Source of the DNA: Chryseobacterium sp. ERMR1:04
GTDB lineage: Bacteria; Bacteroidota; Bacteroidia; Flavobacteriales; Weeksellaceae
DNA: 64,000 nt
Reading direction: 5' to 3'
Assembly: GCF_001297705.1 (NCBI RefSeq)
Contig: NZ_LIRF01000009.1
Location: forward strand, 62,001 to 126,000
Below, one piece after another: positions 1-64,000 of this stretch. The notes under the pieces were generated by a model. The model was given only the letters and a program-made list of their open reading frames with translations. It did not search any database and was not told where the DNA came from. Every line of letters begins with the position of its first letter. The first letter of the stretch is position 1. Position numbers and translations under genes: made by a program.

Positions 1-1343
1 AAAATCTATATACCAATTCTGAACCGGGAACTAATCTTTTCAAGTCTATTCGTGATATAAAAGAAGAATGGTCTCATGCAGGACAGGTTGCTAAGTCTGA
101 ATTCAAAATTCTTAATAATAATTACTTTCATCATTTGAATCAGTTTTATCAAATGTTGGATTTGAATAAAGAATTTTTGGAGCAGGAATACAGCCACAAC
201 CTTGAAAAAAGACAACACATCATTGCTCGTGCAAAAGAATTACAGAACGAACCTGTAATTCAGAAAGCATTAAATGAATTACAATATCTGCATAAACTTT
301 GGAAAGAAGAAGCTGAGCCTGTAGCAGAAGAATTCCGTGAAAAAACTTGGGAAGAGTTCAAAGAAATTTCCAATAAAATTCATGAAAGAAAATCTGAACT
401 TTCTGCAGCCATAGAATCTGAGCAAAATGCAAATTTGGAAAAGAAAAATCAGATCATTACAGAAATTAAAAAACTTTCTGAGCCTTCTGACACTCCAAAT
501 CACAGCTATTGGCAAAATTCAATTAAAAGAGTTGAAGATCTACGCTCAGAGTTTTTAAAAACAGGAAGTGTTCCAAGAAAATTATCCAATCAAAATTGGA
601 ATGATTTCAAGACAACATTGAGAGCTTTTAATACAACTAAAAACAATTACTATAAGTCTTTAAAAGGATCTCAGCAGACTAATTTGGATGAAAAATTACA
701 ATTGATCCAAACTGCGAAAGACAATATGAACAATGAAGAGTGGGATATCACTGTTCCATTGTTCAAAAAACTACAGGAAGACTGGAAAAAAATTGGCCAC
801 GTTCCAAAAAGCATGACCAATAAAATTTGGGACGAATTCCGTGATGCATGTAATACTTTCTTCAATAATTACAGAGAAAAAAGCAATGCTTCTACCGATA
901 ACTGGAAAGAAAATTACAAACAGAAAAAAGAAATTCTTGAAGATCTAAAAACAGTTTCAGACGAAGAAGGAAGTGTTGAAAGAATTGAAGCTATAAAATC
1001 TGCATGGAACAATATTGGAAAAGTTCCTAGAGATAAAATTGCTATTAATTCTGAGTTCAACAAAACGTTGAGAGAGAAATTGAAACTGAATAAGATCAAT
1101 GAGCTTGAACTTAAAGAAGAAGGTTTATCAGAAATTCAATTAACAGACAAAGCAAGAAAAATAAAGAGCCAAATATCTGATCTTGAAGCTGAAATCGTAA
1201 AATTAGAAAATAATTTAGCGTTCTTCAACAAGCCTTCAAGAGAAAACCCAATGTTGAAAGACACTTTCATTATGATTGATGAAAAGAAAGCTCATTTGGA
1301 ATCTTTAAAACAAAATCTCCACAAAATTATCGCTGGAGAATAA
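1..1343 (+). CDS. DUF349 repeat protein, 5' end outside window
   Basis: The reading frame is open from base 3 to the stop at 1341-1343, so the gene starts before the window; a TTG at 135 is only an internal codon. The visible part of about 446 residues holds five copies of the DUF349 pattern, in which a tryptophan, a G-x-V-P turn (for example KKIGHVPKS and NNIGKVPRD) and a second aromatic recur about every 70 residues. The protein is highly charged, mostly helical and likely coiled-coil, with no signal peptide, so it is probably cytoplasmic. The function of DUF349 proteins is not established. A terminator follows directly. Confidence 0.85.
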   Translation, partial: NLYTNSEPGTNLFKSIRDIKEEWSHAGQVAKSEFKILNNNYFHHLNQFYQMLDLNKEFLEQEYSHNLEKRQHIIARAKELQNEPVIQKALNELQYLHKLWKEEAEPVAEEFREKTWEEFKEISNKIHERKSELSAAIESEQNANLEKKNQIITEIKKLSEPSDTPNHSYWQNSIKRVEDLRSEFLKTGSVPRKLSNQNWNDFKTTLRAFNTTKNNYYKSLKGSQQTNLDEKLQLIQTAKDNMNNEEWDITVPLFKKLQEDWKKIGHVPKSMTNKIWDEFRDACNTFFNNYREKSNASTDNWKENYKQKKEILEDLKTVSDEEGSVERIEAIKSAWNNIGKVPRDKIAINSEFNKTLREKLKLNKINELELKEEGLSEIQLTDKARKIKSQISDLEAEIVKLENNLAFFNKPSRENPMLKDTFIMIDEKKAHLESLKQNLHKIIAGE

Positions 1344-1360
1344 ATAATTTAAAAATCTAA

Positions 1361-1397
1361 AAAAAGGCGGAGCAAAGAAATTTGTCTTCGCCTTTTT
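1361..1397 (+). terminator. intrinsic terminator after the DUF349 gene
   Basis: The arms AAAAAGGCGGAG and CTTCGCCTTTTT pair with one mismatch across a 13-nt loop and end in a T run. The site is 18 bp after the stop and 8 bp before the ribD start. Confidence 0.8.
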
Positions 1398-1404
1398 CAT
1401 TACT

Positions 1405-2424
1405 ATGCAGGACGAATTATATATAAAAAGATGTATCGAATTAGCTCAAAAAGCATTGGGCAAAACCTACCCAAATCCTTTGGTAGGAAGCGTAATCGTT
1501 CATAATGGAGAAATTATTGGTGAAGGCTATCATCATAAGGCCGGAGAAAACCATGCAGAAATCAACGCTATACATTCAGTGAAAAATAAAGATCTTATTC
1601 CTGAATCTACTATCTATGTTTCCCTTGAACCTTGTGCTCATTATGGGAAAACTCCGCCTTGCTCTTTAAAAATTAAAGAGCTTGGTTTTAAAAAAGTAGT
1701 GATTGGAGCAATGGACTCGCATGATAAAGTGAATGGAAAAGGCAAAAAGATTATTCAGGATGCCGGAATAGAAGTGATTTCAGGAGTATTAGAAAACGAA
1801 TGCATTGAGCTTAACAAAAGATTTTTCACTTATCACGAAAAGCAAAGACCTTATATTATTTTAAAATGGGCAGAATCTGGAGACGGATTTATGGATAAAG
1901 ACTTCAAGCCCTACTCTATTTCAAATTCATTGGTCAATCAATTCGTTCATCAATTAAGAGCCGACGAGCATGCTATCTTAGTTGGAACGCAAACTGCTTT
2001 GAATGATAATCCAAGCTTGACCGTGAGAAATGTTGAAGGGGTAAATCTTGTACGAATTTTAATTGATTTCGATTTAAAGGTTCCGAAAGATTTCAAAATA
2101 TATAATGAGGAAGCAAAAACATTAGTTTTCAATTCAATAAAAGAAGGAACAGAAAATAATATTCATTTTATTAAAATTAAAAAAGAGAATTTCTTGTCAG
2201 ATTTAATGAAAGCTTTGTACAAAGAACACATTCAATCTGTTATTATCGAAGGTGGAAGTTTTACTTTACAGCAGTTCATTGATGCCAATCTTTGGGATGA
2301 AGCTATTGTTATTAAAAATGAAAATTTGAAACTGGAGAATGGAACAAAAGCTCCTGAATTTGATTTAAAGTCTAACAAAATAGAAGAATTTAGAGATAAT
2401 TCAATACAATTTTATAAGAAATAA
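1405..2424 (+). CDS. ribD: bifunctional riboflavin biosynthesis deaminase/reductase RibD
   Basis: RibD carries out two steps of riboflavin synthesis: deamination of the pyrimidine ring of the GTP-derived intermediate, then reduction of the ribosyl side chain with NADPH. Its 339 residues match the usual two-domain length. The N-terminal deaminase shows the zinc motif HAE (GENHAEINAI, near residue 49) and PCAHYGKTPPC (near 75). The C-terminal reductase has the G-T-x-T-A (VGTQTALNDNPSL) stretch and a late IIEGGS motif. The ATG at 1405 follows the terminator of the previous gene by 8 bp. yigZ starts 5 bp after the stop, so the two are probably cotranscribed. No other rib genes are in the window. 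Confidence 0.95.
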   Translation: MQDELYIKRCIELAQKALGKTYPNPLVGSVIVHNGEIIGEGYHHKAGENHAEINAIHSVKNKDLIPESTIYVSLEPCAHYGKTPPCSLKIKELGFKKVVIGAMDSHDKVNGKGKKIIQDAGIEVISGVLENECIELNKRFFTYHEKQRPYIILKWAESGDGFMDKDFKPYSISNSLVNQFVHQLRADEHAILVGTQTALNDNPSLTVRNVEGVNLVRILIDFDLKVPKDFKIYNEEAKTLVFNSIKEGTENNIHFIKIKKENFLSDLMKALYKEHIQSVIIEGGSFTLQQFIDANLWDEAIVIKNENLKLENGTKAPEFDLKSNKIEEFRDNSIQFYKK

Positions 2425-2429
2425 GGGGA

Positions 2430-3035
2430 ATGACGTTCGAATACAAAACCATAGAAAAACCCATAGAAAATACTTTATTAAAAGAAAAAGGAAGCAAGTT
2501 CATAGGGTTTGCCTTTCCTGTAAATAATGAAGTTGAACTGAAAGCTGCTTTAGAAAAAATAAGATCTGAACATCCAAAAGCAACGCATCATTGTTATGCC
2601 TTCAGAATGGGTATAAATGGAGAAAATTACAGAGCAAATGATGACGGTGAACCATCAGGAAGTGCAGGATTACCTATTTACAATCAGTTATTAGCTCATG
2701 AAATCACAAATGTTCTAGTGATATCAGTTCGTTATTATGGTGGAACCAAATTAGGGGTTTCAGGTTTAGTAAAAGCCTATAAAGAATGTGCAAAAATAAC
2801 CTTGGAAGAAGCTCATATTATCACCAAAGAATTAGAAACTCAAATAGAAATTGAGTTCAATTTTAATCAACAAAATATAATCTTCACTTTGTTATCTAAA
2901 TTTGATGCTAAGGTTTTAAATTTTGACGCCAATGAAAACTGTATTCTCACCGCATCATTAAAAATAGCACAAAAAGAAAACATTTCTGACAAATTGTCAG
3001 AAATGCAGAATATTTCTTTTGAATTTATAGATTAA
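2430..3035 (+). CDS. yigZ: YigZ/IMPACT family protein
   Basis: This 201-aa protein belongs to the UPF0029/IMPACT family; the eukaryotic relatives bind the translation regulator GCN1, while the bacterial role is unclear. The family core DDGEPSGSAGLPI followed by RYYGGTKLGVSGL is intact between residues 70 and 115, and a C-terminal DUF1949-like region follows. An AAGGGG stretch precedes the ATG. It is 5 bp behind ribD and shares its TAA, as part of a TTAA, with the stop of the convergent zinc peptidase gene. Confidence 0.9.
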   Translation: MTFEYKTIEKPIENTLLKEKGSKFIGFAFPVNNEVELKAALEKIRSEHPKATHHCYAFRMGINGENYRANDDGEPSGSAGLPIYNQLLAHEITNVLVISVRYYGGTKLGVSGLVKAYKECAKITLEEAHIITKELETQIEIEFNFNQQNIIFTLLSKFDAKVLNFDANENCILTASLKIAQKENISDKLSEMQNISFEFID

Positions 3036-3742
3036 TTTCTTCTTCCTCCAAGCAATAAAGATCCCCAGTAAAGAAGTTGTACAAATGAACCGATAGCAGC
3101 GACAACATATGTTCTTGCAGCCCATTTTAAGCTATCCTGAACACCAACATATTCATCAGAAGTCACAGTTCCAGTATCTTTAAGCCATTTCATAGCTCTG
3201 TTGCTCGCATCATATTCCACAGGAAGTGTTACAAAAGCAAAAAGAGTCGTAAAGGCAAACATTAAAACACCAATCGCTAAAACAGCCGTATTTCCGTTAG
3301 GATTGTCTATAGATCTCGTTGCAGCCATAATACCAATACCGGCAATAAGAACAAACTGCATTAAATTAGAACTTATATTAACAATCGGAACCAATTTTGA
3401 ACGCAATTGAAGCATCGAATACCCCACTGCATGTTGCACAGCATGCCCACATTCGTGAGCTGCAACAGCCGCCGCAGCCGCATTTCGTTGCATGTAAACA
3501 CCTTCCGAAAGATTAACTGTTTTATCTGCAGGATTGTAATGATCTGTCAATTGACCAGGAACAGAAATCACCTGAACATCATTAATTCCATTATCTCTCA
3601 ACATTTTCTCTGCAACTTCTTTTCCTGAAAGTCCATTTCTAAGATGTACATTCGAATAATAAGCAAACTTGGATTTCAATTTTGATGAAACATACCAGCT
3701 TACCAACATTGAAATACCAATAATAATATAATAACCAATCAT
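3032..3742 (-). CDS. YugP-like membrane zinc metallopeptidase
   Basis: The 236-aa protein matches the Zn_peptidase_2 (YugP) family. An N-terminal membrane segment (residues 1-17) is followed by the zinc motif HECGH in AAHECGHAVQHA near residue 95. Two hydrophobic segments (about 120-170) and a last one near the C terminus place it in the inner membrane. The substrate is unknown for this family. The gene stands alone on the minus strand, its stop overlapping that of yigZ by four bases, and it is divergent from the downstream GNAT gene across a 107-bp spacer. Confidence 0.88.
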   Translation of the reverse strand: MIGYYIIIGISMLVSWYVSSKLKSKFAYYSNVHLRNGLSGKEVAEKMLRDNGINDVQVISVPGQLTDHYNPADKTVNLSEGVYMQRNAAAAAVAAHECGHAVQHAVGYSMLQLRSKLVPIVNISSNLMQFVLIAGIGIMAATRSIDNPNGNTAVLAIGVLMFAFTTLFAFVTLPVEYDASNRAMKWLKDTGTVTSDEYVGVQDSLKWAARTYVVAAIGSFVQLLYWGSLLLGGRRN

Positions 3743-3817
3743 TTTTATTAGATTTTTATGTGTATTTTTAAGCTTTAAGATGTAAAAACTGTGCCAAAGT
3801 ATTACATTTTATTTATT

Positions 3818-3825
3818 TATATTTG
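3818..3825 (+). promoter_or_regulatory. -7 box of the GNAT gene promoter
   Basis: TATATTTG matches the Bacteroidota -7 consensus TAnnTTTG and lies 24 bp upstream of the ATG at 3850. No convincing -33 TTTG was seen. Confidence 0.5.
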
Positions 3826-3849
3826 TCCTACAATTAGCCCTATTAAACT

Positions 3850-4983
3850 ATGTCTACAGTTGCAATTATTGAAGTAAAAACCCAAAATGAATTAAAACAA
3901 TTTGTAAGGTTTCCGATGGATTTATATAAAAACAACCCTTATTATGTTCCTTCTTTTATTAAAGATGAATTTAAAATTTGGGATGCTAAAGAAAATCCGG
4001 CTTTAAACTATTCAGAGTCTAAACAATTCTTGGCAACAAAAGACAACAAAGTAGTAGGAAGAATTGCGGTTATCATTAACCATAAGGAAGAGAAAGAATT
4101 AGGGGTAAAAAAAGTCCGTTTTGGATGGATAGATTTTATTGACGACAAGGAAGTTTCGGCAGCTTTGATTCAAAAAGCAATAGACTACGCTAAGGAACAT
4201 AACATCGACAAAATTGAGGGCCCTATGGGTTTCACTAACCTTGACAAGGCGGGAATGCTAACGATGGGCTTTGATAAATTAGCCACCATGATTGGAATCT
4301 ACAATCACGAATATTACCCTAAACATCTTGAAGAACTTGGACTGACAAAAGAAAAAGAATGGGTAGAATTTGAAATGAATTTCCCTAAAATTTTACCTGC
4401 AAAAGTAGAAAAATTCAGTGGTTTAATTGCTCAGAAATACAAGCTTAAAGTCCTTCATTTCAAGTCAAAAGAAGAGATTTTACCATATGTAGAACCCATG
4501 TTTAAATTATTAGATGAAACTTATAAACATCTTTCTACATATACTCCGATTTCTGATGAACAAATCCAGACCTACAGAGAAAAATATTTCCCATTTATTG
4601 ATAAAAACTATGTAATTTGTGTGGTTGATGAAAATCAGGAATTGGTTTCTTTCGCAATCACAATGCCTTCATATTCAAAAGCTTTGCAAAAATCTAAAGG
4701 TAAATTATTTCCATTCGGATGGTGGCATTTTTTACAAGCCAGTAAGAAAAACGACAGAGCTAATTTCTACCTTATCGGAATCCACCCTGAATACCAGAGA
4801 CGTGGCGTAACCGCTATTATTTTCAAAGAAATATTTGTTCGATTTACAAGTATGGGAATTGATTTTGCAGAAACAAACCCAGAATTAGAAGAAAATAAGA
4901 GCGTACAAGTTCTTTGGCAAGATTACAATCCTGTAAATCACAAAAGAAGAAGAACATATTCTTTGAATATAAGTAATGAGTAA
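3850..4983 (+). CDS. double GNAT-fold N-acetyltransferase-like protein
   Basis: The 377-aa protein has the layout of two fused GNAT-type domains. The C-terminal half carries the acetyl-CoA loop in IGIHPEYQRRGVTAIIF (near residue 315), with the R-x-x-G pattern. The N-terminal half has the sequence KVVGRIAVIINH typical of a GNAT beta-4 strand but no clear CoA loop. The substrate is unknown; relatives are abundant in Bacteroidota and sometimes carry misleading names. A heptad repeat array begins inside the last codons (SNE) and supplies the stop codon, so the natural C terminus may have been altered by repeat insertion. Confidence 0.75.
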   Translation: MSTVAIIEVKTQNELKQFVRFPMDLYKNNPYYVPSFIKDEFKIWDAKENPALNYSESKQFLATKDNKVVGRIAVIINHKEEKELGVKKVRFGWIDFIDDKEVSAALIQKAIDYAKEHNIDKIEGPMGFTNLDKAGMLTMGFDKLATMIGIYNHEYYPKHLEELGLTKEKEWVEFEMNFPKILPAKVEKFSGLIAQKYKLKVLHFKSKEEILPYVEPMFKLLDETYKHLSTYTPISDEQIQTYREKYFPFIDKNYVICVVDENQELVSFAITMPSYSKALQKSKGKLFPFGWWHFLQASKKNDRANFYLIGIHPEYQRRGVTAIIFKEIFVRFTSMGIDFAETNPELEENKSVQVLWQDYNPVNHKRRRTYSLNISNE

Positions 4984-5000
4984 TTGGTAATGAGTAATCT
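4973..5000 (+). repeat. heptad array GTAATNN x4, overlaps gene end
   Basis: Four consecutive 7-mers start with GTAAT. Positions 4973-4995 are identical, 23 of 23 bases, to the reverse complement of 54806-54828 beside the four-helix bundle gene. The array contains the stop codon of the acetyltransferase at 4981-4983. A weaker inverted match (11 of 15) at 5050-5064 might be a decayed second arm. Confidence 0.8.
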
Positions 5001-5063
5001 TAGCCTATTCCCAACACATTCAATAACTTCATCCGTAAAACTCTCAAACCTTACTACCAAATA

Positions 5064-5240
5064 ATGAAGCCACATCTTATTGTTTTTGCGATTTTAATTG
5101 CAGGTTTTATCGCTTATAATTTGTTTTTGCAATCACAAGACGATAGAACAAATACCGTTGTGAACATTTTATATGCAAGTATTCTTTTTGCTTATATTTC
5201 GTTTATGGCCTATACTCTCCTTAAAAAAATGAAGAAATAA
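5064..5240 (+). CDS. 58-aa two-helix membrane protein
   Basis: A short ORF begins MKPHLIVFAILIAG and ends in a lysine-rich LLKKMKK tail. Residues 4-22 and 34-53 are hydrophobic enough to be membrane helices, joined by a polar stretch QSQDDRTN. It occupies most of the otherwise empty 328-bp spacer between the acetyltransferase and the T9SS cargo gene. No family is recognised and coding status rests only on composition and a clean ATG, so it could be a chance ORF. Confidence 0.5.
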   Translation: MKPHLIVFAILIAGFIAYNLFLQSQDDRTNTVVNILYASILFAYISFMAYTLLKKMKK

Positions 5241-5311
5241 TCTGATAATATGAAATTACTTCTTCTTGGATAGACTAGTTATTTGTCTTTGTCTCAAACT
5301 AATAATTCTCT

Positions 5312-6349
5312 ATGAAACCATTTATTGTAAAAATAACTTTAATACTTTTTTTATTTTCATTAAAGTTATATTCTCAGGAATTTTATGTTAATTCATATAA
5401 TCAATATTTAAATGCCGTATCAAAACTTGACATTACAACCCTAACCGCAACAAATGTTCCTTTTTGCCCACCAACAGTTTATATAGGTGAAACATATTCA
5501 GATATAGCCATTGATAGCTCCAATAATCTTTATTATGTAACGACCACCGGATTATTATACAGAAAAAAAAGTAGCGATTCAAGTTGTGAGTTTTTAGGTG
5601 ATTTTACTACTATTGGTTTTATAAATTCTCTAACCGCAGACTCAGGAAATTACATATATGCTGCAGGATTCGGATACAGCAAAATGTATCGATACGATAT
5701 CTCTTCTGGTACTTTCACAGTAATGGGTGATTTACCAATCACTCAATCTCCTGCGGGCGATTTATTCTTTTACAATAATCACCTTTTTTTGACAACTAAC
5801 ACAGGGATACTCGAGATAAATATGATGAATCCATCACAAAGCTGTCAATTTATGAGCCTTTCTATACCCGATGCATATGCAGCTTTTTCTATAGATTACG
5901 GAATTCACTCAAAAGTATATATTGTTAGCGCCACTTATCCGAATTCAACATTCTATGAAGTTGATATGGAAAATAAGATAGTAAGCGGACCCATCGGAAC
6001 TTTTAATGGTAGCATAAATGGAGCAGCATCAATTTATAACTCCACTTCAACAAATTCAACTTGTACACCTCTAGCTACCCTAAATGTTCAGGAAAACACA
6101 GTAATAAATTTCTATTTTAATGTAATTAGCCCTTCAAACACTAATATTATCTGTAAAACTAATATTAATAGAAGAGAAATAACCCAAGTCCGCCTGTTTG
6201 ACAATTCGGGAAGAATTATAAAAGATTTTTCAAATCAAAATACTATTGAAAGCCTAGATGTTTCAGGGGTAACAAATGGAACATACTTATTAACGGTAAG
6301 TACAAAAAATGGGGAAACGTACACAAAAAAAATAATTATAGCTAGCTAA
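5312..6349 (+). CDS. secreted T9SS type A cargo protein
   Basis: The 345-aa product begins with a signal peptide (residues 1-21, ending LYSQ). Repeated short strands in the central part suggest a beta-propeller-like fold. The last 70 residues form a Por secretion tail: VRLFDNSGRIIKDF, a LDVSGVTNGTYLL strand, and a final KKIIIAS, the type A signal for the type IX secretion system. It is therefore expected to be exported through the periplasm and released or anchored at the cell surface. The binding or enzymatic role is unknown. The gene stands alone, 115 bp upstream of the nuo operon. Confidence 0.85.
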   Translation: MKPFIVKITLILFLFSLKLYSQEFYVNSYNQYLNAVSKLDITTLTATNVPFCPPTVYIGETYSDIAIDSSNNLYYVTTTGLLYRKKSSDSSCEFLGDFTTIGFINSLTADSGNYIYAAGFGYSKMYRYDISSGTFTVMGDLPITQSPAGDLFFYNNHLFLTTNTGILEINMMNPSQSCQFMSLSIPDAYAAFSIDYGIHSKVYIVSATYPNSTFYEVDMENKIVSGPIGTFNGSINGAASIYNSTSTNSTCTPLATLNVQENTVINFYFNVISPSNTNIICKTNINRREITQVRLFDNSGRIIKDFSNQNTIESLDVSGVTNGTYLLTVSTKNGETYTKKIIIAS

Positions 6350-6433
6350 TTTTTATTGATTCTAAATTACCAGTTTTCCTGATTTTAATTCCACTTTTAA
6401 GGTTATTAATTTCATGCTTTATTCTTTATTCGC

Positions 6434-6441
6434 TAAATTTG
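6434..6441 (+). promoter_or_regulatory. -7 box of the nuo operon promoter
   Basis: TAAATTTG, followed by CA, lies 23 bp upstream of the nuoA ATG and is the best promoter match before the complex I operon. Confidence 0.55.
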
Positions 6442-6464
6442 CAAATTGAGATAATAATGTAAAA

Positions 6465-6836
6465 ATGAATTTACCTGAAAGTTATATTCCAATCCTTATC
6501 CAAGCCGGTGTTGCGGTTGCTTTCGTAGCAGTTTCATTACTTGGAGCGCATTTTCTAGGTCCACAACAGAAAAAAGGAAATTCTGTTAAAAACCAGAGCT
6601 GGGAATGTGGAGTTCCTGTAGAAGGAAATGCCAGAACGCCGTTTTCTATCAAGTATTTCTTGACTGCGGTATTATTCGTATTATTCGATATTGAAATCGT
6701 ATTTTTTTACCCGTATGCTGTTAACTTCAGAGAATTCGGATTTGAAGGATTCTTTGCTGTACTTACATTTGTAGCAATTTTCTTCGTAGCATTTTTCTAC
6801 GTTTGGAAGCGTGGCGCATTAGATTGGGATAAATAA
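6465..6836 (+). CDS. nuoA: NADH-quinone oxidoreductase subunit A
   Basis: NuoA is a small membrane subunit of complex I, next to the quinone tunnel. Its 123 residues contain three hydrophobic segments and the family loop with SWECGVPVEGNARTPFSIKYF-type sequence near residues 45-65, followed by the acidic FDIEIVFFYPYAV helix. It opens the 14-subunit operon, with a TAAATTTG promoter 23 bp upstream. nuoB follows after 23 bp. Confidence 0.96.
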   Translation: MNLPESYIPILIQAGVAVAFVAVSLLGAHFLGPQQKKGNSVKNQSWECGVPVEGNARTPFSIKYFLTAVLFVLFDIEIVFFYPYAVNFREFGFEGFFAVLTFVAIFFVAFFYVWKRGALDWDK

Positions 6837-6859
6837 ATAAAACTTAAGAAGAAGAAATT

Positions 6860-7420
6860 ATGTCAGATCAAAAACCAGTAATAAGAACAGATGCACCTGC
6901 TCCCGAAGGATTTGAAGGAGAAGGCTTTTTCGCAACGAAACTGAGCAGTGTAATCGGGATGGCTAGAAAGTTCTCTCTTTGGCCTTTACCATTTGCAACG
7001 TCTTGTTGTGGTATCGAGTTTATGGCTACATTGAACCCTACTTATGATGCTTCAAGATTTGGGATGGAAAGAAACTCTTTCTCACCAAGACAGGCAGATA
7101 TGTTGATGGTTTGTGGAACGATATCTAAAAAATTAGGACCTGTCCTAAAAGAAGTATACACTCAGATGGCTGAGCCAAAATGGGTAGTTGCTGTTGGAGC
7201 TTGTGCTTCAAGCGGTGGTATTTTTGACACGTACTCTGTTTTACAGGGAATTGATAAAATCATCCCGGTTGACGTTTATGTGCCAGGATGCCCACCAAGA
7301 CCGGAGCAGATTATTGAAGGTGTAATGCAGGTTCAGGCTTTAGCAGAAAGCGAAAGCATCAGAAGAAGAGATATGCCTGAATATCAGAAATTATTAGATT
7401 CTTACAACATAAGCAACTAA
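6860..7420 (+). CDS. nuoB: NADH-quinone oxidoreductase subunit B
   Basis: NuoB carries iron-sulfur cluster N2, the last centre before quinone. The four cysteine ligands are visible as the pair in ATSCCGIEF, then VGACASSGG and [10 protein letters not shown]. At 186 residues it has normal length, with a short flavobacterial N-terminal extension before the core. It sits 23 bp after nuoA and 5 bp before nuoC. Confidence 0.97.
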
Positions 7421-7425
7421 CGGAA

Positions 7426-7920
7426 ATGACGAACGAATTTGTATTAGAAGCAATCACAAGAGAATTTCCGGAATCTGTAATCTCAAGTTCAGAACCTTAC
7501 GGAATGCTAACGGTTGAAGTGAAAAAAGAGGATATCAAGAAGATCATTCACTATCTTAGAGATTCATCGTTGGAGTTTAATTTCCTTACAGATATTTGTG
7601 GAATCCATTACCCAGAATTTCCAGAGAAAGAAATAGGTGTTGTATATCATTTACATAATATGATGGCCAATTTCAGAATCCGTTTGAAAATTTTTATGTC
7701 CAGAGAAAATATCGAAGTTGATTCTCTTGTAGAATTATACGCCGGAGCTAACTGGATGGAAAGAGAAACTTTTGATTTCTACGGAATTAAATTTAAAGGA
7801 CACCCTGATCTTAGAGCTATTTTAAATATGGAAGATCTTGGATACCACCCTATGTTGAAAGAATATCGTCTTGAAGATGGCACAAGAACAGACAAGAACG
7901 ATAGCATGTTCGGAAGATAA
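7426..7920 (+). CDS. nuoC: NADH-quinone oxidoreductase subunit C
   Basis: NuoC is a peripheral-arm subunit of complex I that packs against NuoD. The 164-aa protein has the family signature ERETFDFYGIKFKGHPDLR near residues 112-130. It is separate from nuoD here, unlike the fused nuoCD of enterobacteria. The 62-bp spacer to nuoD consists almost entirely of heptad repeats. Confidence 0.95.
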   Translation: MTNEFVLEAITREFPESVISSSEPYGMLTVEVKKEDIKKIIHYLRDSSLEFNFLTDICGIHYPEFPEKEIGVVYHLHNMMANFRIRLKIFMSRENIEVDSLVELYAGANWMERETFDFYGIKFKGHPDLRAILNMEDLGYHPMLKEYRLEDGTRTDKNDSMFGR

Positions 7921-7924
7921 TATA

Positions 7925-7980
7925 GCTTCTGGCGAATGGCACTTAGCCAATAGCCAAAAGCAAATAGCTAAAAGCAAATA
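7925..7980 (+). repeat. heptad array, 8 units starting GC, nuoC-nuoD spacer
   Basis: Eight successive 7-mers each begin with GC, from GCTTCTG to GCTAAAA and GCAAATA, and the array ends 2 nt before the nuoD ATG. The two inner pairs GCCAAAA/GCAAATA and GCTAAAA/GCAAATA give an almost perfect 14-bp direct repeat. Confidence 0.8.
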
Positions 7981-7982
7981 TT

Positions 7983-9206
7983 ATGAAAGATAACTCATTA
8001 TCTAATATACTAAACCAGTACGACAGTAAGGAGCAAATTGATGGTCAATTATACACCCTTAATTTAGGACCTACTCACCCTGCTACTCACGGGATTTTCC
8101 AGAATATCTTAACGATGGATGGAGAAAGAATCCTTCACGCAGAGCAGACCGTGGGATATATCCACAGAGCATTTGAAAAGATTTCTGAAAAAAGAAATTA
8201 TTCTCAGATCACTACCCTTACCGACCGTATGAATTACTGTTCTGCACCAATCAACAATTTAGGTTGGCATATGACAGTTGAGAAGCTAATTGGTGTTGAA
8301 GTTCCTAAGCGTGTAGACTACATGCGTGTAATTTTAATGGAATTAGCAAGAATCGGTGACCACCTTATTTGTAATGGGGTAACCGGAATGGATGCAGGAG
8401 CAATTACAGGTCTTACGTATATGTTTATCGAAAGAGAACGTATTTATGATATGTATGAGCAGATTTGTGGAGCAAGAATGACAACAAATATGGGAAGAAT
8501 CGGAGGTTTTGAAAGAGATTTCACTCCAAAATTCCATGAGTTACTGAAAGATTTCTTAAAAACGTTCCCTGCAAGATTTGCAGAATTCGGTCAATTATTA
8601 GAAAGAAACCGAATCTTTATGGACAGAACCATTGGTGCAGGAGCAATTTCTGCAGAAAGAGCATTAAGCTATGGTTTTACAGGTCCTAATTTACGTGCAG
8701 CAGGTGTAGATTATGATGTAAGAGTTGCACAACCTTATTCTTCTTACGAAGATTTCGACTTTATTATTCCGGTAGGAACTTCTGGTGACACGTACGACCG
8801 TTTCATGGTTCGTCAGCAGGAAATCTGGGAATCCCTTAAAATAATCAATCAAGCATACGATAACCTTCCTGAAGGACCATTCCACGCGGATGTTCCAGAT
8901 TTCTATTTACCAGAAAAAGCTGATGTTTACAGCAAAATGGAAGCGTTAATTTACCATTTCAAAATTGTAATGGGAGAAACTGATGTTCCTAAAGGAGAAA
9001 TTTATCATGCGGTAGAAGGTGGAAACGGAGAATTAGGTTTCTATCTAGTGAGTGATGGTGGAAGAAGTCCTTACAGACTACACTTCAGAAGACCATGTTT
9101 TATCTACTACCAAGCCTATCCTGAGATGATTACAGGTTCTGTAATCTCTGATGCGATTGTAACAATGTGTAGTATGAATATTATTGCGGGAGAACTAGAC
9201 GCATAA
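7983..9206 (+). CDS. nuoD: NADH-quinone oxidoreductase subunit D
   Basis: NuoD forms much of the quinone-binding pocket together with NuoB. The 407 residues include the family opening LNLGPTHPATHG (near residue 27), the EKLIGVEVP and DRMNYCSAP stretches and the conserved C-terminal SDAIVTMCSMNIIAGELDA. Length is typical for a stand-alone NuoD. The start codon lies directly after the heptad array. Confidence 0.97.
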   Translation: MKDNSLSNILNQYDSKEQIDGQLYTLNLGPTHPATHGIFQNILTMDGERILHAEQTVGYIHRAFEKISEKRNYSQITTLTDRMNYCSAPINNLGWHMTVEKLIGVEVPKRVDYMRVILMELARIGDHLICNGVTGMDAGAITGLTYMFIERERIYDMYEQICGARMTTNMGRIGGFERDFTPKFHELLKDFLKTFPARFAEFGQLLERNRIFMDRTIGAGAISAERALSYGFTGPNLRAAGVDYDVRVAQPYSSYEDFDFIIPVGTSGDTYDRFMVRQQEIWESLKIINQAYDNLPEGPFHADVPDFYLPEKADVYSKMEALIYHFKIVMGETDVPKGEIYHAVEGGNGELGFYLVSDGGRSPYRLHFRRPCFIYYQAYPEMITGSVISDAIVTMCSMNIIAGELDA

Positions 9207-9326
9207 TTTAGATATTAGAAAAAAGATGAAAGAAAAAAAGACTTTCATCACCTTATATAAAACGAATTTAGAATATTGAACTTTAGAATATTTCCTTGGT
9301 TCTTTAGTCTTTAATTAGAGATAAAA
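9206..9326 (+). repeat. heptad arrays in nuoD-nuoE spacer
   Basis: Two blocks of 7-bp periodicity are visible: 9206-9240, with four units of the form NNNNAGA, and 9264-9284, with three units GAANNTT (GAATTTA, GAATATT, GAACTTT), followed by looser units up to the nuoE start. The first block also contains a perfect 8-bp inverted repeat, GATGAAAG/CTTTCATC, at 9225-9249. Confidence 0.6.
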
Positions 9327-9327
9327 A

Positions 9328-9837
9328 ATGAGCGAAACAATAGCTTTTAAACCGGAAAGTTTAGCACAGGTACATAAAATTATGGCGAGATATCCTGAAG
9401 GTAGACAAAAATCTGCTCTTCTTCCTGTTCTACACATAGCACAGAAAGAATTCGGAGGATGGTTAGACGTTCCTGTGATGGATTATGTTGCTGAATTATT
9501 AAGTATTAAGCCAATTGAAGTATATGAAGTAGCTACTTTTTATACCATGTTCAATATGAAACCGGTTGGTAAATATGTCTTGGAAGTTTGCAGAACGGGA
9601 CCTTGTATGGTTTGCGGAAGCGAAAAAATCCTAGACCATATCAGAACTAAACTGAATATTAAGGATGGAGAAACTACTGAAGACGGTATGTTCACATTAA
9701 AGCCGGCTGAATGCCTTGGGGCTTGTGGATATGCGCCCATGTTGCAGTTAGGGAAATTCTTTCATGAAAATTTAACGATAGAAAAAGTTGACGAAATCCT
9801 AGATCTTTGCAGAGAAGGACAGGTTGATTTGGGCTAA
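9328..9837 (+). CDS. nuoE: NADH-quinone oxidoreductase subunit E
   Basis: NuoE is a thioredoxin-fold subunit that binds the 2Fe-2S cluster N1a beside the FMN site of NuoF. The four cysteines appear as CRTGPC and CLGAC, about 40 residues apart. The length of 169 aa is typical. The 121-bp upstream spacer is filled by heptads and an 8-bp hairpin. Confidence 0.96.
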   Translation: MSETIAFKPESLAQVHKIMARYPEGRQKSALLPVLHIAQKEFGGWLDVPVMDYVAELLSIKPIEVYEVATFYTMFNMKPVGKYVLEVCRTGPCMVCGSEKILDHIRTKLNIKDGETTEDGMFTLKPAECLGACGYAPMLQLGKFFHENLTIEKVDEILDLCREGQVDLG

Positions 9838-9862
9838 ATAAATTTTAAATTAATTAAAAAAG

Positions 9863-9911
9863 GCGCAAAGCAAATAGCCAAAAACTAGGAGCCACTCGCT
9901 AAAAGCATATA
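9863..9911 (+). repeat. heptad array, GC-phased, nuoE-nuoF spacer
   Basis: Seven consecutive 7-mers are present, six of which begin with GC (GCGCAAA, GCAAATA, GCCAAAA, then ACTAGGA, GCCACTC, GCTAAAA, GCATATA). The array ends 3 nt before the nuoF ATG and shares units with the nuoC-nuoD array. Confidence 0.75.
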
Positions 9912-9914
9912 AAA

Positions 9915-11273
9915 ATGAGTAAAAAACTTTTACTTAAGGACGCACATATAGAAGGTATTCGCTACTTTGAAACCTACCGTAAACAGGGAGGTTACACTGC
10001 AGCTGAAAAAGCCTTGAAAATGACACCCGAGGAAATCTTGGAAGAAGTAAAAGCTTCCGGCCTTCGTGGACGTGGTGGAGCAGGATTCCCAACAGGAATG
10101 AAGTGGAGCTTTTTGGCAAAACCGGAAGGCGTACCAAGACACTTGGTAGTAAATGCTGATGAATCTGAACCGGGAACGTTCAAAGACAGATATTTGATGG
10201 AATATCTTCCTCATTTATTGATAGAAGGAATGTTGATCTCATCTTTTGTTTTAGGTTCAAATGTTTCTTATATCTACATCCGTGGAGAATATTCTTGGAT
10301 TCCGGATATCTTAGAAGAAGCTATTGAAGAAGCTAAAGCTGCAGGATTTTTAGGTAAAAACATCTTAGGAACTGGTTTCGATTGTGAAATTTATGTTCAA
10401 AGAGGTGGTGGAGCTTATATCTGTGGTGAAGAAACAGCATTGCTTGAATCTCTTGAAGGTAAAAGAGGAAACCCAAGACTAAAACCACCATTCCCTGCCG
10501 TAAAAGGACTTTGGGAAAGACCAACGGTAGTAAATAACGTTGAATCTATCGCAGCAATTGTTCCTATCATTGATATTACAGGAGCTGAATATGCTAAAAT
10601 TGGAGTTGGAAGATCTACAGGTACAAAATTAATTTCTGCTTGTGGAAATATTAATAAGCCAGGAGTTTATGAAATCGACATGACCATTACGGTTGAAGAA
10701 TTCATTTACTCTGATGAATATTGTGGTGGTATTGCGAACGGTAAAAAGCTAAAAGCTTGTATTCCGGGAGGTAGTTCAGTGCCAATTGTTCCGGCTAATC
10801 TATTATTAAGAACCGTAAACGGAGAACCAAGATACATGAACTACGAATCATTAGCTGACGGTGGATTTGCTACCGGAACAATGATGGGTTCAGGAGGTTT
10901 CATTGTTTTAGATGAAGACCAGTGTATCGTAGAACATACCATGACGTTGGCGAGATTTTATCACCACGAAAGTTGTGGACAATGTACACCTTGCCGTGAA
11001 GGAACGGGATGGATGCATAAAATCTTAAAGAAAATTGAGAAAGGAGAAGGAAAAATGGAAGATATCGATCTACTTTGGGATATCCAGAGAAAAATCGAAG
11101 GAAATACCATTTGTCCTTTAGGTGATGCAGCAGCTTGGCCTGTAGCAGCAGCAATTCGTCACTTTAGAGACGAGTTTGAATGGCACGTGAAAAATCCGGA
11201 ATTGTCTCAGACACAAAATTACGGACTGGCAAATTACGCAGATCCAATTCCTGCTGTTGAAAAAAATGCTTAG
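9915..11273 (+). CDS. nuoF: NADH-quinone oxidoreductase subunit F
   Basis: NuoF binds NADH and FMN and holds the 4Fe-4S cluster N3. The glycine-rich NADH/FMN motif GLRGRGGAGFPTG is near residue 49. The cluster ligands are in HHESCGQCTPCREGTGW (near 353) and TICPLGD (near 395). At 452 residues it is complete. The next gene, an outer-membrane barrel protein foreign to complex I, begins only 5 bp after the stop. Confidence 0.97.
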   Translation: MSKKLLLKDAHIEGIRYFETYRKQGGYTAAEKALKMTPEEILEEVKASGLRGRGGAGFPTGMKWSFLAKPEGVPRHLVVNADESEPGTFKDRYLMEYLPHLLIEGMLISSFVLGSNVSYIYIRGEYSWIPDILEEAIEEAKAAGFLGKNILGTGFDCEIYVQRGGGAYICGEETALLESLEGKRGNPRLKPPFPAVKGLWERPTVVNNVESIAAIVPIIDITGAEYAKIGVGRSTGTKLISACGNINKPGVYEIDMTITVEEFIYSDEYCGGIANGKKLKACIPGGSSVPIVPANLLLRTVNGEPRYMNYESLADGGFATGTMMGSGGFIVLDEDQCIVEHTMTLARFYHHESCGQCTPCREGTGWMHKILKKIEKGEGKMEDIDLLWDIQRKIEGNTICPLGDAAAWPVAAAIRHFRDEFEWHVKNPELSQTQNYGLANYADPIPAVEKNA

Positions 11274-11278
11274 TTAAA

Positions 11279-12163
11279 ATGAAGAAGTTATTAGTTGTTG
11301 GATTAATGATGTCGGGGCTTGCTTTTGCGCAGGTTAAAAAAGATACATTAGAGAAAGAATATAAACTGGAGGTAGCTCCTTTGAATAAAGTTGAAAAGAA
11401 GGAGAAGCCTTTACCATTAAGCAAAAAAGGTCAGTTTTTCCTTTTCTATGGATGGAACAGAGCTGCTTACAGTAATTCGGATATCCATTTTCAAGGAAAC
11501 GGTTACGATTTTCAACTGAATAATGTATCAGCGCAGGACAGACCTACAAAATTTGGAATCGTTTATATTGATCCAAGTTGGTTTACCGTAACGCAGTATA
11601 ATTTCAGACTAGGATATTTTATTAAAGATAATTTAGCATTGGTACTTGGGATAGATCATATGAAATATGTGATGGATCAGAACCAGACAGTAGATTTCAA
11701 AGGTCATATTTCGGATCCTAAATATGCAGGAATGGTAGAAAACGGACAGGTGAATTTAGCAGATGAAAATTTCCTTACCTTCGAGCATACAGACGGATTA
11801 AATTATGAAAATTTAGGTCTTGAGAAATACAAAAACCTTATTCATAAGAAAAATATAGATTTAGTATGGTCTTATGGAGCCGGAATCGGGTTTATGTTTC
11901 CGAAAAGTAATGTAAAACTTTTTGGTAATGAAAGAAGTGACCGTTTTCACGTTGCAGGTATGGGAACCGATATCAGATCCAGTTTAAACTTAGTTTTCTG
12001 GAAAAACTGGATGATCAGAGTAGAAGCAAAAGCCGGTTATATTAATATGTGGGATATTAAAACCACCTTAAATAACAAACCTGATAAAGCACAACAGGAT
12101 TTTGTTTTCGGACAAGTTCTGGCAGGAATCGGATATACATTTAATACGAAGAAAAATAAATAA
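11279..12163 (+). CDS. outer-membrane beta-barrel protein inside the nuo operon
   Basis: The 294-aa protein has a signal peptide (MKKLLVVGLMMSGLAFAQ) and ends in alternating strands with a GIGYTFNTK-type close, consistent with a small outer-membrane beta-barrel. It is not a complex I subunit. It starts 5 bp after nuoF and lies 41 bp before nuoG on the same strand, so it must be cotranscribed with the operon. Its role is unknown. A lysine-rich segment after the signal peptide (residues 20-50) is probably periplasmic. Confidence 0.75.
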   Translation: MKKLLVVGLMMSGLAFAQVKKDTLEKEYKLEVAPLNKVEKKEKPLPLSKKGQFFLFYGWNRAAYSNSDIHFQGNGYDFQLNNVSAQDRPTKFGIVYIDPSWFTVTQYNFRLGYFIKDNLALVLGIDHMKYVMDQNQTVDFKGHISDPKYAGMVENGQVNLADENFLTFEHTDGLNYENLGLEKYKNLIHKKNIDLVWSYGAGIGFMFPKSNVKLFGNERSDRFHVAGMGTDIRSSLNLVFWKNWMIRVEAKAGYINMWDIKTTLNNKPDKAQQDFVFGQVLAGIGYTFNTKKNK

Positions 12164-12167
12164 CAAA

Positions 12168-12202
12168 GCCTATTGCTTAATGCAGAAAGCTTAAAGCATA
12201 TG
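12168..12202 (+). repeat. heptad array, GC-phased x5, upstream of nuoG
   Basis: Five consecutive 7-mers begin with GC (GCCTATT, GCTTAAT, GCAGAAA, GCTTAAA, GCATATG), ending 2 nt before the nuoG ATG. They fill nearly the whole spacer after the beta-barrel gene. Confidence 0.75.
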
Positions 12203-12204
12203 AT

Positions 12205-13203
12205 ATGAGCGAAGAAGTTAAAAAATTCACAATAACTATAGACGGACAAACTACCGAAGTTTTGCCTGGTACTTCTATTCTTGAAGCAGCAAGACAAATC
12301 GGTGGAAAATCTGTACCTCCTGCAATGTGCTATTACAGCAAATTGGAAACCAGTGGAGGAAGATGTAGAACTTGCTTAGTAGAAGTTTCGAAAGGATCGG
12401 AAGCAGATCCTCGCCCTATGCCAAAATTAGTTGCGAGTTGCAGAACTAACGTAATGGATGGTATGGAAGTTAAAAATCTTTCTTCTGAAAAAGCTCAGGA
12501 AGGAAGAAAGGCGGTTACCGAATTTTTATTAGTAAATCACCCACTAGACTGTCCTGTATGTGATCAGGCTGGTGAATGTCATCTTCAGGATCTTGGGTAT
12601 GAGCACGGAAATCTTCAGACAAGAACTGAGTTTGAAAGAAATACCTACGAAGCAGACGATCTTGGTCCGAATATCAAGTTGAATATGAACCGTTGTATTC
12701 TTTGCGCAAGATGCGTATTGACGGCAAACCAATTAACAGAGACTAGAGAGCACGGAATTCTTTTCAGAGGAGATCACGCAGAAATTTCTACCTATTTAAA
12801 TAAAGCTTTAGATAACGACTACATCGGAAACATTATCGATGTGTGTCCTGTTGGAGCATTAACAGACAGAACTTCTCGTTTTGCAAGCAGAGTTTGGTTT
12901 ACAAAACCAATGAATGCTACTTGTAAATGTGGTAAATGTTCAGGAAAAGCTGTTGTTTGGATGAAAGGTGACGAGATTGTAAGAGTTACTGCCAGAAAAG
13001 ATCAGTGGGGAGAAGTTGAAGAATTCATCTGTGATACCTGCCGTTTCGAAAGAAAAGAACTTTCAGATTGGAATATTGAAGGTCCTAGACATATCGACAG
13101 ACATTCTGTTATTTCATTGAATCACTATGAAAAGCCTAAAGATGAGCTAAGAGTTTTAGACAATCCAATGGCTAAGGAAATCAGTGAAAAAGACGAAAAA
13201 TAA
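12205..13203 (+). CDS. nuoG: short NADH-quinone oxidoreductase subunit G
   Basis: NuoG carries the iron-sulfur chain linking NuoF to NuoI. Visible ligands are the 2Fe-2S N1b set (CYYSKLETSGGRCRTC plus SCRT), the His-Cys N5 set (HPLDCPVCDQAGEC), the N4 set (CILCARC and DVCPVGA) and a further four-cysteine group TCKCGKC/ICDTC that could hold an N7-like cluster. The protein stops at 332 residues, so the long molybdopterin-oxidoreductase-like domain of the roughly 800-900 aa enterobacterial form is absent. The stop is clean and nuoH follows after 79 bp, so this appears to be the native flavobacterial form and not a truncation. Confidence 0.93.
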   Translation: MSEEVKKFTITIDGQTTEVLPGTSILEAARQIGGKSVPPAMCYYSKLETSGGRCRTCLVEVSKGSEADPRPMPKLVASCRTNVMDGMEVKNLSSEKAQEGRKAVTEFLLVNHPLDCPVCDQAGECHLQDLGYEHGNLQTRTEFERNTYEADDLGPNIKLNMNRCILCARCVLTANQLTETREHGILFRGDHAEISTYLNKALDNDYIGNIIDVCPVGALTDRTSRFASRVWFTKPMNATCKCGKCSGKAVVWMKGDEIVRVTARKDQWGEVEEFICDTCRFERKELSDWNIEGPRHIDRHSVISLNHYEKPKDELRVLDNPMAKEISEKDEK

Positions 13204-13211
13204 TTTTAATA

Positions 13212-13282
13212 AGATTACAGATTTCAGAAACAGATTGAATCTAATTTCTAACTTCTAATATCTAACATCTATAAAAATAAAA
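13212..13282 (+). repeat. heptad array in nuoG-nuoH spacer
   Basis: Three AGA-phased 7-mers (13212-13232) are followed by five CTA-phased ones (CTAATTT, CTAACTT, CTAATAT, CTAACAT, CTATAAA; 13241-13275) and a final AATAAAA that touches the nuoH ATG. The heptad family differs from the GC type but the period is the same. Confidence 0.75.
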
Positions 13283-14347
13283 ATGGATTTACTTACATTT
13301 AAACTTATACTTGTACTTGCGCTTTTCTTGTTATCATTAACGATAGCAGCCTACTCTACTTGGGCAGAAAGAAAAGTTGCTTCTATTATGCAAGACAGAA
13401 TTGGTCCCAACAGAGCCGGACCTTTCGGATTACTACAGCCTCTTGCAGATGGTGGAAAGTTTTTCTTCAAAGAAGACTTTACGCCTGCCAATGCAGAGAG
13501 ATTCCTATTTGTATTAGGACCGGCTTTGGTAATGTTTATTTCATTAATCACAGGAGCCGTTATTCCTTGGGGTAAAAGTTTAAATATTGGAGGTACTTCT
13601 TTTGATCTACAGGTGGCTAACATTGATGTTGGTGTACTTTTTATCATCGGAATGGCTTCTATTGGTGTTTACGGAATCATGATCGGAGGTTGGGCTTCTA
13701 ATAACAAATATTCATTATTAGGTGCCATCCGTGCTTCGTCTCAGATGATTTCTTATGAATTGGCAATGGGATTGGCTTTACTTTCTATCATTATGATGAC
13801 AGGAAGTTTAGATTTAAAAGTAATTACAGAAAGCCAGACTACAGGAAAACTTTGGGGAGTGATTCCTTGGGTTTCCGGGATGAACTGGAATATTTTCTAC
13901 CAACCAATTGCCTTCCTTGTATTCTTCGTAGCTGCTTTGGCAGAAACCAACAGACACCCTTTCGATTTACCGGAATGTGAATCTGAATTGGTAACAGGAT
14001 ATTCTACAGAATACTCATCAATGAAATTAGGATTATACATGTTCGGTGAATATGTGAACATGTTTATTTCAAATGCTTTTATGGTTGTTCTTTTCTTCGG
14101 AGGGTATAACTATCCTGGAATTGAGTGGGTAACTCAGCACTGGGGTGAGAACACTGCAGGAATCTTGAGTGTTGTAGCATTTTTAGCGAAAACAATTATC
14201 GGAATCTTGATCTTTATGTGGATCAGATGGACCCTTCCAAGATTTAGATATGACCAATTAATGCACCTAGGTTGGAAAACATTAATTCCAATGGCTTTGG
14301 TGAACTTAATTATTACAGGTGCTGTAATTTTAGCATTTGCAAACTAA
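13283..14347 (+). CDS. nuoH: NADH-quinone oxidoreductase subunit H
   Basis: NuoH is the membrane subunit that joins the quinone site to the proton channel. The 354-aa protein has about eight hydrophobic helices. It shows the ERKVASIMQDRIGPNRAGP loop and the acidic loop with ETNRHPFDLPECESELVTGY followed by EYSSMKLGLYMFGEY. The length is slightly longer than the E. coli form and typical for the phylum. Confidence 0.97.
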   Translation: MDLLTFKLILVLALFLLSLTIAAYSTWAERKVASIMQDRIGPNRAGPFGLLQPLADGGKFFFKEDFTPANAERFLFVLGPALVMFISLITGAVIPWGKSLNIGGTSFDLQVANIDVGVLFIIGMASIGVYGIMIGGWASNNKYSLLGAIRASSQMISYELAMGLALLSIIMMTGSLDLKVITESQTTGKLWGVIPWVSGMNWNIFYQPIAFLVFFVAALAETNRHPFDLPECESELVTGYSTEYSSMKLGLYMFGEYVNMFISNAFMVVLFFGGYNYPGIEWVTQHWGENTAGILSVVAFLAKTIIGILIFMWIRWTLPRFRYDQLMHLGWKTLIPMALVNLIITGAVILAFAN

Positions 14348-14409
14348 GAAATAGATAAGAATATATTTTTAACGCTGAATAAAAATTCGGCCTAAAAAAA
14401 ATAAAATAA

Positions 14410-14967
14410 ATGAAACTTACTAACAGATCAAAAGTTGTTTCTAACAAAGAAATGACCCTTGCTGAGAAAATCTACCTCCCGGCGATTTTCAAAGGTATGG
14501 GGATTACATTTAAGCATGCTGTAAGAACCGTTATGAAAGGTGCTCCTGCAGTTTATTCGTATCCTGAAGTACAGAAGCCAAGAACGACTATCTGGAGAGG
14601 TCAGCACGTTTTGAAAAGAGACGAGGAAGGCAGAGAAAGATGTACAGCTTGTGGACTTTGTGCGGTAGCATGCCCTGCAGAAGCAATTACAATGACTGCG
14701 GCTGAAAGAACGAAAGAAGAAAAAGGCCTTTACAGAGAAGAGAAATATGCCTCAGTATATGAAATCAATATGCTAAGATGTATTTTCTGCGGTATGTGTG
14801 AAGAAGCTTGTCCGAAATCTGCAATCTATCTTACAGACAGATTGGTAGACGTGGAAACCAACAGAGGTTCTTTCATCTACGGAAAGGAAAAGTTAGTCGA
14901 AAAAATAAATGAAAGGATTGATATCACTACAAGACAATCCGAGAAACAAAAAAATGCGGTAAAATAA
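14410..14967 (+). CDS. nuoI: NADH-quinone oxidoreductase subunit I
   Basis: NuoI holds clusters N6a and N6b. Two complete 4Fe-4S motifs are present: CTACGLCAVACPAEAI near residue 78 and CIFCGMCEEACPKSAI near 126. The 185-aa length is normal. Its stop codon overlaps the nuoJ start by one base (TAATG), suggesting translational coupling. Confidence 0.97.
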   Translation: MKLTNRSKVVSNKEMTLAEKIYLPAIFKGMGITFKHAVRTVMKGAPAVYSYPEVQKPRTTIWRGQHVLKRDEEGRERCTACGLCAVACPAEAITMTAAERTKEEKGLYREEKYASVYEINMLRCIFCGMCEEACPKSAIYLTDRLVDVETNRGSFIYGKEKLVEKINERIDITTRQSEKQKNAVK

Positions 14968-15464
14968 TGGATCAGTTTTTATTTTTCTTGGTGGCGTTTT
15001 TAGCAGTGGCTAGTGCAGTGTATTTTGTATTTGCAAGAAATCCTTTATATGCTATTTTGTCATTAATTGTCACGATGTTTTCCATTGCAGGAATGTACAT
15101 TCTTTTGAATGCACAGTTCTTAGCAATTATTCAGATTATAGTATATGCCGGAGCAATCATGGTATTATTCCTTTATATACTGATGATGCTTAACCTTAAT
15201 AAAGAAGACGAAAGTAAGAAGAGCAATACTTTAAAATTTATTGGAGTTTTTACAGCAGGTCTTTTATTAATTGGAGTTTTAGGCGTATTCAGAGGAGTAC
15301 AAGACAAACACATTGTTGCAGATAATGTAGACAAAGGGGTTGGTCTTACTAAAAATCTGGGTAGACTTTTGTTTAACGAATATGTTTTGCCGTTTGAGCT
15401 TGCCTCGATTCTTATTTTAGCAGGTATTGTAGGTGCGGTATTAATCGGTAAAAAAGATTTATAA
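14967..15464 (+). CDS. nuoJ: NADH-quinone oxidoreductase subunit J
   Basis: NuoJ is a five-helix membrane subunit of the proton-pumping arm. The 165-aa sequence has the conserved NAQFLAIIQIIVYAGAIMVLF helix containing a pi-bulge, and a last helix ending LIGKKDL. It overlaps nuoI by one base and is 4 bp from nuoK. Confidence 0.95.
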   Translation: MDQFLFFLVAFLAVASAVYFVFARNPLYAILSLIVTMFSIAGMYILLNAQFLAIIQIIVYAGAIMVLFLYILMMLNLNKEDESKKSNTLKFIGVFTAGLLLIGVLGVFRGVQDKHIVADNVDKGVGLTKNLGRLLFNEYVLPFELASILILAGIVGAVLIGKKDL

Positions 15465-15468
15465 AATT

Positions 15469-15798
15469 ATGGGAGAAGTAAATACATTTATACAAAGCGT
15501 CCCTCTAGATTATTTCATAATTCTTTCTTCAGTATTGTTCTGTTTGGGAGTATTGGGAGTATTGTTGAGAAAAAACGCTATTGTTATTTTGGGTTGTGTT
15601 GAGCTTATGCTGAATTCTACAAACCTTTTATTAGCTGCATTTTCAGCCTACAAAGGGAATGGCGACGGACAACTTTTAGTTTTCTTCATTATGGTGGTGG
15701 CTGCTGCGGAAGTAGCAGTAGGTTTGGCAATTATTGCTATGCTATATAGAAATACCCGTTCTGTGGATGTAAGTATATTTAATAAATTAAGAGGATAA
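15469..15798 (+). CDS. nuoK: NADH-quinone oxidoreductase subunit K
   Basis: NuoK is a three-helix membrane subunit related to MrpC. The 109 residues contain the helix VILGCVELMLNSTNLLLAAF, whose glutamate is a key proton-path residue, and the second glutamate in AAAEVAVGLAI. The gene lies between nuoJ and nuoL with spacers of 4 and 2 bp. Confidence 0.96.
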   Translation: MGEVNTFIQSVPLDYFIILSSVLFCLGVLGVLLRKNAIVILGCVELMLNSTNLLLAAFSAYKGNGDGQLLVFFIMVVAAAEVAVGLAIIAMLYRNTRSVDVSIFNKLRG

Positions 15799-15800
15799 GA

Positions 15801-17714
15801 ATGGAAAATTTAGTGTATGCAATAGTACTTTTACCACTTTTAGGTTTTCTTATTAACGGTTTATTCGGGAAAAATCTTCCAAAAATAGTTGTTGGAAGTT
15901 TGGCTACGATTGCTGTTTTCGGATCTTTCTGTATCGCAGTAAGCCTTTTCATGAATTTCGATTCTGAAAGTCAGCCTGTGATCGTAAAAGCTTTTGAATG
16001 GTTTAGAGTAAATGGAATTCAGATCAATTTTGGTTTCCAGATCGATCAATTATCATTAATGATGATTATGGTTATCACAGGAATCGGATCTTTGATTCAC
16101 CTGTACTCTATCGGATATATGAGTCATGATAAAGGTTTCTATAAGTTTTTTACTTATTTAAATCTATTTATCTTCTCAATGTTATTATTAGTAATGGGAA
16201 GCAACTACCTGATCTTATTCATCGGATGGGAAGGTGTAGGATTGTGTTCTTATTTATTGATTGGGTTTTGGTATACCAACGAAGAATATGGTAAAGCAGC
16301 AAGAAAAGCTTTCATCATGAACAGAATTGGTGACTTAGCATTATTGATCGGTATCTTTATGATCGCTTCTCAAACCAATGCAGTAGATTACCTTACAGTA
16401 GCTCAAAACGCAGGGAAATTTGAATTAGATGGATCTGTAATTATCTTTATTACGGCGAGTTTATTTATCGGTGCAACTGGTAAATCGGCTCAGGTCCCTT
16501 TATATACTTGGTTACCGGACGCGATGGCAGGACCAACTCCTGTATCAGCATTGATTCATGCGGCAACGATGGTTACGGCAGGTATTTATTTAGTGGTAAG
16601 ATCAAATTTCTTATTTACGTTAGCACCAACCGTTCAGGACGGAATCTTATTAATAGGATTCTTAACCGCTGCTTTAGCCGGTTTCTATGCTCTTCGTCAA
16701 AACGATATCAAAAAAGTATTGGCCTATTCTACAGTTTCACAACTTGGATTCATGTTCATTGCTTTAGGATTAGGAGCGTATACAACAGCAATGTTCCACG
16801 TAATGACGCACGCTTTCTTCAAAGCATTGTTATTCTTAGGAGCAGGTTCTGTAATTCACGCAATGAGCAACGAACAGGATATGCGTTTCATGGGAGGTCT
16901 TAAAAAGTACATTCCTATTACTCACGCTACCTTCCTTATCGGAACATTGGCAATTTCAGGATTCCCTTTATTATCAGGGATGATTTCTAAAGACGAAATT
17001 TTAGTGGCTGCTTATGCTAAAAACCCTATTTACTGGGTAATGTTATTCATTTTAGCGGCAATCACTGCAACGTATATGTTCAGACTGTATTACCTGACTT
17101 TCCACGGAGAGTTCAGAGGTACAGAAGATCAGAAACACCATTTACACGAAAGCCCGACAAGCATGACATTACCATTGATCGTCTTGGCTATTCTTTCTGT
17201 ATTAGGTGGATTAATTAACCTTCCTCACTTCATCGGACACGGTCATTATGCCAAACTAATGGAATGGCTAAAACCTGTTCTTACCGAGGAAAGTTTCAAA
17301 CAAATGGAAAGTACCCTTTCAGGAGTTCCTTTTAATACTGAAATGATCCTTCTTGGAGCAACAGTATTAATGTTCTTCGCTGTTTGGTTCATTGTGAAAA
17401 ATACTTATGTAAATAAGAAGAAAATGGCTCTTGCTGAAGAGAACTACACCGGATGGGAAAAGCTTTCTGCTAAAAAACTATATGTAGACGAACTTTACAA
17501 TGCATTAATTGTAAAAACTGTTGAAGGATTAGGACGTGGAGGAAAGATGTTTGATAAGGGAATACTAGATCGTTTCGTTGACTTTGTGGGCGAAGGCGCT
17601 GAAGACAGCGGCAGATCTATGAAACGTATCCAAAACGGAAACGTTGAGACATATATACTTATCATGTCTTTAGCTGTGGGAATTATACTGATTGTTAACT
17701 TTATACTACAATAA
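15801..17714 (+). CDS. nuoL: NADH-quinone oxidoreductase subunit L
   Basis: NuoL is the distal antiporter-like pump subunit with the long lateral helix. The 637-aa protein shows the lysine/glutamate helices, LIGWEGVGLCSYLLIGFWY near residue 140 and LIHAATMVTAGIYLVVRS near 250, and a C-terminal extension (from about 540) for the lateral helix. Spacing to nuoM is 2 bp. Confidence 0.97.
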   Translation: MENLVYAIVLLPLLGFLINGLFGKNLPKIVVGSLATIAVFGSFCIAVSLFMNFDSESQPVIVKAFEWFRVNGIQINFGFQIDQLSLMMIMVITGIGSLIHLYSIGYMSHDKGFYKFFTYLNLFIFSMLLLVMGSNYLILFIGWEGVGLCSYLLIGFWYTNEEYGKAARKAFIMNRIGDLALLIGIFMIASQTNAVDYLTVAQNAGKFELDGSVIIFITASLFIGATGKSAQVPLYTWLPDAMAGPTPVSALIHAATMVTAGIYLVVRSNFLFTLAPTVQDGILLIGFLTAALAGFYALRQNDIKKVLAYSTVSQLGFMFIALGLGAYTTAMFHVMTHAFFKALLFLGAGSVIHAMSNEQDMRFMGGLKKYIPITHATFLIGTLAISGFPLLSGMISKDEILVAAYAKNPIYWVMLFILAAITATYMFRLYYLTFHGEFRGTEDQKHHLHESPTSMTLPLIVLAILSVLGGLINLPHFIGHGHYAKLMEWLKPVLTEESFKQMESTLSGVPFNTEMILLGATVLMFFAVWFIVKNTYVNKKKMALAEENYTGWEKLSAKKLYVDELYNALIVKTVEGLGRGGKMFDKGILDRFVDFVGEGAEDSGRSMKRIQNGNVETYILIMSLAVGIILIVNFILQ

Positions 17715-17716
17715 TA

Positions 17717-19210
17717 ATGTCTTGTTTATTATTAACATTATTGCTTTTACCTCTAGTAGGATCGGGACTGGTTTTTGCCTGGAAAGATAAATCCAGCAAA
17801 TATTTAGCACTAGGAATTGCATTGGTTCAAATGCTTATTACGTTTTACATCGCTGCGGATTTCGATTTTAATCCTACCGTAGACAGTGTATTACAGCACG
17901 AGATCAATTATCCTTGGTCACAATTTATTAAAAGCTCTCTTCATTTCGGGATAGACGGGATGAGCTTGCTGCTTTTATTATTGACCAACATCTTAACGCC
18001 GATCATCATTTTATCTTCGTTTAATGAAAATGTGAGTTACAAAAACTCTTTCTATGGTTTGATCTTGCTTATGCAGTTCGGATTGGTAGGAGTTTTCACC
18101 TCTTTGGATGGTTTACTGTTCTACATTTTCTGGGAAGTAACTTTGATCCCAATTTGGTTTATTGCCGGACTTTGGGGACAGGAAAATAAAAGATTAGAAT
18201 TCACTACGAAATTCTTTGTCTATACATTCGTTGGATCTTTATTCATGTTGGTAGGATTGATTTATGTTTACAATCATTCCGCATCATTTGCATTAACAGA
18301 TCTATACAATGCTACATTAAACGAAACGCAACAGACTGTGGTCTTCTGGTTTATTTTCTTTGCTTTTGCAGTGAAATTACCGGTATTTCCTTTCCATACT
18401 TGGCAGCCTGATACCTATACCTACTCTCCTACTCAAGGATCGATGTTGTTATCTGGTATTATGCTAAAGATGGCAGTTTATGGAGTTCTTCGTTACTTAT
18501 TACCAATTACTCCAATTCCAATTGCAGGAATTTCAGGACAAATTGTAATCATTCTTGCAATTGTAGGAATTGTTCACGGAGCATTAATTGCAATCATCCA
18601 GACAGATATGAAGAGAATCATTGCATACTCTTCTTTCTCTCACGTTGGATTGATGGTAGCAGGTATCTTTGCTTCTGCAGTAGTTACTTTAAGAGGATCA
18701 TTCAACATTGAAGGTGCCGAAGGAGCTTTAGTACAAACTTTTGCGCACGGTATCAACGTCGTAGGTTTATTCTACTGTTGTGATATTTTATATAAGAGAT
18801 TTAAATCAAGAGACATCAGACAAATGGGAGGTTTAGCGAAAGTGGCGCCGAAGTTTGCCGTATTATTCTTGATCATTGTATTAGGTTCAATGGGAGTTCC
18901 ATTAACCAACGGATTCATCGGAGAATTTATCTTGTTGAAATCTATATATGATTTTAACGGATTAGCAGCAGTAATCGCTGGTCTTACGGTAATTCTTTGT
19001 GCTGTTTACTTATTGAGATTCTACGGAAAAGCAATGTTCGGAGAAGGAAATGATGCCGTATTAAGCACCGCAAAAGATCTATCTGCAGTAGAATTTTCTG
19101 TATTGGCAAGTATCGCAGTTTTTGTGATCTTATTAGGTATTTTCCCTCAACCGGTAATTACAATGGTAAGTAGCTCAGTGAAGTTTATCTACACAGCTAT
19201 GGCTAATTAA
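17717..19210 (+). CDS. nuoM: NADH-quinone oxidoreductase subunit M
   Basis: NuoM is the middle antiporter-like pump subunit. The 497-aa protein has about 14 hydrophobic helices, with the conserved FYIFWEVTLIPIWFIAGLWG around residue 135 and FAVKLPVFPFHTWQPD around 215. Its first residues are unusually cysteine-containing (MSCLLLTLLLLPLVG). A 99-bp spacer separates it from nuoN. Confidence 0.96.
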   Translation: MSCLLLTLLLLPLVGSGLVFAWKDKSSKYLALGIALVQMLITFYIAADFDFNPTVDSVLQHEINYPWSQFIKSSLHFGIDGMSLLLLLLTNILTPIIILSSFNENVSYKNSFYGLILLMQFGLVGVFTSLDGLLFYIFWEVTLIPIWFIAGLWGQENKRLEFTTKFFVYTFVGSLFMLVGLIYVYNHSASFALTDLYNATLNETQQTVVFWFIFFAFAVKLPVFPFHTWQPDTYTYSPTQGSMLLSGIMLKMAVYGVLRYLLPITPIPIAGISGQIVIILAIVGIVHGALIAIIQTDMKRIIAYSSFSHVGLMVAGIFASAVVTLRGSFNIEGAEGALVQTFAHGINVVGLFYCCDILYKRFKSRDIRQMGGLAKVAPKFAVLFLIIVLGSMGVPLTNGFIGEFILLKSIYDFNGLAAVIAGLTVILCAVYLLRFYGKAMFGEGNDAVLSTAKDLSAVEFSVLASIAVFVILLGIFPQPVITMVSSSVKFIYTAMAN

Positions 19211-19278
19211 GAAATTAAAAGATTTAAAAATTAAAAAATTAAGAGAGAGTATGAAATTTAGAAGTTATTTTTATTCTA

Positions 19279-19307
19279 ATGCTCAGTTCTCAAATCTCAA
19301 ATCTATA
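19279..19307 (+). repeat. heptad array upstream of nuoN
   Basis: Four 7-mers (ATGCTCA, GTTCTCA, AATCTCA, AATCTAT) precede the nuoN ATG by 3-4 nt. The rest of the nuoM-nuoN spacer is A/T-rich filler with repeated ATTAAAA words. Confidence 0.55.
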
Positions 19308-19309
19308 TT

Positions 19310-20689
19310 ATGAGTGTTTTAATTATTGTTTTCCTAACGGCAATTGTTGCGTTATTTTCAGGAGTTTTCGAACAAGGAAAATTCGCAAGATACATTGGGA
19401 TTTTTGGATTAATCATCGCATTATATGTAAGCTTCATGCCAGAACTTGCTTTTTTCGAAAAGTACAGACACATGTATGACTATACTGCAAATACTGCCTT
19501 ATTTACAAAAATATCAATTGTAACTACTTTATTATTATTCTTTTTGGGAGGTTTTGCATTCAGCAATCACAGAAGCCACCAGTCAGAATTATATGCATTA
19601 ATGTTGTTTGCATTATGTGGAGGGATCGTACTTTTCGGTTTCCAAAACTTGGTAACATTATTCTTAGGAGTAGAAATTCTTTCCATTCCTTTATATGTAA
19701 TGGCGGGTGCCAACAAAACTGATCTAAGATCAAACGAAGCTTCTATTAAATATTTCCTAATGGGTGCATTTGCAACAGGGTTCCTCTTGTTTGGTATTGC
19801 GTTTATTTATGGAAGTACAGGAACTTTCGATTTATATAAAATTCATGATTTCGGAACACAGAATCCTAAAAATGTAATGTTCATTCTGGGAGTTCTGTTG
19901 ATGCTTTGTGCAATGGCATTTAAAGTAGCATTAGCACCTTTCCACATGTGGAGTCCGGATGTTTATTCAGGTTCACCATCATTGATCACAGCTTTCATGG
20001 CAAGTGTTGTGAAAATCTCAGGATTCTATGCATTATTCAGATTAATGACAATTGGTTTCGCAGGCGTTACTCATGACTGGATCAATGTATTTGGAGTATT
20101 CTTAATCATTACCTTATTCTTAGCCAACGCAATGGGTCTTGCACAGACCAATGCGAAGAGAATGTTGGCGTATTCATCAGTATCTCACGCAGGATACATC
20201 GGTTTGGTTTTCTTCGGAATGACGAGCCTTTCTACCTATAACTTAGCATTCTATTTATTTGCTTATTCGTTATCTACAGTAGGTGTATTTATGTGTTTGA
20301 TCTGGGTAGAAAAATTAAAGAGAGAAACTTCTTTCGGAGCATTCAAAGGATTGGCAAAATCTGAGCCCTTATTGGCAACCGTTGCAGCGATCTCATTGCT
20401 ATCAATGGCTGGAGTTCCTTTAACAGCAGGTTTCATGGGTAAATTTGCTTTATTCTCTCAGGCTATGAACGGTGCAGCTTTCTTAGTATTAGTAGCCGTT
20501 TTAGGTTCTGCAATTTCAATTGCTTTTTACCTGAGATTAATTATTGCCATGTTCTTCTATAAAGAAACAACTTTCAAAACATCAGAAAAAGTAACACTTA
20601 CCTATAATATTGTTGCCGTTGTTATTATTGCTTCAATCATTATGTTAGGAGTTGCTCCTGATTTATTTGCAAAACAGTTCGGATTGTAA
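19310..20689 (+). CDS. nuoN: NADH-quinone oxidoreductase subunit N
   Basis: NuoN is the antiporter-like subunit nearest the quinone end of the membrane arm. The 459-aa protein has the ATLFLGVEILSIPLYVMAG-type helix near residue 118 and the lysine helix AFKVALAPFHMWSPDVY near 205. It closes the operon and is followed by a strong terminator. Confidence 0.96.
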   Translation: MSVLIIVFLTAIVALFSGVFEQGKFARYIGIFGLIIALYVSFMPELAFFEKYRHMYDYTANTALFTKISIVTTLLLFFLGGFAFSNHRSHQSELYALMLFALCGGIVLFGFQNLVTLFLGVEILSIPLYVMAGANKTDLRSNEASIKYFLMGAFATGFLLFGIAFIYGSTGTFDLYKIHDFGTQNPKNVMFILGVLLMLCAMAFKVALAPFHMWSPDVYSGSPSLITAFMASVVKISGFYALFRLMTIGFAGVTHDWINVFGVFLIITLFLANAMGLAQTNAKRMLAYSSVSHAGYIGLVFFGMTSLSTYNLAFYLFAYSLSTVGVFMCLIWVEKLKRETSFGAFKGLAKSEPLLATVAAISLLSMAGVPLTAGFMGKFALFSQAMNGAAFLVLVAVLGSAISIAFYLRLIIAMFFYKETTFKTSEKVTLTYNIVAVVIIASIIMLGVAPDLFAKQFGL

Positions 20690-20708
20690 GATCTGAATTT
20701 TAATATAC

Positions 20709-20740
20709 AAAAGCACAACTTTTCCGGTTGTGCTTTTTTT
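20709..20740 (+). terminator. nuo operon terminator
   Basis: A perfect 11-bp stem (AAAAGCACAAC/GTTGTGCTTTT) with a 7-nt loop is followed by a T run. It starts 20 bp after the nuoN stop and may also serve the convergent gene from the other side. Confidence 0.9.
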
Positions 20741-20859
20741 GTGGAATTTTATGAGAGAATTATGATTAAGAAATGGTGTAATTTCTACCTTATTTTAGTC
20801 TATATATTATCATTGTCAATATATAAAACATTTAATAATCAGGGTTGGAAACTGAACTT

Positions 20860-21627
20860 TTAAAAAACCTTCGCCGCCAATAAATAAGGTTCAGAGAGAA
20901 TATTCCCATACGTACCATAACCACAAAGACCATACAAATTAATACTGAAATCAAAAGGATTTAGCCCCGTTGATCTGATTTCATTAGTAGAGATCACAAT
21001 ATAAAAGCCCCACTCGCCTTTCCATGATCCAGAAATACTCTGCCAGGTATTCCAATTGGATGTTGTGTAACTCGCCGTATATGGATTGGCTCCGTGATCA
21101 GTATCCACATCTCCTTGCCAATGTTCATTAATTCTAAGGGTAACATTAGTCGCAGGTTGTTGCAGAAGCCTAAATTGAAAAGAATGATCAACTGTAGTCC
21201 CCGTGATCGTTTCGGCAAAACGTACTTCCATATTCAGTTCAGGTATTTTTAATGTAGGTTTGGGAAAATTTTGCAGATAAGAATTTCGACCTCTGTATTT
21301 CGCTTTATATATTTTAGCCCCTTCATTACCCGTAGAGACTTGTTCGGTTCGGTTCCATATAGGAGAAGTAGTGGTTCCTTTATTTATATACATCCCCGAT
21401 GCCATTGCACTGTTTCCCAAATGGTAAAGAAAGAGTCCGATTGCAGGATTTGGGATCGTAATTGCATCATCAGTACTTGCAAGTGTATTTCTTGGAATCA
21501 AAAGGCCTTGATTAGAAGATTCTAAATGTAAAGCTGAAGAAGCATCTGGTGTTGATGTTCCTATTCCTATTTGACTAAAGCCAAAAGAAACGGAACATAA
21601 AGCTACTGTTACTAAGTATTTTTTCAT
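20860..21627 (-). CDS. secreted protein, GIGTxTPD family (paralogue 1)
   Basis: The 255-aa product has a signal peptide ending GFSQ and then the Bacteroidota surface-protein opening QIGIGTSTPDASSALHLES, with LLIPRNTL shortly after. The C-terminal two thirds are beta-rich and end with YGLCGYGTYG and LLAAKVF. It is closely similar in every segment to the next gene, indicating a tandem duplication. No Por secretion tail was seen. Function unknown, probably an exported or surface protein. Confidence 0.75.
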   Translation of the reverse strand: MKKYLVTVALCSVSFGFSQIGIGTSTPDASSALHLESSNQGLLIPRNTLASTDDAITIPNPAIGLFLYHLGNSAMASGMYINKGTTTSPIWNRTEQVSTGNEGAKIYKAKYRGRNSYLQNFPKPTLKIPELNMEVRFAETITGTTVDHSFQFRLLQQPATNVTLRINEHWQGDVDTDHGANPYTASYTTSNWNTWQSISGSWKGEWGFYIVISTNEIRSTGLNPFDFSINLYGLCGYGTYGNILSEPYLLAAKVF

Positions 21628-21717
21628 GAGAATGTGTTTTATTTAAAAGAAATTTGATATCTAATAATTGTTCTTAGTGTATTTGGAGGATTACTATAAT
21701 ATTTAAATAGCTACTAT

Positions 21718-22470
21718 CTAAAATACTTCCGCAGCCAATGTATAAGGCTCTAAACTCACACTTCCATAAGTTCCATAACCACAAAGTCCATACATGTTCA
21801 TCGAGTAATTGAACGGGTTTAGCCCTGTAGCTCTATTTTCATCAGTAGATATTACATAATAATACCCCCATTCAAAATTCCATTCAATTCCCCCAACATT
21901 TTGCCATACATTCCAATTCGTAGGAGTAAATGTAAGAAAGGTACCATACGCATTATGGCTATGTCCCTGCCAATGTCCTAATAATCTAGTTGCAACATTT
22001 ACAGTGGGTACTTGTAAAAGCCTAACTTGTAAATAATTATTGGTGCCATCATCACCAAATCTCATTTCTAAGTTCATCTCAGGTATTGATAACGTCGGCT
22101 TAGGATAGTTTTGTAAGTAAGAATTACGGCCTCTGTATTTCGTTTTATAGATTTTACTTCCTTCAGTGTTAGTAACACTCTGTCCGGTTCTAGTCCAGAC
22201 AGGGGCGCTAGGCGTTCCGAGGTTAATATAAACACCTGCTGATAGTGCACTATTTCCAAGATGATAGACAAGAAGACCTGTAGCCGGATTAGGAATTGTA
22301 ACGGCATCCCCACTCCCACTAAGGGTATTTCTTGGAGGTAAAATACCTTTTTTAGAAGATTCTAAATGTAAAATAGAAGATGGATCAGGAGTAGTTGTTC
22401 CTATTCCTACTTGACTGAATATAAAAGAAACGGGAAATAATAGGACTATAAAAAAAATGAACTTTTTCAT
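21718..22470 (-). CDS. secreted protein, GIGTxTPD family (paralogue 2)
   Basis: This 250-aa secreted protein (signal peptide to IFSQ, then VGIGTTTPDPSSILHLES) aligns along its whole length with the neighbouring 20860-21627 product. Both share PRNTLSGS/PRNTLAST, YRGRNSYLQNYPKPTL, GLNPF and GLCGYGTYG. The two genes are 90 bp apart on the same strand. The function is unknown; the conserved core between residues 105 and 250 may be a carbohydrate-binding-like or lectin-like sandwich, which is a guess. Confidence 0.75.
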   Translation of the reverse strand: MKKFIFFIVLLFPVSFIFSQVGIGTTTPDPSSILHLESSKKGILPPRNTLSGSGDAVTIPNPATGLLVYHLGNSALSAGVYINLGTPSAPVWTRTGQSVTNTEGSKIYKTKYRGRNSYLQNYPKPTLSIPEMNLEMRFGDDGTNNYLQVRLLQVPTVNVATRLLGHWQGHSHNAYGTFLTFTPTNWNVWQNVGGIEWNFEWGYYYVISTDENRATGLNPFNYSMNMYGLCGYGTYGSVSLEPYTLAAEVF

Positions 22471-22859
22471 AATATGTGTTTTAAGTGAATGTCAATTTAT
22501 TTCGTAGAATTTTGAAAATAGATATAAAACTTCATTGATATTGATTTCATTATTAGGATTTTATATTTGTATATTCTCATTTTCCCAATACGATTTAATA
22601 AGCAACTCTCCTTCTATTCTCTTTCATTCTTTCGTATAAATTTATAACCGTTTATAATAACGTTAATTTTTTAAGGGGTTAATTCCTGTTAATAAATTTC
22701 CATTTACAAATAAAATCCGTTAATAAAAACAAAATCAAATAACTAATAATCAAATCATTAAAAACAACATTATGTTAAATAAAAAGTACCCTGACTTTAG
22801 AATAATTACTAACATCACCAAAAAATAATAGTTCCAATTTTATATCTTGAAAAAGCAAA
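22471..22859. other. AT-rich intergenic region
   Basis: This spacer holds no credible gene; the longest clean ATG ORF seen in it (at 22771) is 18 codons. A forward TATATTTG at 22562-22569 matches the -7 consensus but is about 300 bp from the next small ORF and 480 bp from the GAF gene. No terminator, tRNA or repeat array was recognised. Confidence 0.5.
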
Positions 22860-22991
22860 ATGCCTCGTAAAAAGCCTCATCAAATTCAACGCAAGAAAGA
22901 AGGAAATATATTGGATAATTTAGATGGATTGATAGATAAAAACAGCGTGTTTACAACCCTCAAGTTGTCGTTTTTTCATAACTTTACTTGA
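22860..22991 (+). CDS. possible 43-aa basic peptide
   Basis: An ATG at 22860 opens a 43-codon frame starting MPRKKPHQIQRKKEG, with a strongly basic N terminus and a hydrophobic end (LKLSFFHNFT). It lies just before the GAF gene, whose extended frame begins inside its stop codon. No family is recognised. It may be a leader peptide or a chance ORF. Confidence 0.25.
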   Translation: MPRKKPHQIQRKKEGNILDNLDGLIDKNSVFTTLKLSFFHNFT

Positions 22992-23044
22992 AATTTCGGT
23001 TTTTGGCAAATTTTTATAAAAAAGAAGCTCCCTTTCAGGTCTAC

Positions 23045-25312
23045 ATGTCATTCAAAAAGTATTTGGATGTGTTAGAACATATCCGATATAACGACCGTTT
23101 GGAGTATCGCGTTAATTATGCCGAGTCATTAATTGATAAAACTAAAAATTTCAAAGAGCTTAAAGATGGCTTTCAGGATGTCACATTACTAGACAAACAT
23201 GAAGACCTCATCAGGCTTTTAATGGCCGACCTTTTTCCAACAGGTTTAACCAATAATGAAATAAAAGCAGCAAGTATTCCGCTTTCTAACATTACATTTA
23301 ATTATACCGAAAGATTCAAAGACATTCTTAAAGATGCAGGAAAAGACTTTGAAATAGAACTTCGAAACATCGATGATGACGAGTTTTATGTATTCTGCTG
23401 CTGCCTAATTTTACAGAGTTATTTCAAAAGAGATATAAAAAGTACCCTTCCCTTTTATTATGACATCCCAAATAAACAGGGAATCATGAAGCACTATAAA
23501 ATTACGGTAAACTCAGATTTTATCGAGATCTATCCGGGGGAAAAAACAGCTATTCCCTCTGATGAAGTGTTAAATATGCTATTGGAAAATATAGATGATT
23601 TCAAGCTTTGGAAGAGATATTTCCCGCCTCAATCTTGGATATTAAAAGGCTTTACCATTATTTCTCTTGTAGATTGTACTTCAGAGGTTGCATTATCTGA
23701 TCTAAAATCAAGCATGATACAGATCGACCCTGAGAACATGAATCCGGATGAAAACTTAACTGAAATATTCAAATCTTACTTTGATGTTTCTCAGCTTAAT
23801 TTTGGGTTAATGCTTTTCAACAAAAAAGATCAAAGACTGGAGAAACTTCCGATCTACGAAAACTTTTTCACCAATCATATTCTAGATTTCTGGATCAATG
23901 CTTTTGATGAAGAAACGAGAAAAAATACATTTGATAATTTAAATCACAATTCTAAAGCGATTGTTGTTTCGAATGTGGATAACTTGGACGAAGAAGTAAA
24001 AAGAATCCCCTCTTTCAGTATTTTAAAAGATAATAACATCAACAGTTTCATGGTAATTCCTATCATGAGAGACAGTGAATTGTTGGCCATTATGGAGTTT
24101 ACTTCTCCACAAGCGAACAGTTTCAACGGATTAAAATTAAAAAAACTGGAGTTCTTCACAGATATGATCCTTTTTTCAATCAACAGATTTAGTTTTGAAA
24201 AAAATTATCAGATAGAAGCCATTATCCAGCGAGAATATACTTCCATTCACGACAGTGTAGTCTGGAAATTCAGAAATGAAGCCGAGAAATATTTCAATGC
24301 CTCCATGGCAAAAAAGATATACACGTTAAAGCAAATTTCATTTAAAACATTAACACCACTTTTTGGTTTTTCTGATATTCGTTCTTCGTCGGAAAAGCGT
24401 TTTAATCTGATGTTGGAAGATCTTAATCAGCAAATTGATGGTCTTCATGATATTTTTGTATCCATTAATTCAGATTCAGAGAAATATTTGCTGGCTTTAG
24501 ATATTTTTGAGAATGAATTAAACAATGAAATAAAAGCTGATACCGAACAACGTCTTCAAAGATTATTGAGAGATGAAATTCATCCTTACTTGCAAGGCAA
24601 ATTGGAAGTACAGTCTACTGATGAACTTAAAACCAAGATCAAAGATTATTTCACTCAGGTTTTCACCCAGAATGATTTATTCTATGCCAACAGAAAAAGT
24701 TTAGACGATTCTATCACGTTGGTCAATAGAAAATTGGCGGATATTTTAGACGAAAGTCAGGTAGAAGCTCAGCAGATCTTCCCCCATTATTATGAAAGAT
24801 TTAAATCAGACGGAATAGAGCATAATTTATTCACAGGGCAAAATATTGCTCCGGATCTTACGTATTCGTCAAAGATTGTGCATAAGTTGAGATATTGGCA
24901 ATTGAAAACTGTTTGCAAAATGGAACAGGAATTTCAGAATTTCAAAAAAGGGCTACCGATCTCTTTAGATATTGCTTCTCTTATTTTTGTTTATAACGAA
25001 AAAATAGACATCCGTTTCCGAATGGATGAAAAACGTTTTGACGTAGATGGAGCATATAATTCTTACTACGAAATTATTAAAAAACGTCTTGACAAAGCTC
25101 ATATAAAAGATTCAGCGGAAAGAATAACCTGCCCAGGAAAAATCACTATTGTTTATTTCGGAATGGAAAATCAAAAAGAATATCTCGATTATATTTCCAA
25201 GCTTCAGAAAAAAGGTATTCTTCAGCCTGATGTAGAGTTTTTAAGAGTAGAAGATTTGCAGGGAATTACAGGATTATTAGCCTTAAGAGTTTCCTTTACT
25301 CAGGAAGATTAA
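23045..25312 (+). CDS. large GAF-domain protein
   Basis: The frame is open from a TTG at 22988, but the ATG at 23045 (MSFKKYLDVLEHIRY) is the more likely start, giving 755 aa. A GAF-like sensor fold lies near residues 240-400, with FMVIPIMRDSELLAIMEFTS as its central strand pair. Flanking regions are helical and of unknown type. There is no kinase, cyclase or DNA-binding domain that I can see, and no signal peptide, so it is probably a cytoplasmic sensor. Its TAA shares a TTAA with the stop of the convergent bestrophin gene. Confidence 0.75.
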   Translation: MSFKKYLDVLEHIRYNDRLEYRVNYAESLIDKTKNFKELKDGFQDVTLLDKHEDLIRLLMADLFPTGLTNNEIKAASIPLSNITFNYTERFKDILKDAGKDFEIELRNIDDDEFYVFCCCLILQSYFKRDIKSTLPFYYDIPNKQGIMKHYKITVNSDFIEIYPGEKTAIPSDEVLNMLLENIDDFKLWKRYFPPQSWILKGFTIISLVDCTSEVALSDLKSSMIQIDPENMNPDENLTEIFKSYFDVSQLNFGLMLFNKKDQRLEKLPIYENFFTNHILDFWINAFDEETRKNTFDNLNHNSKAIVVSNVDNLDEEVKRIPSFSILKDNNINSFMVIPIMRDSELLAIMEFTSPQANSFNGLKLKKLEFFTDMILFSINRFSFEKNYQIEAIIQREYTSIHDSVVWKFRNEAEKYFNASMAKKIYTLKQISFKTLTPLFGFSDIRSSSEKRFNLMLEDLNQQIDGLHDIFVSINSDSEKYLLALDIFENELNNEIKADTEQRLQRLLRDEIHPYLQGKLEVQSTDELKTKIKDYFTQVFTQNDLFYANRKSLDDSITLVNRKLADILDESQVEAQQIFPHYYERFKSDGIEHNLFTGQNIAPDLTYSSKIVHKLRYWQLKTVCKMEQEFQNFKKGLPISLDIASLIFVYNEKIDIRFRMDEKRFDVDGAYNSYYEIIKKRLDKAHIKDSAERITCPGKITIVYFGMENQKEYLDYISKLQKKGILQPDVEFLRVEDLQGITGLLALRVSFTQED

Positions 25313-26232
25313 TTCACAAAATAAGAATCCGGTTTCTTCAATTCACCTTGCGGAATATTTGCCTGCTCGAAAATGGAGAACTCGATTGTTCTGCAAATAC
25401 TGTTCAACGCAAGATCATTTTCTTCTTCCCCAAAAGGCTCTGCTATTTCCTGAATAATCGCATCTAAAGCAATGAAAGTGTAACTGATCAACAACACAAT
25501 TAAAGGCATCATCCAGCCCAAACTATCGACTAATCCAAAAGGTAACCAAAAGCAATACAGATACACCGTTCTGTGCAGTAAAACACTGTACGCAAAAGGT
25601 AAAGGCGTATTATAAATCCTCTCGCAACCACCGGAAATATTAGAAAACTGGTTCAGTTGATGATCCAAAGAAGTTAAGACAATCGTGTCTATATTTCCTT
25701 TTTTATTCTGTTCGCTCAGCCATTCTGCAATAAATCCTAGAATAATACTTGGAATAAATTTTTTACCTTCCAGCTGCTTAACCTGTTCAGGAGAAAGCAA
25801 GCGCAAAAGATGCTCAGTTCCGGATTTATCTCTTAACTGATAATTTAATGACCAGCAAAACGCCGAAATCATTTTTACAATTTTCTTTTTATCGTTTTGA
25901 GCTTCCGGAGAAGAATCATTAATTAATGAAAAGATCTGTCTTGTTAAAGATCTGGTTTCAATCACCAATAATCCCCAAAGTTTTCTTCCTTCCCAATAAC
26001 GGTCATAACTCGCAGAATTACAAAATCCCATGAAAATGGCCAAGGCAAGACCTATCAGCGTAAAGATCGTAGGATTAAGATGAACTTTATAATCGTATAT
26101 TTTCCCTTTAAAAAGATAAACCGCCAAAGAGAACAACGTGATAAGAACAAGCTGAACAATAATTTTCTTCAACACAGAACCTCTCCATATAAATAGCATT
26201 TTCAGCCAGTTCGTCCGCTGTCTTACAATCAT
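25309..26232 (-). CDS. bestrophin family ion channel
   Basis: The 307-aa protein matches the bacterial bestrophin (UPF0187/YneE) family: an opening helix with TNWLKMLFIWRGSVL, a pore-region FMGFCNSASYDRYWEGRKLWG near residue 70, and late helices including LGWMMPLIVLLISYTFIALD followed by EIAEPFGEEENDL, the family signature. It forms a pentameric ion channel in the inner membrane in known members. It lies 20 bp downstream of the HD-PycTM gene on the same strand, so the two are likely one operon. Confidence 0.88.
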   Translation of the reverse strand: MIVRQRTNWLKMLFIWRGSVLKKIIVQLVLITLFSLAVYLFKGKIYDYKVHLNPTIFTLIGLALAIFMGFCNSASYDRYWEGRKLWGLLVIETRSLTRQIFSLINDSSPEAQNDKKKIVKMISAFCWSLNYQLRDKSGTEHLLRLLSPEQVKQLEGKKFIPSIILGFIAEWLSEQNKKGNIDTIVLTSLDHQLNQFSNISGGCERIYNTPLPFAYSVLLHRTVYLYCFWLPFGLVDSLGWMMPLIVLLISYTFIALDAIIQEIAEPFGEEENDLALNSICRTIEFSIFEQANIPQGELKKPDSYFVN

Positions 26233-26252
26233 TTTCTTAGATTAATTTTAAA

Positions 26253-27440
26253 TTAAAGTGAAAGAAAAGCATACGCAAAAGATAAAACAGAAATAATAAT
26301 TCCCACCATAAAAATCTGATACGTGATGGATAAAAGCTTATATTTTCTTTCCAAAACCTTCCCTAAATAATACAGATCTTTTACCATAGAATCATAAATA
26401 TAATCTCTGTCTTTGATCAAATCTTTCATCGCATCATGATAATCATTAAACAACATCTGCTGAAAGTTTCCGAAAAACAAAAGATTTACTTTTCTATCTG
26501 CAATATCCTGCTTGGTAAACTGAGTCTTGGTAACGTTCGGTTTTGTGGATAAGATGGCAAAAATAATGGTTAAAACACTAGATAGTAACAACACAAAACT
26601 AGGAATAATAAGGTGTGCATTTTTTGGAGCATCCAGTTTCGGAACCAAAACAGAAAGACAAACCGAAATGATAATGGCATTTACAGAAAGTAAAATATTC
26701 GCTTTACTGTCGGCAATATCACTTAGTCTGGTGTGGTTATTCAATGTAATTCTGAACAACGTATCTACGCTTCTGTCTGATTTTGCTTCTTTAGGTTCTT
26801 TGGGCTCCTTTGGTTCTTTCTTAGTTTCAGAACTCTCTTTCTTCTCCTCCTCCTTTTCTAGCTTTTTCTCTATCTTTTTGATATTTTTCTTTTTGAGCGA
26901 CTCCCAGTTTTCCTTTGCATAGTCCGTATAAAACTGATGTTTATTTTTAAGCATCTCAAGGTTTCCGGCGTTCCATTCGTCATTAGAAAAACATCTTACA
27001 TTGGTAAGCTCCCATTCTTTTCTCAGGGCATCCGAAATATCGTTATAGTCATAACTTGCAAAATGACTGCAGTCTGCATCTTTTACTATTTTCTCTAAAA
27101 GATTCTGAGGCTGGTATGTAATTTTAGTGGCTAAAATAAGTTTCGAAACATCTTCTATATAGCTTTCAGGATAGTTTTCGTTCAGCAGAAATTTTTTCAG
27201 AATCTCAACGCCCTCCTCTTCGTGATTCTGAGGACTTACGATGTAGCCTGTATCATGAAACCAAAGTGCCAACAACACTTTTTCCTGATCCTCACTAGAG
27301 ACAGGGGTGTTTTTCATAATTTCCTCTGCCTTATTTACCGTGTAGGTGGTATGAATAAAATTATGGTAAGAATATACTGAAGATAACTTATCTTTGAATA
27401 AGATTTCAACATAATCTTTGGCTTTGTGTAAAATGCTCAT
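26253..27440 (-). CDS. HD-domain protein fused to PycTM-like membrane effector
   Basis: The 395-aa protein has an N-terminal HD phosphohydrolase domain (H30, the H62-D63 pair and D123), then a charged linker rich in E and K with KEPKEPKEPK repeats (about 180-220). The C-terminal part (about 225-395) resembles the PycTM effector of Pycsar anti-phage systems: the helix LSDIADSKANILLSVNAIIISV, a second membrane segment near 280, and a last one near the C terminus. No nucleotide cyclase is adjacent. HD domains often hydrolyse nucleotides, so the protein could degrade or sense a cyclic nucleotide. It is the first gene of an operon with bestrophin. Confidence 0.75.
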   Translation of the reverse strand: MSILHKAKDYVEILFKDKLSSVYSYHNFIHTTYTVNKAEEIMKNTPVSSEDQEKVLLALWFHDTGYIVSPQNHEEEGVEILKKFLLNENYPESYIEDVSKLILATKITYQPQNLLEKIVKDADCSHFASYDYNDISDALRKEWELTNVRCFSNDEWNAGNLEMLKNKHQFYTDYAKENWESLKKKNIKKIEKKLEKEEEKKESSETKKEPKEPKEPKEAKSDRSVDTLFRITLNNHTRLSDIADSKANILLSVNAIIISVCLSVLVPKLDAPKNAHLIIPSFVLLLSSVLTIIFAILSTKPNVTKTQFTKQDIADRKVNLLFFGNFQQMLFNDYHDAMKDLIKDRDYIYDSMVKDLYYLGKVLERKYKLLSITYQIFMVGIIISVLSFAYAFLSL

Positions 27441-27466
27441 TCCTGAATTTTTGTTAATGTAAATTT

Positions 27467-30400
27467 ATGAATTTATCCTTTAAAACTCATCTAAAAAAAA
27501 TTTCAATTCTCCTTAGAGTATTATTGCTTGCCGGACTTCTATATTCCTGCGCAACGTATAACGTAAAAAAGGGTAAAAACTTATTTGAAGTTAAAAATTC
27601 TGATATAAAATCTGAAAACGACTTTAAAATATTCTTAGTTGGCGATGCTGGAAATGCAGACGAAATTCAGGCACAGCATACGCTAAACATTCTGAAAAAT
27701 AAGCTGGATTCTGCGAATGAAAATTCTATGGTCCTGTTTCTTGGAGATAATATTTATCCTTCAGGAATGCCAGAAGAATCCGATAAAGAATATCCTTTAG
27801 CCAAACAAAAACTGGAAAACCAACTTAATATTACAAAAAATTTCAAAGGAAGAACAGTCGTTATTCCCGGAAATCACGATTGGTATCACGGAATCGACGG
27901 ATTAAAAGCTCAGGAAAATTTTGTAAAAAAATATCTAAACGATAAAAAAGCGTTTCTTCCCAAAAATGCTTGCCCTATTGATGATATTAGCCTAACCAAA
28001 GACATTAAATTAATTATCATTGATACAGAATGGGCTTTAATCAACTGGGACAAATATCCAGGGATTAATAAAAACTGTACGATCAAAACCCGTGAAGATT
28101 TCTTTGATGAATTTAAAGATCTCATTAATAAAAATCAGGACAAAAGAATCATCGTAGCATTGCACCATCCTATTATCAGCAGTGGAACACATGCAGGATA
28201 TAATTCAGCAAAGTCTCATCTTTTCCCTTTAAAAAGTAAAGTTCCCGCTCCCGGTGTAGCAAGCATCATCAATATTCTGAGAAGTTCTTCCGGAGCTAGT
28301 TTGGAAGATATCAACAACAAACATTACGCAGATCTGGCCAATAGATTAAAAAGTATTGTTCAGGACAAAGGAAATATCATTTTTGTTTCGGGCCACGACC
28401 ACAATCTTCAATATCATGAAGAAAGAAATATCAGACAGATCATTAGCGGCGCAGGGTCTAAAACGGATCCGTCAACCATCGCAGAACAAACAGATTTCTC
28501 TTACGGAGGAAATGGTTTTGCAGTGCTGAATATCAGGAAAGATCAAAGTTCAGATGTAGAATTCTTTTCAACAAAAGATAATAAGCTTAAAAACCTGTCT
28601 CATATTTCGGTGATCTCAAAGCCTGATGTATTTGTCAATAATTATCCCAACTCTTTTCCCAAGACAATATCTTCTACTGTTTATCCTAAAAAATTAACAG
28701 AGAAAAGAAGATTTTACACATGGCTTTGGGGCGAGCATTACAGAAAATACTACGGAATGTCTATTGAAGCTCCAACGGCTAATCTTTCCGAATTGGATGG
28801 TGGCTACCAACCTTTCAGAGAAGGAGGTGGAAACCAGTCAAACAGTTTACGATTAAGAGCTAAAGACGGACAGGAATTTGTAATGAGAGGGGTGAAAAAA
28901 AGTGCTGTGCGTTTCCTTAACAATATGGCATTCAAAAAAAGCACTTTCGGAAATGAATTAAACAATACTTTCCCTGATAAGTTCTTATTAGATTTTTACA
29001 CGACCAATCATCCTTTCACTCCTTTCTCAGTAGGAAATATGGCAGATAAGCTTAATATCTTCCACAGCAATCCGAGATTATTCTACATTCCGAAACAACA
29101 GGCATTGGGTGACTATAATCTCCATTATGGTGACGAGATGTATATGATTGAGGAACGTTTTTCTTCAGACCCTAAAACATTACAGTCATTAGACAATGCA
29201 AGAGATATTCTTTCAACCGATGATGTGTTGGAAAATTTCACCAAAAACTATAAATATTCTGTAGATCAGGAATCTTATATCCGAGCAAGAATTTTTGATA
29301 TGCTCATTGGCGATTGGGACAGACATTCTGATCAATGGAAATGGGCAGAATATAAAGACGGAGACAAAGTAGTGTATAAACCGATTCCTAGAGACAGAGA
29401 TCAGGCGTTCAGTAAATATGATGGAGCCGCGTTTAGGCTTATCATGAATGTTCCCGCTATCCGCCACATGAAAACATTTAAAGATGATATTAAAAATGTA
29501 AAATGGATCAATATGGAGCCTTATCCTTTAGATCTTATCTTCTTAAAAGGTTCTACCGAAAAAGACTGGATTGCACAGGCAAAATATATTCAGGAACATT
29601 TAACCGATAAAGATATTGATGACGCTTTTGACAATCTGCCTAAAGAAGTAAAAGATGAAACGATTGCTGATATTCAAAGAAAATTAAAATCAAGAAAAAC
29701 AAAATTAGAAGATTACGCAATCCGATATTATGATGTCTTACAGGAGAAAGTTCCACTAGCAGGAACCGTAAATCCTGACAAATTTGTGATTACAAAAAAT
29801 GGACATTCTGTTAATGTAAAACAATATAAAATAGGCAAAAAAGACGAATCTCCCGAGTTGGTATTTGAGAAAACCTATGATGATGCCAAGACAAAAGAAC
29901 TTTGGATCTATGGGTTGGAAGATGACGACATTTATGAAGTTTCCGGAACTGGAAGACCTAAAATAAATATTCGACTTATAGGAGGTTACAACCATGATGT
30001 CTACAATGTGGAAAATGGAAGTAAAGTAAAGATCTATGATTTTAAATCTCAAAAAAACACCTACAACGGTTCGGGAACGAAACATATTTCTGACGATTAC
30101 GACATCAATACTTACAACTATAAACATCCGAAATATAATTTTGTAGCGGGCTACCCAAATGCAGACTATAACCCTGATGATGGGGTGATTATTGGTTTCT
30201 TAGCCAATTACACGGTAAACAATTTTATCCGCGATCCTTATACCCAAAAACATAGTTTAAAAGCCAATTTCTATACTGCCACAGCTGGTTTTAACCTTGC
30301 TTATAAAGGAATTTTCAAGAAAGCGATATCAGGATGGGATTTTAACTTAGATGCTTCTTATTCTACGCCACGCTTTTCAGAAAACTTCTTTGGTTTGTCT

Positions 30401-31180
30401 AACGAAAGTGTGTACGATAAAGAAAATGTAGAGAGAGAATACAACAGAGCAAGAATTTCAAAATTCTTTTTTGCCCCTTCTATTTCTAAGAAAAGTTGGA
30501 TGAATCTGGAAAACAAATTCCAGCTTACTTTTGAGGATAACAAGGTACAAAGAAATGGAGACCGTTTTGTAGACCAGTCTCCAGACGTAAGGCCTGAGGT
30601 TTTTAACAATCAGCAATTTACAGGAGTAAACTATACCTTTAGTTTTAAAAATTTAGATAATAATGCCTTCCCGACGTTAGGAATGGAATTCATTTTGAAT
30701 GCCGATTGGAAAAGCAATATTTCAAATTTTGATAAAAACTTTTTAACGTTAAATGGTACCTTAACCATTGATCACAGACTTGATAAAAGAGGAAATTTTG
30801 TATTGGCCAACTCCAGCAATGCCATGTTGATCAACAATAATAATTTTGAATTTTACCAAGGAGCAAGCATCGGTGGAAATAACGGAATGAGAGCTTTTAG
30901 AAATGATAGATTCTCAGGAAGATCTTATTTTACCAATAACTCAGAAATCCGTTGGGATTTTGGAAGAGTAAGAAACAACATTATTCCTGCCAATATGGGT
31001 GTGTTAATTGGTTATGACATCGGAAGAGTTTGGAATGATAAAGAAGATTCTAACAAATGGCACCAATCTGCCGGCGTTGGATTCTGGATGAGCGTTGTCG
31101 AAATGTTCTCTGCAAGATTAAACTATTTCTACGGATCTGATGGGGGAAGAATTTCTGGTGGCGTGGGAATGACGTTTTAA
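27467..31180 (+). CDS. lipoprotein with phosphoesterase, kinase-like and beta-barrel domains
   Basis: The 1237-aa product has a lipobox (GLLYSC, residue 28). Residues 55-320 are a calcineurin-type metallophosphoesterase with GDAGN (58), GDNIYPSG (91), GNHDWYHG (135), HHP (231) and GHDHN (309). A middle region (about 455-650) has features of a CotH/HipA-like kinase fold: RLRAKDGQEFVMRG near 460, GDWDRHSDQWKW near 615 and PIPRDRDQAFS near 639. From about 885 onward, beta strands end with GGVGMTF, as in Omp85/BamA-type barrels. The middle assignment is inference. It is divergent from the HD-PycTM gene (26-bp spacer) and followed by a terminator. Confidence 0.75.
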   Translation: MNLSFKTHLKKISILLRVLLLAGLLYSCATYNVKKGKNLFEVKNSDIKSENDFKIFLVGDAGNADEIQAQHTLNILKNKLDSANENSMVLFLGDNIYPSGMPEESDKEYPLAKQKLENQLNITKNFKGRTVVIPGNHDWYHGIDGLKAQENFVKKYLNDKKAFLPKNACPIDDISLTKDIKLIIIDTEWALINWDKYPGINKNCTIKTREDFFDEFKDLINKNQDKRIIVALHHPIISSGTHAGYNSAKSHLFPLKSKVPAPGVASIINILRSSSGASLEDINNKHYADLANRLKSIVQDKGNIIFVSGHDHNLQYHEERNIRQIISGAGSKTDPSTIAEQTDFSYGGNGFAVLNIRKDQSSDVEFFSTKDNKLKNLSHISVISKPDVFVNNYPNSFPKTISSTVYPKKLTEKRRFYTWLWGEHYRKYYGMSIEAPTANLSELDGGYQPFREGGGNQSNSLRLRAKDGQEFVMRGVKKSAVRFLNNMAFKKSTFGNELNNTFPDKFLLDFYTTNHPFTPFSVGNMADKLNIFHSNPRLFYIPKQQALGDYNLHYGDEMYMIEERFSSDPKTLQSLDNARDILSTDDVLENFTKNYKYSVDQESYIRARIFDMLIGDWDRHSDQWKWAEYKDGDKVVYKPIPRDRDQAFSKYDGAAFRLIMNVPAIRHMKTFKDDIKNVKWINMEPYPLDLIFLKGSTEKDWIAQAKYIQEHLTDKDIDDAFDNLPKEVKDETIADIQRKLKSRKTKLEDYAIRYYDVLQEKVPLAGTVNPDKFVITKNGHSVNVKQYKIGKKDESPELVFEKTYDDAKTKELWIYGLEDDDIYEVSGTGRPKINIRLIGGYNHDVYNVENGSKVKIYDFKSQKNTYNGSGTKHISDDYDINTYNYKHPKYNFVAGYPNADYNPDDGVIIGFLANYTVNNFIRDPYTQKHSLKANFYTATAGFNLAYKGIFKKAISGWDFNLDASYSTPRFSENFFGLSNESVYDKENVEREYNRARISKFFFAPSISKKSWMNLENKFQLTFEDNKVQRNGDRFVDQSPDVRPEVFNNQQFTGVNYTFSFKNLDNNAFPTLGMEFILNADWKSNISNFDKNFLTLNGTLTIDHRLDKRGNFVLANSSNAMLINNNNFEFYQGASIGGNNGMRAFRNDRFSGRSYFTNNSEIRWDFGRVRNNIIPANMGVLIGYDIGRVWNDKEDSNKWHQSAGVGFWMSVVEMFSARLNYFYGSDGGRISGGVGMTF

Positions 31181-31205
31181 AAAATAATTTATCACAAATA
31201 CAGCT

Positions 31206-31240
31206 AAAAGCCTTAGAAAATATTTTTCTGAGGCTTTTTT
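31206..31240 (+). terminator. terminator after the phosphoesterase-barrel gene
   Basis: Arms AAAAGCCTTAGAAAA and TTTTCTGAGGCTTTT pair with one G-U, followed by T residues. Confidence 0.8.
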
Positions 31241-31435
31241 AATTTAAATAATCCTCAATAAAAACTTTTTTGCATTAAAAAAAAATAAATTTTATCGCTT
31301 TTATTTCTTGAATTAGAAGGTATAAAATAAATATAACCCGTAAAGGAAATATATAATATCAACAATACATATAATACACAAGCATAGCGCAATATGTTTA
31401 AAATTAATTAAAAATATCGATTGTATAAAAAAAAT

Positions 31436-31443
31436 TACATTTG
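31436..31443 (+). promoter_or_regulatory. -7 box of the 31476 gene
   Basis: TACATTTG, followed by CA, lies 32 bp upstream of the ATG at 31476. Confidence 0.5.
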
Positions 31444-31475
31444 CAACCGACAAATTAAAACAAAAAACATATTTG

Positions 31476-32195
31476 ATGAAAAAAAAGCTATTTTGTATGG
31501 CATTATTCGCTGTATCCGTAATTCACCATGCGCAAGTGGGAATCCAAACACCTACTCCACAAAATACACTACACGTTAATGGGACGTTACAAGTCGTAAA
31601 AGATCTGAATGTAGGAGGTGATTCCAGAACGAAAGGAAATTCCGGAAATAAAGGCGAATTTTTAATGTCAAACGGAACCGGAAACACACCTGTCTGGAGA
31701 AATATAGAATCTGAAAACTTTTTAAAAGTAATTTTTGTTGGTAATAAAACAGATATAAGCCCTAGCAGCGGAAGTTATACCGGTACCGGTACCAATCCTG
31801 TAAGCACTCATGAAAGTTATTCACAAACCTATATTTATAATGTGAGTAATAAAATTGATACGGCCTATCTCACCTACAATTCCAGTAACGGAATATTTAC
31901 CGTCGTAAAGCCCGGGTTTTATAATATTGTACCGTATATCACCTATGACCTAAGTTTAAATGGAAATGGATACACTGCAGGAACGGCAAACTCTTACATC
32001 CAAAAAGTTTCACCTTCTACCGTATCATTGGCGGCTATCTCAACAGGCCATGGAGAAAGAACACTCGGAATTAATCACAACTTATCTTCTATCTCTTTTT
32101 TTAATGCTGGTGAAACGTTTAGAATACGCTGTCGTTATACCCAAAGTTTCAGATTATCCAGCGGTAATATTCACATCTCTTATCTTACACCATAA
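31476..32195 (+). CDS. secreted protein with C1q-like C-terminal domain
   Basis: The frame is open from a TTG at 31473, but the ATG at 31476 opens a standard signal peptide (MKKKLFCMALFAVSV). The mature part begins QVGIQTPTPQNTLHVNG, the Bacteroidota surface-protein opening also seen in the 20860 and 21718 genes. The last 130 residues (GIFTVVKPGFYNIVPYITYD and FFNAGETFRIRC) look like a C1q/TNF-type jelly roll. It is expected to be exported; function unknown. Confidence 0.7.
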   Translation: MKKKLFCMALFAVSVIHHAQVGIQTPTPQNTLHVNGTLQVVKDLNVGGDSRTKGNSGNKGEFLMSNGTGNTPVWRNIESENFLKVIFVGNKTDISPSSGSYTGTGTNPVSTHESYSQTYIYNVSNKIDTAYLTYNSSNGIFTVVKPGFYNIVPYITYDLSLNGNGYTAGTANSYIQKVSPSTVSLAAISTGHGERTLGINHNLSSISFFNAGETFRIRCRYTQSFRLSSGNIHISYLTP

Positions 32196-32224
32196 TTATT
32201 CAGCTTCATAAGAAGTATATATCC

Positions 32225-32257
32225 AATCCTCGCAAATTACCTTTGCGAGGATTTTAT
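32225..32257. terminator. terminator after the C1q-like gene
   Basis: The arms AATCCTCGCAAA and TTTGCGAGGATT are a perfect 12-bp pair with a 5-nt loop, followed by TT. Confidence 0.8.
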
Positions 32258-32288
32258 ATTGAAAGCCTGTTTAAACTAATTAAAAAAA

Positions 32289-32441
32289 TTAACCACAAAA
32301 GGGACAAAAGCCACTCAAAAGAATAATATTTCGACTCCGCTCAATATGCAAATATTTTTAAAAACTTATGTGCTCTTATTAGCAGTTTAATAATTAACTT
32401 AAAATACTAAAGTGTTAATCTTGTGGTTCTTTTGTGGTTAA
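32289..32441. repeat. MITE-like element, copy 1 (153 bp, 13-bp terminal inverted repeats)
   Basis: The element begins TTAACCACAAAAG and ends with its exact reverse complement. The inner part shares long identical stretches with 45625-45813, including TTTCGACTCCGCTCAATATG and CAGTTTAATAATTAAC. It encodes no protein and lies between the convergent C1q-like and beta-propeller lipoprotein genes. Confidence 0.8.
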
Positions 32442-32469
32442 AATAAAAAGTTGAAAACAAGTTCTTAAT

Positions 32470-33348
32470 TTAAAAGGAGTATTTATAAACGTTCCCTCCT
32501 GTTTTCTTATCTTTTTCATCAGCAATCAGCAATGTCTTATCATCAAGAAAAACAATCGATTCTTTTTGAGAATCATGATGTAAAGGTATTTTTTGAATCT
32601 TAGCTGAGTTAAAATTATCTGCCGTAAATCCTGAAAGCACCCGTATATTTTTATGATTCAACAATACAATTTTATCTTGTGTACTGTTAATTGCCGCAGA
32701 AGTAATCGCCGCATCACTATATTTGCCATCCAGCTTTAATCTACCTATCAATTTTGCTTCAAAATCTCCTTCTTTATTCGGAACCTTAAAAACTAAGAAA
32801 GTCCCGTCAAAACCCTTACTCCTGTTTTTGGTAAAGAGATAAAAATTTCCTTTCATTTCTACGAAAGCTTCGCAGTCATATAACCAATTCGATTTTTTTG
32901 GAGGAAATTCAGTCTGTCCTTCATAATGGAATTTTGTAGTCTGAATGGCTTTTGTGGTTTTCTGAGAAGCATCTTTTAAATCTAATTTCAAGATGGAAAG
33001 ATTCTGCCTGTCATTATCATTATTTCCAAAATTTCCGATGTAGATATTGCCTTGGGTATCTTTTATAATATCTTCCCAATCGTCATTCTCCGCATTTTCC
33101 ACAAGAACATCGGCCACCAGTTCTCCCTGTGTATTTAGCCCATACACAACATTCTTATTTCCTTTATCTTCTATTGCCCAAATTGTTTTTTTATCCGGAG
33201 ACAACGTAATCCCTGAAACTTCTTTTAGTTTTTTAGGTAAAGAAAATTCTACTTTCAACGTATCTTCTTTGGGTTGCTCAGTTTGATTTTTAGGATTACA
33301 CCCTAAAAAAAGCAATGAAGTTATGGCACAAAATATATACATTTTCAT
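32470..33348 (-). CDS. lipoprotein of predicted beta-propeller fold
   Basis: The 292-aa protein has a lipobox (LLFLGC, residue 17). The mature part shows propeller-like blades: LKEVSGITLSPDKKTIWAIED, then NIYIGNFGNND, LYDCEAFVEM and the late ESIVFLDDKTLLIADE. It resembles SdiA-regulated or esterase-like phytase proteins of Bacteroidota but no catalytic set is visible. Its ATG overlaps the mazG stop by one base, so the two are translationally coupled. Function unknown. Confidence 0.65.
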   Translation of the reverse strand: MKMYIFCAITSLLFLGCNPKNQTEQPKEDTLKVEFSLPKKLKEVSGITLSPDKKTIWAIEDKGNKNVVYGLNTQGELVADVLVENAENDDWEDIIKDTQGNIYIGNFGNNDNDRQNLSILKLDLKDASQKTTKAIQTTKFHYEGQTEFPPKKSNWLYDCEAFVEMKGNFYLFTKNRSKGFDGTFLVFKVPNKEGDFEAKLIGRLKLDGKYSDAAITSAAINSTQDKIVLLNHKNIRVLSGFTADNFNSAKIQKIPLHHDSQKESIVFLDDKTLLIADEKDKKTGGNVYKYSF

Positions 33349-34121
33349 TAGTTTTTATTTAATTTTTTAGCTTCCTCCCAAAGCACATCCATTTCTTCCA
33401 AAGACAGATCTTCCAACTTTAGATTTTTTTCTAAAGCGATATTTTCCATTTTTTGAAATCTTGAGATAAATTTTAAATTGGTTCTTTCCAAAGCAGAATC
33501 CGGATTAATTCCTGAAATTCTTGCATAGTTAATGAGTGAGAAAAATACATCTCCCAATTCCAGTTCCTTTTTATCAATATCCGTTTCTGCATGAAATTCG
33601 GCTAATTCTTCATCCACTTTTTTCCATGCATCTTCAGCATCGTGAAATTCAAAACCAATTCCTTTTACTTTATCCTGAATTCGGTATGCTTTCACCATAC
33701 TCGGAAGACTTTTCGGTACACCACCCAAAATAGACTTGTTCCCTTCTTTTAACTTTAATTTTTCCCAGTTCTGTTTTACTTCTTCTTCATCTTTTACTTC
33801 TACATCTCCATAAATATGAGGATGGCGGAAGATCAATTTTTCATTTAAAGAATTGATGACATCAGCAATGTCAAAACTTTCTTTTTCAGAACCTATTTTT
33901 GAATAGAAAACAAGATGAAGCAAAACATCACCCAATTCCTTTTTAATCTCCTGAAGATCTCCCTGCAAAATAGCATCAGAAAGTTCATAGGTTTCTTCAA
34001 GCGTCAAATGACGAAGTGTTTCTAATGTTTGTTTCTGATCCCACGGACATTTTTCGCGCAGGTCATCCATGATATCTAATAATCTTCCGAAAGCTTCTAG
34101 TTTTTCTTGTCTGGTATTCAT
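33348..34121 (-). CDS. mazG: nucleoside triphosphate pyrophosphohydrolase MazG
   Basis: MazG hydrolyses NTPs to NMP and pyrophosphate, clearing abnormal nucleotides. The 257-aa protein has two MazG domains: CPWDQKQTLETLRHLTLEETYEL at residues 25-47 and the second near 165-215 with EELAEFHAE and LGDVFFSLINYAR. The longer frame from a TTG at 34136 is not used because an ATG at 34121 (MNTRQEKLE) fits the family. A TAAATTTG promoter lies 22 bp upstream. Confidence 0.92.
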   Translation of the reverse strand: MNTRQEKLEAFGRLLDIMDDLREKCPWDQKQTLETLRHLTLEETYELSDAILQGDLQEIKKELGDVLLHLVFYSKIGSEKESFDIADVINSLNEKLIFRHPHIYGDVEVKDEEEVKQNWEKLKLKEGNKSILGGVPKSLPSMVKAYRIQDKVKGIGFEFHDAEDAWKKVDEELAEFHAETDIDKKELELGDVFFSLINYARISGINPDSALERTNLKFISRFQKMENIALEKNLKLEDLSLEEMDVLWEEAKKLNKN

Positions 34122-34143
34122 AGTTTGAAAATTCAAAGTATTA

Positions 34144-34151
34144 CAAATTTA
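34144..34151 (-). promoter_or_regulatory. -7 box of the mazG promoter
   Basis: TAAATTTG reads on the minus strand, 22 bp upstream of the mazG ATG at 34121. Confidence 0.5.
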
Positions 34152-34188
34152 AGGAATAAGAATACAATGTGTACTATTTAATGCTTTT

Positions 34189-34264
34189 TGTCATTCTGAC
34201 GAAGGAAGAATCTAAACTTTATTTTGAAGATTCTTCACTACACTTCGTTCCGTTCAGAATGACA
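34189..34264. repeat. REP-like palindromic repeat
   Basis: The 76-bp segment starts TGTCATTCTGACGAAGGAAG and ends CGTTCCGTTCAGAATGACA, giving an imperfect inverted repeat with AGAATCT/AGATTCT inner arms. Such TGTCATTCTGA palindromes are widespread intergenic repeats in bacterial genomes. It lies between the mazG promoter and a terminator. Confidence 0.65.
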
Positions 34265-34283
34265 CAACCCCGTATCAAAACAA

Positions 34284-34320
34284 AAAAGCCTTGTCAAGAA
34301 AATCTCAACAAGGCTTTTAT
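34284..34320 (-). terminator. terminator after the DUF5606 gene
   Basis: On the minus strand, AAAAGCCTTGT pairs with ACAAGGCTTTT across a 13-nt loop, followed by T residues. It lies about 23 bp downstream of the DUF5606 stop. Confidence 0.8.
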
Positions 34321-34342
34321 ATTTACCATTCAGAGGAATGAA

Positions 34343-34900
34343 TTATCCCATCTTTCTGTGTGTACTTTTTGTAGCTGCTTTTGCTCCAGATGAAGCTTTC
34401 GCTTTTGGAGAAGCTGGTTGAGCTTTTGGAGCCGCTTTCTTAGGAGCTTCTTTATCTGTTAAAGTAACTTCCCCAGTTGTTGGATCTAACGTTTCAGGTT
34501 CAGCTTTTACAAAACTTTCAGGCGTAATATATCCCGCTTTGTGTAAAATATTGTACCATTGAGCCAATTTCTTGATATCAGAAGCATATACTCTTTCTGT
34601 ATCGTAGTTAGGAAGAGATGTACCCATGAATTCCTTCAATTCGTCATCACTAGATTTGTGAGAAATCGTTTCCTTATAATCTTGGTTTTTAGCAATATTT
34701 TCAAATACTTCAAACAAAGGAACTTCTTTATCAAACGTAAACATCGCGATATTGTCTAGCAAACTTACTTGGCTAGAGTTTCCAATGCTTACTTTCTTTT
34801 TTGAAGTAACATCTTCAATAATAAAACCGTTTCTTAATTGAGAAACTAATTTGTAAAGTCCTGGTTTTCCAGAGATTGAAATTATTTTTTCTAACAGCAT
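34343..34900 (-). CDS. DUF5606 domain protein
   Basis: The 185-aa protein starts MLLEKIISISGKPGLYKLVSQ, the standard opening of DUF5606, a family found mainly in Bacteroidota. The conserved domain fills residues 1-135 (with IIEDVTSKKKVSI and the late NILHKAGYITPESF). The tail of about 50 residues is rich in P, K and A, ends SGAKAATKSTHRKMG, and is likely disordered. No signal peptide. Function unknown. It lies upstream of mazG on the same strand but a terminator separates the two. Confidence 0.85.
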   Translation of the reverse strand: MLLEKIISISGKPGLYKLVSQLRNGFIIEDVTSKKKVSIGNSSQVSLLDNIAMFTFDKEVPLFEVFENIAKNQDYKETISHKSSDDELKEFMGTSLPNYDTERVYASDIKKLAQWYNILHKAGYITPESFVKAEPETLDPTTGEVTLTDKEAPKKAAPKAQPASPKAKASSGAKAATKSTHRKMG

Positions 34901-34982
34901 AACTTTATTTTTTGTGAATGTAGCAATCGGCTCAAGGCTTTTTGCTGTTTATTATTTTCTTGTTTTTTACTTACTATTCAAA

Positions 34983-35555
34983 CTATTTCGGAAATCTCAT
35001 TTTATAGCTGATGCTTACATCACCCTGAGAAATCTTTGTTAATTTACCTTTCACTAATTTCTTTTTCAAAGAACTTAAATGATCCGTAAACAGCGTTCCT
35101 TCAATATGGTCGTATTCATGTTGAATTACGCGGGCTCTAATATCGGAAAAAGTTTCCGTATGCTTAACGAAATTTTCGTCATAATATTCTATAACGATTG
35201 TACTTTTTCTCTTAACATCCTCTCTTACATCAGGAATAGAAAGACATCCTTCGTTAAATTTCCATTCTTCACCGGATTCTTCAAGAATTTTAGCGTTAAT
35301 GAAAACTTTTTTGAAATCTTTCAATTCATCCTTAATATCCTCATAATCTTCATCTTCTGCTAATGGAGAAACGTCTATGATAAATACGCGGATATCCAGA
35401 CCAATCTGCGGAGCAGCCAGACCAATTCCGTTAGCACTGTTCATGGTGTCGAACATGCTATCTATCAACTCTTGTAAATCGGGATAATTCTTGTCTATAT
35501 CTTTGCCTACTTTTCTCAAAACAGGATCCCCAAAGGCTCTTATCGGTAAAATCAT
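34983..35555 (-). CDS. def: peptide deformylase
   Basis: Peptide deformylase removes the formyl group from the first methionine of new proteins. The three metal motifs are intact: GIGLAAPQIG (near 42), EGCLSIPD (near 102) and QHEYDHIEG (near 147). The length of 190 aa is normal. Its ATG overlaps the stop of the upstream ruvX by four bases (ATGA), so the pair is translated as one unit. Confidence 0.96.
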   Translation of the reverse strand: MILPIRAFGDPVLRKVGKDIDKNYPDLQELIDSMFDTMNSANGIGLAAPQIGLDIRVFIIDVSPLAEDEDYEDIKDELKDFKKVFINAKILEESGEEWKFNEGCLSIPDVREDVKRKSTIVIEYYDENFVKHTETFSDIRARVIQHEYDHIEGTLFTDHLSSLKKKLVKGKLTKISQGDVSISYKMRFPK

Positions 35556-35968
35556 CTTGTTCTTTGTTCTAAAAAATTTTGCAATATGATGGTTGCACTT
35601 ACTTTATCTATTAATCCTTTTTCCTGTCTTTGTTTTTTGCTTTTCCCACTTTGAGAAATAAAAAACGAAGCCATTTTGGAAGTAAATCTTTCATCTAAAC
35701 GATGAACGGGAACTTCTGAAAATTCTTTTCTAAATTCTTCTATGAATTTTAGAATATCAGTTTCCACCTCGGAAATATTTCCTTTTAAATCTGTGGGAAG
35801 CCCCACAACAATGTCATCTACTCTATTTTCTTTGAAATATTTTTTCAAAAATTCCATTAAAGATGGAGTTTGTACGGTATCAAGACCACTCGCAATGATC
35901 TTCATATCATCTGTCGCTGCAATACCGCAGCGAGCCTTTCCATAGTCTATTGCAAGGATTTGTCCCAT
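35552..35968 (-). CDS. ruvX: Holliday junction resolvase-like RuvX/YqgF
   Basis: RuvX/YqgF is an RNase H-fold nuclease with reported roles in 16S rRNA 5' maturation and Holliday junction resolution. The 138-aa protein shows AIDYGKARCGIAATD at the start, VGLPTDLKG near 58 and the late RLDERFTSKMA with its acidic residues. The gene is first of a ruvX-def operon. Its -7 box (TAAATTTG) ends only 7 nt before the ATG, so the message is nearly leaderless. Confidence 0.92.
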   Translation of the reverse strand: MGQILAIDYGKARCGIAATDDMKIIASGLDTVQTPSLMEFLKKYFKENRVDDIVVGLPTDLKGNISEVETDILKFIEEFRKEFSEVPVHRLDERFTSKMASFFISQSGKSKKQRQEKGLIDKVSATIILQNFLEQRTR

Positions 35969-35975
35969 AGGTTTG

Positions 35976-35983
35976 CAAATTTA
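35976..35983 (-). promoter_or_regulatory. -7 box of the ruvX-def promoter
   Basis: TAAATTTG on the minus strand ends 7 nt before the ruvX ATG at 35968, implying a very short or absent 5' leader. Confidence 0.6.
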
Positions 35984-36082
35984 GTAAATTTTAATGATTT
36001 TATTCGTGACGTAGTTTTTTTTATAAATCATGTTTTATTCCATTATTTTTTTTATAATTTTAATCTTCCAACAAACAGAATT

Positions 36083-36559
36083 ATGAAGAAACTTATCCTA
36101 GTAAGACATGCAAAGAGCGACTGGCCAGAAGACACAGAGGACTTTGATAGACCTTTGGCGGACAAAGGGTTAGAAGACGCTAAGAATATGTCGGGATTTT
36201 TAAAGAACAACCAAATCTCAATAGATTATATGGTATCGAGTCCGGCTGTCCGTGCCTTGAGTACCTGCGAAATTTTTAACCAAGCGTATCAGTCTGCCAT
36301 GATAACGGATGAAAAATTATACAATCCTTTGGAAAGAAATTTTGAATCTGCAATCTACGGTTTGGATGATACCCATGATTCTGTAGCTTTTTTCTCGCAT
36401 AACAATGGGATTTCTAATTTTGCCAACTCTATTTCTAACGATATTTTTCATTTTCCGACCTGCGGAGTTGCCGGTTTTGAAATTGACTGCAATTCGTGGG
36501 CAGAGTTTGATGGAGCCAATAAGAAATTACTTTTCTTTTATGAGCCCGGGAAAATTTAG
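36083..36559 (+). CDS. SixA-like histidine phosphatase
   Basis: A longer open frame starts at 35870, but the family opening MKKLILVRHAKSDW begins at the ATG at 36083, giving 158 aa. The RHA(K/S) phosphohistidine motif at residues 8-11, the second arginine (VSSPAVRALST) and the late histidine (AFFSHNNGISNF) fit the SixA branch of the histidine phosphatase superfamily, which dephosphorylates phosphohistidine in proteins. Its 3' end overlaps the archaemetzincin gene by 20 bp in another frame. Confidence 0.85.
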   Translation: MKKLILVRHAKSDWPEDTEDFDRPLADKGLEDAKNMSGFLKNNQISIDYMVSSPAVRALSTCEIFNQAYQSAMITDEKLYNPLERNFESAIYGLDDTHDSVAFFSHNNGISNFANSISNDIFHFPTCGVAGFEIDCNSWAEFDGANKKLLFFYEPGKI

Positions 36560-37430
36560 TTTCATTTTTAACATCTTCTTCTTATCAACTTTTATATTCC
36601 TTCTTTCCTGTACAAAGAAGGAAAAAAACTATTTTGAAGCCATTTCATTGAATGATGTAAAGCTTTCTAAGCCCATACCTGGTGAATGGAGATATGATCG
36701 GGATGAGAAATTTCAAACTTTTGAGGATTTCCAGAAAATGGAAAAGATTAAACCCGAAGCCGGAAAAAATAGTATTTATTTACAACCCATTGGAACATTT
36801 AATGATTTACAGAAGAAAGAAATTCAGCTTACCCAAGAATATCTGAAAATTTATTTTCAACTTGAAACCAAAGTTTTACCAGCTTTATCCAATGATATTT
36901 TTCCGAAATCTGTAAGAAGGATCTTTAAAGACGGGCAAGAGCAAATTTTAGCCGGATATGTGCTGAATAATGTTTTAATTAAAAGAAAACCAAAAGATGC
37001 CATTGTTTTAATGGGAATTACAGAAAGAGATCTATTCCCAAAACCGGAATGGAACTATGTCTTTGGGTTAGCTTCTTATCAGGATGGCGTTGGGGTAACC
37101 TCGATGTATCGATTTGCAAATGGAAATTTATCCGAATCAAATTTTAATAAAAGTCTCGAAAGACTCATAAAAATAAGTTCTCATGAGATTGGACATATGT
37201 TTGGGATCAGCCATTGTTTACATGCCAATTGTGTAATGAATGGAACGAATCATCTTCCTGAAACAGATTCTCATTTTGCAAGAGCGTGTTCATTTTGTCA
37301 GCAAAAACTGAGTTCAAGTAATAAGTACAACAATAAAAAACGCTTAATTGATCTAAAACAATTCTTTGAAAAATACCATCTAAATACTGAGCTTTCCCGA
37401 ACACAGCAGGATGTAAACTTATTTGAATAA
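36540..37430 (+). CDS. archaemetzincin-type metallopeptidase, lipoprotein form
   Basis: The 296-aa product from the ATG at 36540 has a signal peptide with a lipobox (IFLLSC, residue 22), so it should be lipid-anchored. The zinc motif is HEIGHMFGISHC, followed by CVMNG and CSFCQQKL, the full archaelysin/archaemetzincin set with its extra cysteines (about residues 211-258). Known archaemetzincins are mostly cytoplasmic and of unclear substrate. It overlaps the SixA-like gene by 20 bp, suggesting coupled expression. The frame upstream of 36540 is coding for the other gene, so this start is favoured. Confidence 0.85.
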   Translation: MSPGKFSFIFNIFFLSTFIFLLSCTKKEKNYFEAISLNDVKLSKPIPGEWRYDRDEKFQTFEDFQKMEKIKPEAGKNSIYLQPIGTFNDLQKKEIQLTQEYLKIYFQLETKVLPALSNDIFPKSVRRIFKDGQEQILAGYVLNNVLIKRKPKDAIVLMGITERDLFPKPEWNYVFGLASYQDGVGVTSMYRFANGNLSESNFNKSLERLIKISSHEIGHMFGISHCLHANCVMNGTNHLPETDSHFARACSFCQQKLSSSNKYNNKKRLIDLKQFFEKYHLNTELSRTQQDVNLFE

Positions 37431-37634
37431 AAGGGCAGAATATTTAGTAAAAGTATGGCGTTTTGTATCAACTCATATTTTACCAACAAGAAATCAAACC
37501 TAATTTTTTATTCAACACCAATCAATATAATGTATAAAATTCTATATACTATTGTTTTAATAGAATATAAAATCATAAAAACGAACTTATCTTTAAATTA
37601 AATCGTAAACAATTTAAAATCATCAACTTGTGCG

Positions 37635-37661
37635 TAAATTTGTTTCATCAAAACAAATTTA
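37635..37661 (+). promoter_or_regulatory. inverted repeat over the -7 box of the 37667 lipoprotein gene
   Basis: TAAATTTG at 37635-37642 is the left part of a perfect 11-bp inverted repeat (TAAATTTGTTT/AAACAAATTTA, 5-nt loop) that ends 5 bp before the ATG. It could be an operator or a 5'-leader hairpin. Confidence 0.5.
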
Positions 37662-37666
37662 TATTT

Positions 37667-38221
37667 ATGAAAAAAATTATCGCTGTAAGTTTACTTTCTC
37701 TATTCTTATGTATGGTAAGTTGTAACAAGAAAAACAACACAACAACAGAAAACAAACCAATAATTATAGATTCTATCCCAACATTTTCAACAACTCCAAA
37801 AGATTATCAAATCAATTCCAAAACTACCTGCTATCTACAAATACATATAGATAAAAGCTATAAAGATAGTACGATGATTTCCATTAATGAGAATGGAGGA
37901 AAAATCACAGGAAAGATATTTAACAGATATTTTGGATCTGATATAAAAGAATCTGACCAAAAAGGAAATAATATTATTGTGGCTAACTTAAGTGGTATAA
38001 AGGTAGGAGATACCCTGAAAGTTATTCAGACATTAATAAGTAATGATGAGAGCTCTAAAAACCAAGGATTTTATCTTCAAAAAAATGGATATTTATATCC
38101 CGCAAGTGGTACTTTAGTCAACAAAAATGGAATAGATATGCTTGATAAGAAAACAATCAAATTTGAATTACAGGGATACAAAATGATAGATTGTAAAATG
38201 GCGAGTAAAAATTTAAAATAA
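37667..38221 (+). CDS. small lipoprotein of unknown function
   Basis: The frame extends upstream to 37628, but the ATG at 37667 opens a clean signal peptide (MKKIIAVSLLSLFL) with lipobox CMVSC at residue 18. The mature 165 residues begin with a low-complexity N/T/K stretch and continue as a beta-rich domain (KTTCYLQIHIDKSYKD, then GIKVGDTLKVIQTL). I do not recognise the family. The gene is single, with its own inverted-repeat promoter and a terminator after it. Confidence 0.6.
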   Translation: MKKIIAVSLLSLFLCMVSCNKKNNTTTENKPIIIDSIPTFSTTPKDYQINSKTTCYLQIHIDKSYKDSTMISINENGGKITGKIFNRYFGSDIKESDQKGNNIIVANLSGIKVGDTLKVIQTLISNDESSKNQGFYLQKNGYLYPASGTLVNKNGIDMLDKKTIKFELQGYKMIDCKMASKNLK

Positions 38222-38227
38222 AAAATT

Positions 38228-38261
38228 AAAAGCCTTCCAAAATAGAAATTGGAAGGCTTTT
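38228..38261. terminator. bidirectional terminator between convergent genes
   Basis: A perfect 13-bp stem (AAAAGCCTTCCAA/TTGGAAGGCTTTT) with an 8-nt loop lies between the lipoprotein and serine hydrolase stops. Confidence 0.85.
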
Positions 38262-38293
38262 AATTATTAAGTATTGAACTAAAAAAGTATACT

Positions 38294-39835
38294 TTATTTC
38301 TTTTTCAAATCCAGATCATCAAAATCAAAACTGAAATCTGTAACATCGGAAATAGGTTTTAGTTTTGCAGATACCGCTTTTCCGTTTTCATCATAATTGA
38401 AAATAATATAGGCATCAGCATCGTAACTTCTGTCGTCCCATTTTATAATGAAAGAGTTATTGGAGTATGGAAGGAGCTCCCCTTTTAATCTTGGTGAGTT
38501 TTTACATGCAATAGTATAAGTATTCCCCTTCTGAGAGATTTCTACATCTCCAAACCAAACATCATTGTATTTACCCACAAATTGTTCGGCCTTAGGCTGA
38601 AGGTTTTTATCTTTTTTAAATGACTCAGATGTTGCGAAAGCTTCTTTCTTTTGCTTTTCATAAACGGCTTCATTTTTTGTCATTCTCTCGCCATACGTTT
38701 TCAGCCAATTTCTGTCTGCCACGCCTAAATAAGAATCTTTTACCGTATTGGTAATGGTGTTGAAAGCTGCCCCTGACTGTTGGTTGGTTAAAACTACAAT
38801 TCCTAATTTCAGATCCGGAATTAAAGTAAACTGCGTTACCGTTCCAATTAATCCGCCTGTATGCTGAACTTGTTTGTGACCTTTAACATCACTTAAAAAC
38901 CAGCCCATTCCGTACCCATAAAAACTGGTATCATAAGGATTTTTTGCCGCTACTCTATCAGGAATCTGTAAGCTCCAAAGCTGTTGTACATTTTTATCTG
39001 AAACTAATTTTTTGCCGTCTTTCGTTGTGAAATTATTCAATAGAAATTCCGCCCAAGTCGTCATATCTATAATGTTACTCATAATTCCGCCTGCTGCGTT
39101 GGCTGTTTCATTCCAGTCGTGAGGAACTGCGATTGATTTTCCGTCTACAGGCGCATGAGCATCAATTTTATTAGTAATTGCTTTTGCTCTGTTGTAACTT
39201 CCGAAACTTGAGGTCATCCCAACAGGTTTCATAATTCTTTGTTCGATAAAATCTGCCCAACTTAATCCTGAAACTCTGTGAATCACTTCTCCGGCAACAA
39301 TAAACATCACATTATTATAATCTAAAGTGGTTCTGAATGGGTTTTCAGGTTGTAAATATCTTACGTTATGTATAATATCATTTACCGTTAAACTACCTCC
39401 TTCTGGGAAAAACATTAGATCACCCTGCCCTAACCCTAAGCCTGCTCTGTGTGTCACTAAATCTTTAATGGTAACATTTTGCGAAACATAAGGATCATAC
39501 ATTTGAAATTCAGGAATATATTTTGAAACCTTATCATTCCAGTCTAATTTTCCTTCATCTGCTAAAATCGCTAATGCCGTACAGGTAAAACCTTTTGAGT
39601 TGGAAGCAATTCCTACCAACGTATTGGCATCCATCGGCTGCTTTGTTGTTAAAGAACGTACGCCTACTCCTTTTGAATAAATCAGTTTTCCATCTTTTAC
39701 AATTCCGACTGACATTCCTGGAACATCAAAAGTTTTCAACGTATTCTGGATCAGTTCGTCCAGTTTCTTTTCTTCAACCTGCCCAAAAGAGATCAGAGAG
39801 AACAGAATAAAGAACAAAGAAAAGTTATGCTTCAT
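38294..39835 (-). CDS. class C beta-lactamase-fold serine hydrolase with DUF3471
   Basis: The 513-aa protein has a signal peptide (ending ISFGQ) and a beta-lactamase-like domain with the three motifs SNSK (S-x-x-K, near residue 76), YNN (near 168) and HTGG (near 328). The C-terminal 110 residues are a DUF3471-type domain (FVGKYNDVWFGDVEIS). Such proteins are usually peptidases or esterases of the periplasm, and this one should not be read as a resistance gene. It is a single gene, divergent from the next GNAT. Confidence 0.85.
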   Translation of the reverse strand: MKHNFSLFFILFSLISFGQVEEKKLDELIQNTLKTFDVPGMSVGIVKDGKLIYSKGVGVRSLTTKQPMDANTLVGIASNSKGFTCTALAILADEGKLDWNDKVSKYIPEFQMYDPYVSQNVTIKDLVTHRAGLGLGQGDLMFFPEGGSLTVNDIIHNVRYLQPENPFRTTLDYNNVMFIVAGEVIHRVSGLSWADFIEQRIMKPVGMTSSFGSYNRAKAITNKIDAHAPVDGKSIAVPHDWNETANAAGGIMSNIIDMTTWAEFLLNNFTTKDGKKLVSDKNVQQLWSLQIPDRVAAKNPYDTSFYGYGMGWFLSDVKGHKQVQHTGGLIGTVTQFTLIPDLKLGIVVLTNQQSGAAFNTITNTVKDSYLGVADRNWLKTYGERMTKNEAVYEKQKKEAFATSESFKKDKNLQPKAEQFVGKYNDVWFGDVEISQKGNTYTIACKNSPRLKGELLPYSNNSFIIKWDDRSYDADAYIIFNYDENGKAVSAKLKPISDVTDFSFDFDDLDLKKK

Positions 39836-39880
39836 TATTTTTAAATTTTTACGAAGTTAATCAATTCAACATTTATTGAG

Positions 39881-39888
39881 TAAATTTG
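39881..39888 (+). promoter_or_regulatory. -7 box of the 39914 gene
   Basis: TAAATTTG lies 25 bp upstream of the GNAT start at 39914. Confidence 0.5.
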
Positions 39889-39913
39889 GTTTTCTATAAA
39901 CAAAATAAAGATT

Positions 39914-40345
39914 ATGGTGAAAATTATTTCTGTACGACAAACCCCAGAATATAAAGATATCGCTATACAATATTTACAAAAAAGCTGGCCAGATATTTAT
40001 CCAAAGATGTATGAAGATTGTATAACTCACAGCATTAATGCAGAACAGTTTTTACCACAATGGTATCTTTTAGAAAAAGAATATCAAATTATAGGTTGCG
40101 CAGGTTTAATAACGAATGACTTCATCAGCCGGGGAGATTTGTATCCTTGGGTTTGCGCTATTTTTATTGAAGAAAATCACAGAGGAAACAATTACATTTC
40201 ATTACTCTTAAATAAAGCAAAACAAGATACCAGAGAAGGCGGATTTAAATACCTAAATCTTTGTACAGATCATATAGGCTTATACGAAAAATATGGGTTT
40301 CAATATATTGCTCAGGGGGTATCATCCTTGGGAAGAGGAATCTAG
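39914..40345 (+). CDS. GNAT family N-acetyltransferase
   Basis: The 143-aa protein shows the single-domain GNAT layout: a beta-4 strand (IIGCAGLITND), the strand and loop PWVCAIFIEENHRGNNYISLLL with the R-G-N-N acetyl-CoA loop, and a final YEKYGF stretch typical of the family. The substrate is unknown. It is a single gene with a 22-bp AT-rich palindrome shortly after its stop. Confidence 0.8.
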   Translation: MVKIISVRQTPEYKDIAIQYLQKSWPDIYPKMYEDCITHSINAEQFLPQWYLLEKEYQIIGCAGLITNDFISRGDLYPWVCAIFIEENHRGNNYISLLLNKAKQDTREGGFKYLNLCTDHIGLYEKYGFQYIAQGVSSLGRGI

Positions 40346-40353
40346 AATTTATC

Positions 40354-40375
40354 AAATTACTTTATAAAGTAATTT
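40354..40375. promoter_or_regulatory. 22-bp perfect palindrome upstream of the 40410 gene
   Basis: AAATTACTTTA followed directly by TAAAGTAATTT is a perfect palindrome. It ends 7 bp before a -7 box and covers the place where a -33 box would lie, so it could be an operator; a weak terminator of the preceding GNAT gene is the alternative. Confidence 0.45.
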
Positions 40376-40382
40376 CAAAGCT

Positions 40383-40390
40383 TATCTTTG
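40383..40390 (+). promoter_or_regulatory. -7 box of the 40410 operon
   Basis: TATCTTTG, followed by CA, is 19 bp upstream of the ATG at 40410. Confidence 0.5.
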
Positions 40391-40409
40391 CAAAAACTAA
40401 CTCAATATA

Positions 40410-40859
40410 ATGACAGCAAAAAAGCTATTTACTTTCTTTTTATTCGTACTCAGTTTTCATTTATATTTTTCACAGGAAGCCATCATCAAAGACGATAAAG
40501 TTTTACTGGATGGAAAACAGATTTTAAAAGTTGAAAAAATCAATGTTGCTCAATATTCTTTCTTTTCTATGAAAGATGACGAGGAAGTTCTGCTTTATAA
40601 ATATATGGATAATGAAACTCCAAAATATGTAAACGATGATTATTTTATCCTTAATTTCCTTACAGAGAAAGTTAAAATAGAATCAACTGATATTGCAAAG
40701 ATTGCCAATTTCATGAACTCAAGAAAAGGAATGGAAAAATTGATAAGATGGCTCATCAAAGAAAGAGTGCTTACTCATGATGGAGAATTAAATCCTGAGC
40801 GTGTTGCCATTTTCAAAGAAAAATATGATGAAAATATTACCGAAAGAACTGTTAGATAA
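40410..40859 (+). CDS. exported protein of unknown function
   Basis: The 149-aa product has a signal peptide (residues 1-22, ending LYFSQ) and no lipobox. The mature part is small, beta-then-helix, with a late RWLIKERVLTHDGELNPER region. No family recognised. Its TAA overlaps the ATG of the following phosphoesterase (TAATG), so the two are coupled. Confidence 0.6.
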   Translation: MTAKKLFTFFLFVLSFHLYFSQEAIIKDDKVLLDGKQILKVEKINVAQYSFFSMKDDEEVLLYKYMDNETPKYVNDDYFILNFLTEKVKIESTDIAKIANFMNSRKGMEKLIRWLIKERVLTHDGELNPERVAIFKEKYDENITERTVR

Positions 40860-41353
40860 TGACTAAAATCCTCCTCCTTTCCGACTCACATTCTTATATT
40901 GATGACCGAATTCTAGACTATGCCCAACAGGCTGATGAAATTTGGCATTGTGGAGACTTTGGAAATCTTGAAGTTATTGAAGAGCTCGAAAAAATAAAGC
41001 CTTTAAAAGGTGTTTACGGAAATATAGACAACACAAAGATCCGATCTGAATTTCCGGAAGTAAACCGTTTTTTTTGTGAAGACTTAGAAGTATTAATGAT
41101 TCACATCGGAGGTTATCCCGGAAAATACACCCCTTTAGCAAAAGAAGAAATTGCTGAAAAAACTCCTAAACTATTTATTTCAGGGCATTCCCATATTTTG
41201 AAAGCCATGTATGATAAAACGAACAAATTACTTCATCTTAATCCTGGAGCTTGTGGAAAACAAGGCTGGCACAAAATGAGAACAATGATGCGTTTTGTGG
41301 TTGAGGGAGAAGAAATAAAAGATCTTGAGGTTATTGAATTGGGACCGAAATAA
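40859..41353 (+). CDS. YfcE-family metallophosphoesterase
   Basis: The 164-aa protein is a compact calcineurin-type phosphoesterase with LLSDSHSY (D8, H10), WHCGDFG (D33), GNID (near 57) and SGHSH (near 110). Family members act on phosphodiesters in the cytoplasm; the true substrate is unknown. There is no signal peptide. It is translationally coupled to the exported protein upstream. Confidence 0.88.
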   Translation: MTKILLLSDSHSYIDDRILDYAQQADEIWHCGDFGNLEVIEELEKIKPLKGVYGNIDNTKIRSEFPEVNRFFCEDLEVLMIHIGGYPGKYTPLAKEEIAEKTPKLFISGHSHILKAMYDKTNKLLHLNPGACGKQGWHKMRTMMRFVVEGEEIKDLEVIELGPK

Positions 41354-41356
41354 CTT

Positions 41357-41364
41357 TAAATTTG
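41357..41364 (+). promoter_or_regulatory. -7 box of the Smr gene
   Basis: TAAATTTG, followed by CA, is 62 bp upstream of the ATG at 41427. Confidence 0.4.
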
Positions 41365-41426
41365 CATCAAGGATCTAAATATAAGATTCAACTGGTGTCT
41401 GAGTGACAAAATTGAAAATAATAAAA

Positions 41427-41921
41427 ATGAAGATTGGTGATAAAGTTTCTGTGGTAGATGAAGACTTAAGCGGAATGATAACTTCTGTGCACGGAAACAC
41501 TGTGGTTTTTAAAGATGAATATGGCTTCACCTATCAATACCAAGCAGAAAAATTGGTTCCGAATAATGCTTCTATCTACGAAAATATGAAAGTAGAAAGA
41601 AAGCCGGAGCCGAAGAAAGTGACGTCAAAAAAGCATCATAAAAATCAGTTAGTATTGGACCTACATTTTCATCATCTAGTAAAAAACCCGAATGATTATG
41701 ATAGCTTTGAGAGACTTTTTCTTCAAAAAGAAAAGCTGTTGGAAGTCATCAGCTTTTGCAGAAAGAATAATTTAAAAAGATTAGAAATCGTTCACGGAAT
41801 AGGTGATGGCGTTTTACAGAGAATGGTCATGGATGTTTTGGAGAGCCAAAGCAAACTCGATTATTATCATAAAGAAATACTTCATCATCAATCGGGTGCG
41901 GTAATGGTAGAATTTCACTAA
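41427..41921 (+). CDS. Smr-domain protein
   Basis: The frame is open from a GTG at 41403; the ATG at 41427 (MKIGDKVSVVDEDL) is chosen, giving 164 aa. The N-terminal 50 residues form a small beta-barrel-like domain. The C-terminal Smr domain carries the LDLHFHH motif (near 79) and the HGIGDGVLQ loop (near 130). Smr domains are nucleases related to the C terminus of MutS2. The stop overlaps the promoter of the DUF3822 gene. Confidence 0.85.
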   Translation: MKIGDKVSVVDEDLSGMITSVHGNTVVFKDEYGFTYQYQAEKLVPNNASIYENMKVERKPEPKKVTSKKHHKNQLVLDLHFHHLVKNPNDYDSFERLFLQKEKLLEVISFCRKNNLKRLEIVHGIGDGVLQRMVMDVLESQSKLDYYHKEILHHQSGAVMVEFH

Positions 41922-41926
41922 ATTTG
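41919..41926 (+). promoter_or_regulatory. -7 box of the DUF3822 gene
   Basis: TAAATTTG, followed by CA, begins at the stop codon of the Smr gene and lies 13 nt before the ATG at 41940, so the leader would be under 10 nt. Confidence 0.55.
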
Positions 41927-41939
41927 CAACAATTGTAAT

Positions 41940-42656
41940 ATGAACGTACTTAATTTACTTTTTACCAAAGACGGATTGATCTACCAAATTGCTAAGAACA
42001 AGAGCATTTTGGAGGAAAAATCTTATTTTGTTACAGAAGAAACTCCAGAAAATTTTATTACTGATCAACTGGATAATGTTCTGATAAAACAAAGATTTGA
42101 CGAAATTCATGTAATCTCGTCGCTGAACCATTTTACGTTGATGCCTGAAGGATTTTCAGAGCATGATGCAGGTTTTGAACTCATTGCCTACAACGCTCCC
42201 GTTGATAAGGAAAATGAAGAGCTGATGCTTTCTGTGAACAAGAAATTTAAGGTTCAGTTTTATTATACCTTCCCGAAAAATTTTTATAATAAGATAAAAG
42301 AATTGGCGATTCCGGTTCATTTTAATTTTTCAGGTGAGAAGTTTTTAAATTCGATTACGAACAAAAACAATAAAGAAATTCACATTAACCTTTACCATAA
42401 CCAATGTGAGTTCTTTGCCATTGACAATAAAAAAATAATCTTATACAATAATCTGGATGTAAATTCAGAGGTAGATTTTCTTTATTTTGTAATGTTTACA
42501 TTAAGCAAAATAGATTTTGGAATTAATGAAACCAACTTTTTTGCTTACGGAGAAACCACTGAAAATGAAACCTTTATTTCAGAATTACAAAAATTTGTAA
42601 AGAATCTGAAAATTGTATTTGATAATATTCCTAATAAGAATTTCATTTTAAATTAA
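41940..42656 (+). CDS. DUF3822 family protein
   Basis: The 238-aa protein matches DUF3822, a Bacteroidota family with a remote actin/ASKHA-like look (strands QFYYTFPKNF and EIHINLYHNQCEFFAI). It usually lies next to rsmD; here rsmD is the next plus-strand gene but an outer-membrane protein gene on the other strand is inserted between them. Function unknown. Confidence 0.8.
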   Translation: MNVLNLLFTKDGLIYQIAKNKSILEEKSYFVTEETPENFITDQLDNVLIKQRFDEIHVISSLNHFTLMPEGFSEHDAGFELIAYNAPVDKENEELMLSVNKKFKVQFYYTFPKNFYNKIKELAIPVHFNFSGEKFLNSITNKNNKEIHINLYHNQCEFFAIDNKKIILYNNLDVNSEVDFLYFVMFTLSKIDFGINETNFFAYGETTENETFISELQKFVKNLKIVFDNIPNKNFILN

Positions 42657-42661
42657 AAATA

Positions 42662-42690
42662 AAAAAAGGAATGCAGAGCATTCCTTTTTT
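42662..42690. terminator. bidirectional terminator between convergent genes
   Basis: The 13-bp stem AAAAAAGGAATGC/GCATTCCTTTTTT has a 3-nt loop and T runs on both strands. Confidence 0.9.
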
Positions 42691-42709
42691 ATTTTCTGTG
42701 TTGAGTATA

Positions 42710-43936
42710 TTAAAATAATGTATATCCAAAAATAAGAGAGATTGTTTTATAATCTGACTTAATATCCTTCCCTAAAATATCCCTTTTTGTATGATAATTA
42801 AATTCTAAACTATATCTATTATCATATTTATAGCCAATTCCAAATGCAAAATTAATATTAGGTTCTAATTTAAACTTTCTTGGAAGATAATTATATTCTT
42901 CATAAGTAATCTCTGATCCACCTAAAACAACATCATAAACAAAAGAAGCATTGACGAAAACCTTTGATTTAGCACTAATAAAACTATAATGCCTAATTCC
43001 TAAAGGAACTTCTATCGAAGAATACTTTAATGTTGTTTTATTAGGTACTGCTTCATTTAGTATTGTTTTTGTAGTATATTCTTTTTCAGAATTATAGTAT
43101 TGATAAGTTGGTTCTATAATTAGAGCCCATTTATTATTATTAAAAGGCATTACAAATTCAGCTTCAACTCCTACTCTAAAATTGGTTTGATTTCCAAAAT
43201 CTGTATTATATAAACTTTGGTTATCATTACTTGATATTGCCAGAGAAGAAAAGTTAACTCCAGGTCTTATAGATAAATGGAATGATTTTTTTTCTGATTT
43301 TTTTTCAAAACTTTTATAATTTTCATTTTTACAAGTATTAAATCTAATAAAAAATTCTTTCAAATCCGATTCTCTATATTGAATACTTAAAATTTGAGAA
43401 TCATTGATATCATCACAATCTGATAAACTTTGCATTTGTTCAATAAACATATTATTTTTAGCAACCTGTGTATCTGATATTGAATATTTTTTATAAACTA
43501 GTGGTTTAATGTCAGAATCTGTTTGATAAAAAAAACGTCTTACATCTTCATAAGAATATTGATATAACGTATATTTCCCTTCAACTAGGGCTTTAAGAAA
43601 AACAGTTTTTTTAGTAAATATTGGATCTTTACTATCACTTAAGGTACTAAGATTATCACTCGACATTTCAACTTCGACATCAGCTCTTACATATTTTACT
43701 TTCCCTTCAATTTCAAATTCCTTAACAACGCTGATTCCTTTTAATTTTGAAGCACTTGTTGCATCATTTTTAAATTCAAACTGAACAAGGCTTCTACCCC
43801 ATTCCATATTTTTTATCAATCCTTCAACTTTACTACCTTGATTATCGATATAATATCCTTTTTCAAAGACATTCTGACCAAATGATTTAACACTAAAAAT
43901 GGCCAACATCACAAATGGCAGCAGATACTTTCTCAT
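42710..43936 (-). CDS. outer-membrane beta-barrel protein (PorT-like)
   Basis: The 408-aa product has a signal peptide (to SFGQ). A first half of mixed strands is followed by a barrel from about residue 220 (FHLSIRPGVNFSSLAI) with strands to the final SLIFGYTLF, where the last residue is phenylalanine as in barrel proteins. The N-terminal half resembles unannotated Bacteroidota proteins. It is a single gene between DUF3822 and rsmD, which are often adjacent, so it may be an insertion into a conserved pair. Its base composition seems even more AT-rich than its neighbours. Confidence 0.7.
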   Translation of the reverse strand: MRKYLLPFVMLAIFSVKSFGQNVFEKGYYIDNQGSKVEGLIKNMEWGRSLVQFEFKNDATSASKLKGISVVKEFEIEGKVKYVRADVEVEMSSDNLSTLSDSKDPIFTKKTVFLKALVEGKYTLYQYSYEDVRRFFYQTDSDIKPLVYKKYSISDTQVAKNNMFIEQMQSLSDCDDINDSQILSIQYRESDLKEFFIRFNTCKNENYKSFEKKSEKKSFHLSIRPGVNFSSLAISSNDNQSLYNTDFGNQTNFRVGVEAEFVMPFNNNKWALIIEPTYQYYNSEKEYTTKTILNEAVPNKTTLKYSSIEVPLGIRHYSFISAKSKVFVNASFVYDVVLGGSEITYEEYNYLPRKFKLEPNINFAFGIGYKYDNRYSLEFNYHTKRDILGKDIKSDYKTISLIFGYTLF

Positions 43937-44003
43937 AGTTATAATTTTTAAGTTGCAAAAATAGATATTTATATAAAAGAAAGAGAATTTTACTTATAAT
44001 AAT

Positions 44004-44011
44004 TACCTTTG
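44004..44011 (+). promoter_or_regulatory. -7 box of the rsmD promoter, 4 nt before the ATG
   Basis: TACCTTTG, followed by CA, ends 4 nt before the rsmD ATG at 44016. With a normal transcription start about 5-7 nt past the box, the message would be leaderless. Confidence 0.6.
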
Positions 44012-44015
44012 CATA

Positions 44016-44594
44016 ATGTACAGAATAATATCCGGCAGATGGAAAGCCAAAAAAATAGCAGCTCCAAAGAATTTTGATGTAAGACCCACAACGGATTTTG
44101 CCAAAGAAGCTTTGTTCAGCATTTTAGAAAATACGTATGATATGCAGTCGATTTCTGTTCTGGATCTTTTCGCAGGAATTGGGTCTATTACTTTCGAATT
44201 TGCGTCAAGAGGTTGTAAGGATATCGTTTCTGTAGAAATGAACCCTAAACATACAAGCTTCCTTAATTCCACCGCTTCAGAATTGGATATGTCTTCACAA
44301 GTAAGCGTTCAAAGAGGGGATGCTTTTGATTGGTTAAAAAAATTCAGAAACAAAAAATCTTTTGAGATCGTTTTTTCTGATGCTCCTTTCGAAATGGAAG
44401 AAAAAAAATACCACGAACTTATTTCTTTAGTTTTACATAACAAATACCTAAAAGAAAATGGCGTTTTGGTTGTTGAGCATCAAAGCAGAATGAAATTTGA
44501 TCATCCCAACTTTTTAGAAACCCGAAAATACGGAAACGTAAGTTTCAGTTTTTTCAAACCTAATACAGTAGAAACAGATAACCAGGAAATTTAA
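44016..44594 (+). CDS. rsmD: RsmD-like 16S rRNA guanine-N2 methyltransferase
   Basis: RsmD methylates G966 of 16S rRNA using SAM. The 192-aa protein has the SAM motif DLFAGIGSITFEFASRG near residue 48 and a conserved RPTTDFAKEALF opening. The catalytic (D/N)PP(Y/F) motif reads SDAPFEM here, with alanine in place of the first proline. The start is supported by the family opening MYRIISGRWKAKKI. The stop shares a TTAA with the convergent hxlR stop. Confidence 0.85.
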   Translation: MYRIISGRWKAKKIAAPKNFDVRPTTDFAKEALFSILENTYDMQSISVLDLFAGIGSITFEFASRGCKDIVSVEMNPKHTSFLNSTASELDMSSQVSVQRGDAFDWLKKFRNKKSFEIVFSDAPFEMEEKKYHELISLVLHNKYLKENGVLVVEHQSRMKFDHPNFLETRKYGNVSFSFFKPNTVETDNQEI

Positions 44595-44938
44595 TTCTTG
44601 GTTATTTTTTTTGAAATATCTACAGCATCCTGCCCCCATTTTGCAATTTCAGTTAAGACAGGAAGCAATGTTTTTCCAAAATCAGTTAATGAATATTCTA
44701 CCATTAAAGGAGGCTTTTTTGTGTAAACCTTCCGATCTATAATATTATCTTCTTCCAATTGTTTTAATTGAAGACTAAGCGTTCTTTCTGTAATGGTAGG
44801 AATTAATTTCCTCAGTTCATTATATCTTTTGGCACCATCAATTAAATAAAACAAAATTACCGCTTTCCATTTTCCGCCTATAAATCTCATCGTTACGCTG
44901 GTGCAGCAAGGATAAGGCTTGTTGTCTACTGTATACAT
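44591..44938 (-). CDS. HxlR-family transcription regulator
   Basis: The 115-aa protein is a winged-helix regulator with the HxlR core MRFIGGKWKAVILFYLIDG, the recognition helix ITERTLSLQLKQLEEDNII and the wing MVEYSLTDFG. An N-terminal cysteine pair (YPCCTSV) could sense oxidants or electrophiles, as in YodB. It is divergent from a nitroreductase gene, with a 15-bp inverted repeat whose arms sit next to each start codon. Confidence 0.9.
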   Translation of the reverse strand: MYTVDNKPYPCCTSVTMRFIGGKWKAVILFYLIDGAKRYNELRKLIPTITERTLSLQLKQLEEDNIIDRKVYTKKPPLMVEYSLTDFGKTLLPVLTEIAKWGQDAVDISKKITKN

Positions 44939-44939
44939 T

Positions 44940-45015
44940 TATACTATCATTTTTTACCGTTATTGCAAAGTTAATAAACTTAAATTAATTTTGTAACTAT
45001 AAAAATGATAGTATA
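44940..45015. promoter_or_regulatory. divergent promoter and operator between hxlR and nitroreductase
   Basis: Two perfect 15-bp inverted arms, TATACTATCATTTTT (44940-44954) and AAAAATGATAGTATA (45001-45015), flank two divergent -7 boxes: TAATTTTG at 44986-44993 (plus, with a TTG at 44963) and TAACTTTG at 44966-44973 (minus). Each arm sits near the transcription start of one gene, fitting HxlR repression of both genes. Confidence 0.75.
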
Positions 45016-45020
45016 AAATT

Positions 45021-45620
45021 ATGAGTTTTTTAGAAAAAATGAAAACGAGGTATACCGTAAAAAAATACAATCCTCAAGGAACAATTAGTGAAGAACAAGT
45101 AACTCAATTGAAAGAAATATTGAACCTAAGCCCATCTTCGATTAACAGTCAACCATGGAATTTTGTCTTTGTGAGTAATCCTGAAATCAAAGAAAAATTA
45201 GGGGAAGCTTCTTATTTTAATAAAAATAAAATTATAGAAAGTAACCAGATCATAGTTTTTCAGGTATTAAAAAATTCGGAAGATTTTGAAAAGCAAATTG
45301 AAGCAACCTTGCCGGAAGGTTCTATCAATTATTACAATAATTTTGTAAAATCAAAAGGAGAAGCTGCTATCCAATCATGGCTTAGACATCAAGTGTATTT
45401 ATCTCTTGGAGTGCTCCTTTCTGCCTGTGCCAATATGGATATAGATTCTACCCCAATGGAAGGAATTGAGCCAGAAAAATATGATGACATCTTAAAAAAT
45501 GAAAAGTATGAAACCTTATTTGCTGTGGCAATTGGAGAAAGATCTGAAGATGATAGCAATCAACCTAAAGTAACCCCAAAGACAAGATTAAAAGCCGAAA
45601 AAGTAATTCTAGAGTTTTAA
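45021..45620 (+). CDS. nitroreductase family NAD(P)H oxidoreductase
   Basis: The 199-aa flavoprotein has the nitroreductase opening KMKTRYTVKKYNP, SSINSQPWNFVFV around residue 37 (FMN-binding loop) and the late FAVAIGER. Family members reduce nitro groups, quinones or similar acceptors. It is divergent from and very likely controlled by the HxlR regulator. A MITE-like element follows. Confidence 0.88.
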   Translation: MSFLEKMKTRYTVKKYNPQGTISEEQVTQLKEILNLSPSSINSQPWNFVFVSNPEIKEKLGEASYFNKNKIIESNQIIVFQVLKNSEDFEKQIEATLPEGSINYYNNFVKSKGEAAIQSWLRHQVYLSLGVLLSACANMDIDSTPMEGIEPEKYDDILKNEKYETLFAVAIGERSEDDSNQPKVTPKTRLKAEKVILEF

Positions 45621-45624
45621 TATT

Positions 45625-45813
45625 TTAACCGAAAAAGAGACAAAAGCTATACGCTGATTTTTAACAATTGTTTAATTGTTAGAAAACAAAAGCCATTCAA
45701 AATAATAACATTTCGACTCCGCTCAATATGCAAATATTTTTAAAACTTAGATGCTCTTATCAGCAGTTTAATAATTAACATACTAAAGTGTTAATCTTTT
45801 GTTTTGTGGTTAA
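45625..45813. repeat. MITE-like element, copy 2 (189 bp)
   Basis: This copy matches 32289-32441 over its core but carries an extra segment of about 46 bp (about 45647-45692) bordered by ACAAAAG on both sides and containing the small inverted repeat AACAATT/AATTGTT. The left terminal repeat is decayed (TTAACCGAAAAAG) and the right end is GTTTTGTGGTTAA. It lies between convergent genes, as copy 1 does. Confidence 0.75.
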
Positions 45814-45843
45814 ATTTTAATGAGTTTAAATAGACTTAAATAC

Positions 45844-45872
45844 AAAAGCTGTTTCGGTTTGAAACAGCTTTT
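45844..45872. terminator. terminator after murI
   Basis: A perfect 12-bp stem (AAAAGCTGTTTC/GAAACAGCTTTT) with a 5-nt loop lies 4 bp from the murI stop; it can act on both strands. Confidence 0.9.
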
Positions 45873-45876
45873 ATTT

Positions 45877-46707
45877 TTATAGTACTTTAAGTTCAAGATC
45901 GATGCTCTTACCGAAGAATTTCTTAGAGATCTTCTCAAAATTCTTAGTGATATCTGAGAGATAAAAATGATAATTCGGTTTTGAATTGCTATCATTTAAA
46001 AGATGATACTTGTCTAAAATAATCTTCAAATGGTTGGTTACAATATTAGGAGAATCTATAACCCGAACACGGTTTCCGTAATACTGCTTGATTTCGTCAA
46101 TCAGTAAAGGATAATGTGTACATCCTAAAATCAACGTTTCAATATTCTTTAGTTTATTATTGCTTAAATAATTATAGATAATAGCATGCGTGATTGGATG
46201 ATTTTTAAAGCCTTCCTCAATAGCAGGAACCAATAAAGGGGTTGCTAATTCATCAACTTTAATCCATTTATTATGCTTTCTAATACTCTTTTTATATAAC
46301 CCCGAATTCACCGTTGCTTTCGTAGCAATAACGCCGACATTCGTATGAATTTCGTAGGAAACTTTTTCGGCAACAGGATTTATTACATCAATCACAGGAA
46401 CTTTTCCTGCAACAGATGCCATCACTTCATTCAAAGCATTTGCTGTCGCCGTATTACAGGCAATTACAATCGCTTTACAGTTTTGCGCCAACAAAAAGTT
46501 GGTGATCTTTGTAGAATATTCAATGATCGCTTCTTTTGATTTCTCACCGTACGGAAGGTGTTTTGTATCTCCAAAGTAAATCAGATCTTCATGGGGAAGA
46601 AGTCTTTTTATTTCTTTAGCTACCGTTAACCCTCCAACTCCACTATCAAAAACTCCGATAGGCTGCTTAGGTGAGAGATGCGAGTAATTTTCTTTTTTAG
46701 TTTTCAA
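45877..46707 (-). CDS. murI: glutamate racemase
   Basis: MurI makes D-glutamate for peptidoglycan. Both catalytic cysteines are present: ACNTATA (near 75) and LGCTHYPLL (near 187), and the opening is GVFDSGVGG. No ATG exists in the right place. A TTG at 46707 gives the family-like start MKTKKENYSHLSPKQPIG (276 aa), while the TTG at 46728 lies inside a TATTTTTG -7 box and is unlikely. The gene is 42 bp behind muiA. Confidence 0.9.
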   Translation of the reverse strand: MKTKKENYSHLSPKQPIGVFDSGVGGLTVAKEIKRLLPHEDLIYFGDTKHLPYGEKSKEAIIEYSTKITNFLLAQNCKAIVIACNTATANALNEVMASVAGKVPVIDVINPVAEKVSYEIHTNVGVIATKATVNSGLYKKSIRKHNKWIKVDELATPLLVPAIEEGFKNHPITHAIIYNYLSNNKLKNIETLILGCTHYPLLIDEIKQYYGNRVRVIDSPNIVTNHLKIILDKYHLLNDSNSKPNYHFYLSDITKNFEKISKKFFGKSIDLELKVL

Positions 46708-46725
46708 GTGAGCTGAAATTTTATA

Positions 46726-46733
46726 CAAAAATA
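46726..46733 (-). promoter_or_regulatory. -7 box before murI
   Basis: TATTTTTG on the minus strand matches TAnnTTTG and lies 18 nt upstream of the TTG start at 46707. Confidence 0.4.
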
Positions 46734-46749
46734 CTGAATAGTTCGTAAT

Positions 46750-48348
46750 TTAATTAAGATTACTGATAGAATAATCTTTCGGATATCTTACCTTATAGCT
46801 TATTCTAATTTTCTTTGTTTCAGATGCAGAAATTTTAAGATTCCAAGTTAAAAACCCTTTTTCTTTATCGAGCTCTGCACCATCTGTTTGAAGCAATTCT
46901 ACTTTTACATCTTCATTTTTACTTAAAGGAATTTGGTCCTTCATCTCAATATTAATTGCTTCTTTCTTATTATTTCTAACAATAATATCATAGGTAAATG
47001 TTTTCTCTTGGTATGAAGAGAACAATTTAGTGCTTGATTTGTCATCAACAATCTCTTTGCGAACACTTATTTTTTTATCATCCCCTAAGGTAATACTCAA
47101 TTCATCTGTTATCTGATCAGGGTTAATTTTTGTTTCGCCCACATACATATTCTCAAATATCACACTTGCTTCTCCCGGAATTAGATTATATTGATTAAAA
47201 TCTTTAATTCTGGCTATTAAAAATGCATTTGTATTTTGTCTTGGAGCAGTATAATATTTATAAATTACAGGAACTTTAATTTCTTTTAGCGTAATAAAAT
47301 GATAATCACTGCTTGATAGAACATCATAAGGAATATCTACATCAAAACTCGTGTTCAGAAGGTTTTCTTTAGATACAAATCTCTTGCTGATTCCTACCAC
47401 CGCAACTTCTTCTATTCTTGTTTCCCTCATAGTATCTCTATGTTTTGAATAACCTTGTATTAGAACTTTATCTGCATTTTTAAAGGATTCTAAAAACCAT
47501 GGTGTCAAGACAGGGGCATTATTACTTGTAGATGATCTTGCATTAATCAAAGAAAGCTTTACTCCTTTCCAATCTTGTCCCGTTGTTTGTAAAACCTTTG
47601 CTTTAAATGTAATATCTAAAGGCTCAGAAAGTTTATTTCCTTTAACTTCATAGAAAGGTTCCCACGAAACATTTCCTGTAAGATATCCAATATCCATTTT
47701 TACGTTTCCTGAACCGGTATTGAATACCTTTAAAAGTAAAACACTTTTAGAACTGGCATCTCCAGTTTTAGAAACTTCTCTTAATTTTGTATTAAGCCTA
47801 TCAAGCTTACGTTGATTTTCTTCACTTTTCTTATAAATATCAACCAAAGCAGTACTTATTTCAGTTCTCTTTGATTTATAATATTCTGTAAGTTGCATTA
47901 GCTGGGCAACGCTTGAAGAACTGCTTCCTACCAAAAGTCCTTGATTTTTATCCAGAAGTTCTAACGTTTTTTCACTCGTTTCTCTTTCAATATTGAGCTT
48001 AGAAATCATATTGTTCATAAGAGTAATACTATCTCCAATAATCTTAGAACGAGGGTTTACACTTTCTAAATTTTCTGAATAATAATTATTTACATACTGC
48101 ACTGAAAGAATGTTAATATTTTTATTATTCGAATTGATCTGTATTGATTTTGGAAAAACATTATCTGATATATTTGTAATTACAATGTCTGAAGAACCTC
48201 CAGGTAAAGAAAAACTAGCCGAACCTTGCAATTCAGCAGAAGTTCTGTAAATGTTTACTGCATTCACTTTCACTTTGGCAAAAATTGGTTTTTGAGAAAA
48301 GGATAGAACAGCAAAAAATAAACAGATAAGTTGTAAATATTTCTTCAT
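46750..48348 (-). CDS. MuiA/DUF4139 family protein
   Basis: The 532-aa protein has a signal peptide (ending VLSFSQ), an N-terminal DUF4140-like part (IYRTSAELQGSASFSLPGGSSDI), a coiled-coil stretch (about 100-190) and a DUF4139 domain from about 210 to the end. The family is named after a mucoidy inhibitor but its action is unknown. It lies between hemW and murI on the same strand, and its 36-bp leader is a heptad array. Confidence 0.82.
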   Translation of the reverse strand: MKKYLQLICLFFAVLSFSQKPIFAKVKVNAVNIYRTSAELQGSASFSLPGGSSDIVITNISDNVFPKSIQINSNNKNINILSVQYVNNYYSENLESVNPRSKIIGDSITLMNNMISKLNIERETSEKTLELLDKNQGLLVGSSSSSVAQLMQLTEYYKSKRTEISTALVDIYKKSEENQRKLDRLNTKLREVSKTGDASSKSVLLLKVFNTGSGNVKMDIGYLTGNVSWEPFYEVKGNKLSEPLDITFKAKVLQTTGQDWKGVKLSLINARSSTSNNAPVLTPWFLESFKNADKVLIQGYSKHRDTMRETRIEEVAVVGISKRFVSKENLLNTSFDVDIPYDVLSSSDYHFITLKEIKVPVIYKYYTAPRQNTNAFLIARIKDFNQYNLIPGEASVIFENMYVGETKINPDQITDELSITLGDDKKISVRKEIVDDKSSTKLFSSYQEKTFTYDIIVRNNKKEAINIEMKDQIPLSKNEDVKVELLQTDGAELDKEKGFLTWNLKISASETKKIRISYKVRYPKDYSISNLN

Positions 48349-48382
48349 GGTTTATAGTTTATGGTTTTTAATTTTTAATATA
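48348..48382 (-). repeat. heptad array in the muiA leader
   Basis: Read on the plus strand, five consecutive 7-mers (TGGTTTA, TAGTTTA, TGGTTTT, TAATTTT, TAATATA) start at the first base of the muiA ATG and fill the spacer to the hemW stop. Confidence 0.65.
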
Positions 48383-48384
48383 AA

Positions 48385-49509
48385 TTAGATAATAAATAAG
48401 TCTGAAGCAATCCCATCTGCCATAAACCAATGTTTCTCAGGAATCTTAAGGTGATTGTTTTCAACGACTAAAATACCGTCGGAAACCTTAGATTTAATAT
48501 CATTTTGAAACGTATCTAAAATCTTATTTGAGAATTTATGATTCAAACTTTCAAGATCTACGCCCCAAATTGTTCTCAACCCAATCATGATCATTTCATT
48601 AAATTGATCTTCCAGAGAAAGAATTTCGGTCTCTTTAGCGATAATATTTGAGTTTAATTTTTTAATGTATTGTTGATTATTGGCGACATTCCAACTTCTT
48701 GTATCATGTCCGTTGTAAGAATGTGCAGACGGACCTATTCCCAAATACTCTTTATATTTCCAATATGAAGAATTATGCCTTGAATAAAAGCCTGGTTTAG
48801 CAAAATTGGAAACCTCATAATGATCAAACCCATGATCTTTTAGGAAGTCTGAGAGATAATAAAACTCTTCATTCTGCTCTTCTTCTTTAGGATTGGCAAC
48901 TTTTCCTTTTGAGATCCAGTTTTCCAATGCTGTTTTTGGCTCAACAGTCAGCGCATAAGAAGAAATATGAGGTACTTCTAAAGCAATGGTTTTTTTTAGA
49001 TTCTGTTTCCAGATTTCAAGATTAGAAGTTGGTGAACCATAAATAAGGTCTATACTTAAGTTTTCAAACCCAAAATCCTGAGCTCTTTTAATAGAACTTT
49101 CTGCTTCGGAAGCATTATGTGCACGATTCATCAATTTCAAATCTTCTTCAAAGAAACTTTGAGTTCCTATTGAAAGACGATTCACATAAGAATTTGATAA
49201 CCCTTTTAAAAAGCTTTTATCTAAATCATCAGGGTTGGCTTCTAAGGTAATTTCAATATCCTTATCAAAACTGAAATGCTTTAACACCTCATCAATCAAA
49301 GAATTGATCTCATCAACAGAGAGAATGGAAGGCGTACCACCTCCAAAGTAAAGGGACTGTAAATTTTTATTCTGCAGTTCGTCTTTTCGTAAAAAGATCT
49401 CTTTCTTCATTGCAGCAAGCATTTCATCCTTAAAATTTAAAGATGTTGAGAAATGAAAATTACAATAGCTGCATTTTTGTTTACAGAACGGAATGTGAAT
49501 ATAAATCAT
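48385..49509 (-). CDS. hemW: radical SAM heme chaperone HemW
   Basis: HemW is a radical SAM protein that delivers heme. The 4Fe-4S motif CKQKCSYC is at residues 9-16, and the HemW signatures SRHNSSYW and GIGPSAHSYN are near 240-260. The longer frame from a TTG at 49539 would translate the terminator hairpin of the upstream gene, so the ATG at 49509 (MIYIHIPFCKQKC, 374 aa) is chosen. The start codon abuts the T run of that terminator. Confidence 0.92.
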   Translation of the reverse strand: MIYIHIPFCKQKCSYCNFHFSTSLNFKDEMLAAMKKEIFLRKDELQNKNLQSLYFGGGTPSILSVDEINSLIDEVLKHFSFDKDIEITLEANPDDLDKSFLKGLSNSYVNRLSIGTQSFFEEDLKLMNRAHNASEAESSIKRAQDFGFENLSIDLIYGSPTSNLEIWKQNLKKTIALEVPHISSYALTVEPKTALENWISKGKVANPKEEEQNEEFYYLSDFLKDHGFDHYEVSNFAKPGFYSRHNSSYWKYKEYLGIGPSAHSYNGHDTRSWNVANNQQYIKKLNSNIIAKETEILSLEDQFNEMIMIGLRTIWGVDLESLNHKFSNKILDTFQNDIKSKVSDGILVVENNHLKIPEKHWFMADGIASDLFII

Positions 49510-49536
49510 AAAAAAAGCTCTGAAAAAATCAGAGCT
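49508..49536 (-). terminator. porP terminator touching the hemW start codon
   Basis: On the minus strand, GAGCTCTGA pairs with TCAGAGCT, followed by seven T residues; the last base overlaps the hemW ATG at 49507-49509. It ends the porP transcript and may also gate hemW transcription. Confidence 0.8.
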
Positions 49537-49559
49537 CAAATTTATTTAAATTAAATTGA

Positions 49560-50510
49560 TTAATATCTATAACCTCTATGATTAATGAAGTTATCAAAGT
49601 TATACCCCAATCCAATCATGAAGCTATTCCCTCCATACGTCTGAATATCAGACAATCCAAGGTTATAACTAGCACCTACCATAAATTTATTAAATCTTAC
49701 TTTAACAATTGGAGAGATACTTAATTGTTGGCTATCAAATCTATTCTGAACAGATCTATAGTTTACTCCGAACGAGAACGAATTGATATCGTTAAAGAAT
49801 GTTGCCATTAAGTTGTAATCAACAGTTCTTGTAGAGTTGGTATTAAGGTTGATCAATGCAGATGGTGTAACATACATATTATCTGCAAAGTGCCAATCAT
49901 ATCCTAAGTTTAAGAAGAATTTGATTGGAGAAGGCTCACGACCGTTAACAATAGACTCATCATTCGATAGAGCGATGTCATTAACAGAAACGCCTGCAAA
50001 GATATTGTGATACGTAGCTGCTACCCCAAAGTTGGCATAAGCCATAAAGATATTGCTTTCAGCACCTTGTAATAAAGGGTCAGACGCATCTTCAGTGTTA
50101 ATTTTTGAATAATCAAAATTCATATTATACAAGCTTACACTTGTACCGAAAGAGAATTGATCTTTTCTGTCTCCTTCACTGCTAAGAGGAATGAAATATG
50201 AAGCACCAGCCGTAATACCTCCAGCCGAGATAGGTCCATTACTATCTCTAAAAACAGAAATACCAGCCCCTAATCTATCAAAGATATTCGCATTAATCCC
50301 AACTGATTGTACATTTGGAGATTCGCTAAACTTTGAAAATTGTTGTTGGTAGTTAAGATTAAGCTGAACATAGTCCGTTTTACCGTATTGTGCAGGGTTG
50401 AACAGGAACTCACCATCCAAAAGATATTGTTGATAGTATGGTAATGTTTCTTGTGCTTTATATGCATTTGACAAAAGAGCCAAACACACCATAGCATATA
50501 GTTTTCTCAT
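49560..50510 (-). CDS. PorP/SprF family outer-membrane protein
   Basis: The 316-aa protein has a signal peptide (MRKLYAMVCLALLSNAYKAQ) and then the PorP/SprF opening LPYYQQYLLDGEFLFNPAQYG, with a barrel fold to the end (SYNLGLSDI, FMIGLGYNFD). Such proteins anchor or help type IX secretion cargo at the outer membrane. The frame extends to a TTG at 50528; the ATG at 50510 is preferred. It is separated from hemW by a terminator. Confidence 0.85.
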   Translation of the reverse strand: MRKLYAMVCLALLSNAYKAQETLPYYQQYLLDGEFLFNPAQYGKTDYVQLNLNYQQQFSKFSESPNVQSVGINANIFDRLGAGISVFRDSNGPISAGGITAGASYFIPLSSEGDRKDQFSFGTSVSLYNMNFDYSKINTEDASDPLLQGAESNIFMAYANFGVAATYHNIFAGVSVNDIALSNDESIVNGREPSPIKFFLNLGYDWHFADNMYVTPSALINLNTNSTRTVDYNLMATFFNDINSFSFGVNYRSVQNRFDSQQLSISPIVKVRFNKFMVGASYNLGLSDIQTYGGNSFMIGLGYNFDNFINHRGYRY

Positions 50511-50533
50511 AACAAATCTTGATTTCAATTCAA

Positions 50534-50541
50534 CAAATATA
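50534..50541 (-). promoter_or_regulatory. -7 box of the porP gene
   Basis: TATATTTG reads on the minus strand, 23 nt upstream of the ATG at 50510. Confidence 0.5.
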
Positions 50542-50561
50542 AAAAAATTCTCAATATATTT

Positions 50562-51626
50562 TTAGTTTTCTAAATAATTTCTCCATTTTTTTACGGCATC
50601 CGTCATATCTTGGGGCATTGGGCTCTCAAAATACAATTCCATTTTTGTTGTAGGATGTATAAATCCTAAAGTATGAGCATGAAGAGCATGTCTTGGTAAA
50701 ATTTCGAATACGTTTTTTATAAATTGCTTATACTTAGGTAAGTTAACTCCTCGTAATGGCGTATGACCTTCATATCTTTCGTCATTAAACAGGGTATGAC
50801 CAATATGTTTGAAGTGCGCTCTTATCTGATGGGTTCTTCCCGTCTCTAATTTGCATTCCACCCAAGTCATATACTTAAATCTTTCAAGGACTTTATAATG
50901 GGTTACTGCATGCTTGCCGTGGCTTCCGTCTACATAAGTATGCATTTGCATTCTATTTTTAGGATGTCTACCGATGTGGCCGGTGATTGTTCCTTCATCA
51001 TCCTTCACATTCCCCCACACAAAAGCCCAGTATAATCTTTTGGTTTTTCTTTCGAAAAACTGTTTTGCAAGAAAACTTAAAGCATATTCATTTTTAGCAA
51101 TTACCAATAAGCCTGAAGTATCTTTATCAATTCTATGCACCAATCCTACTCTATCCAGATCAGACTTTTGGTTATTTTGTTCAAAATGATAAGCAAGGGC
51201 ATTTACTAACGTTCCGTCCCAGTTTCCAAATCCCGGATGAACTACCATTCCCGGATTTTTATCTACCACCACCAAATCATCATCCTCATAAACAATATTA
51301 ATTGGAATATTTTGTGGAACAATAACATTCAACCTTGGAGGATGGGCCAATAATACAGAAACATGATCGCCCGGCTTTACACGATAGTTTTGTTTTACCG
51401 GTAATCCGTTAACCACAACATTTCCGGCTCTGCACGTTTGTGAGATTTTGTTTCGTGAAGAATTCTGACGGTATATTAATAGAAACTTATCTATTCTTAA
51501 CGGTTCTTGTTTTTTATCAACAGTGATATTAAGATGCTCATACAATCCGCTATTCTCCTCTTCAATATCAATATTGTTGGGATCTAACAATTCTTCATCT
51601 AAAAAATCTTCGTTATCTTCTGTCAT
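50562..51626 (-). CDS. RluA-family pseudouridine synthase (RluD-like)
   Basis: The 354-aa protein has an N-terminal S4 RNA-binding domain (FLLIYRQNSSRNKI, then VVNGLPVKQNYRVKPGD) and a catalytic domain with HRIDKDTSGLLVIAKN near residue 165, where the aspartate after HRI is the nucleophile. It likely modifies 23S rRNA. It lies downstream of the PASTA gene but a terminator separates them. Confidence 0.92.
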   Translation of the reverse strand: MTEDNEDFLDEELLDPNNIDIEEENSGLYEHLNITVDKKQEPLRIDKFLLIYRQNSSRNKISQTCRAGNVVVNGLPVKQNYRVKPGDHVSVLLAHPPRLNVIVPQNIPINIVYEDDDLVVVDKNPGMVVHPGFGNWDGTLVNALAYHFEQNNQKSDLDRVGLVHRIDKDTSGLLVIAKNEYALSFLAKQFFERKTKRLYWAFVWGNVKDDEGTITGHIGRHPKNRMQMHTYVDGSHGKHAVTHYKVLERFKYMTWVECKLETGRTHQIRAHFKHIGHTLFNDERYEGHTPLRGVNLPKYKQFIKNVFEILPRHALHAHTLGFIHPTTKMELYFESPMPQDMTDAVKKWRNYLEN

Positions 51627-51648
51627 TTCTTTTTATTTTTTTACACAA

Positions 51649-51679
51649 AAGGCTTCAACATTATGAAAGTTGAAGCCTT
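51649..51679 (-). terminator. terminator after the PASTA gene
   Basis: On the minus strand, AAGGCTTCAAC pairs with GTTGAAGCCTT across a 9-nt loop, then TTGTG. Confidence 0.75.
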
Positions 51680-51700
51680 AATTGTTATGATAAATTTTTA

Positions 51701-52783
51701 TTATTCTACGACTACTTTTTTAGCTTTAGGCTTTTGAGCGGGTTGCTGTGGAGTATTTGTAGGTGTTGTTGATTTATTACTACTTCCTGTATTAGCAGTG
51801 TTAGTGCTTGCAGAAGGTTTTGGTTTTTCAGTTGTAGATGCAGCAGGTTTCGTTGCCGCAGGCTTAGGCTCTGTCTTTACTGGTTCTGTTTTATGAACCG
51901 GAACCTGAACAACAGGAGCTGCTTCTTGAGGAGCTGGATAGTTATGAGCTTCTTCGTAACGTACAGGAGGCAGTGAAGTATCAACCTTCATTCTGTATAT
52001 AGAATTTAACTGTTCAATTTTTGCATTCAGTTCAGCCGGTGTTTTCTTACTTGCCCAAAGATCTATCTGCATTCCCTGGTCCCTGACATCTCCTGAAGCA
52101 GGATCCTGATAATAAATAATATCAGATTCATCTTTACTTCCGTCCTCATGTTCTACAAGACCTACTTCAAACATACTTCTTGCAATAACGCCTCGTGCTT
52201 CTTTCACTGTTAACCCTACCACATTTGGTATTGAGATATTTCTCATTGGCCCAGAACCCACAACCACATCAATGGTTGAGAATCTAGGAATCAATGTTCC
52301 AGGTTTTACTGCATTTCCTTTGAATAATACTCTAAGAATAGCATCTTTCTGAATACTTGGTTCAAAAATAGTATCTCCGATTTTTAATCCTACCTGATTT
52401 ATTCTTTGGAAAGCTAAACCTGAATATTTATTAATCACATCCGGAATGGCTACAGGAGCCCAAGTTCTCGGATTAACTCTTAGCTGAATGGCTCTACCAT
52501 CTTTCACACGGGAACCCGCAGATGGAGACATTTTAAGAACCTGAAAAGGTCTGTATTTTGGATCATAAGTAGCACTATCTACTTCATAATCTAGTCCTGT
52601 GTCTTCCAATATCTTGACAGCATCATAGACCGATTTATTTACTACATTTGGAACTGGCGTTTCCTGACCATGTTTCGTATGGTATTCTAACCAACGAAAT
52701 GTAAGCCACACAAGGCCTACAAAGACCACGATAGCTAACAATACGTTCAGTAAAACTCTCCAATTGAAAAGTGATTTAAGCAT
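51701..52783 (-). CDS. membrane-anchored PASTA-domain protein without a kinase
   Basis: The ATG at 52783 (MLKSLFNWRVLLNVLL) is chosen, 360 aa; a GTG at 52852 is upstream of the promoter's -7 box. A single membrane helix (residues 9-28) is followed by three PASTA domains (TPVPNVVNKSVYDAVKILED, VAIPDVINKYSGLA, ISIPNVVGLTVKEARGVI). The last 90 residues are a P/T/K/A-rich tail, likely spanning the periplasm. No kinase domain is present, unlike PknB. PASTA domains bind muropeptides in known cases. It is divergent from ddl, which fits a cell-wall role. Confidence 0.88.
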   Translation of the reverse strand: MLKSLFNWRVLLNVLLAIVVFVGLVWLTFRWLEYHTKHGQETPVPNVVNKSVYDAVKILEDTGLDYEVDSATYDPKYRPFQVLKMSPSAGSRVKDGRAIQLRVNPRTWAPVAIPDVINKYSGLAFQRINQVGLKIGDTIFEPSIQKDAILRVLFKGNAVKPGTLIPRFSTIDVVVGSGPMRNISIPNVVGLTVKEARGVIARSMFEVGLVEHEDGSKDESDIIYYQDPASGDVRDQGMQIDLWASKKTPAELNAKIEQLNSIYRMKVDTSLPPVRYEEAHNYPAPQEAAPVVQVPVHKTEPVKTEPKPAATKPAASTTEKPKPSASTNTANTGSSNKSTTPTNTPQQPAQKPKAKKVVVE

Positions 52784-52809
52784 ACTTAAAAATACTTTAA
52801 TTATAACCG

Positions 52810-52817
52810 CAAATATA
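52810..52817 (-). promoter_or_regulatory. -7 box of the PASTA gene
   Basis: TATATTTG on the minus strand, 26 nt upstream of the ATG at 52783, supports that start. Confidence 0.5.
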
Positions 52818-52909
52818 ATTAATAATTTTAGAATGTCCTTTTTATTTAACACAATTCATTTTTGAATTCAAATTTTCGGAATTTCACTTATTGCATTACA
52901 TAAAATCAT

Positions 52910-52917
52910 TAAATTTG
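52910..52917 (+). promoter_or_regulatory. -7 box of the ddl-coaD operon
   Basis: TAAATTTG lies 21 nt upstream of the ddl ATG, with a TTG at 52891-52893 as a weak -33. Confidence 0.55.
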
Positions 52918-52938
52918 CCTCAATTGATACTATAGGTT

Positions 52939-53931
52939 ATGAGCAAAAAAAGTGTTGCCGTAGTTATGGGAGGCTATTCCGACGAATATGTTGTCTCCCT
53001 AAAAAGCGGTCAATTAATTTATGATTCTTTAGACAGAGATCTATATAATGTATATAAGGTAGTTATCCTTAAAGAGGAGTGGTATTTTCTAGGTGAAAAT
53101 GATAAGAAATATGCCATTAATAAAGGGGACTTCTCTGTAACATTAGATAATAATGAGCAGCTGACATTTGATGTTTGCTTTAACATTATCCATGGAACTC
53201 CGGGCGAAAATGGAATTTTACAAGCGTACTGGGATGCTATCGGGCAAACCTATACAGGATGTGATTTTTATCAAAGCGCTTTAACATTTAACAAAAAAGA
53301 TACGTTAGCGGTATTGTCAAAATACGGAATTCCTTCTGCGAAAAGTGTTTATTTAAGAAAAGGAGAAGACATTAATGTAGATGAGATCATCGAAAATCTA
53401 GGACTTCCTGTTTTTGTTAAACCTAATCAGTCTGGTTCTTCTCTGGGAATTTCTAAAGTAAAAGAAAAGTCTGAATTAATTGCTGCAACAGAAATTGCCT
53501 TTAAAGAAGATGATGAGATTTTAATTGAAAGTTTCTTAGACGGAATGGAAGTTTCAGTAGGCGTTATAGACTTTAAAGGAGAAACCATTGTGTTAGGAAT
53601 TACAGAAATTGTTCCTCAAAATGAGTTCTTTGATTACGAAGCTAAATATGAAGGCGCTTCCGAAGAAATTACCCCTGCCAGAATTGATGCCGAAACTACA
53701 AAAAGAGTGGAAGAAATCTCAAAAAGAGCCTACGATTCTCTAGGAATGAGTGGCTTTTCACGCAGTGAGTTTATTTTGATGGACGGTATTCCCTATATGT
53801 TAGAAATGAATACAAACCCTGGATTTTCTCCGGCAAGTATTCTTCCTCAACAGGCAAAAATCTATGGAATTTCTATCACAGATCTTTGCGGAAATGAAGT
53901 TGAAAAAGCTTTAGCTAAAAAATTAAAGTAA
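52939..53931 (+). CDS. ddl: D-alanine--D-alanine ligase
   Basis: Ddl makes D-Ala-D-Ala for peptidoglycan using ATP. The 330-aa ATP-grasp protein shows VMGGYSDEYVVSLKSG at the start, IIHGTPGENGILQ near 81, VKPNQSGSSLGISKV near 159 and EMNTNPGFSPAS near 296. Length and motifs are typical. coaD follows after 2 bp in the same operon; a PASTA protein is divergent. Confidence 0.96.
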   Translation: MSKKSVAVVMGGYSDEYVVSLKSGQLIYDSLDRDLYNVYKVVILKEEWYFLGENDKKYAINKGDFSVTLDNNEQLTFDVCFNIIHGTPGENGILQAYWDAIGQTYTGCDFYQSALTFNKKDTLAVLSKYGIPSAKSVYLRKGEDINVDEIIENLGLPVFVKPNQSGSSLGISKVKEKSELIAATEIAFKEDDEILIESFLDGMEVSVGVIDFKGETIVLGITEIVPQNEFFDYEAKYEGASEEITPARIDAETTKRVEEISKRAYDSLGMSGFSRSEFILMDGIPYMLEMNTNPGFSPASILPQQAKIYGISITDLCGNEVEKALAKKLK

Positions 53932-53933
53932 GT

Positions 53934-54398
53934 ATGAAAATTGCTGTTTTCCCGGGATCATTTGATCCTATCACTTTAGGACATTACGACATTATTGAAA
54001 GAGCGGCTCCGCTTTTTGATAAATTAATTATTGCCATTGGGCAGAATTCTCAGAAGAAATACATGTTTCCCCTGGAAAAAAGGGTGGAATTTATTCAAAA
54101 TTCTGTTGCCGAATTCCCCAACGTAGAAGTAGATTATTTTGAAGGTCTAACTGTTGACTTTTGTTTTGAGAAAAATGCTCAGTACATTCTTCGAGGATTA
54201 AGAAATCCTGCAGATTTTGAATTTGAAAAAGCCATTGCTCACACCAACAGAACCTTAGCTCATAAAAAATTAGAAACCGTATTTTTATTAACCTCATCAG
54301 GAAAATCATTCATCAGCAGCAGCATCGTGAGAGAAATCATCAACCACGGCGGCGAGTATGAATTATTGGTTCCTGAAGCAGTAAGAGTGAAATTATAA
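53934..54398 (+). CDS. coaD: pantetheine-phosphate adenylyltransferase
   Basis: CoaD makes dephospho-CoA from phosphopantetheine and ATP. The 154-aa protein has the nucleotidyltransferase motif FPGSFDPITLGHYDII, with T-x-G-H, and the late SSSIVREI. Length is typical. Its stop is immediately followed by the heptad array that leads the four-helix bundle gene. Confidence 0.96.
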   Translation: MKIAVFPGSFDPITLGHYDIIERAAPLFDKLIIAIGQNSQKKYMFPLEKRVEFIQNSVAEFPNVEVDYFEGLTVDFCFEKNAQYILRGLRNPADFEFEKAIAHTNRTLAHKKLETVFLLTSSGKSFISSSIVREIINHGGEYELLVPEAVRVKL

Positions 54399-54433
54399 AT
54401 AATGAGTAATTGGTAATACGTAATATTTAATAC
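54399..54433 (+). repeat. heptad array x5, left arm of the four-helix element
   Basis: Five 7-mers with TAAT at positions 2-5 (ATAATGA, GTAATTG, GTAATAC, GTAATAT, TTAATAC) start right after the coaD stop and end one base before the ATG at 54435. The 18-bp stretch TAATGAGTAATTGGTAAT at 54400-54417 recurs inverted at 54810-54827. Confidence 0.85.
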
Positions 54434-54434
54434 G

Positions 54435-54797
54435 ATGGATTTTAATCAACTATTTAGAGACAGAACCAAAAATTTCTCTATTTCCATTATTAAATCATTA
54501 TCATCATTACCTTATTCTGATGCCCTTTCAATCATTAGAAAGCAAATTATAAGGTCTTCCACTTCTGTAGCTGCAAATTATAGAGCAGTTGCAAGAGCCA
54601 GATCTGAAAAAGAAAGATTTGCTAAAATCTGTATTGTTGTTGAGGAAATTGATGAAACTCAACTTTGGTTGGAAATAATTGAGGAACTTGGATATCTAAG
54701 TCCTGAAAATATTTTAAATTTAAAATCAGAATGTGAAGAACTCGTAAAAGTAATGACAACCTATAAATTTAAATTATCACAAAATAAAACGGAATAA
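54435..54797 (+). CDS. four-helix bundle (S23-family) protein
   Basis: The 120-aa protein is of the four-helix bundle / 23S rRNA intervening-sequence protein family, with RSSTSVAANYRAVARARS near residue 40, EEIDETQLWLEII near 70 and a C-terminal helix KVMTTYKFKLS. Family members occur inside 23S rRNA introns or as free genes, and relatives (Avd) act with diversity-generating reverse transcriptases. Here there is no rRNA or reverse transcriptase. Inverted heptad arrays flank the gene closely on both sides, making a compact unit of about 430 bp. Confidence 0.9.
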   Translation: MDFNQLFRDRTKNFSISIIKSLSSLPYSDALSIIRKQIIRSSTSVAANYRAVARARSEKERFAKICIVVEEIDETQLWLEIIEELGYLSPENILNLKSECEELVKVMTTYKFKLSQNKTE

Positions 54798-54803
54798 TTT
54801 ATA

Positions 54804-54831
54804 TCACTCATTACCAATTACTCATTACTCA
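54804..54831 (-). repeat. heptad array x4, right arm of the four-helix element
   Basis: Read in reverse complement, the units repeat the GTAATNN family. Positions 54806-54828 (23 bp) are identical, inverted, to 4973-4995. The array ends 6 nt before the ATG of the TRIC-like gene. Confidence 0.85.
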
Positions 54832-54837
54832 TACTAT

Positions 54838-55470
54838 ATGCACGAACAGTTCAATTTTGCCATAGAAGTACTCGGAACGATTGCCTTTTCAATGTCGGGA
54901 AGTTTTGCAGCGATGCAAAAACGTCTTGATCCGTTTGGGGTACTTATTATTGCCTTCGTAACTTCTGTTGGAGGCGGAACTGTTAGAGATTTATTATTGG
55001 ATATTCCTGTTTTCTGGATGCACGACCTGTTAACCTGTGGCGTTATCATCATTACAAGTATTTTCACAATGATATTTAAATCACTGGAGAAAAACTTTAA
55101 AGTGACTTTATTTATTTTTGACAGCTTCGGATTGGGATTGTTTACCATCATTGGCGTTCAAAAAGGCTTACATGTAGATATCCATCCTTTAATATGTATC
55201 GGATTGGGAACTATTACAGGCTGCTTCGGAGGGATTATTCGGGATATTTTATTGAATAGAATTCCCTTGATCTTTAGAAAAGAAATTTATGCTACCGCTT
55301 GTATTGTCGGTGGTTCAGTGTTTTTATTACTCACAAAATATACTACACTCTCTTATACTTTCATCCAGATTTTCACCATTTTATTAATTGTTGGAATCAG
55401 AACATTAGCCGTAAAATACCATTGGCAAATGCCAAAATTCTATGGATATGATCATAGTTCGGAAATGTAA
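54838..55470 (+). CDS. TRIC/YadS-type cation channel family protein
   Basis: The 210-aa protein of the UPF0126 (YadS) family has two repeats of three helices: the first with AFSMSGSFAAMQKRLDPFGV and VGGGTVRDLLLD, the second with FDSFGLGLFTIIGVQKG and GCFGGIIRDILL. The fold is that of bacterial trimeric intracellular cation channels. Its ATG follows the inverted heptad array, so its original leader may have been replaced. Confidence 0.9.
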   Translation: MHEQFNFAIEVLGTIAFSMSGSFAAMQKRLDPFGVLIIAFVTSVGGGTVRDLLLDIPVFWMHDLLTCGVIIITSIFTMIFKSLEKNFKVTLFIFDSFGLGLFTIIGVQKGLHVDIHPLICIGLGTITGCFGGIIRDILLNRIPLIFRKEIYATACIVGGSVFLLLTKYTTLSYTFIQIFTILLIVGIRTLAVKYHWQMPKFYGYDHSSEM

Positions 55471-55530
55471 TTATTAATTTCAGCCCATACTATTCTTACC
55501 TTTTTAATAAAACCCTTATCGGTTAAAAAT

Positions 55531-55562
55531 AAAAAATGCACCTGAAAAATCAAGTGCATTTA
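55531..55562. terminator. bidirectional terminator
   Basis: The arms AAATGCAC and GTGCATTT form a stem between the convergent TRIC-like gene and TPR-like gene stops, with A/T runs on both sides. Confidence 0.7.
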
Positions 55563-55585
55563 TATATTTATGTGAAAAATCTATA

Positions 55586-56152
55586 TTAGAATTTCCCTCT
55601 CTGTCTCATATGAGGATTGTGTACGTGCTTTTGCATTGTTGGCATTTTCAACTGATCTTTCATCATTTTGATTTGATCTGTCATCATTCCTGCACTATCC
55701 AATCTTTTTGCTTCCTCCAGTAGTTTTTGACCTTCCTGCTTTCTTCCTTTAGAAATAGCTGCAGCAGCCAAGTTTAACGTAGCCATTGCTCTGTCATGCT
55801 TCATATTCAAGCCATATTCCAACGCTTTTCTCATTAACGGTTCTACTTTCGTAGGGTGTTCCTGCGCTAAAGTTAAACCTTGTAGATAATGAAAATAACC
55901 GTACTGAGATTTATGAAGCTGACCTTGATAATCCTTAATATTACTTAAGTATACCACGGCTTTATCCATATTTTGTTTTCTCAATTGCCAGAATGCCAAA
56001 AGGATATATTCGTTTTTAAAGAAAAGAAAAATAGGCAATGCGGCAAGAAGAAATACTACGATTCCCCAACCTAGGCTTCTTGTGAAGATCATTAAATAAA
56101 GACCTGCAATAATAAGAAGTGCTGCAATTACAATTTTTATGTACTTATTCAT
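55586..56152 (-). CDS. membrane protein with TPR-like region
   Basis: The 188-aa protein has two N-terminal membrane helices (residues 7-45) followed by a helical region of TPR-like pattern (AVVYLSNIKDYQGQLHKSQYGYFHYLQG and RAMATLNLAAAAISKGRKQEG). The tail is basic and rich in H, P and R. Function unknown. A long spacer of about 200 bp upstream contains inverted heptad arrays. Confidence 0.7.
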   Translation of the reverse strand: MNKYIKIVIAALLIIAGLYLMIFTRSLGWGIVVFLLAALPIFLFFKNEYILLAFWQLRKQNMDKAVVYLSNIKDYQGQLHKSQYGYFHYLQGLTLAQEHPTKVEPLMRKALEYGLNMKHDRAMATLNLAAAAISKGRKQEGQKLLEEAKRLDSAGMMTDQIKMMKDQLKMPTMQKHVHNPHMRQRGKF

Positions 56153-56276
56153 CTGTTATATGTATATTTTATGGGTCAGATGGAACACTCGTTACGATCA
56201 TATTCCTTTCCAGAGAAAGCTCTTTGTCGTGAGTGTTTCCTTATTAAAATTTAAGAAGTGCAAAGATAAGAAATTC

Positions 56277-56356
56277 GGTTGGTAGTTAATGGTTGTTTGT
56301 TGATGCTTTCTGGTTAAAAATTTCATGCATTTCAAAACAATCAACAGTCAACTATT
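56277..56356. repeat. inverted heptad arrays without a gene
   Basis: Left block 56277-56318 has six units of the form NGTTNNT (GGTTGGT, AGTTAAT, GGTTGTT, TGTTGAT, GCTTTCT, GGTTAAA). Right block 56336-56356 has AACAATC, AACAGTC, AACTATT, the inverted family. About 17 bp separate them. The right block contains the folA stop codon (56352-56354). Confidence 0.6.
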
Positions 56357-56846
56357 TACCTTCAATTCTTTCAAATGTTTGAAAATAGAAATCATATTGA
56401 TTTTTCTCATCTTTTTCATGAAAGACTTCCTCCGTTTTTTTCCAGATCTTTTCATTAATCTTCGGAAAGAAAGTATCTGCTTTCAAATCTGCTTTCACGA
56501 GAGTAACTATAAGTTTATCAGCAATCTCCATTGTTTGTTCATAGACATTCCCTCCACCGATAATGAAAACCTCTTCATCGATCTTTTTCGCAAATTTTAC
56601 GGCTTCTTTAATACTTCCTACAATCAGAATTCCTTCTTCAAACCAGTTCTTCTTTCTTGAAATAACAATGTTGGTACGATTAGGAAGTGGCTTCCCGATA
56701 CTTTCATATGTCTTTCTCCCCATAATAATCGGATGCTCCGAAGTAAGATCTTTAAAATGTTTTAAATCTTTCGGAAGATGCCAAAGTAATTGATTTTCAA
56801 AACCAATTTCATTCTTCTCTCCCATTGCCACCACTATTGTTGTCAT
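56352..56846 (-). CDS. folA: dihydrofolate reductase
   Basis: DHFR reduces dihydrofolate with NADPH. The real start is the ATG at 56846 (MTTIVVAMGEKNEIGFENQLLWHLPKDL), 164 aa; the longer open frame to 57080 runs antisense to lemA. LLWHLPKDLKHFK and VFIIGGGNVYEQT are diagnostic. The stop is inside an inverted heptad array. A -7 box TAATTTTG lies 16 nt upstream. Confidence 0.95.
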   Translation of the reverse strand: MTTIVVAMGEKNEIGFENQLLWHLPKDLKHFKDLTSEHPIIMGRKTYESIGKPLPNRTNIVISRKKNWFEEGILIVGSIKEAVKFAKKIDEEVFIIGGGNVYEQTMEIADKLIVTLVKADLKADTFFPKINEKIWKKTEEVFHEKDEKNQYDFYFQTFERIEGK

Positions 56847-56861
56847 TAAAATAATTTTCTG

Positions 56862-56869
56862 CAAAATTA
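56862..56869 (-). promoter_or_regulatory. -7 box of folA
   Basis: TAATTTTG reads on the minus strand, 15 nt upstream of the ATG at 56846, so the leader is short. Confidence 0.5.
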
Positions 56870-56881
56870 GCACATAATTTG

Positions 56882-56889
56882 TATATTTG
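56882..56889 (+). promoter_or_regulatory. -7 box of the lemA operon
   Basis: TATATTTG lies 32 nt upstream of the lemA ATG at 56922. Confidence 0.55.
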
Positions 56890-56921
56890 GTTAGCACAAA
56901 AAATATTAAAAAAATTAAACT

Positions 56922-57530
56922 ATGAAAAATAAAGGTTGCCTGAGCGCCGGAACCATCGGTATTGCTCTCCTTATTATTGTTGTCGTTGTCTTCTTCTGGG
57001 GAAAGAATGGATATAATAATTTTGTAGACCAAGAACAAACGGTCAATGCAAAATGGTCTAATGTAGAGACTGTTTATCAAAAAAGGGCCAATCTTATTCC
57101 TAATCTGGAAAGAACCGTAAAAGCGTATTCTAAATTTGAACAGGAAACATTAACTAAAGTTGTTGAAGCACGTTCTAAAGCGACTTCTATCAATATTGAT
57201 CCTACGAATATGACAGAAGCTGATATGGCTAAATTTCAGGCTGCGCAGGGAGAATTATCAGGATCTTTAAGCAGATTAATGGCTGTTGTAGAATCTTATC
57301 CCAACTTAAAAGCAGACCAACAATACATTAATTTCCAAAGAGAATATACTGCTATTGAAAATAGTATCAGAACTGAAACGGTTTACTACAACGATGCCGC
57401 TAAGGTTTACAATACATCAATAAAAACTTTCCCAAATAATATTTTGGCGAATTTTACCAACTTTAAAGAGAAGCCTTACTTCAAAGCTGAAGCAGGAGCT
57501 CAAAAAGCACCAGACGCTTTCTCTGAATAA
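56922..57530 (+). CDS. LemA family protein
   Basis: The 202-aa protein has an N-terminal membrane helix (residues 8-27) and then the LemA core with VDQEQTVNAKWSNVETVYQKRANLIPNL and the late YNTSIKTFPNNILA. LemA proteins sit in the envelope; their role is unclear but they often pair with TPM-domain proteins, as here. The stop overlaps the next start (TAATG). Confidence 0.92.
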   Translation: MKNKGCLSAGTIGIALLIIVVVVFFWGKNGYNNFVDQEQTVNAKWSNVETVYQKRANLIPNLERTVKAYSKFEQETLTKVVEARSKATSINIDPTNMTEADMAKFQAAQGELSGSLSRLMAVVESYPNLKADQQYINFQREYTAIENSIRTETVYYNDAAKVYNTSIKTFPNNILANFTNFKEKPYFKAEAGAQKAPDAFSE

Positions 57531-57961
57531 TGGATACTTTCTTAACAGATCAGCAGATAGCTTCCCTCGTGGAAGCTATTCAATCCGCAGAAAAACATTC
57601 TACAGGCGAGATAAGAGTGCATATAGACTCTAGTACTACTGAAGATCAAAATGCACAGAGGGCATTTGAGGTTTTTAAAAATCTTTGCCAGAATAAAACT
57701 GCAGAAAGTAATGCTGTGCTTTTTCATGTAAATTTTGGAAAAAAGTATCTTACCATTATTGGGGATATCGGAATCCACGATAAAGTATATCAATCTTTTT
57801 GGGATCATCTGCATGATGATATCACTTCAGAATTTGCTAAAGGAAACTATTATCAGGCTTTAAAAAGTGCCATTCTTAAAACAGGCACTGAACTAAAAAA
57901 ACATTTTCCTGTAAGAGGAGAAAACCCCAATCAACTTTCTAATGAGATTACGTTCTCTTAA
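57530..57961 (+). CDS. TPM-domain protein, soluble
   Basis: The 143-aa protein is a single TPM (TLP18.3/Psb32/MOLO-1) domain without a signal peptide: AEKHSTGEIRVHIDS, then NAVLFHVNFGKKYLTIIGDIGI. Some TPM domains show phosphatase activity. It overlaps lemA by one base and the next TPM gene by 20 bp, so the three are one tightly coupled operon. Confidence 0.88.
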   Translation: MDTFLTDQQIASLVEAIQSAEKHSTGEIRVHIDSSTTEDQNAQRAFEVFKNLCQNKTAESNAVLFHVNFGKKYLTIIGDIGIHDKVYQSFWDHLHDDITSEFAKGNYYQALKSAILKTGTELKKHFPVRGENPNQLSNEITFS

Positions 57962-58760
57962 AATAGTACTATCATTCGTATTGATTTGCTTTTACACTTT
58001 TGTATCAGCACAATATACGATTCCCCCAAAGCCCGCAATTTTGTATCCTGTTGTTGATGAAGCTAATTTATTAACAAAACAGGAAAAAGATCAGCTTAAT
58101 AACAAGCTGATAAAATTTGCAGATTCTACCTCAACAGAAATTGAAGTGATAATCATTCCTTCGACTAAAGGAGAAGACATCAATTTTCTGGCAACCATGT
58201 TTGGTGAAAAATGGGGAATCGGAAAAAAAGGCGTTGATAATGGCGTTGTTTTTTTAATTGCAACCGAAGATCACACCATGTCTATTCAACAAGGAAGAGC
58301 AGTTGAACAATATTTAACAGCATCCGTTACTGGGCAGATCTTAGATTACCTGGTTACTCCTAACTTCAAACAGGGGAAATGGTATCAAGGAATCAACCAA
58401 GGGACCTCAGCCATTATGGAAGCTGTACAAGGTAAATTTAAACCGATAGCCCAAGACAATGGAGGAAATGGAAGTACTTTAAAAATAATAATTATCGCAT
58501 TTGTGATCTTACTTATTCTTAGCATTCTTTTTGGAAACAAAGGCGGCGGAAGAGGTGGAAATAATGACGACGACGATGATGTAGTTATCACAAGAAGAGG
58601 TCGCAGAAATTATCCCGGCGGATTCTTTCCTTTCCCAGGTAGTTTTGGAGGCGGAGGATTCGGTGGCGGAAGTTCTGGCGGTGGCGGCGGATTTGGAGGC
58701 TTTGGAGGCTTTGGCGGTGGCGGAAGTTTTGGCGGCGGTGGCGCTTCCGGAGGATGGTAA
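57942..58760 (+). CDS. TPM-domain protein with membrane helix and glycine-rich tail
   Basis: The 272-aa protein has a signal peptide (to VSAQ), a TPM domain (about 35-160, with TSTEIEVIIIPSTKGEDI and GVVFLIATEDHTMSI), a membrane helix near 180-197 and a C-terminal 70-residue tail very rich in glycine (GGGGFGGFGGFG-type). This is the typical YgcG layout. It closes the lemA operon and is followed by a terminator. Confidence 0.9.
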   Translation: MRLRSLKIVLSFVLICFYTFVSAQYTIPPKPAILYPVVDEANLLTKQEKDQLNNKLIKFADSTSTEIEVIIIPSTKGEDINFLATMFGEKWGIGKKGVDNGVVFLIATEDHTMSIQQGRAVEQYLTASVTGQILDYLVTPNFKQGKWYQGINQGTSAIMEAVQGKFKPIAQDNGGNGSTLKIIIIAFVILLILSILFGNKGGGRGGNNDDDDDVVITRRGRRNYPGGFFPFPGSFGGGGFGGGSSGGGGGFGGFGGFGGGGSFGGGGASGGW

Positions 58761-58784
58761 TTCAGAAAGAGACCAATAAAATAT

Positions 58785-58814
58785 AATCGGGCAGCTATTG
58801 TCCGATTTTTTTTT
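58785..58814 (+). terminator. lemA-TPM operon terminator
   Basis: AATCGGGCA pairs with TGTCCGATT (one G-U), followed by T residues; the site is 24 bp after the stop. Confidence 0.85.
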
Positions 58815-58955
58815 ATTTAAAATCCTAAAAATTCACCATTTTTTTATCTTTTCTTAACATTAAATTCATTTTTACATACTAAAAACTTAATAAAAGCACC
58901 TTAAAAACGTCTTTAATTCAATCTTTTTTTATTATATTTACTGAAAACAGGTTTT

Positions 58956-59477
58956 ATGAAGAAGACGTTGGTAGTTTTTGCACATCCTTATCTAGAGCAC
59001 TCAAACTCGAATGTAGAGCTTATCAATTTCTATGTTCGCCACCAACATTTTACACTCAGAGATCTTTACGAAGAATATCCCGATTTTCATATTGCAGCCT
59101 TCAGAGAAAGAAAGCGACTGAAAAATTATGACCGTTTTATTTTTCAATTCCCAATCATCTGGTTTGGAGTACCTCCCCTATTGAAGTTATGGATTGATGA
59201 AGTTTTTGACCGGGACTGGCTGCTAGAAGGTGAAGATAATCCTTTGGAAGGCAAGGAAGTTCATATCCTTGTGACTACAGGCGGAAAGGAAAGATCTTTT
59301 ACCAAAACAGGAACCTATCAATACACTATTGATGAGCTCATCAGCGGATTGATTGTTTCTTTAAACGTTTTCAAAGCCAACATCAAAAATATAAAGATCG
59401 TCTACGAGGCCAGCAAGCTTTCAAAAAAAGAGATCATTTTACATAAAAAAGAATTCACCGAACTCCTGAACCAATAA
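58956..59477 (+). CDS. KefF-like NAD(P)H oxidoreductase
   Basis: The 173-aa flavodoxin-fold protein has the KefF opening LVVFAHPYLEHSNSN, then FQFPIIWFGVPPLLKLWIDEVFDRDWL near 66-92 and VTTGGKERSFT. KefF is the soluble activator of Kef potassium efflux and a quinone reductase. It is 2 bp from the antiporter gene, so the two form a KefF-KefC type operon. Confidence 0.88.
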   Translation: MKKTLVVFAHPYLEHSNSNVELINFYVRHQHFTLRDLYEEYPDFHIAAFRERKRLKNYDRFIFQFPIIWFGVPPLLKLWIDEVFDRDWLLEGEDNPLEGKEVHILVTTGGKERSFTKTGTYQYTIDELISGLIVSLNVFKANIKNIKIVYEASKLSKKEIILHKKEFTELLNQ

Positions 59478-59479
59478 AT

Positions 59480-61363
59480 ATGGAATCTACTTTAGCAATG
59501 AACACATTAATTTTCTTAGGCGTTGCCATTATTATGGTTCCGCTCGCTAGAAAATTTGGGCTAAGTTCTGTCATTGGTTATATTTTTGGAGGAATTATTA
59601 TCGGTCCTTATGTTCTCAAACTTACCGGAAAAGATGTAGATGGAATTATGCACGCCAGCGAATTTGGTGTTATCATGCTGTTATTTCTGGTTGGGTTGGA
59701 ATTAGAACCCAAAAAGTTCTGGGACATGCGGAAGAAAATAGTGGGACTCGGGCTCACCCAAATGCTGCTTACGATCTCCCTTTTATTTTTGGTTTTCATT
59801 AGCGTAGGATGGAGAATAGATATAGCCATTTCCGTTGCCATGTGTTTTGCCTTATCTTCCACCGCCATTGTTTTACAGACTTTACAGGAAAAAAATAACC
59901 TTAAAACATTAGCCGGAGAAGCCTCCTTCTCTACCCTTCTGTTTCAGGATATTGCAGTAATTCCTATTCTGGCTGTTTTACCTATTATTGCTAATTATAA
60001 AGCAGATCACAGCGATAATAAAGTACAGGTCTTAATCCAAAAACTTCCGGAATGGTTACAGGCCGGAACCGTAATCTTTGGAGTCGCGATTCTTATTCTA
60101 TTAGGAAAATATGTTTTCGTTCCTTTTTTAAGATATGTTTCAAAATCTGGAATGACGGAGCTTTTGACAGCCTCTTCCCTATTTCTGGTTATCGGTGTAT
60201 CAGAATTAATGGTAGCCATTGGCTTATCTCCCGCTTTAGGAGCCTTCCTAGCAGGCGTAATGTTGGCTAACAGTGAGTTTCGTCACGAATTGGAAGCACA
60301 GATCGATCCGTTTAAAGGGCTTTTGCTCGCCGTCTTTTTCGTGAGTGTAGGCTCTACCATGAATTTTAATATCATTCAACAAGATCCTACCTTTATTTTC
60401 AGTACTGTATTTGCTGTTTTAACCGTGAAATTCTTCGTGTTATACGCGATTGGAAAATTTTTCAAAATAGATACTCCACAAAGCTTATTTTATGCTTTTG
60501 CGCTTTCTCAGGTGGGAGAATTTGCTTTTGTATTAATTAATTATGCTTCCAACCTCTATCTTTTAACCCCTGAACTCAATGCGCAAATGATGGCTGTAAC
60601 GGCAATCACAATGTGTATCACTCCTTTCCTTTTAATCATTAATGATAAATTTATTACCCCGAAATTCATTAAGAAAATTCCGGAAGAAGAAAATGATTTT
60701 AATATTCTGGATAATGATGTAAGCCAAAAGAAAATCATCATTGTAGGTTTTGGACATTTTGGAAGTACGGTTGGTCGTTTACTGAAAGCATCTAAAGTTT
60801 CAGCAACCATTTTGGATAGAGACTCTGACCGTGTGAAACTATTAAGAAGCTACGGTTTTAAAGTGTATTACGGTGATGCGAGGAGAATTCCTATTTTAAG
60901 AGCTGCAGGAATTGAAGATGCCGAACTTTTGGTGCTATGCCTGGATGATGCTGAGGATAATAAATACATTGCAGATCTTGTTCGCGAGCATTATCCAAAG
61001 GTGAAAATTTTTGTAAGAGCAAGAAACAGGCTTGATGCATACACCTACCTCAACAATGGGATTGATCATATATACCGTGAAACCTTGGGAACAGCCGTGG
61101 ATATGGCCGTAGATGTTCTCCACGAAACCGGGATGAGGAAATATGCAGCAAGACGTCTTGGACAAAGATTTATGTCTATTGATAAAGCGTCTATCAGAAG
61201 ATTGGCTAAAGCAAAAGAAGATGATGAAATTCTTCTGTTTACCACAAAAGAAATCCTCCAAAGAGAGGAGGAATTATTGGCATTTGATAATCTTAATTTT
61301 GATAATAAAAACTGGGAAGGTTCATCATCTACAGACGATGAAGATGAAGAACCTCCTGTTTAA
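59480..61363 (+). CDS. CPA2-family K+/H+ antiporter with RCK domain (KefB/KefC-type)
   Basis: The 627-aa protein has about 12-13 hydrophobic helices (residues 1-390) of the CPA2 family, including SSVIGYIFGGIIIGP and LEPKKFWDM. An RCK/TrkA-N domain follows from about 412 (IIIVGFGHFGSTVGRLL, the G-x-G-x-x-G motif, then TILDRDSDR). With the KefF-like partner, it is likely a glutathione- or electrophile-gated potassium efflux system. The C terminus is acidic (SSSTDDEDEEPPV). Confidence 0.92.
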   Translation: MESTLAMNTLIFLGVAIIMVPLARKFGLSSVIGYIFGGIIIGPYVLKLTGKDVDGIMHASEFGVIMLLFLVGLELEPKKFWDMRKKIVGLGLTQMLLTISLLFLVFISVGWRIDIAISVAMCFALSSTAIVLQTLQEKNNLKTLAGEASFSTLLFQDIAVIPILAVLPIIANYKADHSDNKVQVLIQKLPEWLQAGTVIFGVAILILLGKYVFVPFLRYVSKSGMTELLTASSLFLVIGVSELMVAIGLSPALGAFLAGVMLANSEFRHELEAQIDPFKGLLLAVFFVSVGSTMNFNIIQQDPTFIFSTVFAVLTVKFFVLYAIGKFFKIDTPQSLFYAFALSQVGEFAFVLINYASNLYLLTPELNAQMMAVTAITMCITPFLLIINDKFITPKFIKKIPEEENDFNILDNDVSQKKIIIVGFGHFGSTVGRLLKASKVSATILDRDSDRVKLLRSYGFKVYYGDARRIPILRAAGIEDAELLVLCLDDAEDNKYIADLVREHYPKVKIFVRARNRLDAYTYLNNGIDHIYRETLGTAVDMAVDVLHETGMRKYAARRLGQRFMSIDKASIRRLAKAKEDDEILLFTTKEILQREEELLAFDNLNFDNKNWEGSSSTDDEDEEPPV

Positions 61364-61365
61364 TT

Positions 61366-62193
61366 TTATTTGATATTGACGCTTCCGCCACTACTTTCAT
61401 CTTTCTTAATATTGGTAACGTTTCCTCTTTTGTAAACATTTACACTTCCACCAGATGAAGCTTCTGCATCTATGCTTGATGATGCACTGATTTCTACACT
61501 GGCACCACTTGAAGCATCCGCTTTTAAATTGTCAGCTAAAAAATCTTTTGCAGAAATACTACTTCCTGAAGAAGAGCTTACCTCCACTTTTTTGGCCTTA
61601 CCGGAAATGTTGATGCTTGCTGCTGAAGAAGCTTCAACATCTAAATCAACTGCCCAGATCTTTCCATCAAAACTACTGCTGCTATCTGCTTTAATGTCGA
61701 ATTCATTAGCTTCAAGATTCCCTGTGATACTTGCAGCACTCGATACTTCAACGTCTGTTTTTTCTTGGGTAAATTTATCTTTGATATTAATGCTTGCCGC
61801 AGAGTTAGCAATCAATTTAGAGAAATCTTTAACGTAAATTTTAGCTTTAACATTGTGACCGTCCATTACTCTAATCCCCGATTTGTAATGAATATGTACT
61901 TTACTTCCAATTTTATCAATTAATATTTCATCAATAATATTGGCAGGTGCATATACTACGACTTTCTCTGTTTCAGATTTGATAATTTCAGCGTCAATAG
62001 CCTGAGAAACCTCAATCTCATCAAAATCTCCAATATATTCTTTTTCCTGACCGGGCCCATGGTCTTTATTGGTCACCTTATCTACCCAATTGCCTTTTTC
62101 ATTACTTCTGTCGTTACCGTTTCTCTCATGTTTATCATTACACGACGATAACAAAACGAAGGCTGAAAAAATAAAAATAGTTGTTGATCTCAT
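61366..62193 (-). CDS. GIN-domain (DUF2807) lipoprotein
   Basis: The frame continues to 62244 but the ATG at 62193 opens a lipoprotein signal (MRSTTIFIFSAFVLLSSC), 275 aa. The mature part has a charged, low-complexity stretch, then the head-GIN domain (about 75-275), predicted as a beta helix with repeated S-S-A-A-S-I and S-S-G-x-S turns. Role unknown; likely envelope. It converges on the antiporter gene with a 2-bp gap. Confidence 0.85.
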   Translation of the reverse strand: MRSTTIFIFSAFVLLSSCNDKHERNGNDRSNEKGNWVDKVTNKDHGPGQEKEYIGDFDEIEVSQAIDAEIIKSETEKVVVYAPANIIDEILIDKIGSKVHIHYKSGIRVMDGHNVKAKIYVKDFSKLIANSAASINIKDKFTQEKTDVEVSSAASITGNLEANEFDIKADSSSSFDGKIWAVDLDVEASSAASINISGKAKKVEVSSSSGSSISAKDFLADNLKADASSGASVEISASSSIDAEASSGGSVNVYKRGNVTNIKKDESSGGSVNIK

Positions 62194-62251
62194 ATTTACG
62201 TTTTTATACTTTAAGTTTTTAATATCTTTATACTTTAATAACAACTAATTT

Positions 62252-64000
62252 ATGAAAAATATTACATCGGTATTATTAATTTCTGCATTAGCATTTAATT
62301 ACTCTTGTACTACAATGAAAAAAACCGATAATCAACAGGAAATTCCTGCACCGGACGCTTCTCTTTCATCAAATCCTTTTATGAAAAAAAGCAAACTTCA
62401 ATATGAAGCTCCCGAATTTGATAAAATTAAAAATGAACACTTTAAACCGGCTTTTGATTTTGGATTAAAACAGCATGACGCTGAGATTTTAAAAATCGCT
62501 AACAATCCTGACGCTCCAACTTTTGAAAACACCATCGTTGCTTTAGAGAAAAGTGGGGAGATTTTGAAAAGAACCGTTATTGTATTCTCAAACCTTACCA
62601 GTGCGAATACAAACCCAACTTTACAGGCTTTAGATGAAGAATATGCTCCAATTTTTGCAGCACATTCTGATAAAATGTATCTGAATGACAATCTTTACAA
62701 AAGAATTAAATCAATCAAAGAAGATGGTTTAGACCCTGAAAGTAAGAGATTAGTACAATATTACAAACAGAATTTTGAAATTGCAGGAGCCAATCTTTCT
62801 TCTGCGGATAAAGAAAAATTAAAGCAGGTAAACCAAGAATTAGCCTCCCTTTCCACACAATATGCCAATAAATTATTGGAAGCTAGAAAAGTAGGTGGTG
62901 TTTTCTTTTCTAATGCAAAAGAATTAGACGGACTTTCAGCTGACGAAATTGCTGCTGCAGCAACCGATGCAAAAACTGCAGGAAAACCAGGCCAATATCT
63001 TTTAGCGTTACAAAACACAACTCAGCAACCTCTATTACAAAACCTTACCAATAGAGCAACCAGAGAGAAATTATTCAAAGCTTCTTGGCTAAGAGCTGAA
63101 AAAGGTGATGGAAATGATACCAGAGAAACGATTGAAAAACTGGCAAAATTAAGACTTAAAAAAGCGCAGATCTTAGGGAAGAAAAGTTTTGCAGAATGGA
63201 AATTGCAAGATCAGATGGCAAAAACGCCTGAAGCGGCTACCAACTTAATGAACCAAATTGCAACGCCTGCTGTAGAAACAGCAAAACGTGAAGCAAAAGA
63301 TATCCAGGATCTTATTGATCAACAAAAAGGAGGTTTCAAGGTTGAACCTTGGGACTGGACTTTCTATGCTGAACAGGTAAGAAAAGCGAAATTCGATTTA
63401 GATGAAAATCAAATCAAACCTTATTTTGAAATCACTACTGTTTTGGAAAAAGGTGTTTTCTTCGCTGCTGAAAAATTCTATGGATTGACTTTCAAAAAGA
63501 GAACAGATCTTCCGGTTTATCATCCTGATGTGGTAACGTATGAAGTTTTCGATCATGATGGAAAATCTATTGCCATCTATTATTTAGATTTCTATACAAG
63601 AGATTCTAAAAACGGTGGAGCTTGGATGAGTAACTTCGTTGAGCAGTCTTATTTATTAGGCACAAAACCAGTAATCGTCAACTGTTATAATTATCAGAAA
63701 CCGGCTCCGGGAAAACCTTCATTAATTAGTTTTGATGATGTTTCCACTATTTTCCATGAATTTGGTCACTCTATCCACGGAATGTTTGCCAGTCAGAAAT
63801 ATCCATCGCTTTCAGGAACAAATGTACCGAGAGACTTTGTAGAATTCCCTTCTCAAATTAATGAACATTGGGCTTTAGATCCTATTGTTTTAAAGAACTA
63901 CGCGCTTCATTACGAAACCAAACAGCCTATTCCACAAGCTTTAGTTGATAAAATTAAAAAAGCAGGAACATTCAATCAAGGATACATGACAACAGAATTA
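62252..64000 (+). CDS. M3-family peptidyl-dipeptidase (Dcp-like), 3' end outside window
   Basis: The gene starts at 62252 and is still open at the window edge (583 codons seen). A lipobox (FNYSC, residue 19) marks it as a lipoprotein. The sequence matches M3 peptidases of the Dcp type, with NEHFKPAFDFG in the N-terminal part and the zinc motif HEFGHS in VSTIFHEFGHSIHGMFA. Dcp releases dipeptides from peptide C termini. It is divergent from the GIN lipoprotein gene across a 58-bp AT-rich spacer. Confidence 0.92.
   Translation, partial: MKNITSVLLISALAFNYSCTTMKKTDNQQEIPAPDASLSSNPFMKKSKLQYEAPEFDKIKNEHFKPAFDFGLKQHDAEILKIANNPDAPTFENTIVALEKSGEILKRTVIVFSNLTSANTNPTLQALDEEYAPIFAAHSDKMYLNDNLYKRIKSIKEDGLDPESKRLVQYYKQNFEIAGANLSSADKEKLKQVNQELASLSTQYANKLLEARKVGGVFFSNAKELDGLSADEIAAAATDAKTAGKPGQYLLALQNTTQQPLLQNLTNRATREKLFKASWLRAEKGDGNDTRETIEKLAKLRLKKAQILGKKSFAEWKLQDQMAKTPEAATNLMNQIATPAVETAKREAKDIQDLIDQQKGGFKVEPWDWTFYAEQVRKAKFDLDENQIKPYFEITTVLEKGVFFAAEKFYGLTFKKRTDLPVYHPDVVTYEVFDHDGKSIAIYYLDFYTRDSKNGGAWMSNFVEQSYLLGTKPVIVNCYNYQKPAPGKPSLISFDDVSTIFHEFGHSIHGMFASQKYPSLSGTNVPRDFVEFPSQINEHWALDPIVLKNYALHYETKQPIPQALVDKIKKAGTFNQGYMTTEL

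Follow-up and report, generated by a model that had tools for sequence, protein, structure and literature searches.

Two things usually treated apart, the S23 proteins and scattered arrays of 7-nt units (heptads), appear to belong together as one protein family and its repeat class, a finding larger than the locus at which we came upon it. Mirrored arrays recur beside S23 genes across phyla, with a repeat word that differs by S23 branch, which suggests that protein and heptads form one system. The reading that we favour, with a probability of about 0.6, is an S23–heptad element in which, we infer, S23 pentamers recognise the arrays of their own clade and hairpins spread slowly, often into the loops of other hairpins, in a way resembling RAYTs and REPINs. 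S23 genes are known mainly from split ribosomal RNA and, although structures of S23/IVP proteins have been solved since 2006, we know of no function for them.

The locus lies in the window, by which we mean the whole stretch of DNA analysed (64,000 nucleotides), from a host that is probably related to Chryseobacterium and has a genome of 5.53 Mb in 10 contigs (G000). The features on which the analysis bears are these:

4973..4998, plus strand: solo GTAATNN array of the same family as the S23 arms (heptad scoring)
18492..18510, minus strand: solo GTAATNN array (heptad scoring)
53934..54398, plus strand: coaD-like host gene (CTP_transf_like), outside the unit (ORF list and Pfam)
54399..54431, plus strand: left GTAATNN heptad array, abutting the coaD stop at 54398 (heptad scoring)
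54435..54797, plus strand, ATG to stop: S23/IVP-family gene of 120 aa, a predicted four-helix bundle (Pfam, NCBIfam, AlphaFold)
54801..54833, minus strand: right inverted heptad arm, with units scored at 54803–54828 on the minus strand
54838..55470, plus strand: TRIC-type (Gly_transporter) host gene, outside the unit (ORF list and Pfam)

The coaD-like, S23 and TRIC-type genes thus all lie on the plus strand, and the ORF list of the window has no other gene within the S23 unit. ORF, profile and repeat scans confirmed the original prediction of an S23-type gene bracketed by inverted GTAATNN arrays, and the exact 18-base arm that it had named (54400–54417 and 54810–54827) is present. The predicted unit of about 433 bp is real and comes to about 440 bp, but its right end, placed 6 nt before the next ATG (54831), lies 9 nt short of the TRIC-type start codon by heptad scoring (54828). 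The longest inverted pair (54394–54426 and 54801–54833) is 33 nt long and 85% complementary, its halves being 374 nt apart. Four arrays in the window reach a heptad score of at least 10, compared with none in 20 simulated windows (order 1). Other heptad families are represented in the window as well, by arrays of AGCAAAT/AGCCAAA and ATCTAAT/ATCTAAC (7944–7980 and 13239–13271).

Membership of the S23/IVP family is given by two profiles, TIGR02436 (82 bits against an NCBIfam cut-off of 24) and PF05635 (57.5 bits against a Pfam cut-off of 33.8). The AlphaFold model (mean pLDDT 93.6; helices H3–23, H29–53, H58–85 and H90–119) predicts the four-helix bundle of 2rld and 2gsc, with TMq values of 0.76–0.83 to the chains of 2rld. 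These two entries are the nearest folds in the PDB, followed by the Avd structures 4dwl and 8ub7, which share the fold at only 8–10% identity. Avd of diversity-generating retroelements (DGRs) is a pentamer, and the entries 2rld and 2gsc contain five chains each; analogy suggests that the window protein may likewise be a homopentamer. To our knowledge, no catalytic site has been described in the S23 bundle. A search of 50,697 phage records with one query returned no S23 match that would point to a phage origin, and the best PHROG match of the protein has E = 0.19. A role in anti-phage defence was set aside, the window protein having no PADLOC match.

Homologues were found at E ≤ 1e-10 in 109 of 148 genomes of the genus. 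The best matches (L004–L033; 84–100% identity, own copy included; n = 30) belong to clade A, and in all 30 loci the S23 gene lies at the coaD/TRIC site with a plus and a minus GTAAT array (score of at least 6) on opposite sides of it. At a score of 8, 8 of 60 arms lack an array, a shortfall that probably stems mostly from start codons assigned too far upstream; arrays scoring at least 6 are present there. Units are strongly conserved across 52 arms (G.89, T.88, A.97, A 1.0, T 1.0, followed mostly by GA, AA, GG, TG or AG), and the number of units per arm is four in 39, three in 7, five in 5 and seven in 1. Two decayed copies, L065 and L066, are at coaD/TRIC as well. None of the 32 clade-A loci examined is therefore at another site, and the freely moving element that had been envisaged was not borne out. 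Judged by eye among the matches listed, the clade-A gene is intact in 40 genomes and broken or partial in about 27 of 67. Given this fixed site and frequent decay, the copy in the window, which looks old and fixed, behaves like a long-standing resident passed on mostly by vertical descent.

The same spacer can also be seen without the gene. In each of 30 sampled genus genomes that have no clade-A match, coaD and TRIC are separated by 61–117 nt with no S23. Empty junctions of the kind predicted do exist, but they are rarely bare: a strict pattern detects AWTGAT repeats in 25 of the 30, two-sided in 13 and one-sided in 12, and three of these 25 have an additional one-sided GTAAT match. A GTAAT hairpin is present in one spacer of the 30, and four have neither repeat. 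No target-site duplication was clear by eye, either in the coaD/TRIC spacers or at the in-gene insert sites described below.

Beyond clade A, the gene keeps inverted repeats while the word changes. Clade B (L034–L064, n = 31) is 52–63% identical to the window protein and occupies two other sites; by gene names read from sequence, 9 loci are at murE/mraY and 22 are where a peptidase gene ends. The gene is co-directional with its upstream neighbour in 31 of 31. Its flanks carry AWTGATN-type repeats, with an inverted-repeat score of at least 12 in 24 of 31 loci. Six of the seven more distant genes L067–L073 (31–36% identity) have yet other repeats, namely GTTATNA, CAAAGNN-like or TTAATTTGAAAAT-like. 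The prediction that copies keep inverted heptad ends holds in all 30 clade-A loci but not, as far as GTAAT is concerned, in the other two S23 genes of the host genome, which have no adjoining GTAAT arrays; L002 has a different inverted repeat with a score of 16, and that of L001 is weaker, scoring 14. The broader expectation, of heptad ends as a trait of the whole gene family, proved largely right: they recur beside clade-B, distant and cross-phyla S23 genes. Own arms pair only slightly better than swapped partners in clade A (20 of 30 loci) and B2 (14 of 22), and no better in B1 (2 of 9). Arm pairing may therefore not be what is kept, and arm–arm co-adaptation was dropped as main evidence because the signal is too weak.

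The GTAATNN repeats extend well beyond the S23 arms. Three units in a row (GTAATNNGTAATNNGTAAT) have 38 overlapping exact matches across the host genome compared with 2 for the reversed pattern, and 167 compared with 113 when 2 mismatches are allowed, the control being imperfect because a GTAATGA run also contains the backwards word. On the strength of the 38 matches, the S23 arms are two members of a dispersed repeat family and not a private pair. Some genomic copies form close inverted pairs. By eye, GTAAT hairpins and repeats also lie between the tRNA-like genes of a tRNA array (L110 400–2100; G000 C4:651400–653900), some copies being about 240–250 bp apart. At L116, L118, L119 and L123, solo arrays adjoin variants of a common longer repeat (agtatgagtggatagcg and agctcc ... 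aataa), a pattern suggesting that it has a preferred junction with heptads. Two heptad families can be side by side, as GTAAT and CTTCTAG arrays are at L122 and adjacent GTAAT and AWTGAT arrays are in two other genomes (G087 C1:2445907–2446009 and G108 C1:1890405–1890465).

The abundance of each repeat follows the state of its cognate gene. The median number of GTAAT arrays per genome is 23 where clade A is intact (n = 40), 7 where it is decayed (n = 27) and 4 where none is listed (n = 81) (intact versus none listed, P = 4e-10); for AWTGAT arrays and clade B the medians are 23.5 (n = 30), 1.5 (n = 8) and 6 (n = 110), respectively (P = 2e-6). These counts are of overlapping matches, gene status was assigned by eye among the matches listed, and the P values ignore kinship. 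When gene and array were crossed, intact versus none listed gave P = 0.018 and 0.096, and intact versus decayed gave P = 0.016 and 0.027; part of the count signal is therefore shared background.

Free of any motif, the 150 nt before each S23 gene were compared with the 150 nt after it in two sets. The family is present in 114 of 148 phylum-wide genomes, and 70 genes drawn from these, together with L001 and L002, make up the Bacteroidota set (n = 72); one of the two S23 frames of L138 was left out for its short flanks. The cross-phyla set was collected by searching with 2gsc, a Xanthomonas protein of solved structure, and consists of 78 usable loci of the best 80, more being available (L257 and L261 were left out, also for short flanks). 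Inverted-repeat scores of at least 14 occur in 25 of 72 Bacteroidota genes compared with 0.2% of swapped-locus pairings, and in 33 of 78 cross-phyla genes compared with 0.8%. A scan of periods 4–12 on both flanks found period 7 in 32 cross-phyla loci, period 8 in 7 and every other period in 0–1 (n = 78); the corresponding Bacteroidota values are 11, 4 and 0–1 (n = 70). Because the Bacteroidota loci offer only 5 control ORFs, the control is that of the cross-phyla set (n = 163), in which an inverted repeat combined with periodic flanks marks 33 of 78 S23 genes and 2 of 163 control ORFs lying elsewhere in these loci, at a distance from the S23 gene; the other 45 S23 genes lack the combination. 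Among 42 loci with period 7 on both sides, the arrays are more alike as inverted repeats in 33 and as direct repeats in 9 (L238, L240, L242, L243, L276, L278, L302, L142 and L176).

Repeat length and word follow the protein to differing degrees. A quick tree was built from 85 S23 proteins whose period is clear. On it the 15 period-8 rows require 8 changes, compared with a mean of 14 after label shuffling, and none of 500 shuffles went as low. Five genes with 8-nt arrays (L288, L299, L125, L139 and L143) form one tree group, four being from Bacteroidota and one from a Nitrospirae MAG. Motif similarity rises weakly with protein similarity (r = 0.16, 93 loci, 3 of 2,000 permutations), and after control for composition the correlation is r = 0.08 (5 of 2,000 permutations); this run kept 146 of 148 rows, excluding those with runs of N or fewer than 80 aa.

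S23 matches were found in 30 plasmid records, and we examined 15 genes from cyanobacterial plasmids. The inverted-repeat score is at least 22 in 6, among them a Nostoc edaphicum gene with TAGGGAG (31) and a gene of Nostoc sp. C052 with AGGGAAC (29); it is 14–15 in 2 and at most 10 in 7. Several of the seven low-scoring genes have one-sided heptads, and L310 has direct arrays. Three plasmid S23 genes are inside CRISPR clusters (L310, L318 and L319), with the order cas6–S23–cas4 twice and cas10–S23–cmr3 once.

Hairpins without a gene occupy fixed places as well. The spacer between grpE and dnaJ (names read from sequence) has a GTAAT hairpin in 15 of 31 genomes, none of which has AWTGAT there; in the other 16, a strict pattern finds AWTGAT repeats two-sided in 4, one-sided in 8 and not at all in 4. 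By eye, repeats of a third family occupy the middle or loop of the AWTGAT hairpin in three of these spacers (L208, L216 and L218). Across the 15 GTAAT hairpins, both partners vary in 3 of 11 predicted pairs, and GC, UA, CG and AU all occur at one pair. Predicted base pairing of the gene-free hairpins is supported at this one site.

Three solo inverted pairs of the host genome lie in frame inside a multicopy protein gene. We examined 30 members of this gene, two of them from the host genome; 4 have a 9-nt linker where the other 26 have an insert of 39–114 nt. The inserts are in frame, as intact genes require, with a best period of 7 in 23 of 26, and by eye they belong to at least four heptad families (GTAAT, AWTGAT, TTCGGG-like and GTACAAA-like). 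Only 8 of 26 fold better than all 40 of their shuffles. The host genome also has an insert-free copy, seen as two matches that skip residues 164–195 (C3:165736–166749).

For the S23–heptad element we propose the following course. A ring of five subunits would bind single-stranded heptad arrays, perhaps with one 7-nt unit per subunit, as the comparison of a five-fold ring with arrays of four to five units suggests; five units would correspond to the 33 nt of the left array here, most clade-A arms having four. The bound array could be part of a read-through transcript of the upstream gene, or of DNA that has extruded into a hairpin. In this way the protein would mark its own ends, and likewise the gene-free copies that occur at other places in the genome as solo arrays or short hairpins. 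In the course of evolution such hairpins would reach new sites, many of them within the loops of hairpins already there, so that one spacer could change its heptad family; cutting and joining would fall to some host or other enzyme, and the intervening sequences (IVSs) of 23S rRNA would be the ribosomal branch of these elements. Arms that are not clearly co-adapted, together with a near-invariant unit core, fit repeat recognition better than conservation of the stem alone.

The near-invariant core and weak arm pairing would also suit a regulator that is not mobile, in which S23 binds heptads in mRNA and controls its own and other operons through processing, stability or translation, the arrays having arisen by slippage and been kept by selection. 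Such a role would also account for clade-A and clade-B genes lying in spacers after a co-directional gene, for hairpins in the coaD/TRIC and grpE/dnaJ spacers and for a clade-A site fixed in the loci examined, and a translational role was proposed for TAACTGA repeats by MacGregor in 2015 (PMC4679880). We nevertheless regard it as unlikely, if worth serious attention, as it sits poorly with in-frame heptad inserts inside a multicopy protein gene, with changes of heptad family at one site (both coaD/TRIC and grpE/dnaJ) and with the frequent decay of the clade-A gene.

We give still less credence to the minimal DNA transposon of the original prediction, in which the heptad arrays would be terminal repeats cut in trans by a transposase. 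The unit has discrete ends, sites exist with and without it, and the host genome encodes Y1 transposases; the ends, however, differ in unit number and sequence between copies, the site is constant across the 32 clade-A loci, and no target duplication is evident by eye. The Y1 (HuH) transposase profile has nine matches in the genome, eight of them above the cut-off, on contigs C3, C5 and C8. The only RVT_1 match is a large gene on another contig than the S23 unit (G000 C3:1346778; L353) that scores as a DRT of the UG5-nitrilase type. Neither the Y1 matches nor this reverse transcriptase has a visible tie to the S23 unit in the host genome. A DGR partner was set aside, since the only reverse transcriptase found is of the DRT type and no DGR reverse transcriptase lies alongside the gene, as it would for Avd. 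Coincidence, whereby slippage often gives rise to heptads between genes and S23 genes just happen to occupy repeat-rich spacers, is very improbable: heptad arrays are widespread (PMC4692102) and period 7 is present on one or both flanks of 26 of the 163 control ORFs, but the combined signal separates S23 genes from those controls, motifs are clade-specific, array counts track the cognate gene and the period clusters on the S23 protein tree.

As for the S23–heptad element, the gene between its repeats is S23 and not the Y1 transposase of a REPIN/RAYT system. RAYT genes are flanked by inverted short repeats that are also dispersed as gene-free palindromes, and each clade has its own repeat. The two systems are alike in all three respects, a gene between inverted repeats, gene-free dispersed copies and a clade-specific repeat; they differ in that S23 is a four-helix bundle and not a HuH nuclease, and in that its repeat is a tandem heptad array and not a single palindrome. 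Rickettsia palindromic elements are palindromes inserted in frame in protein genes, and the in-gene heptad inserts resemble them in this, although those elements are not heptad arrays; we know of no link between them and S23.

A close match in anatomy is the 23S IVS of Coxiella burnetii, a 428-nt unit with an S23 ORF and complementary ends, in which three tandem heptameric repeats, variable in number among strains, precede the start codon (PMC4990558). Such IVSs replace the tetraloop of 23S helix 9, 25 or 45, and the authors saw no indication that the Coxiella S23 protein is produced in vivo (PMC4990558). In CPR bacteria, rRNA insertions carry a 23S_rRNA_IVP ORF, and most insertions are at the top or base of stem-loops (PMC11270868). 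Among the 80 cross-phyla loci there was no rRNA match in the stretches examined, contigs often breaking at rRNA, so the IVS link comes from one paper (PMC4990558). Like the Coxiella IVS, the window unit has an S23 ORF, in sense orientation to the host transcript, within complementary, heptad-bearing ends; unlike a 23S IVS, it lies between coaD-like and TRIC-type genes, not inside an rRNA gene, and has a different heptad. As its anatomy matches in all but the rRNA location, the window unit is by definition no IVS, but it is built like one.

Dispersed heptads have a literature of their own. Those of Nostoc are named STRRs. Arrays of GGGAATC in Xanthomonas and GGGGA(C/T)T in Nostoc prefer four units and lie between aligned ORFs, with 70 close inverted pairs in Xcc (PMC4692102); they were studied as G-quadruplexes, with no protein partner given (PMC4692102). 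In our set, L228 and L229, Xanthomonas S23 genes with 88 and 86% identity to XCC0516, lie between inverted arrays of the GGGAATC type, and a third Xanthomonas gene (L230) scores only 7. The TAACTGA heptads of Beggiatoaceae are dispersed between genes, almost only as direct repeats, and the S1, Csp and Csr families were put forward as candidate binders (PMC4679880). The arms of one S23 gene (L271) read TCAGTTA, the complement of that word. The word S23 does not occur in the main texts of PMC4692102 and PMC4679880, and the open-access titles and abstract openings examined yielded no link between S23 and dispersed heptads.

We think it possible, at somewhat less than even odds, that S23 genes and the scattered heptads of these lineages (GTAATNN, Xanthomonas GGGAATC, TAACTGA-type and Nostoc) make up one ancient, phylum-spanning class of selfish hairpins, in which pentamers would read a clade-specific code of 7 or 8 nt and hairpins would enter hairpin loops, hence the IVSs in the loops of 23S rRNA. 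The role of IVSs has been called open (PMC4990558), as has that of the Xanthomonas and Nostoc heptads (PMC4692102). If S23 recognises its own heptads, the function of S23, the role of IVSs and these heptads would merge into one testable question. Such recognition would also give short palindromes a second, non-HuH way of spreading through bacterial genomes, and would account for peptide inserts that lie in frame within proteins.
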